The position numbers and the translations under genes were made by a program. Below, one piece after another: positions 1 to 64,000 of a stretch of DNA of 64,000 bases; positions within the stretch are counted from its first letter, which is position 1, and each line of letters opens with the position of its first letter. This stretch comes from an uncultured Cocleimonas sp. (GTDB lineage: Bacteria > Pseudomonadota > Gammaproteobacteria > Thiotrichales > Thiotrichaceae): the NCBI RefSeq assembly GCF_947495625.1, contig NZ_CANLZW010000011.1, forward strand, positions 1 to 64,000, given 5' to 3'. The notes under the pieces are model-generated. The model was not told the DNA's origin, made no database searches, and was given only the letters and a program-made list of their open reading frames with translations.

Positions 1-74
1 CTTTAATGAGAGATAAAGCTCAATATAGAATCGTTTAGACTTATTGCTTGATTATTACCATAGAATCTCGGCTG

Positions 75-189
75 GTTCGTTTATTTTGGCTGAGCAAAAT
101 AAATGAACTCGTAGCTTTCGCTACGAAACAATTAATCCCCAAATGCCGTATATCTGTTTTCTAAGATAGAAATAGCTTTGCGAGCTATT
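75..189. repeat. three successive hairpins upstream of the PhnD-like gene
   Basis: Three stem-loops follow one another. The first pairs 75-88 with 95-108 (14 bp including one G-T wobble, 6-nt loop). The second pairs 109-115 with 120-126 (TCGTAGC, loop TTTC). The third pairs 171-177 with 183-189 (AATAGCT). None has a long T-tract after it on the + strand. They may terminate a gene lying before the window or form a structured leader for the gene at 264. The rest of 1-263 shows no gene. Confidence 0.5.
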
Positions 190-228
190 CTCATTTACGA
201 TAGCACAACCAATCATAACAATAATTTG

Positions 229-248
229 CATGGACATAATGTTCCATG
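229..248. promoter_or_regulatory. short dyad just before the first gene's ribosome binding site
   Basis: CATGGA (229-234) and TCCATG (243-248) form a 6-bp dyad with an 8-nt spacer, ending about 15 bases before the start codon at 264. It could be an operator or a small hairpin near the ribosome binding site. No regulator is identified. Confidence 0.3.
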
Positions 249-263
249 TTTTAAAGGTAAAAA

Positions 264-1097
264 ATGCATAAAAAAAGTCTTAGAGTAATCCTCACTACTT
301 TGTTTATTAGTGTCTGTTCGTTTTCTTCTTCCGTTTTTGCAGAAAAAAGTTATACCGTTGGCGTGGTTCCGCAGTTTGATGCACGACGCACTCAAGAGGT
401 TTGGACACCTATTCTTAAACAACTTGAAGCTGAAACAGGTAAGACATTTAAGCTGGTGGGTTCGCCGGATATTCCTGAATTTGAGAAGGCTTTTAATGCG
501 GGCGAATACGATTTCGCTTATATGAATCCGTATCATTTGATTGTAGCTAACAAGAGTCAGGGTTATCAGCCGATTGTGCGCGATATTGGGCGTAAGTTGT
601 ATGGCGTTATCGTGGTGAAGAAGGACAGCCCTATTACTGATGTGAAGCAACTGGATGGCAAAGTTGTTGCGCTTCCTGCGCCTAATGCATTGGGTGCGGC
701 GCTTATTCCGCGTACTGAATTTGCGACCAAGTTTATGATTAAGCCTGAATACAAATATGTGAAGAGCCATTCTTCTGTGTACCTGAATGTGTTGCTGGGT
801 CAGGCTGAAGCTGGCGGCGGCGTGCAGAAAACGTTTTCTCAACAAAAGCCTGAGGTTAAGGATAATTTACGCATTCTGTATGAGACGACTAAAGTTGCGC
901 CTCATCCGGTTGCGGTCCATCCACGGGTTTCTGCTGAGGTGAGTCAACAGGTGCAGGATGCCTTTTTGAAAATGGCGGCGTCTGAAAAAGATATGAAGCT
1001 ATTGCAGAAAATTCCGATGAAGCAGCTTGGCGTTGCTGAACTCAAGGATTATGACGAGTTACTTGAGATGGGGTTGGAGTCCTTTTACGTTAAGTAA
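264..1097 (+). CDS. PhnD-like periplasmic substrate-binding protein
   Basis: The 277-residue product has an N-terminal signal peptide (hydrophobic stretch ending SSVFA, cleavage near residue 26). A PhnD/phosphonate-type binding fold follows, with the typical YTVGVVPQFDARRTQEVW start and the FAYMNPYHLIVA segment. Such proteins bind phosphonate, phosphite or other small anions in the periplasm. No permease or ATPase gene lies beside it. Instead a membrane diguanylate cyclase starts 21 bases downstream on the same strand, so this protein may be the ligand sensor of a signalling pair rather than a transporter part. The ligand cannot be told from sequence. The start is preceded by AAAGG. Confidence 0.82.
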   Translation: MHKKSLRVILTTLFISVCSFSSSVFAEKSYTVGVVPQFDARRTQEVWTPILKQLEAETGKTFKLVGSPDIPEFEKAFNAGEYDFAYMNPYHLIVANKSQGYQPIVRDIGRKLYGVIVVKKDSPITDVKQLDGKVVALPAPNALGAALIPRTEFATKFMIKPEYKYVKSHSSVYLNVLLGQAEAGGGVQKTFSQQKPEVKDNLRILYETTKVAPHPVAVHPRVSAEVSQQVQDAFLKMAASEKDMKLLQKIPMKQLGVAELKDYDELLEMGLESFYVK

Positions 1098-1118
1098 TGT
1101 ACTGATTATTTTATTTTT

Positions 1119-3275
1119 ATGAGATACCTTAAATACTACTTCCCCTTTTTATTTGTAATGATCAGCCTGGCTGTGATCCTGCATTTTTTCTGGTTGCCGT
1201 ATTATGTTGATACGGAAATAGAAAGCATACTGACACATGAAAAAGAGAAGACACGCCTTTTATCAGATACTGTCATCCCTGCGATGTTGTCGGGTGATTT
1301 GGCGGAAATTCATACCACACTTGATAACGTTGTAGAAAAGAACCCGGCCTGGACTGCTGTGGTTTTACAAAAACTGGATGGTACGCAGTTATATCCTTTA
1401 TCTAAAATAGAATTAACACAAACAGATGCATTAAATGTCGTTAAACATTCTTTAATCTATAAAGAGCAGGAACTGGGCAGTATTCAAGTTCAGACGGACG
1501 TTAAATCACTGATTGCACCCAAAGTGGAGAAGCTTCAACATCTGGAACTGCTAGTACTGGCTTCGAGTTTTTTAATCGTTATGGTCGGGGTATTTCTCCA
1601 AAATAGAATTATCCATTTGCCATTAAAAAAGTTGAGTATTGCGACCTCGCGCATTGCCGAGGGAGATTTTCTGACGCCCCTGCCGCAATCATCAAATACC
1701 GTGCTTTCAAAGTTTGTTGATAACTTTAACCGCATGCGGAATGACCTTGAAAGCCGTGACATTCAGCTGATGCGGCAACAGACCATTCAAGATGCTGTAC
1801 ATAATATGCAGTCAAAATTTCTAACCGTACAAGATACTGGCGCGGTTTACTGTGACATGCTCGATACCTTGTTAGAGTTGAGCGAGAGTGAATTTGGCCT
1901 TATCGGCGAAGTGAAATACGATGATAATAATCAACTCTGTATGAAAGTGTTGGTTGTGACTAATATCGCCTGGGATTTACCAAGCCGCAATATGTTTGAA
2001 GCGGTGATTAAAGGCGACTTGACGTTTACTGATATCGATAATCTGTTTTGTCGCGCGCTAATTACGGGCAAAGTTGAAATTAATAATAACCCTGAGTCTG
2101 AGTTATTAAAAATGGACCTGCCTGCGGGTCATCCTGCAATAAGAAATTACGTTGGAATCCCGCAGTACAATGGTAAGCAACAGCTAACGGGTATGGTGGC
2201 GCTGGCTAATACTAAAAAAGCGTATTCAGATGCTTCTATCAACGAGCTGAATATTATCTGGAATGCGATCGGCAATTTGATTGATGCGTTTCACCGCAAG
2301 GAATTGTTAAGCGAAAGCGAAGCCCATTTAAGGGCCATTGTGGATAATGCGGTTGATGGCATTATCGTGATAGACAGCAATGGAACGGTGCTGACTTTCA
2401 ACCCGGCTGCTCAGGATATTTTCGGTTACAACGAAAATGAAGTCATTAATGAAAGCATCAAAATATTAATGCCGCCAATGTACGCCGAGCATTATGGTGC
2501 GAATCTTTCGAGTTATTTAAGCACAGTTAAATCTCAACTAATCGGCAGCAGCAGAGAGATGGTTGGACAGCGCAAGAACGGCGAAGAGTTCTTTATGGAA
2601 GTGTCAGTGGCTGAGGTAAGAACCGGGACCATTCGACATTTCACAGGTATTGTCAGAGATATTACAGAACGAAAAGAGCAAGAATCTCAACTTATTGCGG
2701 TGCAGGAAATACTGTCTGAAAACAACGAACAGCTGCTTGGCTTATCGATTAAGGATGGTTTGACGGGAATCGCTAATCGCCGTTGTTTTGATGAAACCTT
2801 GGAGACGGAGATTAAACGTGCTGTTCGTTCTGAAACACCTATTTCTCTGATTCTTTTCGATCTTGATCATTTCAAACTGTATAACGATCATTATGGTCAC
2901 GTTGAAGGCGACAAATGTCTGAAGACGATTTCTAAAATCGTTGCTGATATTTTTAATCGCGATGGAGATCTTGTGGCACGTTATGGTGGCGAAGAGTTCG
3001 CGGTGATTCTGCCTTTAACCAATGAAAATATAGCCATCAAATTCGCTGAAGTAATACGCGAAGATTTAATAAAAATGGCCATCCCCCATGAGAAATCACC
3101 AACAGCACCTTATGTATCGGTCAGCTTAGGTGTGGCCACACTGGAGGCAGGTGAAATTTCAACGGCATCGGATCTCATTAAATTAGCTGACAAGGCTTTA
3201 TACCGCGCCAAATCTGAAGGCCGAAATCAAGTCTATTCAAAAGAAATGAGTCTTGAGACTGCCCAGCTTCATTAA
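1119..3275 (+). CDS. membrane PAS-GGDEF diguanylate cyclase
   Basis: The 718-residue protein makes cyclic di-GMP from two GTP. In order it has a transmembrane helix (about 7-25), a periplasmic segment, a second helix (about 143-163), a HAMP-like region (165-215), a GAF-like region (about 230-395), a PAS domain (about 404-525) and a GGDEF domain (about 555-710). The active site reads GGEEF at residues 623-627. An RDGD inhibitory site lies five residues before it, so an active, product-inhibited enzyme is expected. No EAL domain is present. It probably shares a transcript with the PhnD-like gene 21 bases upstream, whose periplasmic product could signal through its outer segment (inference). Confidence 0.9.
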   Translation: MRYLKYYFPFLFVMISLAVILHFFWLPYYVDTEIESILTHEKEKTRLLSDTVIPAMLSGDLAEIHTTLDNVVEKNPAWTAVVLQKLDGTQLYPLSKIELTQTDALNVVKHSLIYKEQELGSIQVQTDVKSLIAPKVEKLQHLELLVLASSFLIVMVGVFLQNRIIHLPLKKLSIATSRIAEGDFLTPLPQSSNTVLSKFVDNFNRMRNDLESRDIQLMRQQTIQDAVHNMQSKFLTVQDTGAVYCDMLDTLLELSESEFGLIGEVKYDDNNQLCMKVLVVTNIAWDLPSRNMFEAVIKGDLTFTDIDNLFCRALITGKVEINNNPESELLKMDLPAGHPAIRNYVGIPQYNGKQQLTGMVALANTKKAYSDASINELNIIWNAIGNLIDAFHRKELLSESEAHLRAIVDNAVDGIIVIDSNGTVLTFNPAAQDIFGYNENEVINESIKILMPPMYAEHYGANLSSYLSTVKSQLIGSSREMVGQRKNGEEFFMEVSVAEVRTGTIRHFTGIVRDITERKEQESQLIAVQEILSENNEQLLGLSIKDGLTGIANRRCFDETLETEIKRAVRSETPISLILFDLDHFKLYNDHYGHVEGDKCLKTISKIVADIFNRDGDLVARYGGEEFAVILPLTNENIAIKFAEVIREDLIKMAIPHEKSPTAPYVSVSLGVATLEAGEISTASDLIKLADKALYRAKSEGRNQVYSKEMSLETAQLH

Positions 3276-3596
3276 TATCGCGATTGCCGCAAAACGTCTC
3301 AAAGTGCCAGCAGGCATGTCATTAAAAACATGAAAGGCTTAAAACAAGGCATTTAGCCCACGTTAACCAGCTAACACAGAAATTTCTGAAATAGAAATAT
3401 CGTCCTCTATCCTTCTGCTCCCTTCTCGTTCCTTTATTTACTCCCTTTCTACTCTGTTGTTACTCGACGCTATTTATTCGATAGATTCGTTAATCATTAC
3501 AATTAATTAACAAAAAACAATGACCGACAGTTTGTGAACTATTAGACTAAGAACCAGTCCGAAATTACTAACCTCTCAATTCTGGAAGTCCCGTAT
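3276..3596. other. intergenic region, 321 bp
   Basis: No gene, strong hairpin or repeat of the window's repeat family is visible. The last 100 bases are AT-rich and presumably hold the promoter of the AsmA-family gene. Confidence 0.5.
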
Positions 3597-6500
3597 ATGT
3601 TTAAAAAAATCATTTTAACTGTTGTTGTTTTAATCGCGATTGTTGTTGGCGCACTGATAATTTTTGTCGCTACCTTTGATGCAAATGATTACAAAGATCA
3701 AATTACCAAGTTGGTAAAAAAGCAAACCGGGCGAGATTTGAATATAGATGGCGAGTTGAAGCTTGCGATTTATCCTGATGTGGCTCTGGAAATGGGCAAA
3801 ACATCGTTATCGAATGCCGAAGGTTTTGCCGGGGATCAGTTCGCGACGATTGATTCAGGTAAAGTTTCTGTGAAGTTAATGCCTTTGCTTAAGAAACAGG
3901 TTGAAGCTGATGCAGTATTACTGGATGGGCTGAAATTAAATCTTCACCGTAAGGCTGACGGTTCTAGCAACTGGGATGATCTGGCTAAAGGAAGCACAGA
4001 CGTTAAAGATGAGAGTGCAGTAGAAAAAGAGCCATCGAAAGTGGTTGAAGAAATGATGCAGAATCTTTCGATTGCAGGCGTTAGCCTGAATAACGCCAAT
4101 ATCCACTGGCGCGATGATGTGGCGAAGCAGGATATAACGCTTTCTCCGCTTAATCTAAAAACAGGAAAATTCAGCCCCGGCAAACCATTGCCTGTAGAAC
4201 TCGATGTGGTATTGAAACAGAAGAATCCTGCGATGACAGTCACTGCTGATGGCAGTACCACCATTAATCTAACGAATAACAATAAAGACTTCAGCCTGAG
4301 CAAACTTAAATTAAAAACCAAGGTAACGGGTGCGCAAATACCTAATGGTGCCTTAGAAGCGAATATCAGCGGTAGTATTCAGGGCAATCCGCAGAAAATC
4401 AGCGTGTCTGATTTGGTTCTGCAATCGACTCTTACGGGTGACTTAGTACAACAAGGTACGGCTAAAGCAGATGTATCTGGCAATGTGGATTTTGATGTTA
4501 GTGCTCAGCAGTTAACAATTGCCGGAATGAAGCTTAATGGCAATGTGAATGGCAAGCCTTTGGCTGGCGGAACTTTGCAGGCGTTAGTTACGGGCGATAC
4601 AAAATTCAATCTGAAATCACAGCAGTTATCGATTCCTAATCTTGCATTAGATGCAAAACTTGCAGAAGGCTATGTTAAAGGCGGCGCAGCAAACGTCAAA
4701 ATAAACGGCAATATGCAGCTTGATCTGGCGAAGCAACTACTCAACATCAGTGGCATGAAAGCGGTGACTGATGCCAGTGGTGAAGTTTTACAAGGCGGTA
4801 AAGCGAATGCCAATGTGAATGGCGATTTGCAACTTAATATTGGTACGCAAAAACTATCTATACCTAATCTCGCATTAACAACCCAGTTAACGGGTGGTTA
4901 TGTCAAAGGCGGCGTGGCGAATGCACAGGTAAACGGCAACACACAGTTTGATCTGGCTAAGCAGTTGCTATCAATGACAGGATTAAAACTGACTGCGGAT
5001 GCGAATGGCGAGTTATTAAAAGGCGGCAAGGCAAATACCAATATCGCGGGAGATCTTCAACTTGATCTCAAGAACTCGCAAGTCACATCACCGAAAATTA
5101 CGCTTAACAGTCAGGTAGAAGGTGGTTTGGTACCCGGTGGCAAATTGACACAAACAGGTAGCGGCAACCTTGACCTGAACTGGGCGAATAACAAAGGCGC
5201 GGTGAATTTATCCAATCTACTGGTTAATCTGGCGGGTCTTGAACTTAAAGGCAGCGGCGTGCAGTTACAACCGCTGGCGGCGAAACCGGGCGTTTCTGGT
5301 CAATTTAGCACTAATACGTTTAATCTGAAAACGGTGATGAAAACCTTTGGTATCGAACCACCGGTGACGAAGAACCCAGCTGCGCTTTCACAGGTACAGG
5401 CTCAGTTTGCACTTAAGGCAGATACCGATAGCGTTGATTTACAAAACCTAAAGGCAACGCTTGATAAGAGTCAGCTTTCGGGCAATCTGGCAATCGCGAA
5501 TTTCGCATCGCCGAGTATTCGTACCAAGTTAACCATCAACACAATCAACCTCGACGACTATTTAGCACCTGAAGCAAAAGGTGCGACCGCAGCTGCGCCA
5601 GCGAGTGCTGGGGGTAATAAAGAATTATTACCGCTGGATACTTTGCGCAAATTGAATATTGATGGTGATTTCAATATCGGCAAGATGCTGGTGAATAAAA
5701 TCAATATGAGTAATATCAGAGCTAAAGTAAATGCAAAACAGGGGCTGATTGTTATCGACCCAGCGAATGCGCAGTTGTACTCGGGTACTTACAAAGGCCG
5801 CATCACACTGGATGCGAAACAGGCAGTTCCAACTATGAAAATGCGCCACGAGCTAACAGGCGTTCGTTCGGAAGGTTTGTTGTTTGATTTATTTCAGGAT
5901 AAGTATGTATCTGGTGGTACTAAGTTGATCACCGACTTGAGTTCGCGTGGTAATAGCATCGATGCTTTATTGAAGAACCTTAATGGAACCACGAGCCTAG
6001 GACTTAACGATGGCACGATTCGTGATTCGAATCTCGCAGAAAAAGTATCACTAGCGGTTAAAGCGTTTGAAAAGAAGGAAGTAGAAGACGGTAAATCTGT
6101 AGTGAAATTTACTGGTTTGAGCGGCGACTTCAAAGCTACAAATGGCGAATTCAAGACCGATAATTTGAGTCTGGAATCACCCTATTTCAATATCAAAGGC
6201 TCTGGTACGGCGAATGTCGCCAGTCAGGAATTGAATATGAGCTTGCGTATTGGGCCTAATAATCAGGACCCTAAACGACCTTTATTTGCGCCACTAAGAG
6301 TAACGGGTACTTTTTCTAATCCTAAATTTTCTCTGGATTTGGCAGACTTGATCAAAGCTGTTGCCGCACAAGATATAGAAAAACTTAAACTTCAGGCAAA
6401 AGAGAAACTTGAGGAAGAGAAGCAAGCGCTTAAACTCAAAATAGAGAAAGAGAAAGCGGTTCAGGAACAAAAGATCAAGCAGAAACTTGAAGACGCCAAA

Positions 6501-6689
6501 GCCGACGCTGTTCAAAAACTGAAAAAACAAACTGGCGATAAACTGGGTGATGCGATTATCAATCAGTTAGGCGGAAAGAAGTCTGAAGCTCCTGCTAACC
6601 AAGATCCAAATGCACCTGCAGAGAAACCTAAGAGTGTTGAAGATCAGGTTAAAGACAAGTTAAAGGATAAATTAAAGGGATTGTTCTAA
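3597..6689 (+). CDS. AsmA-family envelope protein with internal repeats
   Basis: The 1030-residue protein has an N-terminal membrane anchor (about 5-27) and an AsmA-type N-terminal region beginning FDANDYKDQITKLVKKQTGRDLNI. The C-terminal AsmA domain spans about 600-920. AsmA relatives are inner-membrane-anchored periplasmic proteins tied to outer-membrane biogenesis and lipid transfer. The middle (about 300-500) consists of imperfect repeats of about 45 residues with alternating VKGG or LQGG turns and NGDLQLNI-type strands, as expected for an extended beta groove. The last 110 residues are Lys/Glu/Gln-rich and probably coiled coil. It stands alone and is followed by a composite repeat element. 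Confidence 0.85.
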   Translation: MFKKIILTVVVLIAIVVGALIIFVATFDANDYKDQITKLVKKQTGRDLNIDGELKLAIYPDVALEMGKTSLSNAEGFAGDQFATIDSGKVSVKLMPLLKKQVEADAVLLDGLKLNLHRKADGSSNWDDLAKGSTDVKDESAVEKEPSKVVEEMMQNLSIAGVSLNNANIHWRDDVAKQDITLSPLNLKTGKFSPGKPLPVELDVVLKQKNPAMTVTADGSTTINLTNNNKDFSLSKLKLKTKVTGAQIPNGALEANISGSIQGNPQKISVSDLVLQSTLTGDLVQQGTAKADVSGNVDFDVSAQQLTIAGMKLNGNVNGKPLAGGTLQALVTGDTKFNLKSQQLSIPNLALDAKLAEGYVKGGAANVKINGNMQLDLAKQLLNISGMKAVTDASGEVLQGGKANANVNGDLQLNIGTQKLSIPNLALTTQLTGGYVKGGVANAQVNGNTQFDLAKQLLSMTGLKLTADANGELLKGGKANTNIAGDLQLDLKNSQVTSPKITLNSQVEGGLVPGGKLTQTGSGNLDLNWANNKGAVNLSNLLVNLAGLELKGSGVQLQPLAAKPGVSGQFSTNTFNLKTVMKTFGIEPPVTKNPAALSQVQAQFALKADTDSVDLQNLKATLDKSQLSGNLAIANFASPSIRTKLTINTINLDDYLAPEAKGATAAAPASAGGNKELLPLDTLRKLNIDGDFNIGKMLVNKINMSNIRAKVNAKQGLIVIDPANAQLYSGTYKGRITLDAKQAVPTMKMRHELTGVRSEGLLFDLFQDKYVSGGTKLITDLSSRGNSIDALLKNLNGTTSLGLNDGTIRDSNLAEKVSLAVKAFEKKEVEDGKSVVKFTGLSGDFKATNGEFKTDNLSLESPYFNIKGSGTANVASQELNMSLRIGPNNQDPKRPLFAPLRVTGTFSNPKFSLDLADLIKAVAAQDIEKLKLQAKEKLEEEKQALKLKIEKEKAVQEQKIKQKLEDAKADAVQKLKKQTGDKLGDAIINQLGGKKSEAPANQDPNAPAEKPKSVEDQVKDKLKDKLKGLF

Positions 6690-6754
6690 AACGATATAAA
6701 AAGCTACATAAGCACAGTCGAATTAGACTGAATCAGGATATTGTGAATAGATTT

Positions 6755-6875
6755 AGTCACCCCCCTACTTTAAGTGACTTTTCATTTCGTTTTTAGAAAT
6801 GACAAAAGGAACTTATGCAGAGCTAGGCCATTTTTTTGAATACTAGAAAACAGTCTATAAGTAGGGGGGTGACCT
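6755..6875. repeat. composite repeat element with 15-bp terminal inverted repeats
   Basis: The left end GTCACCCCCCTACTT (6756-6770) and right end AAGTAGGGGGGTGAC (6859-6873) are perfect inverted repeats. Inside are the GTCAC/GTGAC dyad, the hairpin TCATTTC/GAAATGA (6782-6802) and the box GGAACTTATGCAGAGCT followed by a run of seven T. It lies between the convergent asmA-like and CBS genes. It has the shape of a MITE or REPIN and may also terminate the asmA-like transcript. Confidence 0.85.
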
Positions 6876-7173
6876 ATTAAGTATTAGTTAGACTCATCAA
6901 GAGTCAGATATTCAGAATATCTAATTAGAGAGTGATCCGTTTAGATAAGCAAACGGAAGATTCATTAAATGCATCATAGATTCCGGTGGATACCGAATGA
7001 GTAATCTATCTAATCTAGGTTATCTAGGTTGCAAAGAGAGTTGGTTTAATTTGTGGTCTATTTAATTGAAATTAGATAGACCCAATACAGATTAAATCTA
7101 AGTACTTTGCTCTTAGCTAAGTACCTAGTTTTGTTCTTGGCTTTGTTTTTAGCCTAGTTCTTGACCAGGCTAC
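6876..7173. other. intergenic region with small palindromes
   Basis: No gene is seen. There is a 17-bp palindrome, AGATATTC/GAATATCT with a one-base centre (6906-6922), and a hairpin CCGTTT/AAACGG (6937-6956). Near 7148-7168 AGCCT and AGGCT pair just beyond the end of the minus-strand CBS gene and could help end its transcript, but no good T-tract follows. Confidence 0.4.
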
Positions 7174-7578
7174 TTAGCAAAGATACTTTTCTAAGGCTTT
7201 AAGTACATCAGTACGTCCAATCATGCCAATCACGTTGCCATTCTCTACTACAGGGTAACGTCTGTAGTGATCCTTGAGGAACATTTCTGCAACATACAAA
7301 CAGCTGTAATCAGCTTCTACCGTTCTAACATCTGGCGTCATGAAATCTTGAACTTTACCTCGGAAAGAGGAATCGAAATTTGATTTAAGCGCTGCTTTAA
7401 TGCAGTCAGTACCAGAAATCATACCAATTAAGTTGCCAAGATCATCAACTACGGGTGCGCCAAAAATACGGTGTTTATTGAAAAGCTTAATTGCTTCTGC
7501 TATTTCCTGATCCGGTTTGAATTTAATAAAATTAGGATTTAGGTGATAACGCACATGAAGTTCATCAGACTTTGACAT
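7174..7578 (-). CDS. two-CBS-domain protein
   Basis: The 134-residue protein is almost entirely a CBS pair. CBS1 spans about 16-65 (AIKLFNKHRIFGAPVVDDLGN) and CBS2 about 76-130 (MLKDHYRRYPVVENGNVIGMIGRTDVLKAL-like). CBS pairs bind adenine nucleotides and act as energy or redox sensors; stand-alone ones usually control a partner protein. It lies about 80 bases after nqrM on the same strand and could be the last gene of the nqr transcript, but the partner is unknown. An AGGAG site precedes the start. Confidence 0.85.
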   Translation of the reverse strand: MSKSDELHVRYHLNPNFIKFKPDQEIAEAIKLFNKHRIFGAPVVDDLGNLIGMISGTDCIKAALKSNFDSSFRGKVQDFMTPDVRTVEADYSCLYVAEMFLKDHYRRYPVVENGNVIGMIGRTDVLKALEKYLC

Positions 7579-7658
7579 ATATAAGAGCTCCTATTTGAAA
7601 CCTTATTGCTAAGGTTTATTTAGCGGGGTAAGTACTAGCGGACAAGCCTAGCATACTA

Positions 7659-7937
7659 TTACTTTATGCCTGATCTCAACTTATCAATGTTAATCTGGGC
7701 GTAATCTTTTGTTATATTATTTTGTTCGTTGGTGTTTGTATTGTCTTTTTCTTCTTGAGCCATACGCGCTTTGCGTTTCTCACAAGGGTTAGCACAGCTA
7801 CAATCTCCTTTAACACCAGGAATATTTGATAAACCGCCGCAGCTGCCTTTGAGCTCACGATTGTTCATTAGTACCCCTGCCGCCATTCCCAAGAAGGCTA
7901 GCATTAATACCAAAAATGTAAATAAAAATAGTTGCAT
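7659..7937 (-). CDS. nqrM: Na+-NQR maturation factor NqrM
   Basis: The 92-residue protein has one N-terminal membrane helix (about 3-24) followed by a cysteine-rich segment, SCGGL and DCSCANPCEKRK (four Cys). This is the pattern of the former DUF539 family. NqrM is needed to install the iron centre between NqrD and NqrE. It follows nqrF in the usual order and direction with a spacing of about 84 bases and its own AGGA ribosome binding site. The C-terminal 35 residues are polar and variable. Confidence 0.9.
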   Translation of the reverse strand: MQLFLFTFLVLMLAFLGMAAGVLMNNRELKGSCGGLSNIPGVKGDCSCANPCEKRKARMAQEEKDNTNTNEQNNITKDYAQINIDKLRSGIK

Positions 7938-8021
7938 GTTATTTTCCTGAAATACTCGTCAACGAATTCACTAACGAGTATTTCTAAGTTCTTGCTGTGC
8001 CTGGGTGTTATTCGGCGCTAT

Positions 8022-9245
8022 TTAGCCACCAAAGTCATCCAGCATAATGTTTTCTTCTTCTACGCCCATTTCTTCCAGCATATCGACAACAGCGGTGTTC
8101 ATCATCGGTGGACCACACATGTAAAACTCACAATCTTCTGGTGCTTGATGTTCTTTAAGATAGTTCTTGTAAAGAATATCATGGATGTAGCCAGTGTAGC
8201 CTTCCCAGTTATCTTCTGGTTGTGGTTCTGATAAACCGAGGTGCCATTCAAAGTTATCGTGTTCTTTAGCCAGCTTATCAAACTCTTCTACATAGAAAGC
8301 TTCGCGTAGACTTCTTGCGCCGTACCAGAAGCTGATTTTACGCTGACTTGCTAATCTACCAAGCTGGTCAAAGATATGAGAACGCATAGGTGCCATACCT
8401 GCACCACCACCGACAAATACCATTTCTGCATCGGTATCTTTCGCAAAGAATTCACCGAATGGTCCAGAGATAGTTACTTCATCTCCCTTTTTTAAATCGA
8501 AGATATAAGAAGACATAATACCTGCAGGGATATTGTTTTCACCTGGAGGTGGTGTAGCAATACGCACATTTAGCATTATCAACCCTTTTTCTTCAGGGTA
8601 GTTGGCCATCGAATAAGCACGTAGCGCTGGCTCTGGCACATGAGATTCTATATCCCAAAGTTTAAAGTGATCCCAATCGGCGCGGTATTCATCCTGAATT
8701 TCAAATTCAGAATACTTCAAATCATACGGTGGACATTCAATTTGAATATAACCACCAGCGCGGAAATTTACGTCTTCGCCTTCAGGCAACTCAAGAACTA
8801 GCTCTTTAATGAAAGTCGCTACGTTTTTGTTAGATTTAACTTTACATTGCCACTTCTTAACACCAAATACCTCTTCAGGTACTTCGATAACCATATCTTG
8901 CTTTACATTTACCTGACAAGCTAGACGATCACCATGTCGTGCTTCACGTTTGTTGATATGTGATTCTTCAGCAGGGAGTAAACTTCCTCCTCCATCAAAG
9001 ATTCTTACTTTACATTGCGCGCAAGTTCCACCACCACCACAAGCAGATGCAATGAAGAGTCCGCTATCAGAAAGGGCGTTTAACAGCTTACCCCCAACAG
9101 GAACTTCTATATCGCGTTCTTTATTGATGTGAAGCATTACATTGCCGCTAGAAACCAACTTTGAGCGTGCAAAAAGAATAATGAATACCAAGCTGATCAC
9201 GATGCTTGTGAAAAGTAGTATTCCTAATAAAATTTGAATAGTCAT
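8022..9245 (-). CDS. nqrF: Na+-translocating NADH:quinone reductase subunit F
   Basis: The 407-residue subunit takes electrons from NADH. It has an N-terminal membrane helix (about 3-25), then a plant-type 2Fe-2S domain with Cys69, Cys75, Cys78 and Cys110 ([11 protein letters not shown] and LACQ). FAD- and NADH-binding domains of the ferredoxin reductase type follow, with RAYSMANYP for flavin and [12 protein letters not shown] plus YMCGPPMM for nucleotide. All key motifs are intact. It is the last structural gene of nqrABCDEF. Confidence 0.97.
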
Positions 9246-9290
9246 ATTATTGTATATTCACCTAAATACTTAAATCTTGAGTAGTGGGTA

Positions 9291-9887
9291 CTAAAGTTGA
9301 ATGCCAGAGAAGGCCATAAAGCCCATAGACATTAAACCTACGGTGATAAAGGTAATCCCTAAACCCTGTAGCCCTTTTGGTACATCGCTATATTTCAACT
9401 TTTCACGTACTCCAGCTAAGGCAACAATCGCAAGCGCCCAGCCCAGTCCACTAGAAATACCGTATACCGCACTTTCAGCAAATGAGTAGTCACGCTCAAC
9501 CATGAACAATGAGCCACCCAATATTGCGCAGTTAACCGTAATTAATGGCAAAAACACACCCAGTGCGTTGTATAAGCTTGGTAAATATTTATCCAATACC
9601 ATTTCGAGTATCTGTACCATCGCCGCGATAACGCCGATATAACTGATTAAGCCTAAAAAGGTAAGATCAACACCTTGTAATAATGCGTTTTCTTTAAGCA
9701 AATAGTTCAGAATCAAGTTATTAACAGGAACTGTAATTGCCTGTACAACAGCTACTGCAATACCAAGACCAATGGCTGTTTCAATCTTTTTAGAGAGAGC
9801 CAGAAAGGTACACATTCCCAGGAAGAATGCGAGCGCCAGGTTTTCAACGAATATCGCTTTAACCGCAAGACTTAGTAGATCTTCCAT
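9291..9887 (-). CDS. nqrE: Na+-NQR subunit E
   Basis: The 198-residue integral membrane protein has about six helices and belongs to the NqrDE/RnfAE family. It forms an inverted pair with NqrD that holds an iron centre in the electron path to quinone. The conserved segments [18 protein letters not shown] and TVNCAILGG, the latter with the expected Cys, are present. Its start codon overlaps the nqrD stop codon by one base (TAATG), which suggests translational coupling. Confidence 0.96.
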
Positions 9888-10558
9888 TAGTGAACCTCCG
9901 CTGAGCCGTGTACATGTGACTCGTGTATTTTAAAATCTGGCTCTTCATTTTGTTCAGGCTTCCATGTTCTGACTGCCCAAATTAGTAAACCAATAATGAA
10001 GAAAGCACTTGGAGGAAGAAGCATCATGCCATTCGATTGATACCAACCACCATCAGTGGTTAATGGGAAAAGCTTGTAACCTAATAATGAGCCGGCACCA
10101 AGAAGTTCTCTGAAGACCGCAACGATGATTAGAATCAAGCTGTAACCCATGCCGTTGCCTAAACCATCAATAAAGCTGTCTTTGACTCCGTTTTTCATGG
10201 CATACGCTTCTGCACGTCCCATAACGATACAGTTGGTAATAATCAATCCAACAAATACGGACAGCTGCTTAGACGTATCATAAGCAAATGCTTTCAATAA
10301 CTGATCTACCACAATTACCAATGAAGCGATGATCGTCATTTGTACGATGATACGTATGCTATTAGGAATGTGATGACGAACCGAACTGATCGATGCGCTT
10401 GAAAAAGCAGTTACAACTGTCAAAGCAACAGACATCAATAAAGCAGTTTTAACCGAGGTTGTTACTGCAAGTGCCGAACAGATACCTAGTATCTGTAACG
10501 TAATCGGGTTTTGGTCTACTAACGGTTCGACCAGCGTTTTTTTAGTTTCAGGGTTCAT
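9887..10558 (-). CDS. nqrD: Na+-NQR subunit D
   Basis: The 223-residue membrane protein is homologous to NqrE and has about six helices. The iron-ligand region is visible as [23 protein letters not shown] and [19 protein letters not shown]. It acts with NqrE in transmembrane electron transfer. It overlaps nqrC and nqrE by one base each (TAATG), so three subunits are probably translationally coupled. The C-terminus has a short His-containing polar tail. Confidence 0.96.
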
Positions 10559-11361
10559 TATTTAGCTCCCTCTTTACGAATATTATCCAAGTATTTGTCA
10601 TAGCCTTGTTTGCCCAGCCAGTAATGCAGCATGTTTTCTACACCACGAGAAGTAAGCGTTGCGCCAGATAAGCCATCAACCTTATATTCTGGATCTGGTG
10701 TACCGCTGCTCACGCTTCCTTTGATGACCTGAATCATTACTTCTCCAGAATCGTTATAAACCTGTTTGCCAATCCACTTTTTACGCCATTCCGGGTTATC
10801 AACTTCACCACCCAGACCCGGTGTTTCTGCATGCTCGTAAAAGCCTAAACCAACAACTGTTTTTGCATCATTTTTTAAGGCCAAAAAGCCGTACAAAGTA
10901 GACCATAAGCCGTAACCATGAACAGGTAAGATGATAGATTTAATATTCTCTCCATCTTTTACCAGATACACAGACGTATATTTAGCACGACGTTTAATTC
11001 CTGCAATATCGTTTTCTTTCTTTAATTGAATATTCTGCTTTGGATCGTTAGAAGCTTTACGTTGATCGTAAGTTACAGCGTCAACATTTGTTACGTATTC
11101 GCCTGTAGACATATCGATAACGCGAGGCTCGATTTGAGAGAACAGCTCATCAATAGACTTGCCTTCTTCCATCAGACCTGCGATTTCAAGAATGTTCTTC
11201 TTCTTATCAAGCGCTTTGTTTTGATCTTGCATTGGTTTTAATACAACCGCTGCACCTGATACTAATACCGAGCACACTAAGCAAAGTGCGACAGCAACTG
11301 CGAGCGTTTTTTTAACGCTATCGTTAGGTAGATCTAGAATTTTTTGAACTGGAGCAAACAT
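10558..11361 (-). CDS. nqrC: Na+-NQR subunit C, covalent FMN carrier
   Basis: The 267-residue protein has an N-terminal membrane anchor (about 18-42) and an FMN-binding periplasmic domain. The flavinylation motif DGLSGAT occurs at residues 229-235, so Thr235 should carry FMN through a phosphoester bond. The flavin transferase ApbE that does this is not encoded in the window and must lie elsewhere. NqrC passes electrons towards NqrB within the pump. Confidence 0.96.
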
Positions 11362-11363
11362 AA

Positions 11364-12635
11364 TTATTCGCCTCCTTTTTCGTCAGATGCCGAGAACGCA
11401 GACTCACGTCTCAGACGACGTTTTACATTCGCTTGAACCACGAAATGGTCAATTAATGGTGCAAAAATATTCGAGAATAAGATCGCCAACATGATTCCCT
11501 CAGGGAAGGCAGGATTTACCACACGAATTAACACCGTCATAAAGCCAATTAGTGCACCGTAATACCAGCGACCTAGATTAGTCATCGACGCTGATACCGG
11601 ATCAGTTGCCATGAATATCATGCCGAATGCAAAGCCACCCGTTACCATGTGCCAATACCAAGGCATTGCAAACATTGGGTTTTTGTCGCTGCCAATGAGG
11701 TTGAACAATATACTTGTTGCAACCATGCCGATCATTACACCGGCAACAATACGCCACGATGCGATCTTGGTGAATAATAGAATTGCGCCACCGATGAAGA
11801 TTGCGAGTGTTGAGGTTTCTCCCAATGAACCAGGAACCATTCCGAGGAATGAGTCGAACCAGGTAATCTGACTTTGAATAATGAGGTCAACGCCTCCTTC
11901 AGCAGCCATACCAAGCGCTGTTGCACCGGTATAACCATCAACCGCTGTCCATACGGCATTACCTGACATCGCTGCCGGATAAGCAAAGTATAGGAACGCA
12001 CGACCCACCAAAGCAGGGTTCAGGAAGTTTTTACCCGTTCCGCCAAATACTTCTTTACCAACAATGATGCCAAATAGAATACCTAAACCTACCATCCACA
12101 AAGGTGTATCTGGTGGTAGAGTCAGTGTGTAAAGAATAGAAGTAACGAAGAAACCTTCGTTGATTTCATGCCCACGCACTAGCGCAAACGCTGCTTCCGC
12201 AATACCACCCACAATAAACGTGGTCATGTATATCGGCAGGAAGTACGTCAATCCATGCAAGAAATTGGCAAAGAAACTACCAGGATCATAACCAAATGGA
12301 TTCAAAAACCAGCCGCGGATACCATCAATAGATTCCAGACCCAAGCTCGCCATTGCTACGTTAGCTTGATAACCCGTGTTGAAACAGGCCATAAACATAA
12401 CAGGGAAAGTGGCCATCCACACATAACCCATTACACGTTTTAAATCTAACGCATCGCGGATATGAGGAGCACCAACTGTTGTGTTTGGAGGGCTATAAAA
12501 TAGTGTATCCACCATTTCATAAAGTACATAAAGACGTTCTAGCTTACCGCCACGTGTAAAATGCGGTTCAGCATCGTCTAGTACTTTTCTAAGTAAACTA
12601 GGCTTATTTTTTCGCTTATTTTCCGAAGTACTCAT
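11364..12635 (-). CDS. nqrB: Na+-NQR subunit B, membrane FMN and riboflavin subunit
   Basis: The 423-residue subunit is the main membrane body of the sodium pump. It has an N-terminal cytoplasmic segment and about ten helices. The flavinylation motif DGYTGAT lies at residues 233-239, making Thr239 the expected FMN-threonine. The [22 protein letters not shown] region matches the family core. It is two bases from nqrC and two from nqrA, so the operon is compact. Confidence 0.97.
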
Positions 12636-12637
12636 GA

Positions 12638-13999
12638 CTAGCCCTCCCTCTCAATAATTTCAAGGCAGGCACGTAGTGCTGGGCCATATTCGTATTTACT
12701 GTGACAAACAAATGTACACAAAGCGAGATCTTCTTCATCTAGCTCAAGACAACCTAATTTTTGTGCCGTTTCAGTATCGCGCACCAGTAATGCACGTAAT
12801 AATTGTGTAGGCAGAATATCTAAAGGCATTACACGCTCATAGCTTCCAAGAGGCACCATTGCTCTGGCACTACCGTTTTGCGTACTACTAAAAGTAAACT
12901 CTTGTTTATCTTTGGTTAAAGCGTTGGTAAATACATTCATCACAGAGAACTGCTTCAGGAATGGATTCACCCAGTGTAAAAATTGACGTGGCTGCCCTTC
13001 AGGAACAACACTTAGCTGTAGATTAAAACGACCTACATAAGCGCGGTTACCCACAGCGTGTAATCCGCTAAGCACAGAACCCGAAATTACTCGAGAATCA
13101 CCTTCTTTTAATTGACCAGCAACCAGTTCATTGGTCGATGCGCCCATGCGTGATGCAATTAAGCGAGGTTCTTTAACCATTGGACCGGCCAAGGAGAAGA
13201 TACGATCTACATTGCGTTTACCAGTGGTTAGCAATTTACCAATTGCGATAACATCCTGATAATGCAAGTGCCAAACAGTGCGATGCGCACTCGCAGGTAA
13301 AATATTATGGATATGTGTTCCTACTAAACCAGCCGGGTGCTTACCCGAGAATTTTTTAGTAACAACATTGCTTGCTGGAGATTCAGGAAGCGTTGCATTC
13401 TCATGCTGACAAACATAAACCTCACCTTTAGTCAGCTTCGAAATCGCTTTCAAACCGTCCAGATACGCATCAGATTTATAATTTATAATGAGTTCAGGAT
13501 TTGCACTTAATGGATCTGTGTCTATCGAACGAACGAAAATACCAGCTGGCTCGCTATCAACCTCAGGTGTCTTGCTATAAGGGCGTGTACGAAATGCTGT
13601 CCATGCGCCACTATCCTGTAATATTTTACGGATATCTTCAGCAGAAGCAGAATCTAACTCTTTTGATGAGATTTTAGGGAATTCAATAAACTCCTCTTCT
13701 TCATCGAGTTTAATGATTACCGACTGTAACGCGCGTTTAGCACCGCGAGGAATGGCAGTAATTACACCAGCACCGGGAGAGGTGTAATTAAACCCCGGAT
13801 TGCGTTTATCGGTGAATAATGCCTGCCCGCCCTTTACGTGATCGCCAACAGCGACCAGCATTGAAGGCCTAAGTAAATGGTAATCGGTACCAATGACTGC
13901 GACAGTTGTAATGGGCGGAGAATTAGTCTCAATATCTTCGCTGATAGCTTGTACTGGTTCACCCGTTATAGAGATGTCCAGGCCTTTCGTAATTTTCAT
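12638..13999 (-). CDS. nqrA: Na+-NQR subunit A
   Basis: The 453-residue soluble subunit lies on the cytoplasmic side and helps form the ubiquinone site. It begins with the family start [15 protein letters not shown], and the segment [11 protein letters not shown] is typical. It is the first gene of the operon, so the promoter should lie in 14000-14348. No strong Shine-Dalgarno sequence is seen before the ATG. Confidence 0.96.
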
Positions 14000-14238
14000 T
14001 TAAATAGCAGTTCCGACTCTAAATACATAGAGCCCTTCAGTAGTTAAAATTTATGTGCACAACGCCGCAAAATAACATCATCAGCATTAAAATTCATGTA
14101 CTTAAATGTATAAATACTATTTAATTTTATATACTTTACATAAAAAAGCTTAAACATCTTGATAGGGCGAACAGCTGATTAATCAAAATTATTTATACTG
14201 ATATTAAAATCTAATTGAGAAACGTAAAAGGCTTACTC

Positions 14239-14288
14239 TTTGTATGAAAATACACCCCCCCTACTTTAGGGCACTTTTTACATACAAA
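14239..14288. repeat. repeat-family copy enclosed by an 8-bp inverted repeat
   Basis: The core at 14251-14280 has seven C, then TACTTTAGGGCACTTTTTA, with a CCCTA/TAGGG stem. TTTGTATG (14239-14246) and CATACAAA (14281-14288) flank it exactly. It lies between tyrS and nqrA, both on the minus strand, with its T-tract reading on the + strand, antisense to both genes. Confidence 0.8.
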
Positions 14289-14291
14289 CGC

Positions 14292-14323
14292 AGGCTAGTG
14301 ATCTAAATCCAGATCACGAGCCT
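14292..14323 (-). terminator. strong hairpin after tyrS
   Basis: AGGCT and GTGATCT pair with AGATCAC and AGCCT, separated by one internal mismatch and closed by a 6-nt loop. It lies 26 bases beyond the tyrS stop codon on the minus strand. The bases after it (TGCGTTTGTATG) are only moderately T-rich, so termination is likely but not certain. Confidence 0.6.
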
Positions 14324-14348
14324 CACGAAAAGTTTCTTTGGAAGATTA

Positions 14349-15656
14349 TTACTCGGCGCGTAAGACGAAATAGTTCTTTTTGCCACGCTGCAACAGGACA
14401 AACTTATCATTGATCAAATCGGCTTGAGTAATTTGATAGCCGTCTTCTACCTTCTCTTTATTAACAGAGATAGAATTTTCTTTAAGCGCTCGACGTGCCT
14501 CGCCATTTGACTTTAAGAAACCTGTATCCGTGGCTAATGCAGCAACGATATCCAAACCAGCTGCGATCGCAGAAGCTGGCACTGTGGCTTGAGGCACACC
14601 ATCAAAAACATCGAGGAAGGTTTGCTCATCAAGCTTTTTCAAATCTTCACTGGTCGACTTACCAAACAAGATACCACTCGCCTGAATTGCTTTTTCGAGC
14701 TCTTCTTCAGAATGCACCATTGCAGTTATTTCATTTGCTAGACGCTTTTGCAGCAAACGTAAATGCGGCGCTTCATTGTGTTCTGCGATGAGTGCTTCGA
14801 TTTCATCTTTACCCAAAAAAGTAAAAATACGAATAAAGTTTTCACTATCGACATCTGTTGAATTCAACCAGTATTGGTAGAACTTGTAGGGAGAGGTATA
14901 TTTAGCAGATAACCAGACATTACCACCTTCACTCTTACCAAATTTGGAGCCATCCGCCTTAGTGATTAATGGCGTGGTAATAGCATAGGCTTTACCTTGC
15001 CCCATTCTGCGAACAAGCTCAGTACCCGTAGTGATATTACCCCACTGGTCGCTACCCCCCATTTGCAAGGTGCAGTTTTTATTTTTATATAAATGAAAGA
15101 AGTCATAACCCTGTACAAGCTGGTAAGTGAATTCGGTAAAACTCATTCCTTCAGTACCACCGGCATCTTCGGTTTCTGGCTTGATACGGTTTTTTACTGA
15201 ATCCTTAGCCATCATATAATTGACGGTTATGTGTTTTCCCACATCACGAATGAAGTCTAAAAACGAAAACTCTTTCATCCAGTCGTAGTTATTGACTAAT
15301 TCTGCACCATTTTCGGTATCCGAATTAAAATCAAGGAAATGCGCTAGCTGCTTTTTAATTGATTCTTGATTATGACGCAGCGTTTTTTCATCCAGCAAAT
15401 TGCGTTCTGCAGATTTTCCCGAAGGGTCACCTATCATACCTGTAGCGCCACCCACCAATGCAATAGGCTTGTGCCCACAACGCTGAAAATGAGCAAGCAA
15501 CATGATCGGAACCAGATTTCCTATATGTAAAGAATCTGCCGTAGGATCAAAGCCAACATAAGCACTGCGCACCGCTTCCATCAAATGTTCTTCAGCACCT
15601 GGCATCACATCGTGAATCATATTGCGCCAGCGTAATTCTTCAATAAAATTTTTCAT
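14349..15656 (-). CDS. tyrS: tyrosyl-tRNA synthetase
   Basis: This class I synthetase charges tRNA-Tyr. The 435-residue product shows the HIGH-type motif as HIGN near residue 44, the tyrosine pocket region, the KMSKS-type loop as KFGKS and a C-terminal S4 RNA-binding domain. An in-frame TTG lies two codons upstream, but the ATG at 15656 gives the usual [13 protein letters not shown] start. It is transcribed away from the YciI gene, and a repeat copy sits in the shared upstream region. Confidence 0.96.
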
Positions 15657-15724
15657 AATCAATTCTTAATTTTTAGTCTGATATCTCGAGGAGCGTATTA
15701 TAGGGGAGATTCCAGATAAAAAAA

Positions 15725-15773
15725 GACACCCCCCTACTTTTAGCGTGTTTTTCATTTTACTTATTGAAAATGC
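15725..15773. repeat. repeat-family copy in the tyrS/YciI divergent region
   Basis: The core GACACCCCCCTACTTTT is followed by AGCGTGTTTTT, with an ACAC/GTGT dyad. Then comes the hairpin CATTTT/AAAATG (15753-15772), the same second hairpin seen in the copies at 6755 and 21116. Its position between divergent genes means it is not a simple 3' terminator of either. The rest of 15657-15973 shows only AT-rich promoter-like sequence. Confidence 0.8.
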
Positions 15774-15973
15774 AATTTTTGATCAGTTGTTTTTTAAACC
15801 CTCACTATCGCGTCATTAACAACTTGCCTTAGACACTGACTGCCACTATTCAAAGTAAGCGCTATTGACCATATTTAGCAATTTGATTGAATAGTGCCTA
15901 CATCCTCTTTACTATGTCGACCCTATATTCAACAATTTTTATTTGAACAATTACAATTTATTGAGGAAATCGC

Positions 15974-16291
15974 ATGGCTAAGTTTATGTTGGTGTATTTA
16001 GGTGGCAACCAACCATCAAACCCAGAAGAAGGAAAACAGCATTTTGAAGAATACCGTAACTGGCTGGTTTCTTTAGGTGATTCAATTGTGAGTGCGGCAA
16101 ACCCATTAAAAGACACGCATGTCATTCACCCCGATGGAAAAGTCGAAGCTGGCAGCACAACAGCGATGTCTGGATTTTCTGTGATTGAAGCAGATTCAAT
16201 CGAAGAAGCAGTAAAGGTTTCTCAAACTTGCCCTTTCCAGAAAATTGGCGGAACACTTGAAGTGTCTGAGCTAATTCAAATGAATCGTTAG
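15974..16291 (+). CDS. YCII-related (YciI/DGPF-type) small protein
   Basis: The 105-residue protein belongs to the YCII-related superfamily of dimeric alpha-beta barrel proteins. It begins MAKFMLVYLGG and contains FEEYRNWLVSLGDSIVSAANPL and the closing CPFQKIGGTLEVSELI. The family includes possible hydrolases or lyases and sigma-factor-linked DGPF proteins; the substrate is unknown. A GAGGAAAT ribosome binding site lies 8 bases before the ATG. It is monocistronic, closed by the perfect inverted repeat beginning at 16300. Confidence 0.8.
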   Translation: MAKFMLVYLGGNQPSNPEEGKQHFEEYRNWLVSLGDSIVSAANPLKDTHVIHPDGKVEAGSTTAMSGFSVIEADSIEEAVKVSQTCPFQKIGGTLEVSELIQMNR

Positions 16292-16299
16292 AAATACGT

Positions 16300-16355
16300 C
16301 TAAAAGGTAGGGGGTGTCATATAAAATGACACCCCCTACCTTTTAGGGCTTTTTT
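16300..16355. repeat. perfect 21-bp inverted repeat of the repeat family, bidirectional terminator
   Basis: Positions 16300-16320 and 16326-16346 are exact reverse complements with a 5-nt loop (ATAAA). Each arm contains the family core as GGTAGGGGGTGTC or its complement. The right arm is followed by GGCTTTTTTG. It lies between convergent genes nine bases after the YciI stop, so it should terminate the + transcript strongly. Confidence 0.9.
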
Positions 16356-16370
16356 GCTATTTTTTTGATA

Positions 16371-19300
16371 TTAAAGAAGAACTTTCTCAATCCCGCCTTT
16401 AGTCACTCTCTCTACAAATTCATTCTGCCACTTCTCACCGTGCATATGCTTCATCATTTCAACGACGATGTAGTCCGTATCCATTCCAGTATCATCTGCA
16501 TAACGTGACAAACCTTGTTGACAGGCTGGACAGTTGGTTAATATTTTTACATTACCATTTTTAGCCGTATCTTCACCCGTTTGCACAACAAGACTTTCAC
16601 GCAGGCTTTCTTCTTTTTTAAATCGCAACTGACTGGCGATATCTGGACGACTTACAGCGAATGTACCTGCTTCACCACAACAACGATCAGACAAAGCAAC
16701 TTCCTGCCCCATTAACTCAGAAGTTAACTTGGTTGGATCGTAATTCTTAATCGGCGTATGACATGGGTCGTGATATACGTATTTAATTCCATCAACCGCT
16801 TCTAACTTAACGTCTTTTTCCAAGAGGTATTCGTGAATATCTAACAAACGACAACCCGGGAAAATTCGCTCAAATTCATATTTAAGCAACTGATCCATAC
16901 AGGTTCCGCAAGATACGATAACCGTATTAATTTCCAGATAGGTCAAAGCTTGAGCAATACGATGGAATAGCACACGATTCTCGGTGGAAATCTGCGTACC
17001 TTTTTCTATATCTCCACCTGCTGTTTGCGGGTAACCACAACATAAGTAGCCCGGCGGCAATACCGTGGTTGCCCCCGTATCGTATAACATCGCGATTGTT
17101 GCCATACCGATCTGAGAAAAAAGGCGCTCTGAACCACAACCAGGGAAGTAGAATACAGAATCACCACGCTCAGCTTCGCTCAACGCTGGATTACGAATGA
17201 TCGGAACAACCTTCTCATCTTCCAGACCCAAAACGGCTCTCGTGGTACGCATAGGAACATGCGCTGGCATTGGCTTTTTAACAAACTGGATAACATGCTC
17301 GGTCAAGCCTGCATTACCGGTTGTACCAGCAGGTCTTTGATTTGATTTCAACAAACCTAAACGTTTGAAAATCGTATGTCCAAAGCGTTGAGATTTATAC
17401 CCAAGCTGAACTAAACCAGCACGCATTAACTTAATGGTCGTTGGATCTTTGACGTTAAGGAAAGCCATTGACGCCCAGGTCACAATATTGGTTTTCTTTT
17501 GCTTACGTTCGCGCAAGATATGACGCATACGAACGGTAACATCACCGAAATCGATATTAACAGGACAAGGACTCAAACATTTGTGACAAATCGTACAATG
17601 ATCAGCTACATCGTTCATTTCCTCAAAGTGGCGCATTGAAATACCACGGCGAGTTTGCTCTTCGTATAAAAAGGCTTCCAGCATCAAACCAGTCGCTAAA
17701 ATCTTATTACGCGGTGAATAGAGTAAATTTGCACGCGGCACATGAGTGGTACAAACCGGCTTACATTTACCACAACGCAGACAATCTTTAATATCGTCAT
17801 TCAAAGCGCCAAGCTCGTTATGCTCAAGCAACAACGCCTCTTGTTCTACCAAACGCAACGAAGGCGTATACGCATCCTGCAAGCCAGAACCTGGCATTAA
17901 TTTTCCACGATTAAAGTGACCATTAGGGTCTACTTCGTTTTTGTAAGACGCGAATTCATTAATTACCTCTTCCGACAAGTAATGCATTTTCGTCAGACCA
18001 ATACCATGCTCACCCGAGATTACACCATCCAGAGAAAGTGCTAATTCCATCACCTGATCAACGATGCGATCTGCTTCTTGCATCATTTCATAGTCGTTTG
18101 AGTTTACCGGGATATTCGTATGCACGTTGCCATCACCCGCATGCATATGCAAAGCAACAAATAGGCGTTTAGAAAGTACATCCTTATGTACTTTATGCAC
18201 TTCGGCACGCAATGGCTCTAAATCCTGACCTACAAAAATATCATCAAGAGGCTTTTTGATTTCTCGTTTGTAAGAGATACGAAGATCACGTCTTAATAAC
18301 AGATTGATAATCTTGTCATCATCGCGACACTGCTTTTGCGCTTGAACAGAGAGTAATTCTGGATGGGCTTTAGCACTTTCATCACCTAAATCCAGAATAG
18401 ACTGCCAGCGTTTACGAACACTTGCCAAATGATTTATCGCGAGATCTTTTTTGGCCTGAAGCATGGCTTTATTATCATCGCTGTCAGAAGCGCCAGAACT
18501 CTGGCGTAGCTTTTTATCTAAATCAGGATTTTCTTCAGTGAAAATCTCTAATGCAGTGTCGATAAGCTCAATCTTATTAGTAATCGACTGATGCACATTG
18601 ATGCGCTCAATGCCTTCACTGTACTTATCCAGATTATTAAGCGGTATTACAACATCTTCATTGATTTTGAACGCATTGGTGTGTGCTGCGATTGCCGCTG
18701 TACGCGAGCGATCTGCCCAAAACTGCTTACGAGCCTCAGGACTCACTGCAACAAAGCCTTCTGCATTTCTTGCATTGGCAAGTTCAACAACACGCGATGC
18801 TGACTTAGCCACTTCTTGCTCATCATCGCCAACGATATCGGCAATCAACACCATTTTAGGAAATGAACCACGCGCTGCTTTCGGCGTATATTTAACCGCT
18901 TTTACATAGCGCTCATCTAAATGCTCTAGACCTGCCAAAAGTACGTGTTGATTGCCATCTAAATAGTCTTTAACTTCTACAATGGCTGGAACGGCTTCTT
19001 GCAAATCCGTACCATAAAATTCCATACAAACGGTTCGTGTATGATCTGGCATACGATGAAGAATAAATTCAGCAGAGGTAATTAGACCATCACAACCTTC
19101 TTTCTGAATACCCGGCAAACCGCCCAGGAATTTATTGGTAACATCTTTGCCCAAACCCACTTTACGGAAGAATTGCCCTGGCAAAGTAAGAACTTCAACC
19201 TCACCTTTTTGGGTTTTCGCATCTTGCTCAAAACGGGTAACTTGAAAACTAACTTCTTCCTGATCGTGAATTTTGCCCAGATTATGATTGAGTCGAACGA

Positions 19301-20237
19301 CTTCAAGCCATTCTGCATCGGGTGTTACCATTCTCCATGATAATAAGTTATCTAAGGCAGTTCCCCACATGACAGCTTTTTTACCGCCTGCATTCATGGA
19401 AACATTTCCGCCAATGGTCGATGCATCTTGTGATGTAGGGTCTACAGCAAAAACCAGACCTGCATTAGCAGCCAAATCTGATACACGACGCGTTACAACG
19501 CCCGCATCTGCTCTAACCACTGCAACTTCACTATCCACCCCTGGCAAATCTTTACGTCTTTGCACTTTCCCCAGTGTTTCAAGCTTTTCTGTATTGATGA
19601 CAGCGCTCATTGAATCCAATGGAATCGCGCCACCGGTATATCCCGTTCCACCACCTCTAGGTATTACGGTTAGTCCAAGTTTGATGCTTGTCTGAACGAG
19701 TAGAGCAATTTCTTCTTCTGTATCCGGAGTTAAAACCACAAACGGATATTCAACGCGCCAGTCAGTAGCATCGGTAACATGCGATACACGAGCTAAACCA
19801 TCAAACTGGATATTATCTTTGCGGGTAATCGAACGAAACTTGCGTTTGGCACGCTTACGCAGTGCAAAATAATCGGCAAACCATGTCGCAAATTCATCAA
19901 CGGCTTTATCAGCAATATCGATAAGCTCCAGAGTGAGCTCATTACCCTCTGCTCGATCTCTAATTCGCTTTAGGCGGGAACGTTTGGTTTCTATTAAAGA
20001 ATAACGACGTTTCTCATTCTCTAATAAATCATCTTGAATATAAGGATTACGTTTCACTATCCACATATCGCCCAAAACTTCGAGCAACATGTGCGCAGAG
20101 AGACCGGTAGTCCTCCTTTCGCGGAGCGTTTCCAGAATATCCCAAGCTCGTTGACCGAGTAAGCGTAAAATGATCTCTTTATCTGAGAACGACGTATAAT
20201 TGTAGGGGATTTCCCTAAATGGCGTTTTAGTTTTCAT
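16371..20237 (-). CDS. FAD-linked oxidase/iron-sulfur dehydrogenase fusion (DUF3683 type)
   Basis: The 1288-residue fusion resembles GlcD plus GlcF, or YdiJ. The order is a DUF3683-type N-terminus (about 1-150), an FAD-binding domain ([16 protein letters not shown] near 190), an FAD-oxidase C-terminal domain ([10 protein letters not shown] and [13 protein letters not shown]), then two 4Fe-4S motifs ([11 protein letters not shown] near 816 and [12 protein letters not shown] near 882). Two cysteine-rich CCG domains close it ([29 protein letters not shown]). Such enzymes oxidise 2-hydroxyacids such as lactate, glycolate or 2-hydroxyglutarate and pass electrons to quinone or another acceptor. The substrate is not determinable here. 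All metal-binding cysteines look intact. Confidence 0.9.
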
Positions 20238-20328
20238 GTGTGTGCGGATTCTAACGCTTTACGATGAGAGAGTGAACAAACCCTAAAAAAATACTGTAAA
20301 AAATCTTAATATTTACTATAACAAGAGC

Positions 20329-21111
20329 ATGAAACCAGAGCGCTACCAGACCATGAATTACAGCCTAGATAAAAATAAAATTATTGCACATCGTGGGGAT
20401 AACACTAATCACCCTGAAAACACCTATGCTGCCATAGAATCTGCGCTACTTGCAGGAGCACTTTTTGTTGAATTTGATATTCAAATGAATGCTGATAAAA
20501 GCATCGTTGTATTTCATGATGAAGACTTCAAGCGCATGTCCGGGGATGATCGATCACTATTTGACACAACAGATGAATCATTAAGAACACTGAGTATTCA
20601 CGAACCTAATCAATTCGCCAACGAACACTACCCTACTTATATTTCATACCTTGATGATATTTTGGTACTGCTTAAAAGTTTTCCCAAGGCTACATTTCTA
20701 GTAGAAGTAAAAGTTAAGAGCCTGGAACATTGGGGTTTAGAAACGGTAATGGAAAAACTATTTACTAAACTTAAACCTTATAGCGAGAACATTATTGTAA
20801 TTAGTTTTAGTGTCGCTGCGCTTGAATACGTAAGACAACATAGCAAAATAAGAATTGGCCTAGTATTCAATCAATATATTGCAAAACACAAAGAAATCGC
20901 AAATAAATTAAAACCTGAATACATGCTCTGCCCCTATAAATCGTTTCCTGAATCAGGTTATTGGCAAGGAACGTGGGAGTGGATGGTTTATTCCATCAAT
21001 GACATTGAGAATGCGAAAAAATGGCTAGCTAAAGAGGGAATAAGCTATATCGAAACTGATGACATAAGACTTTTATTAAATAAAAGTGTTAATAAAGAAG
21101 CAACAAAATAG
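20329..21111 (+). CDS. glycerophosphodiester phosphodiesterase family protein
   Basis: The 260-residue cytoplasmic protein has the GDPD motifs in order: AHRGDNTNHPENT, VEFDIQMNADKSIVVFHDED, VEVKVK and a C-terminal ETDDI. These supply the catalytic His pair and the metal-binding Glu/Asp. It should hydrolyse glycerophosphodiesters to glycerol-3-phosphate and an alcohol. There is no signal peptide, so it is a cytoplasmic UgpQ-like form. The ATG at 20329 is preceded by AAGAG; a second in-frame ATG at 20353 has a poorer upstream site. Confidence 0.88.
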   Translation: MKPERYQTMNYSLDKNKIIAHRGDNTNHPENTYAAIESALLAGALFVEFDIQMNADKSIVVFHDEDFKRMSGDDRSLFDTTDESLRTLSIHEPNQFANEHYPTYISYLDDILVLLKSFPKATFLVEVKVKSLEHWGLETVMEKLFTKLKPYSENIIVISFSVAALEYVRQHSKIRIGLVFNQYIAKHKEIANKLKPEYMLCPYKSFPESGYWQGTWEWMVYSINDIENAKKWLAKEGISYIETDDIRLLLNKSVNKEATK

Positions 21112-21115
21112 TAAA

Positions 21116-21250
21116 GGTCACCCCCCTACTTTAAGTGACTTTTCATTTTGCTGTATAAAATGACCTAAGGAACTTATGCTTTGCGGAATGATATTACGTT
21201 TTTGTCGCTTAAAAACGTAAATAGAATTTATGCAGAGCTGAGCACTTTTT
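21116..21250. repeat. full two-module repeat element
   Basis: This is the longest copy. Module A has the core GTCACCCCCCTACTTT, the GTCAC/GTGAC dyad, hairpin TCATTTT/AAAATGA (21143-21163) and GGAACTTATGC. Module B has a perfect 10-bp hairpin (21194-21203 with 21211-21220, 7-nt loop), then AATAGAATTTATGCAGAGC and CACTTTTT. It lies between the convergent glycerophosphodiesterase and mreD genes and probably terminates the former. Confidence 0.88.
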
Positions 21251-21254
21251 ATAA

Positions 21255-21743
21255 TTAAAACGATTTTTTCTGTGCGTGAAATAAGCGCATATAGTAATGA
21301 TATAAAGGCCAGATCAATAGACTACTAAATACGGTATACCAGTAACCCCAGCCTTCAGGAGTATTTCCGGTAATTCCTAAAATCCATAAATTGATTAATA
21401 AATAAGTACCTAAAACTAAAAATAACAGGAAGAGTTGCTGAAAATAACTATCCATCAAAAGGCGCGATCGCATTCTTAAGGTCAAGAATAAAACGATTGT
21501 AAAACCCAAGGCGTGCTGGCCCATGATTGTGCCGTAGAGAGAATCAATAAGCAGTCCGACAAACCAGGCAAATACCAAGCTTGATTTGCTAGGCGAGACT
21601 AACCCCCAATGAATAAAGGTTAAAGCCAGCCATTCTGGTCTATGTAAAACCCACTGCTCATTAATGGGCAATATAGTCAGGGCAAATGCGATAATTACAG
21701 ACAATGTAATCGCACCGGTAAACCTTGGATTAATTTCTTCCAT
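21255..21743 (-). CDS. mreD: rod shape-determining membrane protein MreD
   Basis: The 162-residue inner-membrane protein has about five helices. It shows MreD features such as RPEWLALTFIHWGLVSPSKSSLVFAWFVGLLIDSLYGTIMGQHALGF. It works with MreC and MreB to guide lateral wall synthesis. It lies four bases after mreC, the last gene of mreBCD. The + strand side is bounded by the repeat element ending at 21250. Confidence 0.93.
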   Translation of the reverse strand: MEEINPRFTGAITLSVIIAFALTILPINEQWVLHRPEWLALTFIHWGLVSPSKSSLVFAWFVGLLIDSLYGTIMGQHALGFTIVLFLTLRMRSRLLMDSYFQQLFLLFLVLGTYLLINLWILGITGNTPEGWGYWYTVFSSLLIWPLYHYYMRLFHAQKKSF

Positions 21744-21747
21744 CGAT

Positions 21748-22596
21748 TTACTTATCTGCCTCTTGTTCTTGACCAGTGTTATTTTTGATTTCTAACTCAG
21801 AAGAGTAATCTGCACGCCAAATCATCAGTATTTCTCGGGTCTTACTGAAATCTGTAAAAGGTCTTGCATGCACTTTCATAAATGAATCACCCGGATTGTA
21901 TTCAACACTATCCACAATCGCTACGGGAAAATCTGGCGGAAACAACTGACCCAGACCAGAACTTACAAATTTATCGCCAGTTTGGATATCCATGCTCGTT
22001 TCGACATGCTTAAGCTCCAAACGGTTGATCTTACCGGTACCAACAGCGAGTGCACCCTGACCGGTTCTAACGTTTCGTACATGAATCGCATGCTTCACAT
22101 CAGTGAGCTGCATAATCACGGCAGAACTAGGCGTCACACTTTCAGTCTGGCCGTAAATATTATTACCCGCCAGAGCTACCTGTCCGACGAAAATACCATC
22201 ATCAGTACCTTTATTGATCACTACATTTTTACTGAAGGGATTAGAAGATACCGAGAGAATCTCAGTTAAGGTAAATTTTTCACGAACTGCAGGAGTTGCA
22301 CTTAACTGACTTCTTAAACGCTGATTTTCTTTAGCGATAGAATGATATTTCTGGTCTCTTGCCGCATAAACACCCACTAAAGCGCGCAACTCACGATTAG
22401 CTTTTGATAATTCATCGTGATCGGAGAAAAATTCTTGAGTAAAATTCGCCAAACGATAAGGTAAATCGACCGTATATTGGACTGGATAGATAAGAAACTT
22501 AGTTAATCCGGTGCGAACAGGCAAAAGTCTATTCTTGCGGTAATCCAAAGTCATAAAGGCCATAGAAATCAAAGCCAAAATCACGAACTTAATCAT
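21748..22596 (-). CDS. mreC: rod shape-determining protein MreC
   Basis: The 282-residue periplasmic protein is anchored by one N-terminal helix. A coiled coil spans about 65-110 (ELSKANRELRAL, KENQRLRSQL). The beta-rich MreC core follows, with SSNPFSKNVVINKGTDDGIFVGQVAL and VSSGLGQLFPPDFPVAIV. It links MreB to wall synthesis enzymes. It lies between mreB and mreD with tight spacing. Confidence 0.94.
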   Translation of the reverse strand: MIKFVILALISMAFMTLDYRKNRLLPVRTGLTKFLIYPVQYTVDLPYRLANFTQEFFSDHDELSKANRELRALVGVYAARDQKYHSIAKENQRLRSQLSATPAVREKFTLTEILSVSSNPFSKNVVINKGTDDGIFVGQVALAGNNIYGQTESVTPSSAVIMQLTDVKHAIHVRNVRTGQGALAVGTGKINRLELKHVETSMDIQTGDKFVSSGLGQLFPPDFPVAIVDSVEYNPGDSFMKVHARPFTDFSKTREILMIWRADYSSELEIKNNTGQEQEADK

Positions 22597-22677
22597 GTAG
22601 CCTTGTTGCTTACTATCGTCTCTGTCTAGATTATAAATAACAGACTCCCTCGGAATCCCTGATTTTTATAGATATTA

Positions 22678-23751
<1,074 letters not shown>

Positions 23752-23767
23752 TCAAGACCCCAATATG

Positions 23768-23786
23768 AAGGACGTAGATCGTCCTT
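23768..23786 (-). promoter_or_regulatory. leader hairpin upstream of mreB
   Basis: AAGGAC and GTCCTT pair around a 7-nt loop about 45 bases before the mreB start. It lacks a T-tract and may be a leader structure or operator. Function is unknown. Confidence 0.3.
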
Positions 23787-23944
23787 AATGATTTGTATAT
23801 AAGCTTATACTATTTTACTTCTAAAAAAGAGCATAAAATAGAAATCGCGTAATGTATCAATCACAGCTAAATAGAGCAAGAATTTGCTCAATTAAGTACA
23901 CTGATTTAGAATGCGCCACCCTCTTTAGACTATACCTTATTATA

Positions 23945-24523
23945 ATGAATGTACTGATTGTTTTCACCCACCCAAATCCTGCAAGCTTTAATCACGCTTT
24001 ATTGGAGAGAGTTTCTGCTGGCCTTAAAGAAGCTGGACACTCAATAAAGATAAAGGATTTGTACCAGGAAAATTTCGATCCTATCCTTAGTGCTAGTGAT
24101 CTTGATCAGCTACATAAAGGAGAAATCCCGTCTAAAATAGCAAAAGAGCAAGAGCAGCTATTATGGGCTGATTCTCTTATATTCATTTATCCGCTTTGGT
24201 GGTTTGGTCGTCCAGCCATGCTAAAAGGCTGGTTTGATCTGGTTTTAACCAACGGCTTAGCTTTCGAATACTCAAGCGATGGTGTGAAAGGCTTATTAAA
24301 GCATAAACGTGCTTTAGTATTAATTACTGCAGGTGGTTCAAGAAAGTATTTTGAAGATACTGATGCACTTCAGTTAATTCACAGACCGACAACTGACGGC
24401 ACTCTATCTTTTTGTGGCATTAAAGACGTTTCACATGAGATTTATTATGATATCGCGAATATCAGCAATGAAGAACGCATTGAAATACTCGACAATGTAG
24501 AAGAAATGGGAAGAACTTTTTAA
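23945..24523 (+). CDS. flavodoxin-fold NAD(P)H oxidoreductase (KefF/MdaB-like)
   Basis: The product of 192 residues begins MNVLIVFTHPNPASFNHALLERV, the FMN phosphate-binding loop of the flavodoxin-2 family. The active-site segment YPLWWFGRPAMLKGWFDLVLTNGLAF follows. Relatives are NAD(P)H quinone reductases or KefF ancillary proteins that bind FMN or FAD and carry out two-electron quinone reduction. The frame extends 31 codons upstream, but that part has no homology-like character and the ATG at 23945 matches the family start. No potassium efflux gene lies nearby. Confidence 0.85.
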   Translation: MNVLIVFTHPNPASFNHALLERVSAGLKEAGHSIKIKDLYQENFDPILSASDLDQLHKGEIPSKIAKEQEQLLWADSLIFIYPLWWFGRPAMLKGWFDLVLTNGLAFEYSSDGVKGLLKHKRALVLITAGGSRKYFEDTDALQLIHRPTTDGTLSFCGIKDVSHEIYYDIANISNEERIEILDNVEEMGRTF

Positions 24524-24589
24524 TAAGCCCGCGTTAATTAGCTCAAATTAATAGTCTCAAGCTAAAAAAAAATTATCACTGAATTGAAT

Positions 24590-25429
24590 ATGCAAACTCC
24601 AGAAACTGAAATCTTAAGTCATAAAGTCTATCCTGGGGAAACTCCTCAGGCAGAAAAGCAAATTCCATTGATAATCCTTCATGGATTATTCGGCTCTATG
24701 GACAATTGGCGATCACAAGCGCAACGCTTATCCGCCAAAAGACCCGTAATTATTCTGGATTTGCGTAATCACGGTAACTCTCCTCATATAAAAGGCATGA
24801 GTTATCGCGAAATGTATGAGGATGTGATCAAACTCGCAAAACACCTAAAGATTCCCAAGTTTGATTTATTAGGTCATTCAATGGGTGGCAAAGTGGCAAT
24901 GCAAATGGCATTGGCACAGGAAGAGTTGCAACTAGACTTCATCAACAGACTGATTGTGGTTGATATAGCACCACGACCTTATCCTTTATGGCACCAAACA
25001 ACCTTAAAGGCAGTATTGGGTGCGCCAGTAGAAACATTAAAGTCACGTCAGGAAATCGACGATCACCTCAAACTGACTATTGATGATGCTGTTGAACGCT
25101 CCTTTATGATCAAGAATCTAAGACGTGCAAAACAAGATATTGATGGATCAGACATTGGCTTTCGCTGGAAAAGTGATGTTCAGGAAATTGCCAAAGGCTA
25201 TTTGAAAATAGCTGGGTTTACCACATCTGGTCAAACTTTCTCTAATCCAACACTCTTTATAGATGGTGAAGATTCCCGCTATATGAGAGAACAAGATCAT
25301 CCCATTATTAAAGCATTATTCCCAAATTCCACCATTTCTACAGTCAAAAATAGCGATCATTTGCCGCACATTCAGCAAGCAGACGAATTTTTTTCACTCT
25401 GCGACACCTTCTTAAGCCCTACAGAATAG
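24590..25429 (+). CDS. alpha/beta hydrolase, YbfF-like esterase
   Basis: The 279-residue protein has the alpha/beta hydrolase fold. The oxyanion segment is LHGLFGSMDNWRSQA, the nucleophile elbow GHSMGGKVAM carries the catalytic Ser, and a C-terminal SDHLPH supplies the catalytic His. This matches E. coli YbfF-type acyl-CoA or short-chain esterases. The frame also begins at a TTG two codons earlier; the ATG at 24590 is chosen. It is about 65 bases after the oxidoreductase gene and may be co-transcribed. Confidence 0.88.
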   Translation: MQTPETEILSHKVYPGETPQAEKQIPLIILHGLFGSMDNWRSQAQRLSAKRPVIILDLRNHGNSPHIKGMSYREMYEDVIKLAKHLKIPKFDLLGHSMGGKVAMQMALAQEELQLDFINRLIVVDIAPRPYPLWHQTTLKAVLGAPVETLKSRQEIDDHLKLTIDDAVERSFMIKNLRRAKQDIDGSDIGFRWKSDVQEIAKGYLKIAGFTTSGQTFSNPTLFIDGEDSRYMREQDHPIIKALFPNSTISTVKNSDHLPHIQQADEFFSLCDTFLSPTE

Positions 25430-25484
25430 GCACTTCAAAAAAAGTTCATACTTTTTGCAAAATATTCTTGTATAAATCAAAAGA

Positions 25485-25502
25485 AGTATATTAGAATATA
25501 CT
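25485..25502. promoter_or_regulatory. 18-bp palindrome upstream of the Gly/Asn-rich secreted protein
   Basis: AGTATATT and AATATACT are exact inverted repeats with a two-base centre, about 50 bases before the start at 25553. The position suits an operator or a region overlapping a -10 element (TATATT). Confidence 0.4.
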
Positions 25503-25552
25503 CATATTCGAAGTTAATTGAATACTTACTTACATTACACAAGGAGATCGTC

Positions 25553-26125
25553 ATGAAATTACAAGCTATCACACTAACTGCTCTTTTGGCTCTTGCTGGT
25601 ACTGCATCTGCTGATTGGTTCGATGGATTCAACAACGGTAACGGTTCAGGAAACGGATACGGCAACGCTGCTGGTAACGGTTCTACTGCTGGAAATGCTG
25701 CTGGTAACGGTTCTGCAAACGGCAACGGCTGGGGCACTGCAAAAGGTGATGCAGACGGAGAAGTTGATTTCTCTATCACTTTTAAAGGTAAAGGCCGCAC
25801 AGATATGGACACTGCGGGTAACCTAAGCGGAAACGGCGAAGGTGCTGGAAATGCTGCTGGTAACGGAAACGGCTACGGCAACATGGCTGGAAACGGTTAC
25901 AGTAACGGATACAGCTCGACAAACACTAACGGATACGGCCAAGGTTTCAATAACAATGGTTACGCTCCTGCTGGATCATACGCACCTGCTGGTTACAACC
26001 CTGCAGTAGCTGCACCAGCTCAAGACTACACACAGCTTAAAGCTATGTGGGAAGCACAAGCTAAGCAAGCAGAAGAAATGCTTAAGCGTATCGAAGCTGC
26101 ACAACAGAGCGCTGCTAAATCATAA
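25553..26125 (+). CDS. secreted Gly/Asn-rich protein, sulfur-globule-protein-like
   Basis: The 190-residue product has a clear signal peptide (MKLQAITLTALLALAGTASA, cleavage before DWFDGF). The mature part is dominated by GNG, AGN and NGYGN repeats (about 25-145), with a short non-repetitive island (DGEVDFSITFKGKGRTDMD). A Pro/Ala/Tyr segment (YAPAGSYAPAGY) and a charged helical tail (about 155-190) close it. The ADW start, GNGYG-type repeats and YAPAGY tail resemble sulfur-globule envelope proteins of sulfur oxidisers; this is recognition by composition, not proof. A strong AAGGAGAT site and a strong terminator suggest high expression from its own transcript. A structural biofilm protein is the main alternative. 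Confidence 0.6.
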   Translation: MKLQAITLTALLALAGTASADWFDGFNNGNGSGNGYGNAAGNGSTAGNAAGNGSANGNGWGTAKGDADGEVDFSITFKGKGRTDMDTAGNLSGNGEGAGNAAGNGNGYGNMAGNGYSNGYSSTNTNGYGQGFNNNGYAPAGSYAPAGYNPAVAAPAQDYTQLKAMWEAQAKQAEEMLKRIEAAQQSAAKS

Positions 26126-26150
26126 TCAATTGATTTAGACTAAAACGCTA

Positions 26151-26180
26151 AAAAAGGCCCGCATTTGCGGGCCTTTTTTA
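26151..26180 (+). terminator. rho-independent terminator
   Basis: AAAAAGGCCCGCA pairs with TGCGGGCCTTTTT around a short loop, giving a G+C-rich stem and a U-tract. It ends the Gly/Asn-rich secreted protein gene 25 bases after its stop. It does not belong to the window's repeat family. Confidence 0.93.
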
Positions 26181-26265
26181 TGCATATTTAAATGCGCAAT
26201 AAGCCAATATCAAGTAAAGTGCCTTACTTCTTAGAATTAACTGACTTTAATTAGTAAACAGCAAA

Positions 26266-26667
26266 ATGATCACAAAAAACCCATACCTAGATAACAGACA
26301 TACCTCACTCAGAACCTTGGCAATGCCAGCGGATTCTAATCCCAGCGGTGATATTTTCGGTGGCTGGTTAATGTCACAAATGGATATTGCTGGTGGATTT
26401 TATGCGCGCCAGCTATCAAAATCTCGTGTAGTTACGGTTGCTGTAGAAGCCATGACTTTCCATTTGCCGGTTTTCGTTGGCGATGAAGTGAGTTGCTATT
26501 GCGAAACAGAAAGACTCGGCAGAACATCAATTGCCGTACATGTCGAAACCTGGGTAAGAAGAGATATATTATCTGATGACAGCATCAAGGTAACTGAAGC
26601 GGTATACACCTATGTAGCAATAGACAAAGATCGCAAGCCTATTGCAATCAAAAAACAAGAGACTTAA
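26266..26667 (+). CDS. acyl-CoA thioesterase, hotdog fold (YciA-like)
   Basis: The 133-residue protein has the hotdog thioesterase signature MPADSNPSGDIFGGWLMSQMDIAGGFYA, with the catalytic Asn/Asp region, then VTVAVEAMTFHLPVFVGDEVSCY. It should hydrolyse acyl-CoA to free acid and CoA, as YciA does. It stands alone on the + strand after a terminator, so it has its own promoter. No unusual features. Confidence 0.9.
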   Translation: MITKNPYLDNRHTSLRTLAMPADSNPSGDIFGGWLMSQMDIAGGFYARQLSKSRVVTVAVEAMTFHLPVFVGDEVSCYCETERLGRTSIAVHVETWVRRDILSDDSIKVTEAVYTYVAIDKDRKPIAIKKQET

Positions 26668-26750
26668 TAGACCTAAATAGACCTCAGATTATATTGAGTT
26701 TGTTATTTTGTTTTATAGCCTCCTTGTTTGCCCTTGATCGAAAAAAGACT

Positions 26751-27965
26751 TTAATTGGGACAAATACCAATCACTAAATCCATCACATTGGTACCACTTG
26801 CTCCCGTTGTTATGAGACCTTCTGTTTGTTTAAAGTAGGAGTGTGAGTCTGCCCTATTTAGATAATCAGCTGCATCAAGGTTTTTCAATAAGCCTTTTTC
26901 TATGGTCTGATTGTCAACTATTGCTCCTGTAGCATCAGTCAAACCATCAGTTCCATCGGTGCCTGCTGCGAGTAGATAACACTCATTTTCCCCTGCCATA
27001 TATTTGGCAGCTGTCAGCGCAAGATGTTGATTCCTGCCGCCCATTCCCGGGTTACTGGGTAAATTTACCGTTGTTTCACCACCCCAAATTACTAATATTC
27101 CCACTTCTTTTTTCAAAGTATCGACACAATTAATCGCAGCTTCCGAGGCTTCATTCTCAAGAAAATCAGGAACCACTTTACAGGAATAACCTAGTGACTT
27201 TGCTTTTACGGCAGCTGCTTCTTTGGCGATCTCTAAAGAAGCTATTATCTTCCAGTTAAAGTCACCCCCCCACATTGGGGCCTTTATTTTATTCAACTTA
27301 TCCTTCCAACGCTCAGGAAGGTCAGGCAATTCTTTCTCATCAACGAGAAATAGCAAACCTGAACCAATAACTTCGGGATCATCTTCTGGCACATCAGAAA
27401 TCATCAGGCAATTTACTGGCCTTCCGTTAAGGTAGCGCCAAAGTCCGCCCCCTTTAATTGCAGATAAGCGACGTCGAATAGAATTAATTTGGTCGATAGG
27501 GTAGGCATTAGCCAGCAAGTAATCCGTCAGCTCCTGCAATTGGGATAAATCCCACCCCTCGTTTAAAACCTCAACCAGTGCAGATGCACCACCTGATATT
27601 AAAAATAAACAAGGTTCTCCTTCTGGTAATTCTCGAAGGAAATCTAACAAGACCTCTCCCGCTTTAATACTGTTTTCTCTGGGCACAGGGTGATCTGATT
27701 CAACGCATCTTGCTTTAGTATCTTGCTCGACTGCTGTGCTGATATGTCCATGCTTCGAAATAACTAACGCAGATTTAATCCGATCATGAGGCACACCTTG
27801 GTACATTGAATCTGCTGCTTTTCCAATAGCGATAACATGAAATTCCGCAGGATATGGATAAGGGTCATTATCAGCTTCCAGCTCGTTACTCACCACAGTC
27901 TTACCTTCCACTGATGATAAAGCAGCGTGAAATATCGCTAATAGATTTTCTTGGTGGTTATTCAT
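26751..27965 (-). CDS. glycerate kinase type 2 (MOFRL family)
   Basis: The 404-residue protein has the DUF4147/GckA N-terminal domain (VIAIGKAADSMYQGV, SDHPVPRENSIKAGE, LISGGASALVE). The C-terminal MOFRL domain follows (WGGETTVNLPSNPGMGGRNQHLALTAA and AAGTDGTDGLTDATGAIVD). It phosphorylates glycerate to 2-phosphoglycerate with ATP, in serine or glyoxylate metabolism. A stretch at 27261-27285 matches the dispersed repeat core and encodes PMWGGDF in frame, near residues 227-235. The gene follows metZ, separated by a repeat-type terminator. Confidence 0.9.
   Translation of the reverse strand: MNNHQENLLAIFHAALSSVEGKTVVSNELEADNDPYPYPAEFHVIAIGKAADSMYQGVPHDRIKSALVISKHGHISTAVEQDTKARCVESDHPVPRENSIKAGEVLLDFLRELPEGEPCLFLISGGASALVEVLNEGWDLSQLQELTDYLLANAYPIDQINSIRRRLSAIKGGGLWRYLNGRPVNCLMISDVPEDDPEVIGSGLLFLVDEKELPDLPERWKDKLNKIKAPMWGGDFNWKIIASLEIAKEAAAVKAKSLGYSCKVVPDFLENEASEAAINCVDTLKKEVGILVIWGGETTVNLPSNPGMGGRNQHLALTAAKYMAGENECYLLAAGTDGTDGLTDATGAIVDNQTIEKGLLKNLDAADYLNRADSHSYFKQTEGLITTGASGTNVMDLVIGICPN
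27261..27290. repeat. repeat-like core inside the glycerate kinase gene
   Basis: GTCACCCCCCCACATTGGGG followed by CCTTTATTTT matches the family with a CCCC/GGGG stem. It lies fully within the coding sequence, antisense to it, and is in frame. Chance codon use cannot be excluded because the family core is short. Confidence 0.55.
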
Positions 27966-27981
27966 ACTAAATGACTTCCTT

Positions 27982-28009
27982 AAAAAGTGCCTATAAGTAG
28001 GGGGGTGTC
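27982..28009 (-). repeat. repeat-family copy, probable metZ terminator
   Basis: Read on the minus strand it is GACACCCCCCTACTTATAGG then CACTTTTTA, with a CCTA/TAGG stem and T-tract. It begins 18 bases after the metZ stop codon and precedes the glycerate kinase start, so it should end or attenuate the metZ transcript. Confidence 0.8.
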
Positions 28010-28026
28010 TATTTTACAAATACGAA

Positions 28027-29208
28027 CTAAATCAGGCCTCTAGCCAAATCATTCTGTATATCCTGAATATCTTCAAGACCTACTGATACTCTTATTAAAC
28101 CATCAGAAATCTGAGTTTCATCTCGTAATTCCTGAGATAAACGTCCATGCGTAGTGGAAGCCGGATGCGTAATGGTACTTTTGGTATCACCCAGATTCGC
28201 CGTAATTGATAGCAACTGAGTATTGTTTATAACTTTCCACGCATTTTCTTTTCCGCCTTTTACAACAAAAGAAACAATGCCACCAAAACCAGATTGTTGC
28301 TTTTTGGCTAGCTCATGCTGGGGATGATCTTTTAGCCCCGGATAATAAACATGCTCTACGGCATCTTGCTTGTTTAACCACTCAGCCAGCTTCATTGCAT
28401 TTTCACAATGTGCTTTCATACGTAGACTAAGCGTTTCTAAACCTTTGGTAAATACCCACGCATTAAATGGGCTCATCGAAACACCGCCGGTTCGCAATAC
28501 ACCTGCAATATCTTCGCCTACGATTTTATTATTACCAACCACTGCTCCACCCAGACAACGACCTTGACCATCGAGGTATTTGGTAGCGGAATGAATAACA
28601 ATATCAGCCCCCATCTTTAATGGCTTTTGCAAAGCGGGCGTACAAAAACAGTTATCGATAACCAATAAACAATTATTGCTATGAGCGATATTCGCAAGTG
28701 CTGGAATATCGACCAATTCAGTTATCGGATTTGATGGAGTTTCTGCAAATAGAATACGTGTGTTTGGCTTAATTGCTTTTTTCCAGGCCTCTAGGTCTGA
28801 CAGCTCGACAAAATCAAAACCGATACCAAATTTTTCTAGATATTTTGTAAATAGGACCGTACTTGTACCAAAAATAGAACGTGAACTAACAACATGATCA
28901 CCTGCTTTCAACACGCCAAGCATCGTAGCTAAAATCGCTGCCATACCGGATGCCGTTGCAACACATGCTTCACCCTCTTCCAGCGCTGCTAACCGATCTT
29001 GAAAACACTTGATTGTAGGGTTTGAAACACGTGAGTAGAAGAAACCTTCTTCATCACCACCAAAACGTGCTGCTGCTTCTTCTGCACTTTTAAACACAAA
29101 ACTTGAAGTGGTGAAAATCGCCTCTCCATTTTCCTGAAAATCACTACGTTGATGCCCTGCTCTAATCGCTAAAGTATCAAATTCAAATTCGTCCAATTTA
29201 TTATCCAT
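28027..29208 (-). CDS. metZ: O-succinylhomoserine sulfhydrylase
   Basis: The 393-residue PLP enzyme makes homocysteine from O-succinylhomoserine and sulfide, the direct sulfhydrylation route to methionine. The Cys/Met metabolism PLP family fold is clear: TSSFVFKSAEEAAARFGG, FAETPSNPITELVDI and the PLP-lysine motif HSATKYLDGQGRCLGG near residue 210. The DGQGR form is typical of MetZ rather than MetB or MetC. The transcript appears to start about 340 bases upstream at a sigma-70-like promoter immediately before a candidate SAM-II-type riboswitch. Confidence 0.92.
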   Translation of the reverse strand: MDNKLDEFEFDTLAIRAGHQRSDFQENGEAIFTTSSFVFKSAEEAAARFGGDEEGFFYSRVSNPTIKCFQDRLAALEEGEACVATASGMAAILATMLGVLKAGDHVVSSRSIFGTSTVLFTKYLEKFGIGFDFVELSDLEAWKKAIKPNTRILFAETPSNPITELVDIPALANIAHSNNCLLVIDNCFCTPALQKPLKMGADIVIHSATKYLDGQGRCLGGAVVGNNKIVGEDIAGVLRTGGVSMSPFNAWVFTKGLETLSLRMKAHCENAMKLAEWLNKQDAVEHVYYPGLKDHPQHELAKKQQSGFGGIVSFVVKGGKENAWKVINNTQLLSITANLGDTKSTITHPASTTHGRLSQELRDETQISDGLIRVSVGLEDIQDIQNDLARGLI

Positions 29209-29280
29209 CTGCTTGTCTAATCCATTATTATTTATCAGCTTTAGCGAAAGTTATATATACATCAGACTACAGCAGGCACA

Positions 29281-29313
29281 AAAAAACCCGCGTAGTCATG
29301 ACTAAAGCAGGTT
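29281..29313 (-). terminator. rho-independent terminator in the metZ leader
   Basis: On the minus strand AACCTGC pairs with GCGGGTT (one mismatch) around an inner palindrome TAGTCATGACTA, followed by a long T-tract. It lies between the candidate riboswitch and the metZ start codon, so it could be a regulated attenuator. Confidence 0.7.
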
Positions 29314-29412
29314 ATTTAACATTCATTGACCGCGCTTTAGCAAAATTTAAAAGTAATAGCTGATCAAATAAGTTGAATTTAGACGGTGATAAAAATTGTT
29401 CAGTTCTTCAAA

Positions 29413-29443
29413 CAAAAAGGCCAGAATAGTTATTCTATTTTGG
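29413..29443 (-). terminator. second terminator-like hairpin in the metZ leader
   Basis: On the minus strand CCAAAATAG and CTATTCTGG form a 9-bp stem with one G-T pair and a 5-nt loop, followed by CCTTTTTG. It lies about 55 bases after the candidate riboswitch, closer to it than the terminator at 29281. Confidence 0.5.
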
Positions 29444-29497
29444 ATGTTTTGTTGGAGAAAATGAGCGGTTTTTAGTCTGTATAAATCAACGACTTTG

Positions 29498-29547
29498 ACC
29501 AATTAGTGCTTTTGCGCCTGCAAGCTGATAATCAAATCGGCGCCTTT
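29498..29547 (-). promoter_or_regulatory. candidate SAM-II-type riboswitch
   Basis: On the minus strand, stem P1 pairs GCGCC (29543-29539) with GGCGC (29518-29514). Between the arms lie GATTTG (29538-29533) and GCTTGCA (29525-29519), the spacing and words of the SAM-II binding core known upstream of metA, metX and metZ genes. A pseudoknot is possible between TGATTA in the loop and TAATTG downstream (29505-29500). It begins at the predicted start of the metZ transcript. The 3' part matches the consensus less well, so a divergent SAM-II or SAM-V relative is possible. Confidence 0.68.
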
Positions 29548-29552
29548 CAAAT

Positions 29553-29581
29553 ACTATAAACCTAATTATTATTAGCGTCAA
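29553..29581 (-). promoter_or_regulatory. sigma-70-like promoter of metZ
   Basis: On the minus strand TTGACG (-35, 29581-29576) and TATAGT (-10, 29558-29553) are separated by exactly 17 bases. Transcription would start near 29546, directly at the 5' end of the candidate riboswitch. The -35 box overlaps the last codons of the gene at 29562. Confidence 0.65.
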
Positions 29582-29933
29582 ACACCCTTTGTTTAAGAAA
29601 TTCAATCGCCGTAGTTTGAGCTATTTTCTCAAATTCATCAGTATCTAAATCTTTATATTCAAATACTTTCGCAGAAATACTGCGGCTAGAAATAACCACG
29701 CGATGTCGTATTTTCAGAAACTCAATCACTTCAAATTTATTATTTGGTTTCTGCTTTCGATCATCGACTATTACCGATAGTCCTGCCTGAGTGAGTTCCT
29801 CATAAAGATTGTCTGTTGCTAACTTAACATTAAGGAATGTTTCAGATTGCATCGGCACAATGGCTACTTGAAATCCTCCACCATTTTCTACTTTATCGCG
29901 TAATTCATCGATATTGGATTGACTCAGATACAT
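29562..29933 (-). CDS. stand-alone anticodon-binding-like domain (ProRS C-terminal type)
   Basis: The 123-residue protein reads like the anticodon-binding domain of class IIa synthetases, especially prolyl-tRNA synthetase. Similar segments are FQVAIVPMQSE, LYEELTQAGLSVIVDDRKQKPNNKF, IRHRVVISSRS and VFEYKDLDTDEFE. No catalytic domain is present or adjacent. Free-standing domains of this type are known in other contexts as tRNA-binding or accessory proteins, but no function can be given here. It starts 22 bases after the macroglobulin gene and may be co-transcribed with it. It could equally be a remnant of a duplicated proS. Confidence 0.6.
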   Translation of the reverse strand: MYLSQSNIDELRDKVENGGGFQVAIVPMQSETFLNVKLATDNLYEELTQAGLSVIVDDRKQKPNNKFEVIEFLKIRHRVVISSRSISAKVFEYKDLDTDEFEKIAQTTAIEFLKQRVFDANNN

Positions 29934-29955
29934 CGTATTACCTGGCTATGAGTAC

Positions 29956-32900
29956 TTATTTTATTAATAGGCGTTGCCCACTTGAATAAGCGCTAAACTC
30001 TGGCGCATAGACACTTTGAACACTCGCTGGTGCAACTCTAAACTGCCCAGAGGTTGATGCTCTCAAACGGTATTTAAAGGTATATTCCCCTTTTCTTAGT
30101 TGGTCAAAAAAGTAGTTTGCGCCGCTGTCACGAATCTCTTCGTAATAGCCCGTTCCATTTCCCCAGCGATAGCCTGATTGTTGAGACTCTGGTTCAAACC
30201 CTGCTCCACGAGGTGCACGTAAATGTACAAACTCTGCATTATTTTTTGCAAATAACTTAAGTTGAACTTCCAATTGATCGCCGACCGCAATCGTTGCACC
30301 TTCGGCTAAAGGCTGTAACTGCCAATCATTTCCTTTTTTCACGCGCTTAAAGAAAGAGCGATTCACTCTAAAGAAATCTCCTTGTGCTTGCGCGGGGAGT
30401 TTTTCAGTAGAAAAGTTCCAGTTTGCAGAGGCAAACATCAGTGAGTCGCTTTTATTAGCGATACGAATATTCGCCATATCAGGTTTTACATCATCACCTT
30501 TCACGACGATTTTATTGTTAGAGCCAACGTATTCATTTGGGGCAAACACCATGGTTTCTGAAAGCGAATTACCAATGTTAATTTGCACTCTTTCTTCTTT
30601 GCCCAGCAGATTTTCTTTATCTAAATAATGCACCATCGAATAAATGCTTTCGGCGGTTGCTCGGGTTGATTTCCAATGATTTAATTTTTTATTCATCATC
30701 AACCACTGCACCAAACCATGACGACGTGAATCTTCAGGGTCTAGCTCCATTAAGGCGCGCAACATAAATGCATGTGTATCTAAATCATCGTTATACCAAT
30801 ACCAACTGCGGTCTTGTTTGGGCCAGTAAGTACCTAGTTCTTCGGTGGTTTTTGCGGCATCCATAATACTGCCAAATACCAGCTTAGCGTTATCTACTCT
30901 GCCTGCTCGTTTCAAGCTCAATGATAAATAAGCTTTGGATAATGGAGATAACTTTTTCCATTGCTTAAAGCTCTCATTCAACATTTGATTGCGTTTATTT
31001 TGATTGAACGCTTTACCTTGCCAGCTTTTGTCTGGGTATGAAGAAAGCACATAGTTGATCAGCACCACTTCAGCGGTGTTTTGTTTTATCTTGGCATTAA
31101 AGTCTTTCGCATAATGCTTATCCAAATACCCCCATGCTTTTTGCACCATATCTTTAGGTATATCGACATCAAACTCTAAAGCACGAGAGAAGCCTTGTAA
31201 CAGATAAGTAGTGATGTAAGTCGAGTCTTGCCCGCCTTCCCACCAAGGGAAAGCTCCTGATTCATTTTGTGCCTTACGCAGTTTTTTCAATGCCTGCTGG
31301 TATTGGTCTTTAGCGACTTCAGGGTTGAGAATACGTTGCATATTCTCGATGCTTTTAGTTCCCGTTGCGCGATTCAACCACGGTGTTTCTTCCAATAGCA
31401 TTTTACGGTTTGGGTCATTATCGACGGCATTCCATTGTTCTAAGCGACTATCTCGTTTCGACATATCTTTAGCTAACGTCGCTAATGCAGGATGCCTTGC
31501 GAATATCGAGCTTACCATTGAAGTCGAGAGGAAACGATTTAGTGTCTGCTCGGTGCATTCATAGGGGTAATCTACCAAGTAGGGTAAGGCGTTCAAGGTA
31601 GAATAAAGAAGCTGGCCATCAATCGTTACGACCAGATTCTCATTATTCAAAGTAGAATCGTTATTAGCCGCTAATTCAGGGAAACTCAATTGCTTAGTAG
31701 ATTGAGCTTTTAAGGCGGTAAAACGACTTTGGCTTAAATACAAACGGCTAGGTAAAACCGGCAGCGGTCGCTGTTCGCCATCGCCAAATTGCTCCTTTCC
31801 ATTGCTCGCACTAGCTCGAGCTCTTATCGCAATCACACCCAAATCTTTCGGCGCTTTGATCGGGAAGCGTAAGCGACTGCTTTGTCCGGCAGCTACGGTG
31901 AAATTACGTTTGTTATCTGTTAGCTGGAAGCTTTTTGCTAAAGACTCTTTGCTCGCAGGATCCAATACATCAAAGTCCATCTGACCTGTTAATGGTTTCT
32001 CACCAGTATTGTTAACGAGTACTTCAATATTTGCCTGATCGCCAGCGCGTAAAAATCGCGGCAAATACGGTCTCACAATGAGTTCTTTGGTAGTTTTTGC
32101 ATAGGCAGTTAGGTCTCCACCGCGCAAATCTTTGGTAATTGCGGATACCCATACTTTCCAATCGGTGAGTGATTCAGGGACTTCAAATTCAAATGCTACA
32201 GAACCATTTTCTTCGAGAATTAAGTGTGGATAGAAGAAGGCCGTTTCATTGAAGTTTGTGCGGGATTTAATATTATCCAAAGAGGAAACATTGTCGTCTT
32301 TGGGGGCGTCAGGATCTCCATCATCATCTCTCTGCATGAATTTTTGTAATGCCGCACGGGTATCGGCATCAACAACACCATTAACAGGTCCATTATAGTA
32401 GCCAGCTGCTTTTAGTTTACGTTGCAGAGCATGGACATCTACTTGAGGTTGAGCTGCCATTCTTTTAGATGCTGGCGCTGGAGCTGGAGCCATCATCGGA
32501 GCAGGCATTGGTTCGCCTGCTTCTGTGTGTCCCATTTGCCCAGGGCAATTAACTTTATGCTGATGATTCCTCTTAGAATATTTATGCGTATGCCTAATTG
32601 CTTTTGTACACCCAGGAATTGCACGGTGATAGTGAGTAAATGGTGTTGAAGTACTATTATTTAAATAGTCAAAATCATTGAGTACTGCTCCCTCGAATCC
32701 TGTAAAGGTATTATCTAAAACATAATTTTTATTGAAGTTACTCCATGCCGCACCCAAATTATTGCTGATTCGTAAATTCATATGTTTTGCGCCGTAAAGG
32801 GAAGCAACACTCGCAGGATAATGTTCACCAAATAAATCCAGGCTTCTGTCATACATCGAAGCGAGGATTTCAACAGCACCCTTTTCTAGTGGCTTATTAT

Positions 32901-35253
32901 TCGAGTCTTTCACGCTAATGCGCCATGTTTCTTTTGCACCAGGTGTTAATTTGTCTCTGAAACTAGACAGCGTGACATTAAGGTTTTTACTTTTCCATGG
33001 AACACTTATAGATTGTTTTTTAGTAAATACCGTATAGTCTTTTACAGCGGTTAATACAAAAGATAAGCCGCCCTGATGTTCACGTTTTACAGGGAAATTA
33101 AATTGCTTAACACCGCCTTTAAATACTCTTCTTTTTAATAAAGTATTGCCACGATAGATATCTAAACTATAAGGCTGTTGAGAAAATCCAGAGCCGACAA
33201 GTAACTCCACATTGCTACCGACTGGAACACTATTAGCTTGCGTTTTTAGAACTGCTGGCAACATCAGAGGCATATTTTTCTTGCCTGCAACGGTGAGGTT
33301 TTTGCTTGTTTCGAACAGCTTTCCTGCTTTGTCTTTAGTAGTGTATTTTAATTTATACAAACCAGCTTGAGGGATTGTTAGTTTTAACTCTGCAGTGCCA
33401 TCTTGTTTGTGTCTAAGTCCGCCTTTCTGAATAACTGAAGCGACTTTCCAGTTATCAATTTGATTATCATAATTTACAGCTCCTTCCCAGCGTGGCTTGA
33501 GCTTATCGCCATCTGTGGCGTAAGGTATCAGTTGTTTTTCTATGAGTGCAGGAATTTCATGACCCAATAATATTTTGTTCGGCTGTTGAATTTTCTGTAA
33601 GGTCCAAAAACCACTGCCTGTTCTTGGTGTTCCGTCTAAATCTTCACGCTGAAAAGATAAATCAAATGGCTTGCCAGCCTCACTGTAAGTCTGGTTTGTA
33701 TTAATAGACGCCCTAATACTGGTTTTTCCTATATTAAGTGTTTTGCTGATACTCCGTGTTTCGCCACCAGCATTCGTAATATCTGCAGTGATAATGTATC
33801 GATGAATAATTTCATTGTTCTTATTGCCTACCGTTCGTCGAGGAAAGCTCACTTCTTTAGGTAAGAATTTAATTAAAAATTCACCTTTAGCATCTAAAGC
33901 AATATCGCCCGATGCGACATTGAGAGCTTTAACTTCTCTGCCCAGATAGTGGTGTTGCCAGGGGCTGAATGCTTGTCGCTCAACGCGCCATTTCACTTTG
34001 CCATCTGTCACTGCCTGGCCGAAGTAATAACGAGCCGAACCAGTTACCTCTGCCCATTGGTTTAAACGCAGGCTATCTTTTGTGCTCTTAATTTTCACCT
34101 CGAAAGTAGGACGTTTATATTCTTCTACACGAATACCCTTATAACCAGAAAATGATGTTCTGATACTCCAGTTACCCAAAAGCAATCCTGTTTTGGCCGT
34201 AAATTCACCTGAAGCTGAGCCATATTGATTGCTGGTAATATCAATTTTTTGTACTTCTTTGCCGTTCGCATCGAATAGTGTCGCTGTACCTTTTTTGTTT
34301 GGCGCAACGCGATACTTTCCTGTGTCTGTATTACCGTTGTAAGCAATGATCTTCCATTTTATTTTCTGCCCTGGGCGGTAAATAGCGCGCTCAGTAAAAA
34401 CTAATGCGTTACTCAGGTTTGCATCGCCGCCACCATAGTAACGATTGATATTGCTAACTAAAGAGAAGTCATCACCTTTTTGGGCTACAACAAGATATCT
34501 ATCACTTGATTTTTTAGCAAAACGGACACTGCCGTCGTTAAGGGTTACTCCACTATCAATTTTTTTATACGGCGTTCTATAATTATTGCTCCACAGTTCG
34601 ACATTAACGTCTGATGCGACCTTACCCGTTTCACCATCATAGACTCTTACTGTCACATTTTTTTCAGAGGCACTCGCATCTATTACAAAGCCAGATACAT
34701 TTAGTCCATTTCCTGCGATTACATTTTTTTCATCAGTTAATGAAAAATCAACTTTTAAAGATGCGGCCATTAACCAATAGCCTTTTGTTTTAAGAGGAGG
34801 CGTTAGAAAAGTTTTGTGTGTGCGGTAGTCCTTAGTAGGAGGTAATTGAGTCTCCCACACCACGTGCGCTTTTCTTTTAGACTTGATTAATTTTTCGATA
34901 TATTCACGGTTGTCTTCAAGAATGGCTTCATTCTTATTTAACTTCCACGCTCTAAAATACACTTTGTCGATATTGGCATGATTAATCAGAACTGAACGTT
35001 TATTTAAACCATCTACCTTCATCGAAGCTAGACTAAGTTCTGGTTTTTGAATGAGATTAAGTTGTGCCTGACAGCTCCTAGTGACTTTTTGTTTATTATG
35101 CAAAGACAAACATTCTTTAAGCAGCTTAATGCTTCTAATATTTGCATCAGGCGTATTTGTGTTGCGAATCATTTGCGCTAAATCATTTCGCAGCATATTA
35201 GTCCATGGCAGCCCCTTATCTGCAGCATCAATACGTGCACGTAACTTTTCCAT
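29956..35253 (-). CDS. alpha-2-macroglobulin-like protein, main part
   Basis: This part of 1765 residues contains the macroglobulin repeats, the A2M family domain, the thioester motif CTEQ (Cys near 1233, in YPYECTEQTLNRF), an alpha/alpha toroid and the C-terminal receptor-like domain. Bacterial relatives trap proteases in the periplasm through the thioester. Near the bait position, residues about 885-925 form a His/Cys-rich insert and about 935-977 a peptidoglycan-binding domain (DVHALQRKLKAAGYYNGPVNG and TRAALQKFM). There is no signal peptide at this start. The reading frame is open upstream for 29 codons to a TAG at 35344, and continues in the same frame into the gene before it, which has the signal peptide. 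No pbpC neighbour is seen. Confidence 0.85.
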   Translation of the reverse strand: MEKLRARIDAADKGLPWTNMLRNDLAQMIRNTNTPDANIRSIKLLKECLSLHNKQKVTRSCQAQLNLIQKPELSLASMKVDGLNKRSVLINHANIDKVYFRAWKLNKNEAILEDNREYIEKLIKSKRKAHVVWETQLPPTKDYRTHKTFLTPPLKTKGYWLMAASLKVDFSLTDEKNVIAGNGLNVSGFVIDASASEKNVTVRVYDGETGKVASDVNVELWSNNYRTPYKKIDSGVTLNDGSVRFAKKSSDRYLVVAQKGDDFSLVSNINRYYGGGDANLSNALVFTERAIYRPGQKIKWKIIAYNGNTDTGKYRVAPNKKGTATLFDANGKEVQKIDITSNQYGSASGEFTAKTGLLLGNWSIRTSFSGYKGIRVEEYKRPTFEVKIKSTKDSLRLNQWAEVTGSARYYFGQAVTDGKVKWRVERQAFSPWQHHYLGREVKALNVASGDIALDAKGEFLIKFLPKEVSFPRRTVGNKNNEIIHRYIITADITNAGGETRSISKTLNIGKTSIRASINTNQTYSEAGKPFDLSFQREDLDGTPRTGSGFWTLQKIQQPNKILLGHEIPALIEKQLIPYATDGDKLKPRWEGAVNYDNQIDNWKVASVIQKGGLRHKQDGTAELKLTIPQAGLYKLKYTTKDKAGKLFETSKNLTVAGKKNMPLMLPAVLKTQANSVPVGSNVELLVGSGFSQQPYSLDIYRGNTLLKRRVFKGGVKQFNFPVKREHQGGLSFVLTAVKDYTVFTKKQSISVPWKSKNLNVTLSSFRDKLTPGAKETWRISVKDSNNKPLEKGAVEILASMYDRSLDLFGEHYPASVASLYGAKHMNLRISNNLGAAWSNFNKNYVLDNTFTGFEGAVLNDFDYLNNSTSTPFTHYHRAIPGCTKAIRHTHKYSKRNHQHKVNCPGQMGHTEAGEPMPAPMMAPAPAPASKRMAAQPQVDVHALQRKLKAAGYYNGPVNGVVDADTRAALQKFMQRDDDGDPDAPKDDNVSSLDNIKSRTNFNETAFFYPHLILEENGSVAFEFEVPESLTDWKVWVSAITKDLRGGDLTAYAKTTKELIVRPYLPRFLRAGDQANIEVLVNNTGEKPLTGQMDFDVLDPASKESLAKSFQLTDNKRNFTVAAGQSSRLRFPIKAPKDLGVIAIRARASASNGKEQFGDGEQRPLPVLPSRLYLSQSRFTALKAQSTKQLSFPELAANNDSTLNNENLVVTIDGQLLYSTLNALPYLVDYPYECTEQTLNRFLSTSMVSSIFARHPALATLAKDMSKRDSRLEQWNAVDNDPNRKMLLEETPWLNRATGTKSIENMQRILNPEVAKDQYQQALKKLRKAQNESGAFPWWEGGQDSTYITTYLLQGFSRALEFDVDIPKDMVQKAWGYLDKHYAKDFNAKIKQNTAEVVLINYVLSSYPDKSWQGKAFNQNKRNQMLNESFKQWKKLSPLSKAYLSLSLKRAGRVDNAKLVFGSIMDAAKTTEELGTYWPKQDRSWYWYNDDLDTHAFMLRALMELDPEDSRRHGLVQWLMMNKKLNHWKSTRATAESIYSMVHYLDKENLLGKEERVQINIGNSLSETMVFAPNEYVGSNNKIVVKGDDVKPDMANIRIANKSDSLMFASANWNFSTEKLPAQAQGDFFRVNRSFFKRVKKGNDWQLQPLAEGATIAVGDQLEVQLKLFAKNNAEFVHLRAPRGAGFEPESQQSGYRWGNGTGYYEEIRDSGANYFFDQLRKGEYTFKYRLRASTSGQFRVAPASVQSVYAPEFSAYSSGQRLLIK

Positions 35254-35343
35254 CAAGAGCTTTTTATCCGGATCTCCTTTGTGTGCTGCAATTGTATTAA
35301 TCTTTACTCTGTATGCTTCCAGTGCCGCCTCAGGACGATTGCG

Positions 35344-36135
35344 CTAAAGCTCCTGTTGTTCCAGTTGATTTAATAAGCTCACTGCCCTAAGTAAGGGGTG
35401 TTTTGTTGTATCAGCAGGATTGATAAATAATACTGGGGAAAGTAATTCATTTAGAGCTAGTTTGGCTTTTTGACCTTGCTCAGCGATGCTCCACATACTG
35501 CTATCTAATAAATGCTCTACCCATAAATACGCAATCGTATCCTTTATTCCACCGCGAACATTTAAAGGATAATCCGAGTTGATGAAATAAAGATTTTTGG
35601 CCTTAAGCCCCTCTAAACTCAATGAGCCCAAAGCATCATTTGGTCTTGATTGTGCGAGTTGATAGGCAGCCTTAAAGGTTAAATTAATGTCTGCGTTTAT
35701 CTGTTCTATGGTCTTTTTTTCAATGCCTATTTTCTTTTTGGATTTAATCGTTTCCCGGTTATGAATTTCCCAATGGTTTTGTTTTACGTATTGGGTGAGC
35801 ACCTTGGCAAGATATAAATTCAACAAAAGTTTAGAGTCTTTGTCATTAGGCCATTGTTGATTCGTTAGATACTTAGCAGTTTCCTCAATCGGATCAGTCT
35901 TTAGCTTTAATGTCGTTCCCAACACCAAAGCCTGTCGCCAATGATTATTGTTTTTAGCGGCTTTGAATTTTTTTAATAAGGTGTCTACCTGATCGCTAGC
36001 TGCATTAAACTTTTGTTCGTCCATTAGTCGAGCAACTGATTGCCAGTTTGTTTCAGCAGAGGCCAAAGGACTAATTATCAAAAATGATATGACAAAAAAG
36101 ATACGTAAAAATGAGCTAATTTCACAAGTTTTCAT
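35344..36135 (-). CDS. N-terminal part of the alpha-2-macroglobulin, cut by an amber codon
   Basis: The product of 263 residues has a signal peptide (MKTCEISSFLRIFFVISFLIISPLASA) and then a helical region of the kind found before the macroglobulin repeats in long bacterial A2M proteins. It ends LEQQEL at TAG (35346-35344). The next codons in the same frame, RNRPEAALEAYRVKINTIAAHKGD, run on into the main part without another stop. The two parts therefore look like one gene of about 2060 residues broken by a single nonsense codon, or read through it. The ATG at 36135 is chosen; a TTG lies 17 codons further upstream. Confidence 0.72.
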   Translation of the reverse strand: MKTCEISSFLRIFFVISFLIISPLASAETNWQSVARLMDEQKFNAASDQVDTLLKKFKAAKNNNHWRQALVLGTTLKLKTDPIEETAKYLTNQQWPNDKDSKLLLNLYLAKVLTQYVKQNHWEIHNRETIKSKKKIGIEKKTIEQINADINLTFKAAYQLAQSRPNDALGSLSLEGLKAKNLYFINSDYPLNVRGGIKDTIAYLWVEHLLDSSMWSIAEQGQKAKLALNELLSPVLFINPADTTKHPLLRAVSLLNQLEQQEL

Positions 36136-36288
36136 AAAAGTGGACTCAATAGATCTCAAAGATAGGATGAATTTATTATTATACAAATATTTTATATGCT
36201 TTCTGCTTTAGAAAAATTTTATTTTTCTGATAGATAAGTCGCAGGAGATGCGCTTTTAAATTTTCAAGATGATAATATTATTTGCCAA

Positions 36289-36678
36289 TTACTGACCGCG
36301 CCATTTATCCATTTGACGGCGTTCTTTTTTATTTGGTTTTTTATCAGGTCTTGTCACACTGGCATTATTTAAACGACGAATTTCGCGTTCACTTTCTCTG
36401 GCTTTTATACTCGTTTCGCCTTCTTCATAGAGAAGTTGCGCTTCTTTTGCTGGACGACGTTTGTCATTTAAACCCGCAACAGTAACCTGATATCTTTCGT
36501 TATTACGGGTGATCTCTAATTTATCGTTGATTTGAACATTTCGCGACGGTTTAACGCGCGCGCCATTGAGATGCACTTTTCCACCACTAATAGCTTCGAC
36601 GGCATCTCTGCGGGTTTTAAAAAAGCGTGATGCCCAGAGCCATTTATCCAGGCGAACAGATGTTAATTCAGCGGCCAT
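36289..36678 (-). CDS. hslR: heat shock protein 15, S4 RNA-binding
   Basis: The 129-residue protein has an N-terminal S4 domain (VRLDKWLWASRFFKTRRDAVEAISGGKVHLNGARVKPS). A basic C-terminal tail (RRPAKEAQLLYEE and DKKPNKKERRQMDKWRGQ) follows. In E. coli HslR binds stalled 50S subunits carrying nascent chains. Its start overlaps the end of the ycgN-like gene by 16 bases, so the two are probably translationally coupled. Confidence 0.92.
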   Translation of the reverse strand: MAAELTSVRLDKWLWASRFFKTRRDAVEAISGGKVHLNGARVKPSRNVQINDKLEITRNNERYQVTVAGLNDKRRPAKEAQLLYEEGETSIKARESEREIRRLNNASVTRPDKKPNKKERRQMDKWRGQ

Positions 36679-37130
36679 TCGACAATATGCTCCTCTAATT
36701 CATCCTCATCCACATCTTTTTCAAAGACCACTCTGCCAACTGCAGAATTTCCCGTTTCGTGAATGGTATTTTTATCACCGGAAATCAGATGATGCCAATC
36801 TTCCAATCCTCGACCTTCGAGTATTCTTCTATAGGAACAGCTTGGAGGCAACCATTCGATATCATCCAGGTTATCCTGTGTAAGTTTGATACAAGTAGGC
36901 ACGAGCACTTCTCGATTCCAGTAGTCAGTGCAGTGTCCGTCATTTTTATCGAAAAGATCACAGACAACATCAGTGTAATACACTGATTCTGCATCATCAT
37001 TCTCGCTGTCTTCATCTTGTAATTTTAACAGGCAGCATTTGCCGCAATGATCGCAGAGGCTTTCCCACTCATCGCGATTCATTTCTGTTAATTTTTTTTC
37101 TTCCCAGAATGGCATTTGTTGATTGCTCAT
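36663..37130 (-). CDS. ycgN: YcgN-family (UPF0260) cysteine cluster protein
   Basis: The 155-residue protein has the family start MPFWEEKKLTEMNRDEWESLCDHCGKCCLLKLQD. A Cys-rich probable zinc- or iron-binding set (CDHCGKCC, VVCDLF, HCTDYW, PTCIKL, CSYR) is visible. The biochemical role is unknown. It starts immediately after the upstream gene's stop codon and overlaps hslR, forming a three-gene unit. Confidence 0.9.
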   Translation of the reverse strand: MSNQQMPFWEEKKLTEMNRDEWESLCDHCGKCCLLKLQDEDSENDDAESVYYTDVVCDLFDKNDGHCTDYWNREVLVPTCIKLTQDNLDDIEWLPPSCSYRRILEGRGLEDWHHLISGDKNTIHETGNSAVGRVVFEKDVDEDELEEHIVEWPLN

Positions 37131-37802
37131 TTAGTAACGCTGTATTTGTGCTTCCATAGGCAATGATTTCTTCAGCCTATCAAAATCCTTATTTGCCACA
37201 TAATAGAAGATTTCTTTACCTTCAGTATCCCACAGCAATATCATGCCACGATTTGGGTATAGCCAGTATTGCGCCGTCTCACTCACTTGAATTTTTTCAT
37301 CTGGCTCACCAAAAAACTTCATTTGCTTTGGCTCATAATCAGTAATTGGCAAGTAAATAAGGCGCCATACGCGTAAATCATTCGCAAGCTTGGTGTTTTC
37401 GACACTTAAACTGTATTTCCAGTGATTGCTTGGCGTTGAATCTCTACCCATTTGCTCTTTTAGCATTTTCTTTAATAGCGCTTCATCGGCATCCATTTCA
37501 ACCACTAAACGCGCTTCTAATACACCAAATTTCTTTTTTCCAAAGTATGCCTCCAGCGATAAGTCGCCATTGGGTGCTTCAAACAATGCGGGCTCTGCTA
37601 AAAGTTTAAGCTTAAACATTAATTCTTTGAATGTTGCATCACCAATATCGACACCCAGAATGTGCGTTGTTCCGTCTGCTTTAGTACTCACTTGCCATGG
37701 TAATGCCGCCTTGTATTTGACCTCAACCCCGCTAAACATGAGTTTTAGAGCACCGAAACCTAATAGCGCAAAAAACAAACTTCCAATTATTAACCTTTTC
37801 AT
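37131..37802 (-). CDS. membrane-anchored protein of unknown function
   Basis: The product of 223 residues begins with a single hydrophobic helix (MKRLIIGSLFFALLGFGALKLMF) that could be an anchor or uncleaved signal. A soluble alpha/beta-looking domain without recognised motifs follows. The ATG at 37802 has GAAGAAA before it; another in-frame ATG lies six codons upstream. Its stop codon abuts the ycgN start, so it is the first gene of a unit with ycgN and hslR. It diverges from gltA. Confidence 0.65.
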   Translation of the reverse strand: MKRLIIGSLFFALLGFGALKLMFSGVEVKYKAALPWQVSTKADGTTHILGVDIGDATFKELMFKLKLLAEPALFEAPNGDLSLEAYFGKKKFGVLEARLVVEMDADEALLKKMLKEQMGRDSTPSNHWKYSLSVENTKLANDLRVWRLIYLPITDYEPKQMKFFGEPDEKIQVSETAQYWLYPNRGMILLWDTEGKEIFYYVANKDFDRLKKSLPMEAQIQRY

Positions 37803-37942
37803 AGTTTCTTCATTTAACATCCTAATCGCTCATGATAACGTATATAACTTATGATGAGACCACCTACGTCAATATTTTAAGCTATAATTCATCCGTAATT
37901 CTAATCATCCTATTAACTCAATTAAGGCCAATTTGTAAACAC

Positions 37943-39253
37943 ATGGAAAAGAAAGAAACAGTCACAGTTACAGATAACTCCACTGGAAAAACAGTCGAAT
38001 TACCGATTCTTAGACCTAGTAATGGCACTCCTACTATTGATGTTAGAGCCCTTTATGGCAGTCTGGGTTACTTTACGTATGACCCTGGCTTCTTATCTAC
38101 TGCCAGCTGTCGTAGCTCTATTACTTTTTTAGATGGAGAAAAAGGAATCCTGCAGTACGGCGGATACCCTATTGAGCAACTTGCCGATAAGAGCACGTTT
38201 CTAGAGACTTGTTACTTGCTTCTTCATGGCGAGCTTCCAAATACCGAAGAGTTAATGGAATTCACTCATGTGATCACTCATCACACAATGTTGAATGAAG
38301 CGGTAAAACGTTTCTACAGCGGTTTTAGACGCCGCTCTCATCCTATGGCTATCATGGTGGGTGTAGTTGGTGCTTTATCTTCTTTCTATCATGAAGGTAT
38401 AGATATACGAAATGCGAAAAGCCGCATGATCGCAGCACATCAGTTAATTGCAAAAATGCCAACTATCGCAGCATGGAGTTATCGTTATGCGAGTGGTTTA
38501 CCTTTCACCTATCCTCAAAACCATTTAGGTTATGCAGAAAACTTCTTGTACATGATGTTTAGTATGCCAACTGAGGAATACACTCCAGACCCATATTACG
38601 CAAAAGCACTTGATTTGATTATGATTTTGCATGCAGATCACGAGCAAAACGCATCGACATCTACCGTAAGACTTACGGGTAGTTCTGAAGCAAATCCTTT
38701 TGCGGCGGTCTGCGCAGGTATCGCTTCGCTTTGGGGACCTGCTCATGGTGGTGCAAACGAAGCTGTAATCAAAATGCTTCTTGATATTGTCGATTCAGAT
38801 AATGATGTTGCTTACTATGTAGACCGTGCAAAAGACAAAGACGACCAGTTCCGTTTAATGGGCTTCGGGCATCGTGTTTATAAAAACCACGACCCACGCG
38901 CTACGATTATTCGTGAAACTTGTCACGAATTAATCGAACATCTTGGGCCTGGAAACGAGTACGAAGAACTATTAGATACAGCGATGGAACTTGAGCGCAT
39001 AGCTCTTGAGGATGACTACTTTGTATCTCGTAATCTATATCCCAATGTGGACTTCTATTCGGGTATTATATTGCTTGCAATGGGCATTCCATTAAATATG
39101 TTCACCGTAATCTTTGCTATGTCTCGAACAGTTGGCTGGATTTCACATTGGAACGAAATGATTCAAGATCCTGAATCTAGAATTGGACGCCCGCGACAGC
39201 TTTATGATGGTGCATTGCCGCGTGATTATACTGAAGTAGAAAAACGCGTTTAA
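37943..39253 (+). CDS. gltA: citrate synthase (type I)
   Basis: The 436-residue enzyme condenses oxaloacetate and acetyl-CoA at the entry of the TCA cycle. The catalytic region shows [29 protein letters not shown] and [15 protein letters not shown], giving the conserved His and Asp residues. The N-terminal beta domain is the type of the NADH-sensitive gammaproteobacterial hexamer. The frame is open 37 codons further upstream, but the ATG at 37943 matches the family length. A TATAAT sequence at 37883-37888 may be the -10 box; no clear -35 is seen. Confidence 0.96.
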
Positions 39254-39368
39254 TATATAGCTCAACGTACCTGATAGAGTTGTTTAGAATATTTACTATG
39301 CGAGGTCTTTCTCTACACTGAAAGATCTCGAATTTACTTTGTAATCTAAATAATTTTGGAGAAATACT

Positions 39369-39560
39369 ATGACAATTAATAGTGCTGTAACTGCTTTTGC
39401 AGGTGTAATGGTTTTGATTAGCGTTGCGCTAACTTATTTTGTCCACCCTAACTTCATTTGGTTCACCGTTTTTATTGGTGCAAACATGATTCAATCAGCG
39501 TTCACAGGCTTTTGCCCTCCGGCAATATTTTTCAAAAAGCTTGGAATGAAAGAAGCTTAG
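39369..39560 (+). CDS. DUF2892-type small membrane protein
   Basis: The 63-residue protein has two hydrophobic helices (about 8-24 and 29-50) and the family ending FTGFCPPAIFFKKLGMKEA. It matches the membrane domain found alone or fused to rhodanese in YgaP. The Cys in GFCP is conserved. The role is uncertain, perhaps sulfur- or redox-linked. A GGAGAAATACT site precedes the ATG. Confidence 0.85.
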   Translation: MTINSAVTAFAGVMVLISVALTYFVHPNFIWFTVFIGANMIQSAFTGFCPPAIFFKKLGMKEA

Positions 39561-39595
39561 AAGCAATATCTGTATTTCCAATAAGACAAAACTAC

Positions 39596-39625
39596 TCCAT
39601 ATCCTTATTAAATTAAGGATATGGA
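39596..39625 (+). terminator. 12-bp inverted repeat after the DUF2892 gene
   Basis: Positions 39596-39607 and 39614-39625 are exact reverse complements (TCCATATCCTTA) with a 6-nt loop. The stem is AT-rich and no T-tract follows directly, but a repeat-family copy with a T-tract comes 17 bases later. Together they probably end the transcript. Confidence 0.5.
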
Positions 39626-39641
39626 TATATTTAGATCTAAG

Positions 39642-39673
39642 GTCACCCCCCTACTTTTAACCCATTTTTTAAC
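39642..39673 (+). repeat. repeat-family copy
   Basis: GTCACCCCCCTACTTTTAAC is followed by CCATTTTTTAAC. It lies 80 bases after the DUF2892 gene and 27 bases before amgK, on the strand expected for a terminator. It could separate amgK-murU from upstream transcription. Confidence 0.8.
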
Positions 39674-39699
39674 GCTCATCCAGGTAATCACCTCAATTA

Positions 39700-40710
39700 A
39701 TGAATACCGATACACGCCTGCAACAACTCACCGAATGGGTTCATCAAGACTGGCCAACTGCAACGATTGAAGTTGCTTCTGCTGATGCCAGCTTCCGTAG
39801 ATATTTTAGAGTCTCTAACATTGACGCAACGGAGAATGGAACAACCTACATTGCAATGGATGCGCCTCCTGAACAGGAAGACTGCACCCCGTTTATTGAT
39901 GTTACAACGCGTCTTCGAAATGCCGTAGTTCACGCACCAGAAATTATCAAACAGGATCTAGAACAAGGCTTTTTATTGCTTGAAGACTTTGGCAATACCC
40001 CATATTTAGATAAATTGAATGATACAACAGCTGATCTGCTTTACGGTGACGCGCTCAAATGCCTGATCAAAATCCAGCAAGCGGATACAGACGGTCTACC
40101 AGAATACGATGATGCCCTACTGCTACAAGAAATGCAGTTAATGCCAGAGTGGTTCTTAAATACACATTTAGAAATCACACCTAGCGATGAACAGCAAAAA
40201 ATCATCAACAGAACACTCCATTCGATTACCGCTGTGGTACTGCAACAGCCTCAAGTATTTGTACATCGTGACTATCATTCGCGCAATCTAATGATTACCG
40301 AAAACGCTAATCCTGGCGTGATTGATTATCAGGATGCAGTACTTGGCCCTGTGACTTACGACCTCGTTTCACTTTTACGCGATTGCTATATCAAGTGGCC
40401 GATTGAAAAAGTTAGCGAATGGGCATTAGCCTTTAAAAAAGATGCAGTAGCAGCTGGTTTAATCCACGATGTTAGTGATGAAACTTTCAGCCAATGGTTC
40501 GATTACATGGGCATGCAACGCCATATAAAAGTATTGGGTATTTTCGCCAGATTGAACCATCGTGATGGTAAAGCTAATTACCTCAATGATTTACCGCTGA
40601 CGCTTGAGTACTTTATGAATGTTGCGAATAAATACCCTATGACGCGTCCACTCGCTAATCTATTTACGGAATGGCAGACTCCCGAAAAGATTGGGACTGC
40701 AAAAAAATAA
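39700..40710 (+). CDS. amgK: anomeric MurNAc/GlcNAc kinase
   Basis: The 336-residue protein has the aminoglycoside phosphotransferase fold, with the catalytic loop VHRDYHSRNLM and metal motif GVIDYQDAVLGPVTYDLVSLLRD. With the MurU-like gene overlapping its end, it matches AmgK, which phosphorylates MurNAc (or GlcNAc) at the anomeric carbon in the Pseudomonas-type peptidoglycan recycling bypass. Specificity is inferred from the pairing. Confidence 0.88.
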   Translation: MNTDTRLQQLTEWVHQDWPTATIEVASADASFRRYFRVSNIDATENGTTYIAMDAPPEQEDCTPFIDVTTRLRNAVVHAPEIIKQDLEQGFLLLEDFGNTPYLDKLNDTTADLLYGDALKCLIKIQQADTDGLPEYDDALLLQEMQLMPEWFLNTHLEITPSDEQQKIINRTLHSITAVVLQQPQVFVHRDYHSRNLMITENANPGVIDYQDAVLGPVTYDLVSLLRDCYIKWPIEKVSEWALAFKKDAVAAGLIHDVSDETFSQWFDYMGMQRHIKVLGIFARLNHRDGKANYLNDLPLTLEYFMNVANKYPMTRPLANLFTEWQTPEKIGTAKK

Positions 40711-41390
40711 TGAGAGCGATGATACTAGCAGCTGGCCATGGAACCCGCATGCGCCCTTTGACTGATCACACGCCAAAACCGTTGCTAGACGTTGGCGGCA
40801 AACCTCTGATTGTTTGGCATATTGAAAATCTGCAACGTGCCGGATTTAAAGATATCGTCATCAATATCGCATGGCTTGGCGACTTAATTCCAGAAGCTCT
40901 TGGTGATGGTGCTGAATTTGGTGTGTCTTTGCATTATTCAGACGAGCAACAAGAAGGCGCTCTGGAAACCGCTGGCGGTATTCTAAAAGCGTTACCTTTA
41001 CTCGGTGATAAGGTTTTTCTGGTAGTGAATGGCGATGTCTGGTGTGACTTTCCTTATTCAACTGAAAATCCACTTAAAGATGACACACTTGCTCATCTCG
41101 TTTTAGTCAATAATCCGCCACAACATCCCGAAGGAGATTTCACTCTTACAGAAAATATCGTTGCGGATGGCGGTGACAATGCTTTTACCTTTAGTGGCAT
41201 CGGCTATTATCACCCTGATTTATTTAAAGATTTAGTGCCAGGCAAACATCCGCTTGCGCCTTTGTTGCGCAACGCGATGACAACTCAGCAAGTGACGGGT
41301 GAACACTTTGATGGTGATTGGCAAGATATTGGAACGCCTGAAAGACTCGACCGATTAAACCAACAATTAATAAAATCTGCTCTTAGCTAA
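40710..41390 (+). CDS. murU: MurNAc-1-phosphate uridylyltransferase
   Basis: The product of 226 residues is a sugar-nucleotide transferase. It has the N-terminal signature MILAAGHGTRMRPLTDHTPKPLLDVGGKPLI and the metal/substrate Asp in VNGDVWCD. MurU converts MurNAc-1-phosphate and UTP to UDP-MurNAc, bypassing MurA and conferring intrinsic fosfomycin tolerance in species that have it. It overlaps amgK by one base (TAATG). The start at 40710 is preferred to the frame's earlier opening inside amgK. Confidence 0.9.
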   Translation: MRAMILAAGHGTRMRPLTDHTPKPLLDVGGKPLIVWHIENLQRAGFKDIVINIAWLGDLIPEALGDGAEFGVSLHYSDEQQEGALETAGGILKALPLLGDKVFLVVNGDVWCDFPYSTENPLKDDTLAHLVLVNNPPQHPEGDFTLTENIVADGGDNAFTFSGIGYYHPDLFKDLVPGKHPLAPLLRNAMTTQQVTGEHFDGDWQDIGTPERLDRLNQQLIKSALS

Positions 41391-41428
41391 CGGCGTTGCC
41401 TGATCTTAATCAGTCAGTCATTCATAAA

Positions 41429-41448
41429 AGCCAAACTAAAGCTTGGCT
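41429..41448. terminator. short hairpin between convergent genes
   Basis: AGCCAA pairs with TTGGCT across an 8-nt loop at the 3' ends of murU and the FMN reductase gene, overlapping the latter's last codons. The stem is short and there is no strong T-tract, so termination is doubtful. Confidence 0.3.
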
Positions 41449-41972
41449 AGTGATTCACGTAATGTGTTACTCAACTCCGCATCAGCCAACTGCCCTGTCT
41501 CACTATCAAACACATCGTAGTAAGAAGCGACTGAAAAACTCGCTTTGATATCTGCGCCAAAAAACGGAGCAGACTCTTTCGCTGTTTTCAAAACACTGGC
41601 AGCGCCACCAGGCCCTGGAGATGCAGACATTATTATCATCGGCTTGCCCTGAAAGACTTTAGAATCTATGCGCGAGACCCAATCGAAAATATTTTTATAA
41701 GCGGCCGTGTAGGTGCCGTTGTGCTCAGCGAATGAAATGACTAATGCATCAGCCTCACCAATTTTATTAAAGAATTGTTTAGCTAGCTCTGGAATACCGC
41801 CTTCATTCTCGCGATCGATACTGTAGATCGGCATTTCAAAATCGTTCAGATCAAGCAATTCACTTTCGATATTTTCCTTGATCTCCTTTTCTAAAACAGT
41901 GACAGCATGAGTCACTAATTGTTTATTGATTGATTGGCGACTGCTTGATGCAGCAAAAGCTAAAACTTTCAT
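41436..41972 (-). CDS. NADPH-dependent FMN reductase-like protein
   Basis: The 178-residue flavodoxin-fold protein begins MKVLAFAASSSRQSINKQL, the FMN phosphate loop of the NADPH-dependent FMN reductase family. It contains the pairing loop ISFAEHNGTYTAAYKNIFDWVSRI and MSASPGPGGA. It may act as a quinone, azo or chromate reductase; the substrate is unknown. It diverges from a LysR-type gene with paired dyads between them, which suggests direct regulation. Confidence 0.87.
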   Translation of the reverse strand: MKVLAFAASSSRQSINKQLVTHAVTVLEKEIKENIESELLDLNDFEMPIYSIDRENEGGIPELAKQFFNKIGEADALVISFAEHNGTYTAAYKNIFDWVSRIDSKVFQGKPMIIMSASPGPGGAASVLKTAKESAPFFGADIKASFSVASYYDVFDSETGQLADAELSNTLRESLAKL

Positions 41973-42037
41973 TGGGTTTTCCTATTCGGTAATAAAATGT
42001 ATTTTAATTAAAACAACTTTAATATGTTGCACAAATA

Positions 42038-42059
42038 TGCTCAATGAGCAATATTGCTC
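42038..42059. promoter_or_regulatory. overlapping operator dyads between FMN reductase and LysR genes
   Basis: TGCTCAATGAGCA (42038-42050) and the perfect 14-bp palindrome GAGCAATATTGCTC (42046-42059) share a half-site. This gives three TGCTC/GAGCA half-sites at regular spacing in the divergent intergenic region. That layout fits a LysR-type regulator binding site. Confidence 0.55.
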
Positions 42060-42119
42060 TTAATCTGCGCATTTTTGCAACTTATTAAATTATCGAAGAG
42101 CTTTTACAATAGCGGTGAA

Positions 42120-42992
42120 ATGAATAAATGGAATGAAATAAAAACAGCCTATCAAGTGGCGCGTTTAGGGACCATCAGTGCCGCGGCCGAAGCACTGGGT
42201 GTTCACAGAGCAACCGTGCTGCGACATATTGATGCGCTTGAAGAAGAGTTAGGTGAAAAGCTTTTTCAAAGACACACACGTGGTTATATTCCAACAGAAT
42301 CTGGTTTAGATTTAATGCGAGTGGCACAAGCAACTGATGACCAATTCAATCAATTTGCAGGTCGGAGTAAAGGACGTTCAACAGAGCTCACCGGAGAACT
42401 AATTGTCACCTCGTTAAACATTGTTGCGCCGTTATTGATGCCAGCTATTGGAATTTTTCAGGCACAAAATCCTAAAACAACCGTGCGTTATTTAACCAGT
42501 GACAAACTTTTTAAACTCGAATATGGCGAAGCTCACATAGCCGTTCGAACAGGCCCTGAGCCCAATCAGCCAGACAATGTTGTTCAACCATTTGCCACAC
42601 ATCCTGTCGGTATGTATGCGCATGCAGATTATGTCTCGCGAAAAGGTAAACCTAACTCAATCAAGGATATTGCAGAGCACTCCTTTCTTGGTTTTGAAAA
42701 TATAGACAGCAAAAAAGGTAAACCGCAATTTCAGGTATGGATAGAAAACAATGTTCCAAGTAAGAATATTGTGTTCCGCTGCACTGATACAAATCTACTT
42801 GAGCTTGCTCTGGCATCAGGGATTGGAATAGGCTTCATGACAGAACAAAGAGCGAAACTGAATCAGGATCTGGTAGAAATATTTCCTCCCATTGATGAAT
42901 GGAGTGTCAGGCATTGGCTTGTTACACATGGTGATTTGCACCGATCTGCAAAAGTGCAGGCATTTCTAAAGATATTGAAAAGCAAAGAATAA
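42120..42992 (+). CDS. LysR-family transcriptional regulator
   Basis: The product of 290 residues has an N-terminal winged helix (MNKWNEIKTAYQVARLGTISAAAEALGVHRATVLRHIDALEEELGEKLFQRHTRGY) and a substrate-binding domain. The frame opens 22 codons earlier, but the ATG at 42120 gives the normal LysR start. It probably controls the divergent FMN reductase gene through the dyads at 42038-42059. The inducer is unknown. Confidence 0.9.
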   Translation: MNKWNEIKTAYQVARLGTISAAAEALGVHRATVLRHIDALEEELGEKLFQRHTRGYIPTESGLDLMRVAQATDDQFNQFAGRSKGRSTELTGELIVTSLNIVAPLLMPAIGIFQAQNPKTTVRYLTSDKLFKLEYGEAHIAVRTGPEPNQPDNVVQPFATHPVGMYAHADYVSRKGKPNSIKDIAEHSFLGFENIDSKKGKPQFQVWIENNVPSKNIVFRCTDTNLLELALASGIGIGFMTEQRAKLNQDLVEIFPPIDEWSVRHWLVTHGDLHRSAKVQAFLKILKSKE

Positions 42993-43005
42993 TTACAAAT
43001 ACGAT

Positions 43006-43088
43006 TAGCACCCCCTACTTGAATGATATTAGGTTTTTGTCTTCTAAAAACCTAAATAGAATTTATGCAGAGCAAGGGCGCTTTTTTA
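43006..43088 (+). repeat. repeat element with module B
   Basis: The core is TTAGCACCCCCTACTTG, directly joined to module B. The hairpin pairs TTAGGTTTTT (43029-43038) with AAAAACCTAA (43046-43055), 7-nt loop, then AATAGAATTTATGCAGAGC and GCGCTTTTTT. The stem differs from the copies at 21116 and 61891 by a paired C-G to G-C exchange. It follows the LysR gene by 13 bases. Confidence 0.88.
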
Positions 43089-43163
43089 GACTATAACGCC
43101 TGAGAACACAGGCTATACTCAAATTGTATCAACCTACACTACAATCAGGAAAAACCACTACTT

Positions 43164-44513
43164 ATGCAAACTTCTGACCTCACCGAAGGTAATGTACCCC
43201 GACTTTTATTAGGTCAGGCATTACCCATGATTTGGGGCATTTTTGCTGTTATCAGCATGAATCTTGCAGATACCTATTTCGTCGGCCAACTCGGCACCGA
43301 CGAATTAGCGGCGATGGGTTTTACTTTTCCCATCGTGATGATTATGAGTAGCGTTGCCTTTGGCATCGGTATTGGCGCGTCGTCACTAGTTTCGCGAGCG
43401 ATTGGTAGCAAAAAGCTCGACGAAGTTCGCGGATACACCACCTCATCCATTTTGATCGCACTAGGTATAGCGATTATTCTCGCTATCATTGGAATTTCGA
43501 CGATCGACCCAGTGTTTCGTTTGCTTGGGGCACCTGATTCTGTTTTGCCATTAATTCATGATTATATGAATATCTGGTATCTTGGCAGCTTCCTGATCGT
43601 TGTTCCCATGGTAGGCAATTCAGCGATACGTGCCGCTGGTAACACCAAGTTACCGAGTTACATTATGATTGGTATCGCAATCGTCAATGTAATCCTCGAC
43701 CCCATCCTTATCTTTGGCTGGTTTGGATTTCCAGCAATGGCATTGAAAGGTGCAGCACTGGCGACGATTATCTCTTTCTCCGTGGCGTTTATGGCCAGTA
43801 TTTATGTATTACGCTTTAAACTGGACTTTCTTGCCTTGGAGCATTGCTACCATCGTATCTGGCCTCGATGGAAAGCGATTCTACGCTTAGCAATTCCTGC
43901 AGCAGCCAGTAATATTATTTCTCCACTATCGATTGCGGTTACCACCTGGTTGGTTGCAAGTTACAGCAGTGATGCAGTCGCAGGCTACGGTATTGCTGCA
44001 CGTGTAGAAAGTTTTATGCTGATTGTTCTTATGGCGTTATCCGCCATACTCGCACCTTTTTCGGGTCAAAACTGGGGCGCAAATAAACTTGATCGTTTAC
44101 AAGAAGCTATCAAGTTTGGTTATCGTTTTTCCTGGGTATGGGGAATTGGAATAGCTACTTTACTCTGGCTCACCTCTGATTATTTACTTAGCGCATTTAC
44201 GGATAACGAAGCTGCGCTTAACTCCGCAAAAAGTTACCTAATGATCGTATCTCTAACCTTCTGCTTTCTGGGCATGGTGATGATGACGAACAGCGTCGCA
44301 AACGGCATTGGCAACCCAATTCCTGCCTTGGTATTTACCTTTTCAAGACTGCTTGTGATTTATTTACCGCTGGTTTATGTATTATCGAACGCCTTTGGTT
44401 TGCAGGGTATTTATATTGCCACTGCCGCTTCTAATATGTTGGTTGGTATTGCCGCCTGGTACTGGTCATCCAGAAAATGTCGTGGAGAGGAAATAACCGA
44501 AAGCCTTTCTTGA
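43164..44513 (+). CDS. MATE-family multidrug efflux protein
   Basis: The 449-residue protein has twelve predicted helices and two MatE repeats, starting LTEGNVPRLLLGQALPMIWGIFAVISMNLADTYFVGQLG. The family exports cationic drugs or metabolites in exchange for sodium or protons. With an Na+-NQR in the same genome a sodium-driven NorM-like pump is plausible, but this cannot be decided from sequence. AGGA lies 12 bases before the ATG. Confidence 0.9.
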   Translation: MQTSDLTEGNVPRLLLGQALPMIWGIFAVISMNLADTYFVGQLGTDELAAMGFTFPIVMIMSSVAFGIGIGASSLVSRAIGSKKLDEVRGYTTSSILIALGIAIILAIIGISTIDPVFRLLGAPDSVLPLIHDYMNIWYLGSFLIVVPMVGNSAIRAAGNTKLPSYIMIGIAIVNVILDPILIFGWFGFPAMALKGAALATIISFSVAFMASIYVLRFKLDFLALEHCYHRIWPRWKAILRLAIPAAASNIISPLSIAVTTWLVASYSSDAVAGYGIAARVESFMLIVLMALSAILAPFSGQNWGANKLDRLQEAIKFGYRFSWVWGIGIATLLWLTSDYLLSAFTDNEAALNSAKSYLMIVSLTFCFLGMVMMTNSVANGIGNPIPALVFTFSRLLVIYLPLVYVLSNAFGLQGIYIATAASNMLVGIAAWYWSSRKCRGEEITESLS

Positions 44514-44549
44514 AAGCTATATTAAAGGCTTCAAGAACTTACTTTTTTA

Positions 44550-44579
44550 GTCACCCCCTACCTTTTAGGCACTTTTTTA
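44550..44579 (+). repeat. repeat-family copy, probable MATE gene terminator
   Basis: GTCACCCCCTACCTTTTAGG is followed by CACTTTTTTA, with a CCTA/TAGG stem. It begins 36 bases after the MATE stop. It is the short-C variant seen also in the inverted repeat at 16300. Confidence 0.82.
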
Positions 44580-44695
44580 TTCGGTTTATTTACACGATAT
44601 TACGAATAGATCAATTTCCCTACTTCATTTGTTTGTTATTATCCGCTGCAACATTTTTTGTAATTACTTTCCCATAAGCGATGAGAAGCGCTTAG

Positions 44696-44719
44696 ATAAA
44701 GCTTAAAAGAAAGCTTTAT
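44696..44719. promoter_or_regulatory. 9-bp inverted repeat upstream of the RND operon
   Basis: ATAAAGCTT and AAGCTTTAT are exact inverted repeats with a 6-nt spacer, about 50 bases before the start at 44768. Position and form suit an operator. No regulator gene is adjacent. Confidence 0.4.
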
Positions 44720-44767
44720 AAAGGACTTTGCAATAAATTTTTCAGACTACTTTCAAGACCTTAACTC

Positions 44768-46135
44768 ATGAAAAAAATACTAAAGAATTTCATCTTCCTT
44801 CCTCTTATTATCGCTGCCGCTGTTGCTTTTGTGGTGATGCAAGTTAAATCAAAACAGGCAGTCGAGCATAAAGAAGTCCAGTTTCCGGTTAAAACGGTCG
44901 AAGTTCTGACGGTTGAAAAAATACCTTTTAGGACTCGTGCTGTCGCTTACGGCAATGTTGAGCCAGCAACGGTTTTACAAGCCAAGTCTGAAGTAAATGG
45001 CAAAATTAGTTATATACATCCTGATCTAAAACAGGGTGGTAGTTTGCCAAAAGGCACAACGGTACTAAGAATTGAAACAACTACGTTTCAGATTTCGTTA
45101 GATTCCAGTAAAGCAGGTTTAGCCAGCAGTCAGTCTTCTTTAAAACAAATCGAAGCAGAAGAACAAAGTGCAAAACGCTCATTAGCAATTGCGCAAAAGA
45201 ATTTGAATCTAGGATTAGCAGAACTCAAAAGAGTTGAGGTGTTGGTAAACAAACGCACGCTAGCGCGTAATCAACTGGATATTGAAGAGCAGAAAGTACT
45301 TCAGCTCCGTTCTGCCGTACAGGATTTACAAGGTAACCTGGATACATATGCCAGTAGAAAAGCATCGATACGCGCTCAAATAAAGCAATCTGAAAGTCAG
45401 GTAGACCAAAGCAAAGACACCTTGGTTAGAACTGAAGTTGTATTACCTTTTGATGCCAGAATTGGTGAAGTATCAGTCGATGCGGGTGAATTCATTTCTG
45501 CTGGAGGACAATTATTCGAAGCCTTGGGCGTAGAGGCAGTAGAGATTAATGCACAACTGCCTGTTAATCATCTTCGACCTTTGGCAAGCACCATGAATGC
45601 AATGCCTGAGCAAGGTAAGGCACAGAATCTAGGCAATCTACAACAAGCTATTACCAACTGGAATCTAGATGCAAAAGTACGCATTGTCGGTAGTGAAACA
45701 AGCGCAGAATGGGATGGTAAATTAATCCGCTTGAGTGAATCTGTCGACCCAACCAGAGATACCGTCGGCATGGTAGTCTCTGTAGAAAAGCCTTATGACG
45801 GTGTTATCCCCGGGCAACGTCCGCCATTACTCAAAGGTATGTATACCTCTGTGGAGTTTCTTGCACAGGCAAAAAACATGTTAGTGATTCCGCGTAAAGC
45901 ATTGCATCAAAATCGTGTTTACGCTGTTAGTGCTGAAAATACCCTGGTTATCCGTCCTATCACGGTTAGTTTTTCTCAAGGTCAGTTGGTGGTTATCAAG
46001 GATGGACTTAAAGCCGGAGATAAAATCATCACCAGTGATCTGGTTCCTGTCATCGAAGGCATTAAACTTGAGCTGATTGAATCTGACGATTTTCAGAATG
46101 AGATTAAAGCAATGGCGCTGGGTAAAGAGTCATGA
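44768..46135 (+). CDS. RND efflux periplasmic adaptor subunit
   Basis: The 455-residue membrane fusion protein has an N-terminal anchor (about 7-26). A biotinyl-lipoyl-like half follows (VNGKISYIHPDLKQGGSLPKG), then a coiled-coil hairpin (about 110-220), a barrel and a C-terminal proximal domain. It links the inner-membrane pump to an outer-membrane channel. The stop overlaps the pump gene start (ATGA), so the pair is coupled. No TolC-like gene is in the window. Confidence 0.9.
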   Translation: MKKILKNFIFLPLIIAAAVAFVVMQVKSKQAVEHKEVQFPVKTVEVLTVEKIPFRTRAVAYGNVEPATVLQAKSEVNGKISYIHPDLKQGGSLPKGTTVLRIETTTFQISLDSSKAGLASSQSSLKQIEAEEQSAKRSLAIAQKNLNLGLAELKRVEVLVNKRTLARNQLDIEEQKVLQLRSAVQDLQGNLDTYASRKASIRAQIKQSESQVDQSKDTLVRTEVVLPFDARIGEVSVDAGEFISAGGQLFEALGVEAVEINAQLPVNHLRPLASTMNAMPEQGKAQNLGNLQQAITNWNLDAKVRIVGSETSAEWDGKLIRLSESVDPTRDTVGMVVSVEKPYDGVIPGQRPPLLKGMYTSVEFLAQAKNMLVIPRKALHQNRVYAVSAENTLVIRPITVSFSQGQLVVIKDGLKAGDKIITSDLVPVIEGIKLELIESDDFQNEIKAMALGKES

Positions 46136-49100
46136 TTCGTTATTTCGCGTCTCATCCGACTGCCGCCAATATCTTAATGTTGGCGATTATCGCCATTGGT
46201 TTAGTTGCCCTGCCCGGGTTGAATAAGGAGACCTTTCCTAAAATTGAACTGAATCAGGTCCAAGTATCGGTGGCTTATCCTGGCGCCTCTCCTTCTGATG
46301 TTGAAGAAGGTATCTGTAACCCCCTGGAAGATGCCACAGATGGCATTAGTTTCACCAAAGAGCAACGTTGTGAAGCGCGCGATAATATCGGCATGCTCAC
46401 CTTGGAAATGCAGGAAAGCGGTGAAATCCGCCAGTTTATTGATGATATAAAATCTGCGGTAGATGGGATTACAGACTTTCCCGAAAATACCGAAGACCCA
46501 GTCATTACCGAATTAGGTAGAACGGAATCTGTTGTCACCGTAGCAATCACTGCAAACAGCTTATCTTCGCCCGAACTCAAAACCCTGGCTGAGTATTACC
46601 GCGATAAATTACTGTCGATACCACAAGTGCCGATTGTGACCGTATCCGGTTTCTCAACGCATCAATTAAATGTTCTGGTTAAACCCGAAGCAATGCTGAA
46701 ATACGATTTAAGCATTCAAGGTATTGCTGATTTGATTAAATCACAATCATTAGAATTACCCGCTGGCATTCTTGAATCCAAAGATACTTCGTATCAAATT
46801 CGTTTTGATAACGCCCGTAAAACGGCATCGGAACTCGCTTCTTTGGTCATCATCAATACTAGTAAAGGTGGCGAAATTCGATTAGGCGATATCGCCACAA
46901 TTGAAGATCAATTTGAAAATCAGGAAGAGCGAGTAGAGTTAGATGGCAAACAGGCTGCCCTACTCACGGTAAATAAGAATACCAGTGACGACACCATTAC
47001 CATTTACGATGCGGTGAAAGGCTTCGTTGATGAAGAAAATGTGCGTCTACCGGATGGCACTGAACTTACACTTACCAAAGATGGCGCCAGTATCGTTAAA
47101 GACCGTCTACAGCTATTATTAAAAAATGGTTGGCAAGGTTTGTTTCTGGCAACTCTTGTGCTGTTTTTGTTCTTCAATTTCCGCTATACCTTCTGGGTTG
47201 CACTGGGATTACCTGTCTCATTCCTCGGCGGTTTAGCGGTTATGAGTGCTCTAGGGGTCAGCATCAATATGATCTCGATGGTTGCCTTATTGATGGCAAT
47301 CGGTATCTTGATGGATGACGCTATTGTGCTCTCCGAAAGTATTTCCCACGAATATAATCATGGGAAAAGCCCGAAAGATGCCGCCATTATTGGCACGCAA
47401 AAAGTCGCTCGAGGGGTGTTTTCATCCTTTGTGACCTCAGCATTATTATTCGGAAGCTTGTTATTTATGAAGGGTGACATAGGCCAGGTGATGGGGGTGC
47501 TGCCGGTGGTGTTACTCTCGGTGCTAACCTTTAGCTTGCTTGAAGCCTTTCTGGTGTTACCCCATCACCTTAGACATTCTCTGGAGCACAGTCATGACAA
47601 AGAGAAAGCCAAATGGCGCCAGGTATTTGAGGCTAACTTCTTAAGACTTCGAGACCTATTCACTTCACTTGCGCGTACTGCAATCACTTACCGCTATATC
47701 ACTGTGGGTATCGCTTTTGCGATGCTGGTATTGTCCATTGGCATGCTGGCAACCGGCACGATTAAATTTAAATCGTTTCCAGACCTAGAGGGCAATAGAC
47801 TCGAAGCAAGGATTTTATTTCCACAAGGAACACCATTAGCAAAAACGGAAGCCTTGGTAGATAAACTCATTTCTGCTGCGCGAAAAACTCAAGAGCAATT
47901 CCAGCCCGATGAGTCAGCCCCCTTGATCAAAAACATTCAGGTTGCCTACAGTGAAAACAGTGACTCCAGCGAATCTGGTGCGCATTTAGCGACGGTAAAT
48001 CTGGAAATACTCGATACTGAATCACGCAATACCTCGTTAAAAGACTTTGAGCCAGCATGGCGTGAGAATACTGGACATATACCAGGAATCATTAGCTTAC
48101 AGTTTAAAGAGCCTTCGCTAGGCCCAGCGGGTCGCGCCATTGAAATTCGTTTAAGTGGTAACGACCTCGATGAATTATCCAAGGCGTCTTATGAAATTCA
48201 AAACTGGTTAATTGGTTATGACGGCGTATCGAATATTCTTGATGATCTGCGCCCCGGTAAACCACAGTATAAAGTAAAACTTTTACCAGGAGCCTTAGCT
48301 GCTGGAGTAGATGCACAAACCATTTCCTCGCAATTACGCGCGGCGTATCAAGGCGCAAAAGTAAATGATATTTACAAGGGACGAGAAGCCTATGAAATTA
48401 ACGTCAAACTCGACAGTAGTCTGGATCAGGCATTAGCCGATTTTGACGATTTATATATCTTCTCAAAAACCGGTGAAAGCATTCCGCTAGTGAGTGTTGC
48501 CACCGTAGAAGAGTATCGTGATTACGCACGTATCGGACATGTTAACCACCAGCGTGTAGTGAATATCTTCGGCACTATCGACTCAGCAAAAGCAAATACC
48601 TCTGAAGTTTTAAATGACACCAAAGCGCGTCTATTTCCCGACTTACGAAAACGCTACCCTGATTTAAACATTGCTCTAAAAGGAGAAGTTGAGAGTGGCG
48701 CGGAAACGAATAATTCGATCCTTTCTGGATTCTTCCTCGCACTCATGGGGGTCTTTTTATTGCTGAGTTTACAGTTTAGAAATTACCGTGAACCGTTAGT
48801 GGTCATGCTAAACATCCCACTCGCCCTAATTGGTGCAATCTGGGGTCACTATATTATGGGACTAGATTTCACCATGCCGAGCATGATTGGTTTTGTGTCA
48901 CTGGCAGGTGTTGTGGTGAATGATTCGATTCTATTGGTTGAATTTGTAAAATATCGAGTCAAAGAAGGCATGGTATTGCATGATGCAGCCAGTCAGGCAG
49001 TTCATGATCGCTTCCGCGCTATTTTCCTCACGTCGATAACCACGGTTGCCGGAATGGCACCATTGTTGCTAGAAACCAGTCTGCAAGCGCAGATATTGAT

Positions 49101-49260
49101 TCCTTTGGTCACCAGTATCGTGTTTGGCATGTTGACGTCCACACTTCTCGTTTTACTGGTGTTGCCAGCAGCATACGGCATTATGGAAGATATTGGTTTT
49201 ATAGAATTAGCCGATGAAGATGACATCAATGAACGTGATGCTGTTGCACATTTAGGATAA
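46132..49260 (+). CDS. RND-family efflux transporter, inner-membrane pump
   Basis: The 1042-residue protein has the two-repeat RND layout of twelve helices and two large periplasmic loops. The proton-relay region in TM4 reads MAIGILMDDAIVLSESIS with the expected Asp pair, and TM10 reads VVVNDSILLVEFVKYR. It departs from AcrB in its loops and is closer to the less-studied HAE subfamily with FPKIELNQVQVSVAYPGASPSDVEEG. The substrate is unknown. Its only neighbour is the adaptor. Confidence 0.93.
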   Translation: MIRYFASHPTAANILMLAIIAIGLVALPGLNKETFPKIELNQVQVSVAYPGASPSDVEEGICNPLEDATDGISFTKEQRCEARDNIGMLTLEMQESGEIRQFIDDIKSAVDGITDFPENTEDPVITELGRTESVVTVAITANSLSSPELKTLAEYYRDKLLSIPQVPIVTVSGFSTHQLNVLVKPEAMLKYDLSIQGIADLIKSQSLELPAGILESKDTSYQIRFDNARKTASELASLVIINTSKGGEIRLGDIATIEDQFENQEERVELDGKQAALLTVNKNTSDDTITIYDAVKGFVDEENVRLPDGTELTLTKDGASIVKDRLQLLLKNGWQGLFLATLVLFLFFNFRYTFWVALGLPVSFLGGLAVMSALGVSINMISMVALLMAIGILMDDAIVLSESISHEYNHGKSPKDAAIIGTQKVARGVFSSFVTSALLFGSLLFMKGDIGQVMGVLPVVLLSVLTFSLLEAFLVLPHHLRHSLEHSHDKEKAKWRQVFEANFLRLRDLFTSLARTAITYRYITVGIAFAMLVLSIGMLATGTIKFKSFPDLEGNRLEARILFPQGTPLAKTEALVDKLISAARKTQEQFQPDESAPLIKNIQVAYSENSDSSESGAHLATVNLEILDTESRNTSLKDFEPAWRENTGHIPGIISLQFKEPSLGPAGRAIEIRLSGNDLDELSKASYEIQNWLIGYDGVSNILDDLRPGKPQYKVKLLPGALAAGVDAQTISSQLRAAYQGAKVNDIYKGREAYEINVKLDSSLDQALADFDDLYIFSKTGESIPLVSVATVEEYRDYARIGHVNHQRVVNIFGTIDSAKANTSEVLNDTKARLFPDLRKRYPDLNIALKGEVESGAETNNSILSGFFLALMGVFLLLSLQFRNYREPLVVMLNIPLALIGAIWGHYIMGLDFTMPSMIGFVSLAGVVVNDSILLVEFVKYRVKEGMVLHDAASQAVHDRFRAIFLTSITTVAGMAPLLLETSLQAQILIPLVTSIVFGMLTSTLLVLLVLPAAYGIMEDIGFIELADEDDINERDAVAHLG

Positions 49261-49275
49261 TCAGGTACTAATCAT

Positions 49276-49304
49276 AAAAACCCCCTCTAAGTAGGGGGGT
49301 GACT
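49276..49304 (-). repeat. repeat-family copy with terminator form on the minus strand
   Basis: Read on the minus strand it is GTCACCCCCCTACTTAGAGG then GGGTTTTT, a CCCCCT/AGGGGG stem with a T-tract. It lies between the convergent RND pump and receiver-domain genes and should terminate the latter. Confidence 0.83.
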
Positions 49305-49349
49305 TTGAACAATATTTTAACAATATTTGACTAGCTAAACCATATCAGT

Positions 49350-49715
49350 TTAGCTGAGCACACTTTGCAATACTGTTTTTAGTCTATCAACTGAATAAGG
49401 CTTTTCTAACACGCCTTTAAAACCATACTTCTGCAGATCTGACATAACAGGATCATTTGAATAACCACTAGATACAATGGCAACAACATAAGGATCGATT
49501 TCTTTTATTTTCTGTATCGTTTCTATACCAACCATGCCATCCGGAATAGTGATGTCACTAATCACTGCATCAAAAGGTTTACCTTCACTAGCTGCCCTGA
49601 CATAGCTTTCTACCGCTTTATCACCTTCAACCACCGTTTCTACTTCAAAGTTAAGGGTTCTTAAAATCAAGGTAATCGCACGTAGAATTAGCCTGTTCTT
49701 ATAAAATAAAGCCAT
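49350..49715 (-). CDS. orphan receiver domain lacking the N-terminal acidic strand
   Basis: The product of 121 residues matches the receiver domain of hybrid histidine kinases: FDAVISDITIPDGM (phospho-acceptor Asp), AIVSSGYSNDPVM (Ser/Thr switch) and GVLEKPY (Lys). The first strand and the Asp pair that bind magnesium are missing; the protein starts at what is normally the first helix (ALFYKNRLILRAITLILRTLNFEVETV). No kinase lies upstream. It may be a decaying fragment or a phosphorylation-independent receiver. The frame also opens at a TTG three codons earlier. Confidence 0.65.
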   Translation of the reverse strand: MALFYKNRLILRAITLILRTLNFEVETVVEGDKAVESYVRAASEGKPFDAVISDITIPDGMVGIETIQKIKEIDPYVVAIVSSGYSNDPVMSDLQKYGFKGVLEKPYSVDRLKTVLQSVLS

Positions 49716-49850
49716 AGATATCAACTATATTGATAGGGATATACAATCAATATCATAATGCAATCGTACATTTGGGTAATTGTTTGATATAGATTAATAA
49801 TATATAAAATCTATTGCGAGAGAGAAATAACGCTTTTAGGAGTGTTGAAT

Positions 49851-50588
49851 ATGTATGGAAGAATAAAATTTCTAGGGAATCCATGGCCCGACGGACACCC
49901 CTTGAAAGACTTTCGACTCGGTGTTTTGCTACACGAATCGAGAGGAGATATACCTGCCAAAGCCACATTAGATCTGAGATTTCGTTCGGAGGATTACTGT
50001 TATCCTGCTACATCTGATGTGGAACTCTCTAATGTTCAAGATAAAGAAGCTCCTAAATGGGAATCGATCAATTCATGGCTAAGCTATGGAGCGGCTTATG
50101 CAACCTCAATAGCCAGCCACGAGGATATGGTCATCGCCAATACAAAATCGGGTTTTGACATAGAGTGCTTAAACGATTTCACACGAGTCATCGACCCCAT
50201 TCCTGACACAATTACGGATGATGATACTAAACTTGAAATCCCTGCTTTTCATTCTCACATACTGTCATGGGACGATATGGCAGATCACCATATGACTATT
50301 AAGCGTAACCCAAAATCTGGGCTATATGATGTTTACTGGAAAGGGAAATGTGACAGAAGTGAAATAGGTAATTACAGATTTCAGCATGAGTTCGAAATAG
50401 AAGTTTCGGACGTTCCTTTTAGTGGATACGCCGGACATAAACTCAGCTGGCAAGAACAAGCCAGAGTATCGCTGGAAGAACGCGACATGGAATTGCGTTC
50501 ACTGCTTAAATCTTTAGTCGTCAATCCCGGAAAAATGCAATTTAAGACAGGGCATTTTCCCGGGAGAGATCAATTATTTCCAGATTAA
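49851..50588 (+). CDS. protein of unknown function
   Basis: The product of 245 residues is soluble, with no signal peptide and no family I recognise. It begins MYGRIKFLGNPWPDGHPLKDFRLGVLLHE, is rich in Asp, Trp and His, and has a segment PAFHSHILSWDDMADHHMTI that could bind metal. An AGGAG site 8 bases before the ATG at 49851 supports it as a real gene. It is flanked by convergent efflux genes and ends before a repeat element that should terminate it. Confidence 0.6.
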   Translation: MYGRIKFLGNPWPDGHPLKDFRLGVLLHESRGDIPAKATLDLRFRSEDYCYPATSDVELSNVQDKEAPKWESINSWLSYGAAYATSIASHEDMVIANTKSGFDIECLNDFTRVIDPIPDTITDDDTKLEIPAFHSHILSWDDMADHHMTIKRNPKSGLYDVYWKGKCDRSEIGNYRFQHEFEIEVSDVPFSGYAGHKLSWQEQARVSLEERDMELRSLLKSLVVNPGKMQFKTGHFPGRDQLFPD

Positions 50589-50617
50589 AAAAAACTGACA
50601 CCAAGCAAACAAAAGAA

Positions 50618-50699
50618 AGTCATCCCCCTACTTTAAGCGACTTTTTTTAGCTGTTTAAAATGACTTAAGGAATTTATGCAAAGCTAAGCCTTTTTTTTA
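50618..50699 (+). repeat. repeat element, module A with TTATGCAAAGC box
   Basis: AGTCATCCCCCTACTTTAAG is followed by CGACTTTTTTT, a decayed second hairpin (AGCTGTTTAAAATGAC), GGAATTTATGCAAAGCT and AGCCTTTTTTTT. It lies between the convergent unknown gene and RND pump gene and probably terminates the former. Confidence 0.83.
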
Positions 50700-50701
50700 A
50701 G

Positions 50702-53700
50702 CTAGTCTTCCTTTTTTTCAAAATCAGCAGGATTGGTTTTCAAATTACGATCTATCAGTAACTTAAAGAAGAAGGGCAAAAAGAATACCGCAAGGAACGT
50801 TGCTGCCAACATTCCGCCCATTACACCTGTACCTACTGATTGACGCGCTCCCGCACCTGCACCACTAGAGAACGCCAAAGGCACTACGCCTAAAATAAAC
50901 GCCAGCGATGTCATGATAATCGGACGGAATCGCAGACGCGCTGCTTCCATCGCGCCAGCCGTGGCACTCATTCCATCTTCTACTTTATATAAGGCATATT
51001 CAACAATCAAAATGGCGTTCTTGGCGGCCAGTCCTAACAATGTCACCAGTCCAATCTGGAAATAAACATCGTTGGTGAAATCACGCAGATAAACTGCTGC
51101 TAACGCGCCGAAAGTACCAAAAGGTAATGCCAGCAATACAGACAACGGCAATGACCAACGCTCGTAAAGTGCGGCTAGAATCAAGAACACCATAATGACC
51201 GCTAAGCCTAATGCCATCGCTGAGCTACCACTGGATTGCTTTTCCTGAAAAGATGAGCCGGTCCAATCGTAGGTAAAATCAGACGATAATGACTTTTTGG
51301 CAATATCTTCAACGGCATCCAAGGCCTGTCCCGAACTGATTCCAGGAGCACCTTCACCCATCAATTTAACTGCGGGTAGATTGTTAAAACGATCGATCGT
51401 ATCAGGGCCAGAACTATATTCCACTTTTGCGAAGGCCGATAAAGGCACCATTTCACCTTTATTGCTACGAACATACATGCGACCGACATCATCTGGCGTC
51501 TTTCGATATTCTGCATCAGCAGACAGCAATACTTGCCATGCGCGCCCAAATTTATTGAAGTCATTCACATAGTAAGAACCTAAACCTGCCGCCAGTGTAT
51601 TAAACGCACTATCCAGTGAGATACCTAAAGACTTGGCGCGCTCGCGATCAACATTGATAAAAAGCTGTGGCGTCGCAGGACGCCATAAACTATTTACTCT
51701 ACCTAAACGTGGGTCTTGTTGTGCCGCACCTTTGAATTTATCCATGGCAGCGGCTAGCGCTTTCGAACCGCCCTCGCCTTTATTCTGTAAATAAAACTCA
51801 AAGCCACCGGTGCTACCTAAACCAAAAATGGCAGGGGGATTAAATGCCAGAACCAAGGCCTCTTTAATATGAGCCGTTTTTGCAAAGAGCTCACCCACCA
51901 ACGCTTTGGTCGGAACATCTCTATCGTCCCAATGTTTTTGTGTAACAAACATCGTTGCAGCACTGTTTTTATAACCACCACCGAGGAAATCAAAACCGGT
52001 AAATGCCACAACATTTTCGTTATTGGGATTGGATTTAATTGCTTTTAATACTTCAGAAACCACCTTGTCAGTACGATCCAGTGAAGCCCCATCTGGCAAG
52101 AAAACTGCGGCGATGTAGTACCCCTGATCCTCATCAGGCACTAAGGAATTCGGTGTGATTTTCCACAAACCAACCGTAGCGGCGACCATCACCATGAATA
52201 ACAGAATAGTGATAAACGAATGACGAATCATAAACCCTACCGTGCCCACATAGCGGCGTGTCACCCAGGCAAAAAAGGTGTTAAAACCACGGAAGAAAAA
52301 GTTCGTTCCTTTGTGTTCATGCTTAAGAATCAACACACATAAGGCGGGTGTCATCGTCAATGCGACCACTCCAGACAAGGTCACCGATATTGAAATGGTA
52401 ATCGCAAACTGCCGATACAATTCACCAGAAAGCCCACCTAAAAAGGCAATTGGCACAAATACCGAAACCAGTACCAGCACGATTGCTACAATAGGCCCGC
52501 TCACTTCCTTCATCGCTTTGAATGCGGCTTCGCGTGCTTTGAGACCTTCTTCGTGCATGATCCGTTCGACATTTTCCAGCACCACGATGGCATCATCGAC
52601 CACGATACCTATGGAAAGCACCATACCAAACAGAGTCAAAGTATTGATTGAGTAGCCAAGTAATTGTAAACCAGCGAATGTGCCCAGCAATGAAACAGGA
52701 ACGGCTAGCGTCGGAATCAAGGTAGCACGCCAGTTTTGTAAGAATAGATACACCACAAGAAACACCAGCAACATCGCTTCGCCAAGGGTTTTCAGTACCT
52801 CTCGAATAGAAACTTCAACAAAGCGCGTGGTGTCGTAGGGTGTTGAGTAAACCAAACCATCGGGAAAACTGTCAGCCAGTGTTTTAACCGTGCCTTGAAC
52901 TTCATCTGCGACACTCAATGCATTGGCACCAGGCTGTAAAAACACACCTATCAGCGTAGAAGGATAACCATTAATTCGCCCTCTGAATTCATAATCTTTA
53001 GATCCCAATTGGACTCTTGCGACATCTTTTAAGCGCAGTAAGCTACCGTCATCATTGGCTCGCAGAATAATATCTTCAAACTCTTCAACGGTTGAAAGTC
53101 GACCTTTGGTAGTAATACTGTATACCATTTCCTGATTGGTTTTGATTGGCGACTGACCAATTTTACCCGCAGCAAATTGCGCATTCTGTTCGGTTAGCGC
53201 AGCACCCACATCAGTAATGGTTAAACCTAGTTTTGTGAGTTGATCGGGCTTTACCCAGATTCTCATGGCGTAATCTTTCGCACCAAAAATCTGCACATTG
53301 GTGGTACCGGGAATACGCTTGAGCTTATCCAGCACATTCAAGGTTATGTAGTTGGATATATACAAATCATCATAGCGTTCTTCGGGAGAATAAAACGCCA
53401 GTACCTGCAGGAATGCCGATGAGCCTTTGGAAACGGTAACGCCATTACGCCTCACTTCCAGCGGTAAGCGAGCATCTACCTGTTTTACGCGGTTATTTAC
53501 ATTCAGTGCGGCCTTATCAACATCAGCACCGATTTGAAAAGTAATAGTGATCGTACTCACGCCATTAGAGGTTGAGGTTGAAGACATATACAACATATCT
53601 TCAACACCATTGATGGCATTTTCTAACGGTGTGGCAACGGTTTGCGCGGCTATTTCAGCAGAGGCTCCGGGGTATACAGCAACCACCTGAACAGTCGGCG

Positions 53701-53821
53701 GTGCGATTTCCGGATATTGCGCCACAGGCAAGGTTCGCATCGCGGCAAGACCCGCAATCATGATAAAGATCGAAATTACGAAGGCAAATATCGGTCGATT
53801 TATAAAGTATTGAGAAAACAT
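50702..53821 (-). CDS. AcrB/MexF-type RND multidrug efflux pump
   Basis: The 1039-residue HAE1-type transporter begins MFSQYFINRPIFAFVISIFIMIAGLAAMRTLPVAQYPEIAPPTV. It has the relay Asp pair in MVLSIGIVVDDAIVVLENVERIM and the usual TM10-11 segments. It exports hydrophobic drugs, dyes or detergents with a TolC-type channel that is not encoded here. It lies three bases after the adaptor gene and is co-transcribed with it. Confidence 0.95.
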   Translation of the reverse strand: MFSQYFINRPIFAFVISIFIMIAGLAAMRTLPVAQYPEIAPPTVQVVAVYPGASAEIAAQTVATPLENAINGVEDMLYMSSTSTSNGVSTITITFQIGADVDKAALNVNNRVKQVDARLPLEVRRNGVTVSKGSSAFLQVLAFYSPEERYDDLYISNYITLNVLDKLKRIPGTTNVQIFGAKDYAMRIWVKPDQLTKLGLTITDVGAALTEQNAQFAAGKIGQSPIKTNQEMVYSITTKGRLSTVEEFEDIILRANDDGSLLRLKDVARVQLGSKDYEFRGRINGYPSTLIGVFLQPGANALSVADEVQGTVKTLADSFPDGLVYSTPYDTTRFVEVSIREVLKTLGEAMLLVFLVVYLFLQNWRATLIPTLAVPVSLLGTFAGLQLLGYSINTLTLFGMVLSIGIVVDDAIVVLENVERIMHEEGLKAREAAFKAMKEVSGPIVAIVLVLVSVFVPIAFLGGLSGELYRQFAITISISVTLSGVVALTMTPALCVLILKHEHKGTNFFFRGFNTFFAWVTRRYVGTVGFMIRHSFITILLFMVMVAATVGLWKITPNSLVPDEDQGYYIAAVFLPDGASLDRTDKVVSEVLKAIKSNPNNENVVAFTGFDFLGGGYKNSAATMFVTQKHWDDRDVPTKALVGELFAKTAHIKEALVLAFNPPAIFGLGSTGGFEFYLQNKGEGGSKALAAAMDKFKGAAQQDPRLGRVNSLWRPATPQLFINVDRERAKSLGISLDSAFNTLAAGLGSYYVNDFNKFGRAWQVLLSADAEYRKTPDDVGRMYVRSNKGEMVPLSAFAKVEYSSGPDTIDRFNNLPAVKLMGEGAPGISSGQALDAVEDIAKKSLSSDFTYDWTGSSFQEKQSSGSSAMALGLAVIMVFLILAALYERWSLPLSVLLALPFGTFGALAAVYLRDFTNDVYFQIGLVTLLGLAAKNAILIVEYALYKVEDGMSATAGAMEAARLRFRPIIMTSLAFILGVVPLAFSSGAGAGARQSVGTGVMGGMLAATFLAVFFLPFFFKLLIDRNLKTNPADFEKKED

Positions 53822-53824
53822 CGA

Positions 53825-55324
53825 TTATTGCTCTGAAGATTTTTTATTATTGTTCATTTGGGCAGTCTCATTACTGATAGATTTCTTGGTGTTATTGTCT
53901 ACCGAGCTCTGCATTTCATTTTCTAATTCACTCTTTAATTCGGAGGTCATGAGATTTGAAGAATCTGTGGTTTTTTCCTTCTTTTGCACATCAGCTTGTT
54001 GCTGATTCGCTTCTGAATTATTCTTAGTCACCCCCCCACTTTGGGGCGTTTTTTCTGTGGCATCTTCGGTTTTTACTGGCGCAGATGGTTTAGATGCCGC
54101 CTTCTCCGCTGCCGCAGCAGTCATAATCGGCATACCCGGGAAGAAGATACGCGCACTTCCTTCCGTAACAACTTCATCACCCGCATTCAGGCCTGATTTA
54201 ATAATCCAGCCGTTTTCCAAATCACCGTCGAGTTGCACCCATTCACCGACTTCAACCGGTCGCTGTTGAGCAACGGTCATTTCGTTACCGTCTTTGCCTT
54301 TCATCTTGCCAACGACATACACATACTTGCCTTGCGGATTATCAAGTACGGCACGTTGTGGCACCACAATCGCTTGTGGGCGAATAGCACCGAGCAAATT
54401 CACTCGTACAAACTGCCCCGGAGATAAAAGTCTTTGTGGATTATCAACCGTTGCTCGCACAGCAAAGTTACCGGTATTTGGGTCGGTTTTATAATCTTCA
54501 AAACTCACCATGCCTGTTTGCGGAAGCTGCTGCCCATTACTGGAAGTCAACGCCACTTTGAAACCCGACGCAGGGATTTTCAGCAAACCCGAGCTAATCT
54601 CTTGTTGCTGACTGATCTGTTTTGGCTCAGGAATACCAAAGTTCACATAAGCGGGATTGGTTTGAGAAATCGTCGTTAATAAACTGTCGCTTCCCGCTTG
54701 AACCAAACTGCCTTGTAATTTCATCGCGCGTCCGGCAATACCAGAAATCGATGCTTTTACATTGGTGTAATCCAGACTGATTTGAACGGTCTTTATCGCT
54801 GTCTCTGCCTGCAAAATGGTTGCATCAGTTTGTAAGATTGCAGCCTTCGCAATTTCCAGCGCTGATTCCGCATCGTCTTTATCACTTTGACTTAATAATT
54901 TTTTATTCGCCAAAGGAATCACCCGCGCATAATCACGCTGTGCTTTCTTTAACTGTGCCTGAGCACTACTTTTAGCCGCTTTAGCACTCACTAACGCTGC
55001 TTTGGCTTCCGCCATGGCCGCATTCAACGGTGCACGATCAATCGTAAATAACAGGTCGCCTTCTTTGACAAAGCGACCTTCTTCATACAATCTTTTTTCG
55101 ATGATTCCAGAGGTTCTCGCGCGTACTTCTACCTCATGCGAAGCAGCTACCTGACCCGTATAGGAAAAGCTCACTGGAACATCCATTGGCATTACTACAG
55201 TGCTAATAACCTGGGCTGGAGGCATTCCAGCTGGAGCAGCAGGTGCTTCTGCTGCATTAGGCAGATCACAAGCGGTTAAAAAAACCGCCAAACTTATTAT
55301 AAGTAGTCTATTTAATTTATTCAT
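53825..55324 (-). CDS. RND efflux adaptor lipoprotein with low-complexity tail
   Basis: The 499-residue AcrA/MexE-type adaptor has a lipobox (ISLAVFLTAC, lipidated Cys near residue 19). Then come a lipoyl half-motif, a coiled-coil hairpin (about 100-175), a barrel and a membrane-proximal domain to about 400. The last 100 residues are a polar Ser/Asn/Gln/Lys tail absent from most relatives. Inside this tail, 54027-54055 match the dispersed repeat and encode TPQSGGVTK. A perfect TetR-type palindrome lies 17 bases before the start codon. Confidence 0.92.
   Translation of the reverse strand: MNKLNRLLIISLAVFLTACDLPNAAEAPAAPAGMPPAQVISTVVMPMDVPVSFSYTGQVAASHEVEVRARTSGIIEKRLYEEGRFVKEGDLLFTIDRAPLNAAMAEAKAALVSAKAAKSSAQAQLKKAQRDYARVIPLANKKLLSQSDKDDAESALEIAKAAILQTDATILQAETAIKTVQISLDYTNVKASISGIAGRAMKLQGSLVQAGSDSLLTTISQTNPAYVNFGIPEPKQISQQQEISSGLLKIPASGFKVALTSSNGQQLPQTGMVSFEDYKTDPNTGNFAVRATVDNPQRLLSPGQFVRVNLLGAIRPQAIVVPQRAVLDNPQGKYVYVVGKMKGKDGNEMTVAQQRPVEVGEWVQLDGDLENGWIIKSGLNAGDEVVTEGSARIFFPGMPIMTAAAAEKAASKPSAPVKTEDATEKTPQSGGVTKNNSEANQQQADVQKKEKTTDSSNLMTSELKSELENEMQSSVDNNTKKSISNETAQMNNNKKSSEQ
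54027..54055. repeat. repeat-family copy inside the efflux adaptor gene
   Basis: GTCACCCCCCCACTTTGGGG is followed by CGTTTTTTC, with a CCCC/GGGG stem and T-tract on the + strand. It lies in frame within the disordered C-terminal tail of the adaptor and is antisense to the gene. Confidence 0.75.
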
Positions 55325-55341
55325 TTTATAGTATCAATTTG

Positions 55342-55353
55342 TACCGATCGGTA
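55342..55353. promoter_or_regulatory. TetR-type operator palindrome
   Basis: TACCGATCGGTA is a perfect 12-bp palindrome 17 bases before the adaptor start codon, of the form bound by AcrR/TtgR/NalC-like TetR repressors. It would block transcription or translation initiation of the pump operon. No TetR gene is in the window. The rest of 55354-55569 is AT-rich with no gene. Confidence 0.6.
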
Positions 55354-55559
55354 TATTTTATGCATTCTTTATAGTTCGTTAACTATAGTCAAGAATTATC
55401 ACTAAAGAAGCGATAAAGAGTAGGAAGTATGAAAAGTTTAAACTGCTTCCTTTAATAGGGGTATTAATATATTTACTAGTTGTAGTAAATTTATGATGAA
55501 GCTAGTTATTTAGCAGCGCTAAAAACCTGAGTATTAAAATTCAAGCCTGAGTGAATTCC

Positions 55560-55613
55560 AATAAAAATAACAGGTGGCTATCGTCTTAAGACTTAGAGAC
55601 GAAAGCCACCTGT
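55560..55613 (-). terminator. long hairpin terminator after the MDR oxidoreductase
   Basis: Positions 55570-55585 and 55598-55613 form a stem of about 15 pairs (ACAGGTGGCT, one A-A mismatch, TCGTC) with a 12-nt loop. On the minus strand it is followed by TATTTTTAT. It lies about 40 bases after the stop of the gene at 55654. Confidence 0.8.
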
Positions 55614-55653
55614 AATTATTTATTTAGCTAAACAGTATAGAGTAATACAGTGT

Positions 55654-56589
55654 TTAGGGCTGACCTACATACAAAACAATCTTGCCTACTGTGCGTCCTG
55701 ATTCACTCAGAGTATGCGCTTTTACTATATCTTTTAGTGCAAATTCAGCACCAATAACTGGGCGCAGTTTTCCCTGCTCAACTAATTTAGACAACTCTTC
55801 GAGGATAGGAGCATTCGGTTCGATAAAAACAAAAGCACTTCGAACATTCAGTTCTTTTGCTTTTTCCTCAGACGGAGGACTAACGATAGAAACCAGAATA
55901 CCGTCTTGTTTCAATACCGACCAAGATGACTCTTGAATATCTCCACCAAGCGTATCGAAAACGACGTCAATATTACTTAGAACTTCGGCAAAGTTATGAG
56001 TCTGATAGTCAATGACTTCATCAGCTCCTAACGATTCCACAAGGGCTTTATTCTTTCCAGAAGTGGTTGCAATGACATAAGCACCGCGTGATTTCGCAAT
56101 CTGAACGGCAAGTGTTCCTACACCACCCGATCCTGCATGAATCAGTACCTTTTGGCCTGCGGATATTTGTGCTGTTGTTATTAGCGCTTCCCAGGCAGTA
56201 ATGCCTGCTAAAGGTAAAGAAGCCGCTTCATTGTGTGAAATAGTTAGTGGCTTGAGTGCAACTTCATTTTCCTGAATAGCTACATATTCAGCATATGTAC
56301 CATTACGCTTTATATCCGGTCGAGAGTACACAGAGTCACCCACACTAAAGCGAGTGACGTCGAATCCAACTTCTGTAACAACCCCAGATACATCCCAGCC
56401 TAAAGTAACTGGCATAGAATAAGGAACCATTTCTTTCAGATAGCCTTCTCTAATTTTCCAGTCCACTGGGTTTACCGATGCCGCAACAACCTTAACCAGT
56501 ACTTCGCTAGAAGTTATGCTCGGCATAGGCGCATCTTCAAATGCTAAAACATTTCTGTTGCCATATTCGTGAATTCTGACTGCTTTCAT
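55654..56589 (-). CDS. zinc-independent MDR NADP-dependent oxidoreductase
   Basis: The 311-residue quinone-oxidoreductase-like protein has the GroES-like N-terminus (MKAVRIHEYGNRNVLAFEDAP, VNPVDWKIREG) and the nucleotide loop HAGSGGVGTLAVQIAKSRGA. No catalytic zinc cysteines are present. Relatives reduce quinones or alpha,beta-unsaturated carbonyls with NADPH. It lies about 105 bases after a second MDR gene in the same direction and probably belongs to the same stress cluster. Confidence 0.88.
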   Translation of the reverse strand: MKAVRIHEYGNRNVLAFEDAPMPSITSSEVLVKVVAASVNPVDWKIREGYLKEMVPYSMPVTLGWDVSGVVTEVGFDVTRFSVGDSVYSRPDIKRNGTYAEYVAIQENEVALKPLTISHNEAASLPLAGITAWEALITTAQISAGQKVLIHAGSGGVGTLAVQIAKSRGAYVIATTSGKNKALVESLGADEVIDYQTHNFAEVLSNIDVVFDTLGGDIQESSWSVLKQDGILVSIVSPPSEEKAKELNVRSAFVFIEPNAPILEELSKLVEQGKLRPVIGAEFALKDIVKAHTLSESGRTVGKIVLYVGQP

Positions 56590-56694
56590 TTAATTTCCTT
56601 TTACTCTTACCGTTTTTTTAATCAGGCCATTGTCATAAACAAGGTTATAAACGAGTTCATAACAATGGCAGTAAGTTTCTAAAACATTTAACGC

Positions 56695-57750
56695 TTAAAG
56701 CGCTTCAGGACCTGCCAGCATTATTAACTTGCCGAAGTTCTTACCTTCTAGCAAACCAATAAATGACTCTACGGTATTTTCTAAGCCGTCAACTAGATGC
56801 TCGCGGTAGTTAATTTTACCTTCTTGCAACCACTTAGACATGGCTTGGCTAAATTCATCATAACGGTCGCCATAATCATCAAATACGATGAAGCCTTGCA
56901 TCTTGATTCGTTTGGTTAACAAGGTACCCATAAGCATTGATAAACGATCAGGACCTTCTGGCAAGCTAGTCGCATTGTATTGTGAAATCAAACCACATAA
57001 TGGCACACGTGCTTTAGGGTTTAATAACGGTAGAACTGCATCAAATACTTTGCCACCGACATTTTCATAGTACACATCGATACCAGTATCACAGGCTTTT
57101 GCTAATTGCTCAGCAAAATCTGGGGCTTTGTGATCGATACACGCATCAAAACCGAGATCTTCAACGGCAGAGCGACATTTCTTTTCGCCACCAGCAATAC
57201 CAATGACGTTACAGCCTTGTATTTTGGCAATTTGACCAACCATGCTGCCAACGGCTCCAGTCGCAGCTGCGACCACCACGGTTTCACCCGCTTCAGGTTG
57301 TCCGATATCCAGCAAGCCCATATAAGCAGTCATTCCCGGCATACCCATCACGCCTAAAGCGTAAGAAGGTTTTACAGGCTCTTTGCCTAATTTCAATAAG
57401 CCAGCGCCATTCGAAATCGAATAATCCTGCCAGCCAGAATACGAAAGTATCCATTCACCGACTTCATAATCCGGGTGATTAGATTCTGCTACGCGACATA
57501 CTGTTCCGCCTACCATCACTTCATCAATCGCTACCGGTTCTGCGTATGATTTCGCATCATTCATACGGCCACGCATATAAGGGTCTAGCGATAAGTACAC
57601 TGTACGCAGTAGCACTTCGCCTTCTTTTGGCGTTGGTATATCTGTTTCTACAAAATTAAAATCGCTTAATTTTGGCGCCCCTTGTGGGCGAGCTGCCAAT
57701 AGCCATTGACGGTTATTTTCAGCGTTTTGTTTATTTGAAATTGTCATCAT
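56695..57750 (-). CDS. NADP-dependent alkenal/one oxidoreductase, CurA-like MDR
   Basis: The 351-residue protein matches the leukotriene B4 dehydrogenase/CurA branch of MDR. It shows LLAARPQGAPKLSDFNFVE, LSLDPYMRGRMND, the loop AAATGAVGSMVGQIAKIQGC and YYENVGGKVFDAVLPLL. Such enzymes saturate the double bond of reactive enals and enones. A strong AGAGGAAAA site precedes two adjacent ATG codons. It is 24 bases after the alcohol dehydrogenase gene. Confidence 0.9.
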   Translation of the reverse strand: MMTISNKQNAENNRQWLLAARPQGAPKLSDFNFVETDIPTPKEGEVLLRTVYLSLDPYMRGRMNDAKSYAEPVAIDEVMVGGTVCRVAESNHPDYEVGEWILSYSGWQDYSISNGAGLLKLGKEPVKPSYALGVMGMPGMTAYMGLLDIGQPEAGETVVVAAATGAVGSMVGQIAKIQGCNVIGIAGGEKKCRSAVEDLGFDACIDHKAPDFAEQLAKACDTGIDVYYENVGGKVFDAVLPLLNPKARVPLCGLISQYNATSLPEGPDRLSMLMGTLLTKRIKMQGFIVFDDYGDRYDEFSQAMSKWLQEGKINYREHLVDGLENTVESFIGLLEGKNFGKLIMLAGPEAL

Positions 57751-57774
57751 TTTTCCTCTTTTAAAGACTGCTGT

Positions 57775-58932
57775 TTACAGTGCAGTCACTAAGATTTTAC
57801 GGCTAACTTCAGGCGTAATATCGCCGTGTTCACCTAATTTCACCATGCCGTGCTGTGTTAGCTTTTCAATCAAGCCGTCGATATCGGCTTCACCTAAATC
57901 AACATCAGACAAACGAGTCGGCACTTGCATGGTTTTAAAGAATTCTTCAGTCAGCTCAATCGCACGACTCACGCGTGAATCTTCATCACCTTCAGTAAGG
58001 TTCCAGACACGATCAGCAAACTGTAATAATTTCTCTCGCTTAGCTTCGGTACATACTTTCATTACCGCAGGTAATACGATCGACAGAGTACGCGCGTGGT
58101 CGATACCATAAGCACCGGTTAATTCATGTCCGATCATGTGAGTCGACCAATCTTGTGGAACGCCTGCACCAATTAGGCCATTCAATGCCATGGTTGCCGC
58201 CCACATAATGTTGCCACGAACTTCTAAATCATTCTTAGTTTCAGCGACTAATGCTTTTGGTCCTTCTTCGATAAGCGTTTGCAATAAGCCTTCTGCAAAA
58301 CGATCTTGTACTTTGCCGTTAACGCTGTAAGTCAGGTATTGCTCCATGGTATGTACGAACGCATCGACGACGCCATTGCTGATTTGTCGATCAGATAACG
58401 ACAATGTTACTGAAGGATCAAGTACCGCAAATTGAGGCTGCACAAAAGGACTCATAAATGGCAGTTTGTTGCCATCACGAGTAACTACCGAACCACTATT
58501 TGACTCAGAACCCGTTGCTGGCAGTGTTAGTACACATGCTAGTGGCAACGCCTTGGTTACCGCTGCCCCTTTAGCGACGAAGTCCCATGGATCATCTCCT
58601 TCAAATAGCGCTGCAGCTGCAATGAACTTAGTGCCATCGATAACTGAACCACCACCAACTGCTAATAAAAAGTCGATATCATGTTCTTTGATTAAATCCT
58701 GCGCTTTCATCAAAGTGTCGTATTTCGGGTTTGGCTCGATGCCAGAAAACTCGAACCAGGTATGCTCGCTTAATGCAGCAGCAACCTGATCATAAACACC
58801 ATTGCCTTTGATAGAACCGCCACCATAAGTGACTAATACTTTTGATGTCTTTGGAATTACGTCACTCAGTACTTTAATCTGGCCTTCGCCAAAATGAATT
58901 TGAGTGGTATTTTGAAAACTAAAATTTAACAT
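57775..58932 (-). CDS. iron-containing alcohol dehydrogenase, YqhD-like
   Basis: The 385-residue enzyme has the family start MLNFSFQNTTQIHFGEGQIKVL, the cofactor motif GGGSVIDGTKFIAAA and metal ligands in DAFVHTMEQYL and HMIGHELTGAYGIDHARTLS. YqhD reduces many short aldehydes with NADPH and protects against glyoxal, acrolein and lipid-peroxide aldehydes. It lies 30 bases after the DJ-1/PfpI gene and 24 before the CurA-like gene, supporting one operon. Confidence 0.92.
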   Translation of the reverse strand: MLNFSFQNTTQIHFGEGQIKVLSDVIPKTSKVLVTYGGGSIKGNGVYDQVAAALSEHTWFEFSGIEPNPKYDTLMKAQDLIKEHDIDFLLAVGGGSVIDGTKFIAAAALFEGDDPWDFVAKGAAVTKALPLACVLTLPATGSESNSGSVVTRDGNKLPFMSPFVQPQFAVLDPSVTLSLSDRQISNGVVDAFVHTMEQYLTYSVNGKVQDRFAEGLLQTLIEEGPKALVAETKNDLEVRGNIMWAATMALNGLIGAGVPQDWSTHMIGHELTGAYGIDHARTLSIVLPAVMKVCTEAKREKLLQFADRVWNLTEGDEDSRVSRAIELTEEFFKTMQVPTRLSDVDLGEADIDGLIEKLTQHGMVKLGEHGDITPEVSRKILVTAL

Positions 58933-58962
58933 TATTTTCTCCGTATCTTTTTATGGCTACAC

Positions 58963-59658
58963 TTAAGAAAGTGCAGCTAATAATTTTTCTGCTGCTAGCT
59001 CTGAGCTTGCAGGGTTTTGGCCACTAATCAGTAAACCGTCTTGAATTGCAAAAGCATTCCAGTCAGATACTTTTTGATAATCGCCACCACGTTTCACAAG
59101 TTCATCTTCTAATAAGAAAGGCACAACATCAGTCAATTCCACGGCTTCTTCTTCGGTATTTGTGAAACCAGTAACTGCTTTGCCTTTAACAAAAAATTCG
59201 CCATCAGCATCTTTAATATTCAGGAAGGCAGCTGGTGCATGACATACCGCAGCAATCGGCTTATTGTCGGCGAGGAAACTTTCGATTAGTGCAATAGAAT
59301 CTGCATTTTCTGCTAAATCCCATAATGGGCCGTGACCGCCTGGGTAGAATACAGCGTCAAAATCTGAAGATTTCATTTCTGCTAGCTTGTGTGTATTTGC
59401 CACTAATGCTTGCGCTTCTTTATCTTCATCAAAGCGTTTAGTCGAAGCTGTTTGAAAATCTTCCATTTCACTTTTTGGATCTATTGGAGGTTGTCCACCT
59501 GCTGGTGACGCTAGAGTTATCTGAACACCGGCATCTACAAAGGTGTAATAAGGTGCAGCAAATTCCTCAATCCAAAAACCTGTCTTTTCTCCGGTGTCTC
59601 CGAGCTCTGCATGAGAGGTAAGTACCATTAATATTTTTTTACTTTTTGAATCAGTCAT
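58963..59658 (-). CDS. DJ-1/PfpI family protein, Hsp31-like
   Basis: The 231-residue protein has the nucleophile elbow AAVCHAPAAFLN with the reactive Cys. The family segments KKILMVLTSHAELGDTGEKTGFWIEEFAAPY and VFYPGGHGPLWDL match Hsp31-type glyoxalase III or chaperone members. A role in removing methylglyoxal or related carbonyls fits its place as first gene of the aldehyde-reducing operon. It diverges from a LysR gene. Confidence 0.9.
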   Translation of the reverse strand: MTDSKSKKILMVLTSHAELGDTGEKTGFWIEEFAAPYYTFVDAGVQITLASPAGGQPPIDPKSEMEDFQTASTKRFDEDKEAQALVANTHKLAEMKSSDFDAVFYPGGHGPLWDLAENADSIALIESFLADNKPIAAVCHAPAAFLNIKDADGEFFVKGKAVTGFTNTEEEAVELTDVVPFLLEDELVKRGGDYQKVSDWNAFAIQDGLLISGQNPASSELAAEKLLAALS

Positions 59659-59812
59659 TGTTTTATCTCTTCTTTTATTTGTTAAAACTTATTTCAAAGT
59701 TAATAGGGTTCGTCTGATATTTAGACGTTGAGGGCATTCTATTCCTGATAGACAAATTGAACAATAAGGAGAAATTTAACAACACTGTTAGAATTATTGA
59801 TACAATCCATGC

Positions 59813-60745
59813 ATGGATGTGCAATTTGAACAACTTAAAAGCATGGTGGTGTTTGCTCAGGTGGTGGAGCAAGGCAACCTGACCGCTGCCGCCAAACATA
59901 TTGGCTTATCCCGAGCCGTTGTGAGTTACCACATAAAAAAGCTGGAATCTCAGCTTGGCGTAAAACTGCTGAATCGTTCCACCCGATCGATCGCATTAAC
60001 CGAAGCGGGAATGGAGTATTACCAATCCTGCCGGATCATTTCTGAACAAGCTGCTACAGCGAATCAGCAAATGGAAAACCTTAAAAACGAACCCGTCGGC
60101 TTATTAAAAATCACTTGCCCGGTTAACGTCGGTTTACAGATTCTAGTGCCAGCGCTCAACGACTTTCGTCGCCTCTACCCAAAAATAGAATTAGACGTGA
60201 TGCTCACAGACGAGGTGGTGAATATCATGCAGGAAGGTATTGATCTGGCTATTCGTGGGGCGCCGTTAATTGATTCAGGCTTACAGGCGAGCAAGCTATC
60301 TACCTTACCCACCTGCTTATGTGGTTCACCGGCCTATTTAAAAAAGCACGGTCGCCCATCGACACCTTCAGAATTATCACAACATGCGTGGGTAATTTAT
60401 AAGCTCACCTCGGGGGCGATTACCTTAAGCAAAGGCGGACGCTCATACAGTGTTGCCGTCAAAGGTAGCATTAGCACCAATAATGCGGCGGCTCGTACCG
60501 CCTTTGTTGAAGGCGGGCATGGTTTAGGGCGAATACCTCTTTACGATGCCTGGCCCAAAATTAAGGCCGGTTTATTAGAAAGGGTATTAGAAGATTATCA
60601 TCTCGATAATATCGATGTTTACGGTGTGTTTCCGCCGGGCAGTGCCGGATCAAAAAAGCTACGCCTGCTGATCGATTACCTTAAAGATTACTTTATCAAA
60701 GCCGATAAGCAATCTTCACAAAATACACTATTATCCAGTAACTGA
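59813..60745 (+). CDS. LysR-family regulator of the carbonyl-stress cluster
   Basis: The 310-residue protein has the LysR helix-turn-helix (MVVFAQVVEQGNLTAAAKHIGLSRAVVSYHIKKLESQLGVKLLNRSTRSIALTEAG) and an effector domain of the CrgA/DmlR type (ACPVNVGLQ-like start). It is divergent from the DJ-1/YqhD/MDR operon, with a 154-bp intergenic region that includes CCATGCATGG over its own start codon. Control of the divergent operon is inferred from position. Confidence 0.88.
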   Translation: MDVQFEQLKSMVVFAQVVEQGNLTAAAKHIGLSRAVVSYHIKKLESQLGVKLLNRSTRSIALTEAGMEYYQSCRIISEQAATANQQMENLKNEPVGLLKITCPVNVGLQILVPALNDFRRLYPKIELDVMLTDEVVNIMQEGIDLAIRGAPLIDSGLQASKLSTLPTCLCGSPAYLKKHGRPSTPSELSQHAWVIYKLTSGAITLSKGGRSYSVAVKGSISTNNAAARTAFVEGGHGLGRIPLYDAWPKIKAGLLERVLEDYHLDNIDVYGVFPPGSAGSKKLRLLIDYLKDYFIKADKQSSQNTLLSSN

Positions 60746-60763
60746 TAGGTCTATCTCATAGAT

Positions 60764-60791
60764 AAAAAACGCCTATAAGTGGGGGGGTGAC
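60764..60791 (-). repeat. repeat-family copy overlapping the EamA gene end
   Basis: On the minus strand it reads GTCACCCCCCCACTTATAGG then CGTTTTTTA. It encodes the last residues SPPHL and the TAG stop codon of the EamA gene, and then provides a stem and T-tract as its terminator. Confidence 0.82.
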
Positions 60792-61750
60792 TTTTTTATC
60801 CAGCTGATTAATTTACCGGGGCTTTTTTTAGCCCTGAGTAAGCCCACACCTATCATTACCATCAATAAACCGATTGCATGAGTCCAGCCGAACGCTTCGT
60901 CCAGCAACCATACCGCCAACAGAATAGTTACCACCGGACCGATGCTGCCAGTAATACTCATGCGGGTGGCACCAATACGACTGATCGCCTCGCTAGTAAA
61001 AAAGCTGGGAATCAGGGTACAAAAAATAGCTAATAAAAAACCTAATAGCCAAAGTTTAGGGGAAACATTTAAATCACTTAAGTCGCGGGTGCTGAAGAAT
61101 TGAATCACAATCCAGATGGTTGCAGTAGACATCGCGATGCTGGTAAAAATAAGACTACCTAGGCGCGTAATAAACGATTTGCTGAATATCACGTATAGGG
61201 AAAAGCTCAACGCAGCGCCACCAACTAAAAGAGTTCCAAGCCCAGTATTACTATTCTCACCTGATGATTCGTTCATAAACAGAAAAGTAACGCCGAGATA
61301 ACTAATAATCAGCGATGCAAACACCCGACCGGTAATTTTCTCGCCAAAAAATATCCAGCTCAGCAAAGCCACCATCACCGGATAGGTGAACAAGGTTAAA
61401 CGTTCCAGTTGAGCGGTTATATATTCAAGCCCGAGGAAATCGAGATAAGATGCGAGGTAATACCCCATAAAACCCAAACCGACGATTAGAAAGAAATCGC
61501 TGGTTCGCAATTCTGCGGCTTTTTGAGGGCGGGTTTTGATCGCATAAGCGAGAACTATCAAATAAAACGGCATGGCGATCATCATTCGAATCATTAAAAG
61601 CGTGGTGGCATCGATACCTTCGTTAAAGGCCATTTTTATCAATACCGACTTTAATGAAAATAAGGTGGTGCCCGCGATAGCAAAAGCAAAACCGGTTGCT
61701 ATATTCCTTTTTTCAATTTGATCTAGAGTATTTTCCTGAACCTGTTCCAT
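60773..61750 (-). CDS. EamA/DMT-family transporter
   Basis: The product of 325 residues has ten predicted helices in two EamA repeats: AIAGTTLFSLKSVLIKMAFNEGIDATTLL and the second with ISRIGATRMSITGSIGPVVTILLAVWLLDEAF. The family exports amino acids or other metabolites; the substrate is unknown. The frame opens at a TTG 22 codons earlier, but the ATG at 61750 has AAGGTG before it. The last codons and stop lie within a repeat-family copy. Confidence 0.88.
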   Translation of the reverse strand: MEQVQENTLDQIEKRNIATGFAFAIAGTTLFSLKSVLIKMAFNEGIDATTLLMIRMMIAMPFYLIVLAYAIKTRPQKAAELRTSDFFLIVGLGFMGYYLASYLDFLGLEYITAQLERLTLFTYPVMVALLSWIFFGEKITGRVFASLIISYLGVTFLFMNESSGENSNTGLGTLLVGGAALSFSLYVIFSKSFITRLGSLIFTSIAMSTATIWIVIQFFSTRDLSDLNVSPKLWLLGFLLAIFCTLIPSFFTSEAISRIGATRMSITGSIGPVVTILLAVWLLDEAFGWTHAIGLLMVMIGVGLLRAKKSPGKLISWIKKSPPHL

Positions 61751-61890
61751 GTGACACCTTGTTGCTTTGCATTGATTGCAATGTACTTTCTGGATAGCTG
61801 AAATAAGCCTGAGCAAATGGAACTTGTAGGGAGAACCCGAGCATTTAAAACAGCAATCACTCTGATAATTGCTGTTTTATGAAGTCTAGC

Positions 61891-61972
61891 AGTCACCCCC
61901 CTACTTTGAATGATATTACGTTTTTGCTTTTAAAAAACGTAAATAGAATTTATGCAGAGCTAGGGGGGGGTT
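61891..61972 (+). repeat. repeat element with module B and closing C-run/G-run stem
   Basis: The core GTCACCCCCCTACTTTG joins module B. A perfect 10-bp hairpin pairs 61916-61925 with 61933-61942 (7-nt loop), then AATAGAATTTATGCAGAGC and an eight-G run. Here CCCCCCTA at the start can pair with TAGGGGGG at the end, folding the whole element into one long stem. It lies between two minus-strand genes, antisense to both. Confidence 0.87.
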
Positions 61973-62022
61973 CTAATCGTTATTTTTATATGGCATATAA
62001 CCATATAGCGCGTTCAAAACGC

Positions 62023-63321
62023 TTATGCGTTTGCCATTTTCTGAGTAATCGCTAAAAACTTATCAACATCTTCGATTGAATGACAATGCAAAGGCGAAAC
62101 TCTGATTGCGCCTTCGAGATCAAATGATTCGAGCATACGTTTTGAATACAGGCTGGTGTTCACTCTTTCAAACACGGTCACGCCTTGTTTATCGTATTCT
62201 TTAACGGCAGAAGCAGGGTCTATCTTTTTAAAGTTAATCGCTAGAATCAAATCGCGTTTTGTCAGATCATCGTGATCTAAATAGACGTCGAGATTCTCCA
62301 TCTCGCGCAATCCTGTAGCGCCATCCGCACCGTTCAACATTCTTGATAATAAGGCTCGCTCGTGCAGTGCAATCATCTGCATGCCTGCAGTAAATTGATT
62401 ACGTCTTGTTGCTTCTTTAAGGTCTTGATCTTCTCTGGTTGCAAGACTGCAAACATAATCAATCACTTCAGTGAACATGCCGTACTGCGCTGGATCAGAA
62501 CTGCCTAAGTCCCAGATATGGCTTTTCTTGCCGCTGAGTTTGTCGTGTGGCAATTCTGCCGCTCGCTCAGATAACCATGCTAACCCCATGCCTCGACAAC
62601 CAAAGAATTTATACGGTGCGATATTGATGCCATCGATTGGAATATTTTTCAAATCGATGATTTCGTGAGGCGCATGCTGGACAGCATCAACAATGATATA
62701 TAAATCGGGTTTGATTGCTCTGGCAGCAGCAACAATCGACTCAACATCGAGTTTTGCACCTGAAATATTCGAGGCGTAAATCACACTTAAAAGTGCAGTA
62801 TTTTCATCGACTAAACTTATAACCTCATCAACATCAACACCACCAGTGACTGGGTTGCTTTTCGCGACACGCAGCTCTCGATTGGTGCGGCTAGCGTTTA
62901 ACTCCATCGCATCATAGGACGAAGGGTGCTCCAGAATTGTAGTCACTATATTTGTACCAGCAACATTTTCTGTAATGACTCGCACCATATCGAACATCGC
63001 TTTGGATGCGGTGAGTGCTGTATAAACCGTGCCGCCTTCAACATTTAGCAACATTCGAAAGTCTTCCTGACCTTTATTCTGTATCCCTTGAAGGTGGACT
63101 GCCGTATCATGCATTCGATCGAGACAATCTGGGCTAGCCGAAATTTCAGCGTATCGTTCTACCGCTTTTTTCAAACGGAAAGAGCCGCCAGCATTATCAA
63201 AAAACAAACGGTGACGACCATTTAAATCGACATCAACATGGTAGAAAGAATCTTTTACATATTGCATCGTCTCATCTGAAAACAACTCGCCTGAATTTTT
63301 TTTTGAATTTTCCACCAACAT
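62023..63321 (-). CDS. class V aminotransferase-fold protein
   Basis: The 432-residue PLP protein belongs to the cysteine desulfurase/isopenicillin epimerase-like fold. It shows FFDNAGGSFRLKKAV, LEHPSSYDAM, IIVDAVQHAPHEIIDL and the PLP-lysine in NIAPYKFFGCRGMGLAWLS. No desulfurase active-site loop Cys is evident, and no SUF or ISC partner genes are near. The reaction is unknown; candidates are a beta-lyase or an amino-acid-modifying enzyme. AAGGT lies directly before the ATG. Confidence 0.82.
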   Translation of the reverse strand: MLVENSKKNSGELFSDETMQYVKDSFYHVDVDLNGRHRLFFDNAGGSFRLKKAVERYAEISASPDCLDRMHDTAVHLQGIQNKGQEDFRMLLNVEGGTVYTALTASKAMFDMVRVITENVAGTNIVTTILEHPSSYDAMELNASRTNRELRVAKSNPVTGGVDVDEVISLVDENTALLSVIYASNISGAKLDVESIVAAARAIKPDLYIIVDAVQHAPHEIIDLKNIPIDGINIAPYKFFGCRGMGLAWLSERAAELPHDKLSGKKSHIWDLGSSDPAQYGMFTEVIDYVCSLATREDQDLKEATRRNQFTAGMQMIALHERALLSRMLNGADGATGLREMENLDVYLDHDDLTKRDLILAINFKKIDPASAVKEYDKQGVTVFERVNTSLYSKRMLESFDLEGAIRVSPLHCHSIEDVDKFLAITQKMANA

Positions 63322-63362
63322 ACCTTCTAAACCGTTACATTAATCAAGAATAAACTATTTGA

Positions 63363-63400
63363 CACACCCCCCTACTTTTAGCCCTTTTCTTAAAAAAGGC
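63363..63400 (+). repeat. repeat-family copy
   Basis: CACACCCCCCTACTTTTAGC is followed by CCTTTTCTT, and GCC/TTTT can pair with AAAA/GGC after it. It lies upstream of the class V aminotransferase gene, antisense to it. Confidence 0.78.
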
Positions 63401-63507
63401 AAATAATTAAATATTGTGTATAGATGTAGTAATAATTGATTAGACGTGTGAAGCCTGATTAAGGCGATCATTAGCGCTGTAACTTAGATGCTTTAACATA
63501 TATAACG

Positions 63508-63549
63508 CACTTCACTGCTACCAATCAGAATATTGGTAGCAGTGAAGTG
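63508..63549. terminator. perfect 18-bp hairpin
   Basis: Positions 63508-63525 and 63532-63549 are exact reverse complements with a 6-nt loop (CAGAAT). It lies about 70 bases beyond the stop of the minus-strand gene at 63618. No T-tract follows on either strand, so it may stop transcription only with Rho, protect the 3' end, or bind a protein. Confidence 0.6.
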
Positions 63550-63617
63550 AAACTGAACTAGAGAGAAAATAGTGCAAAACTAGTGAGAAAATAATCGCTA
63601 CTGAGCAGGATAAATTC

Positions 63618-64000
63618 TTATATCGAGCAGACCTCACCCTCATAAACATCCATCACCGACTTTAGTTCATCATGGATATATTGAAGTTCTTCGTCTTTTA
63701 ATTCTGACAGAAATTCGGGTGTTTTTCTGGATTGCAGTTTCATCAATATCTGGTTAATTTCAAGACAACCGCGCAGTGCAATTTCTTCGATTAATTTATC
63801 CATTTCGACTTTATCAATCTGACCTTCGACTACAGTGCTTTCAGCGGTAGTATTTTCGATGCCTATTAGCTCATCGTTAGCGCCGAACCAGAAATCCAGA
63901 CCTTTCTCTAAAAAGTCATCGAAGGTTAGATAATGGGTACCATCACAGGAGAAGTTAAGTCCCACAAAGCCATTAACCAGATTCAAAGAACCAGAGCGTA
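63618..64000 (-). CDS. partial gene of unknown function
   Basis: The frame is open to the window edge, so the true start lies beyond it; at least 126 residues are encoded. The product is acidic with no recognised domain. It has a beta-rich N-terminal part (LVNGFVGLNFSCDGTHYLTFDDFLEKGLDFWFG) and a helical C-terminal part ending DVYEGEVCSI. An internal TTG exists near the edge, but the upstream codons read as continuous protein. Confidence 0.55.
   Translation of the reverse strand, partial: RSGSLNLVNGFVGLNFSCDGTHYLTFDDFLEKGLDFWFGANDELIGIENTTAESTVVEGQIDKVEMDKLIEEIALRGCLEINQILMKLQSRKTPEFLSELKDEELQYIHDELKSVMDVYEGEVCSI

Follow-up and report, generated by a model that had tools for sequence, protein, structure and literature searches.

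Is the leader of metZ a SAM-II riboswitch, where do the two halves of its aptamer lie, and does it act on transcription? The locus lies in the window, the 64,000-nucleotide stretch of DNA analysed here, which comes from a genome of the order Thiotrichales close to Cocleimonas flava. A preliminary description had placed a complete, compact aptamer within positions 29498-29581, directly at the transcription start of a methionine gene and followed by two terminators. The gene and its promoter are:

28027-29208, minus strand: metZ, O-succinylhomoserine sulfhydrylase, 393 aa, the regulated gene (NF006003, 1e-204; TIGR01325, above cut-off)
29553-29581, minus strand: promoter TTGACG-17-TATAGT, identical in C. 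flava, with promoter-like sites at the same place in relatives

The NF006003 match upholds the naming of the gene as metZ, and the encoded protein is 95% identical to MetZ of C. flava (tblastn). The proposed promoter, TTGACG and TATAGT separated by 17 bases, is present at 29581-29553 and is shared by C. flava. Promoter-like sites are found no more than 75 nt upstream of the aptamer in 31 of 59 relatives; a control interval placed farther upstream has one in 1 of 59. The transcript is expected to start directly ahead of P1.

Two other genes of the window deserve mention. At 29562-29933 (minus strand), a 123-aa protein consists of a stand-alone anticodon-binding domain (PF03129, HGTP_anticodon, 2e-13); it lacks the catalytic domain of prolyl-tRNA ligase, whose C-terminal region it resembles, and adjoins metZ in C. 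flava as well, with 80% amino acid identity. At 25553-26125 (plus strand), a secreted-looking protein of 190 aa gives no match in Pfam and contains many GNG/NGNG repeats.

Downstream of the promoter, the 5' half of the aptamer is made up of the following parts:

29513-29547, minus strand: 5' half of the SAM-II aptamer (one difference from C. flava in 35 nt; 13.3 bits with RF00521)
29539-29543, minus strand: 5' strand of P1
29533-29538, minus strand: GATTTG
29514-29518, minus strand: 3' strand of P1

The P1 helix described earlier (GCGCC/GGCGC, enclosing GATTTG and GCTTGCA) is indeed present at 29543-29514, and loop 1 ends in CAGCTTGCA. Of 369 genomes sampled from the class, 114 contain the pattern of P1, GATTTG and GCTTGCA, and the reversed pattern gives 0 matches. 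Across 59 loci, the P1 pairs covary (C-G/U-A and G-C/C-G/U-A). A single clear coupled pair across the loop, as expected from the pseudoknot, is formed at all 59 loci (46 G-C, 12 A-U, and 1 G-U; A-U in the window). In the distal (second, P2) pseudoknot segment, a swap test detects no covariation.

The covariance-model check called for in the preliminary description gives a match of RF00521 to 29553-29483 with 17.5 bits, below the gathering score of 36, and 13.3 of these bits come from the 5' half alone. A scan of the whole window with Rfam at gathering thresholds returns 0 matches. Elsewhere in the genome, RF00521 gives noise-level matches only, and matches in 14 control genomes are equally weak. 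The uninterrupted C. flava orthologue scores 30.2 bits and congeners score up to 40.8 bits, above the cut-off; the matches in congeners lie directly upstream of metZ where contigs could be matched. The window falls below the cut-off because its aptamer is interrupted. Comparison with about 90 relatives supports a SAM-II riboswitch here, assigned through descent instead of score, so the identity proposed earlier stands while the placement of the 3' half does not.

The interruption is evident in the alignment with C. flava, in which the 5' half is directly joined to TAAATTTTGCTAAAGCGCGGTCAATG; the window has 163 bp between the two halves. In particular, C. flava reads ...GGCGCA, three bases, and then TAAATTTTGCTAAAGCGCGGTCAATGAAT, which RF00521 aligns as the 3' half. 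The insertion and the true 3' half in the window are:

29350-29512, no strand assigned: 163-bp insertion in the loop separating P1 from the 3' core, a decayed relative of a MITE family (element proper about 29509-29353); absent from C. flava, with related copies in congeners and in the genomes G027 and G031
29321-29349, minus strand: true 3' half of the aptamer, comprising TAAATTTT, the core GCTAAAGCG (29341-29333), and CGGTCAATGAAT; 29 of 29 nt identical to C. flava

Among 90 gammaproteobacterial SAM-II copies, 86 have 12 nt between P1 and GCUAA, and the others have 13, 14, 21, and 31 nt. The corresponding distance in the window is 172 nt, far beyond the range of all other copies compared, with the core and the A-rich strand both present and identical to C. 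flava.

In the compact arrangement proposed earlier, the 3' half would be AAAAGCACTAATTGGTCAAAG, directly after P1 at about 29513-29493. The RF00521 alignment runs through this segment to reach its 17.5 bits, and a GAUUA/UGGUC pairing is possible. However, the segment adds just 4.2 bits to the score of the 5' half, and the presumed 3' half (29512-29498) is the left end of the insertion, at the left end of the MITE, with ACUAA where relatives carry GCUAA. The alignment with C. flava further disfavours this arrangement, as the true 3' half is kept at 29349-29321, 163 bp further downstream. We therefore regard the compact aptamer as very improbable. The earlier reading had left out the split aptamer, the most interesting feature of the locus.

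Two other loci with enlarged loops were also noted. A gammaproteobacterial metZ SAM-II (L050, contig JAHXHF010000060.1, about 1768-1830) has a hairpin-like loop of 31 nt at the same place together with a shortened loop 1, and constitutes a second, independent loop expansion. In L185 (G062:C8, about 18037), the 21-nt loop arose by tandem duplication of AAATACAG.

Downstream of the true 3' half, the elements relevant to termination are:

29281-29313, minus strand: intrinsic terminator AACCTGC...GCGGGTTTTTTT, with hairpin and T-run in relatives
29302-29310, minus strand: CTGCTTTAG in the 5' arm of the terminator, the antiterminator partner of the core at 29341-29333 (duplex -14.1 kcal/mol)
29413-29443, minus strand: apex AATAGAATAACTATT of the MITE, common to family copies and earlier read as terminator 1

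Only one of the two terminators proposed in the preliminary description survives comparison. The hairpin at 29313-29281 is real and conserved, a terminator hairpin with T-run following the aptamer in 51 of 61 loci; that at 29443-29413 is the MITE apex and not a conserved terminator. The 5' arm of the terminator (typically CCUGCUUUAG) and the aptamer core GCUAAAGCG are complementary to each other. The core/arm duplex has a mean stability of -12.7 kcal/mol, as compared with -5.8 kcal/mol for shuffled arms. In 4999 of 5000 permutations over 50 loci, with related sequences treated as independent, cores pair more stably with their own arms than with swapped ones. Because the 5' arm can pair with the core, a SAM-controlled terminator/antiterminator switch is predicted, and comparison with about 90 relatives supports the transcriptional control suggested earlier. 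As judged by these comparisons, the leader has the features of a transcription attenuator in which the terminator excludes an antiterminator built from aptamer bases, with a predicted dependence on SAM.

In the mechanism that we propose, transcription would begin just ahead of P1 and the SAM-II leader would attenuate transcription of metZ. When SAM is bound, the core GCUAAAG would be held in the aptamer, leaving the arm CCUGCUUUAG free to form the terminator at 29313-29281 and turning metZ off. Without SAM, GCUAAAGCG (29341-29333) would pair with CUGCUUUAG (29310-29302) to form the antiterminator, and metZ would be read.

The origin of the insertion can be traced. Direct BLAST of the insert against its own genome and 38 relatives gives no second copy, and searches of plasmids and phages give nothing useful. 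An order-wide search yields 12 matches in G027 (68-78% identity) and 2 in another relative; the element in the window, about 157 bp, shares 78% identity over 84 nt with the best copies from G027. With a family copy as the query, 49, 29, and 19 matches are found in the congeners G009, G001, and G010, respectively. The element family, dispersed through the genus and the taxonomic family, is a MITE of 154-160 bp with ends GGAAACYCTGATCAAGTC, TTAA/CTAA target duplications, and the common apex AATAGAATAACTATT. Such TTAA/CTAA duplications are of the type made by IS5-family transposases. The 15-nt apex is present in either orientation in 19 of the 23 family copies listed, and the window copy is identical to it.

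The ends of the window copy are less well preserved. The right end matches the family terminal inverted repeat GGAAACYCTGATCAAGTC at 12 of 18 positions (chance of at least 11, 0.8%), and the left end at 8 of 18, which is chance level. No target duplication is recognisable at the insert, which is flanked by AAAA and TTTT, whereas other copies have clear TTAA/CTAA duplications. The end arms match at 11 of 19 positions, as compared with 14-18 in other copies, indicating that the insertion is not fresh. As the left end and the target duplication are unrecognisable, we describe the insert as an old, decayed relative of the MITE family rather than an intact member, decay itself being assumed.

In the congeners G009, G001, and G010, MITEs also form tandem clusters (L215 and L223, for example), in which 2-3 elements lie about 160 bp apart. 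A reading of the insert as an integron attC site was dropped on visual inspection, since the core sites are wrongly oriented.

In the predicted fold, the insert RNA forms one self-contained hairpin from end to end. Its minimum free energy is -31.6 kcal/mol, as compared with -18.0 kcal/mol for shuffled sequences (z -4.3), and 0 of 500 shuffles are as stable. Each of 300 shuffled inserts is predicted to pair more with the flanks than the insert itself does. P1 has a probability of 0.95 with the insert present, and P1 and the antiterminator are predicted to be at least as likely with the insert as in the spliced sequence. Since the insert is predicted to fold as one self-contained hairpin, the two halves of the aptamer could meet.

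The long hairpin of the insert, upstream of the switch, might add a second control point, as a partial terminator or an RNase III site, and CCTTTTTG follows the apex on the metZ strand. However, the apex stem is A/T-rich, the T-run sits within a longer stem, and the terminator scan at 29413-29443 calls a terminator-like site on the opposite (plus) strand only. We consider this role improbable.

Sequence conservation bears on whether the split switch is still functional. The two aptamer halves differ from those of C. flava by 1 change in 64 nt, while fourfold sites of metZ differ at 54%. The decay of the MITE ends corresponds to about 0.13 changes per site since insertion, provided that its ends were initially as well preserved as those of other copies. 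On this rough estimate, about 8 changes would be expected in 64 nt, and no more than one is observed. That the halves are nearly unchanged while the MITE ends have decayed suggests that the split switch remains under selection on both halves after the insertion.

Alternatively, the MITE may have broken the riboswitch, leaving the halves as remnants and metZ under the control of the promoter and a SAM-unresponsive terminator, or of a new start downstream of the terminator. The 172-nt loop is without parallel in the other loci, and any long insert delays the synthesis of the 3' half, both as expected if the switch is broken. The single change in 64 nt of aptamer despite the decayed MITE ends speaks against it, as does a self-folding insert that does not lower the predicted probability of P1 or of the antiterminator relative to the spliced sequence; in addition, a scan of the leader reveals no promoter-like site downstream of the terminator. 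We regard a broken riboswitch as a less likely alternative.

The split, the kinship of the insert with the MITE family, the intact halves, the conserved terminator, the co-evolving complementarity of core and arm, and the predicted self-contained fold of the insert together point to a MITE-split SAM-II attenuator of metZ in which both halves and the switch are retained, and we consider this reading probable. From sequence and predicted folds we infer SAM binding, the direction of switching, and the working of the split switch; the split aptamer likely still binds SAM. In our proposal, the old MITE occupies the loop that separates P1 from the 3' core, and its transcript would fold into a long hairpin of its own that joins the halves instead of competing with them; the switch would have been kept. 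Whether this is a working aptamer split by a transposable element, whose hairpin became a structural arm that bridges 163 nt to reunite the two parts of the ligand pocket, we judge to be evenly balanced.

Much of the system has precedents. At E<=1e-4, RF00521 matches 94 of the 370 genomes sampled from the GTDB class and 0 of 14 control genomes. The class as delimited by GTDB also holds the former betaproteobacteria. A gammaproteobacterial SAM-II had been called notable in itself; given these matches and reports from 2007 and 2009 (PMC2258182, PMC2704228), it is not new. A survey from 2014 lists SAM-II in Rhizobiales and Rhodobacterales only (PMC4239095). SAM-II aptamers followed by regulatory terminators are likewise known (PMC2258182), and transcriptional control by the metZ SAM-II of S. 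meliloti has been predicted and followed experimentally (PMC9373788). The riboswitch class, the gene, SAM-II in gammaproteobacteria, and SAM-II attenuation are already known; what is unusual and new is that a MITE lies inside the aptamer. Among the open-licence papers searched, we found no report of a MITE or other mobile element inside a single riboswitch aptamer and no paper on riboswitches in Cocleimonas.

The leader shares with the SAM-II families (RF00521, SAM_alpha; RF01726, SAM-II long loop) the P1, GAUUUG, CUUGC, and GCUAAA core upstream of metZ, but carries the 163-bp mobile element as an interruption of the loop that connects P1 to the 3' core. The S. meliloti switch has the same gene, class, and predicted SAM-dependent terminator, and yields a short riboswitch sRNA as a product; it is alphaproteobacterial, however, and an aptamer insert is not described there (PMC9373788). 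Many aptamers tolerate non-conserved stem-loops at particular sites (PMC2258182), whereas the insert in the window is traceable to a dispersed mobile element and occupies a site that almost never varies in length in the class. A pneumococcal BOX, a MITE-like repeat, is also transcribed in a riboswitch leader, upstream of trp, with regulation apparently kept, but lies between two T-box riboswitches rather than inside one aptamer (PMC3049150).

If the split switch works, it would be a natural test of how much fits between the halves of a pseudoknotted aptamer, and would show mobile elements as an origin of the variable peripheral hairpins of riboswitches. Scans with covariance models overlook interrupted aptamers, and can take the end of a mobile element for the absent half. 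For SAM-II in Thiotrichales and other gammaproteobacteria, the comparative set yields a clear model of terminator and antiterminator. A betaproteobacterial 'metXZ element', a pseudoknotted RNA reported as new, precedes metX or metZ and includes a terminator; by its description it resembles a SAM-II attenuator (PMC4239095).
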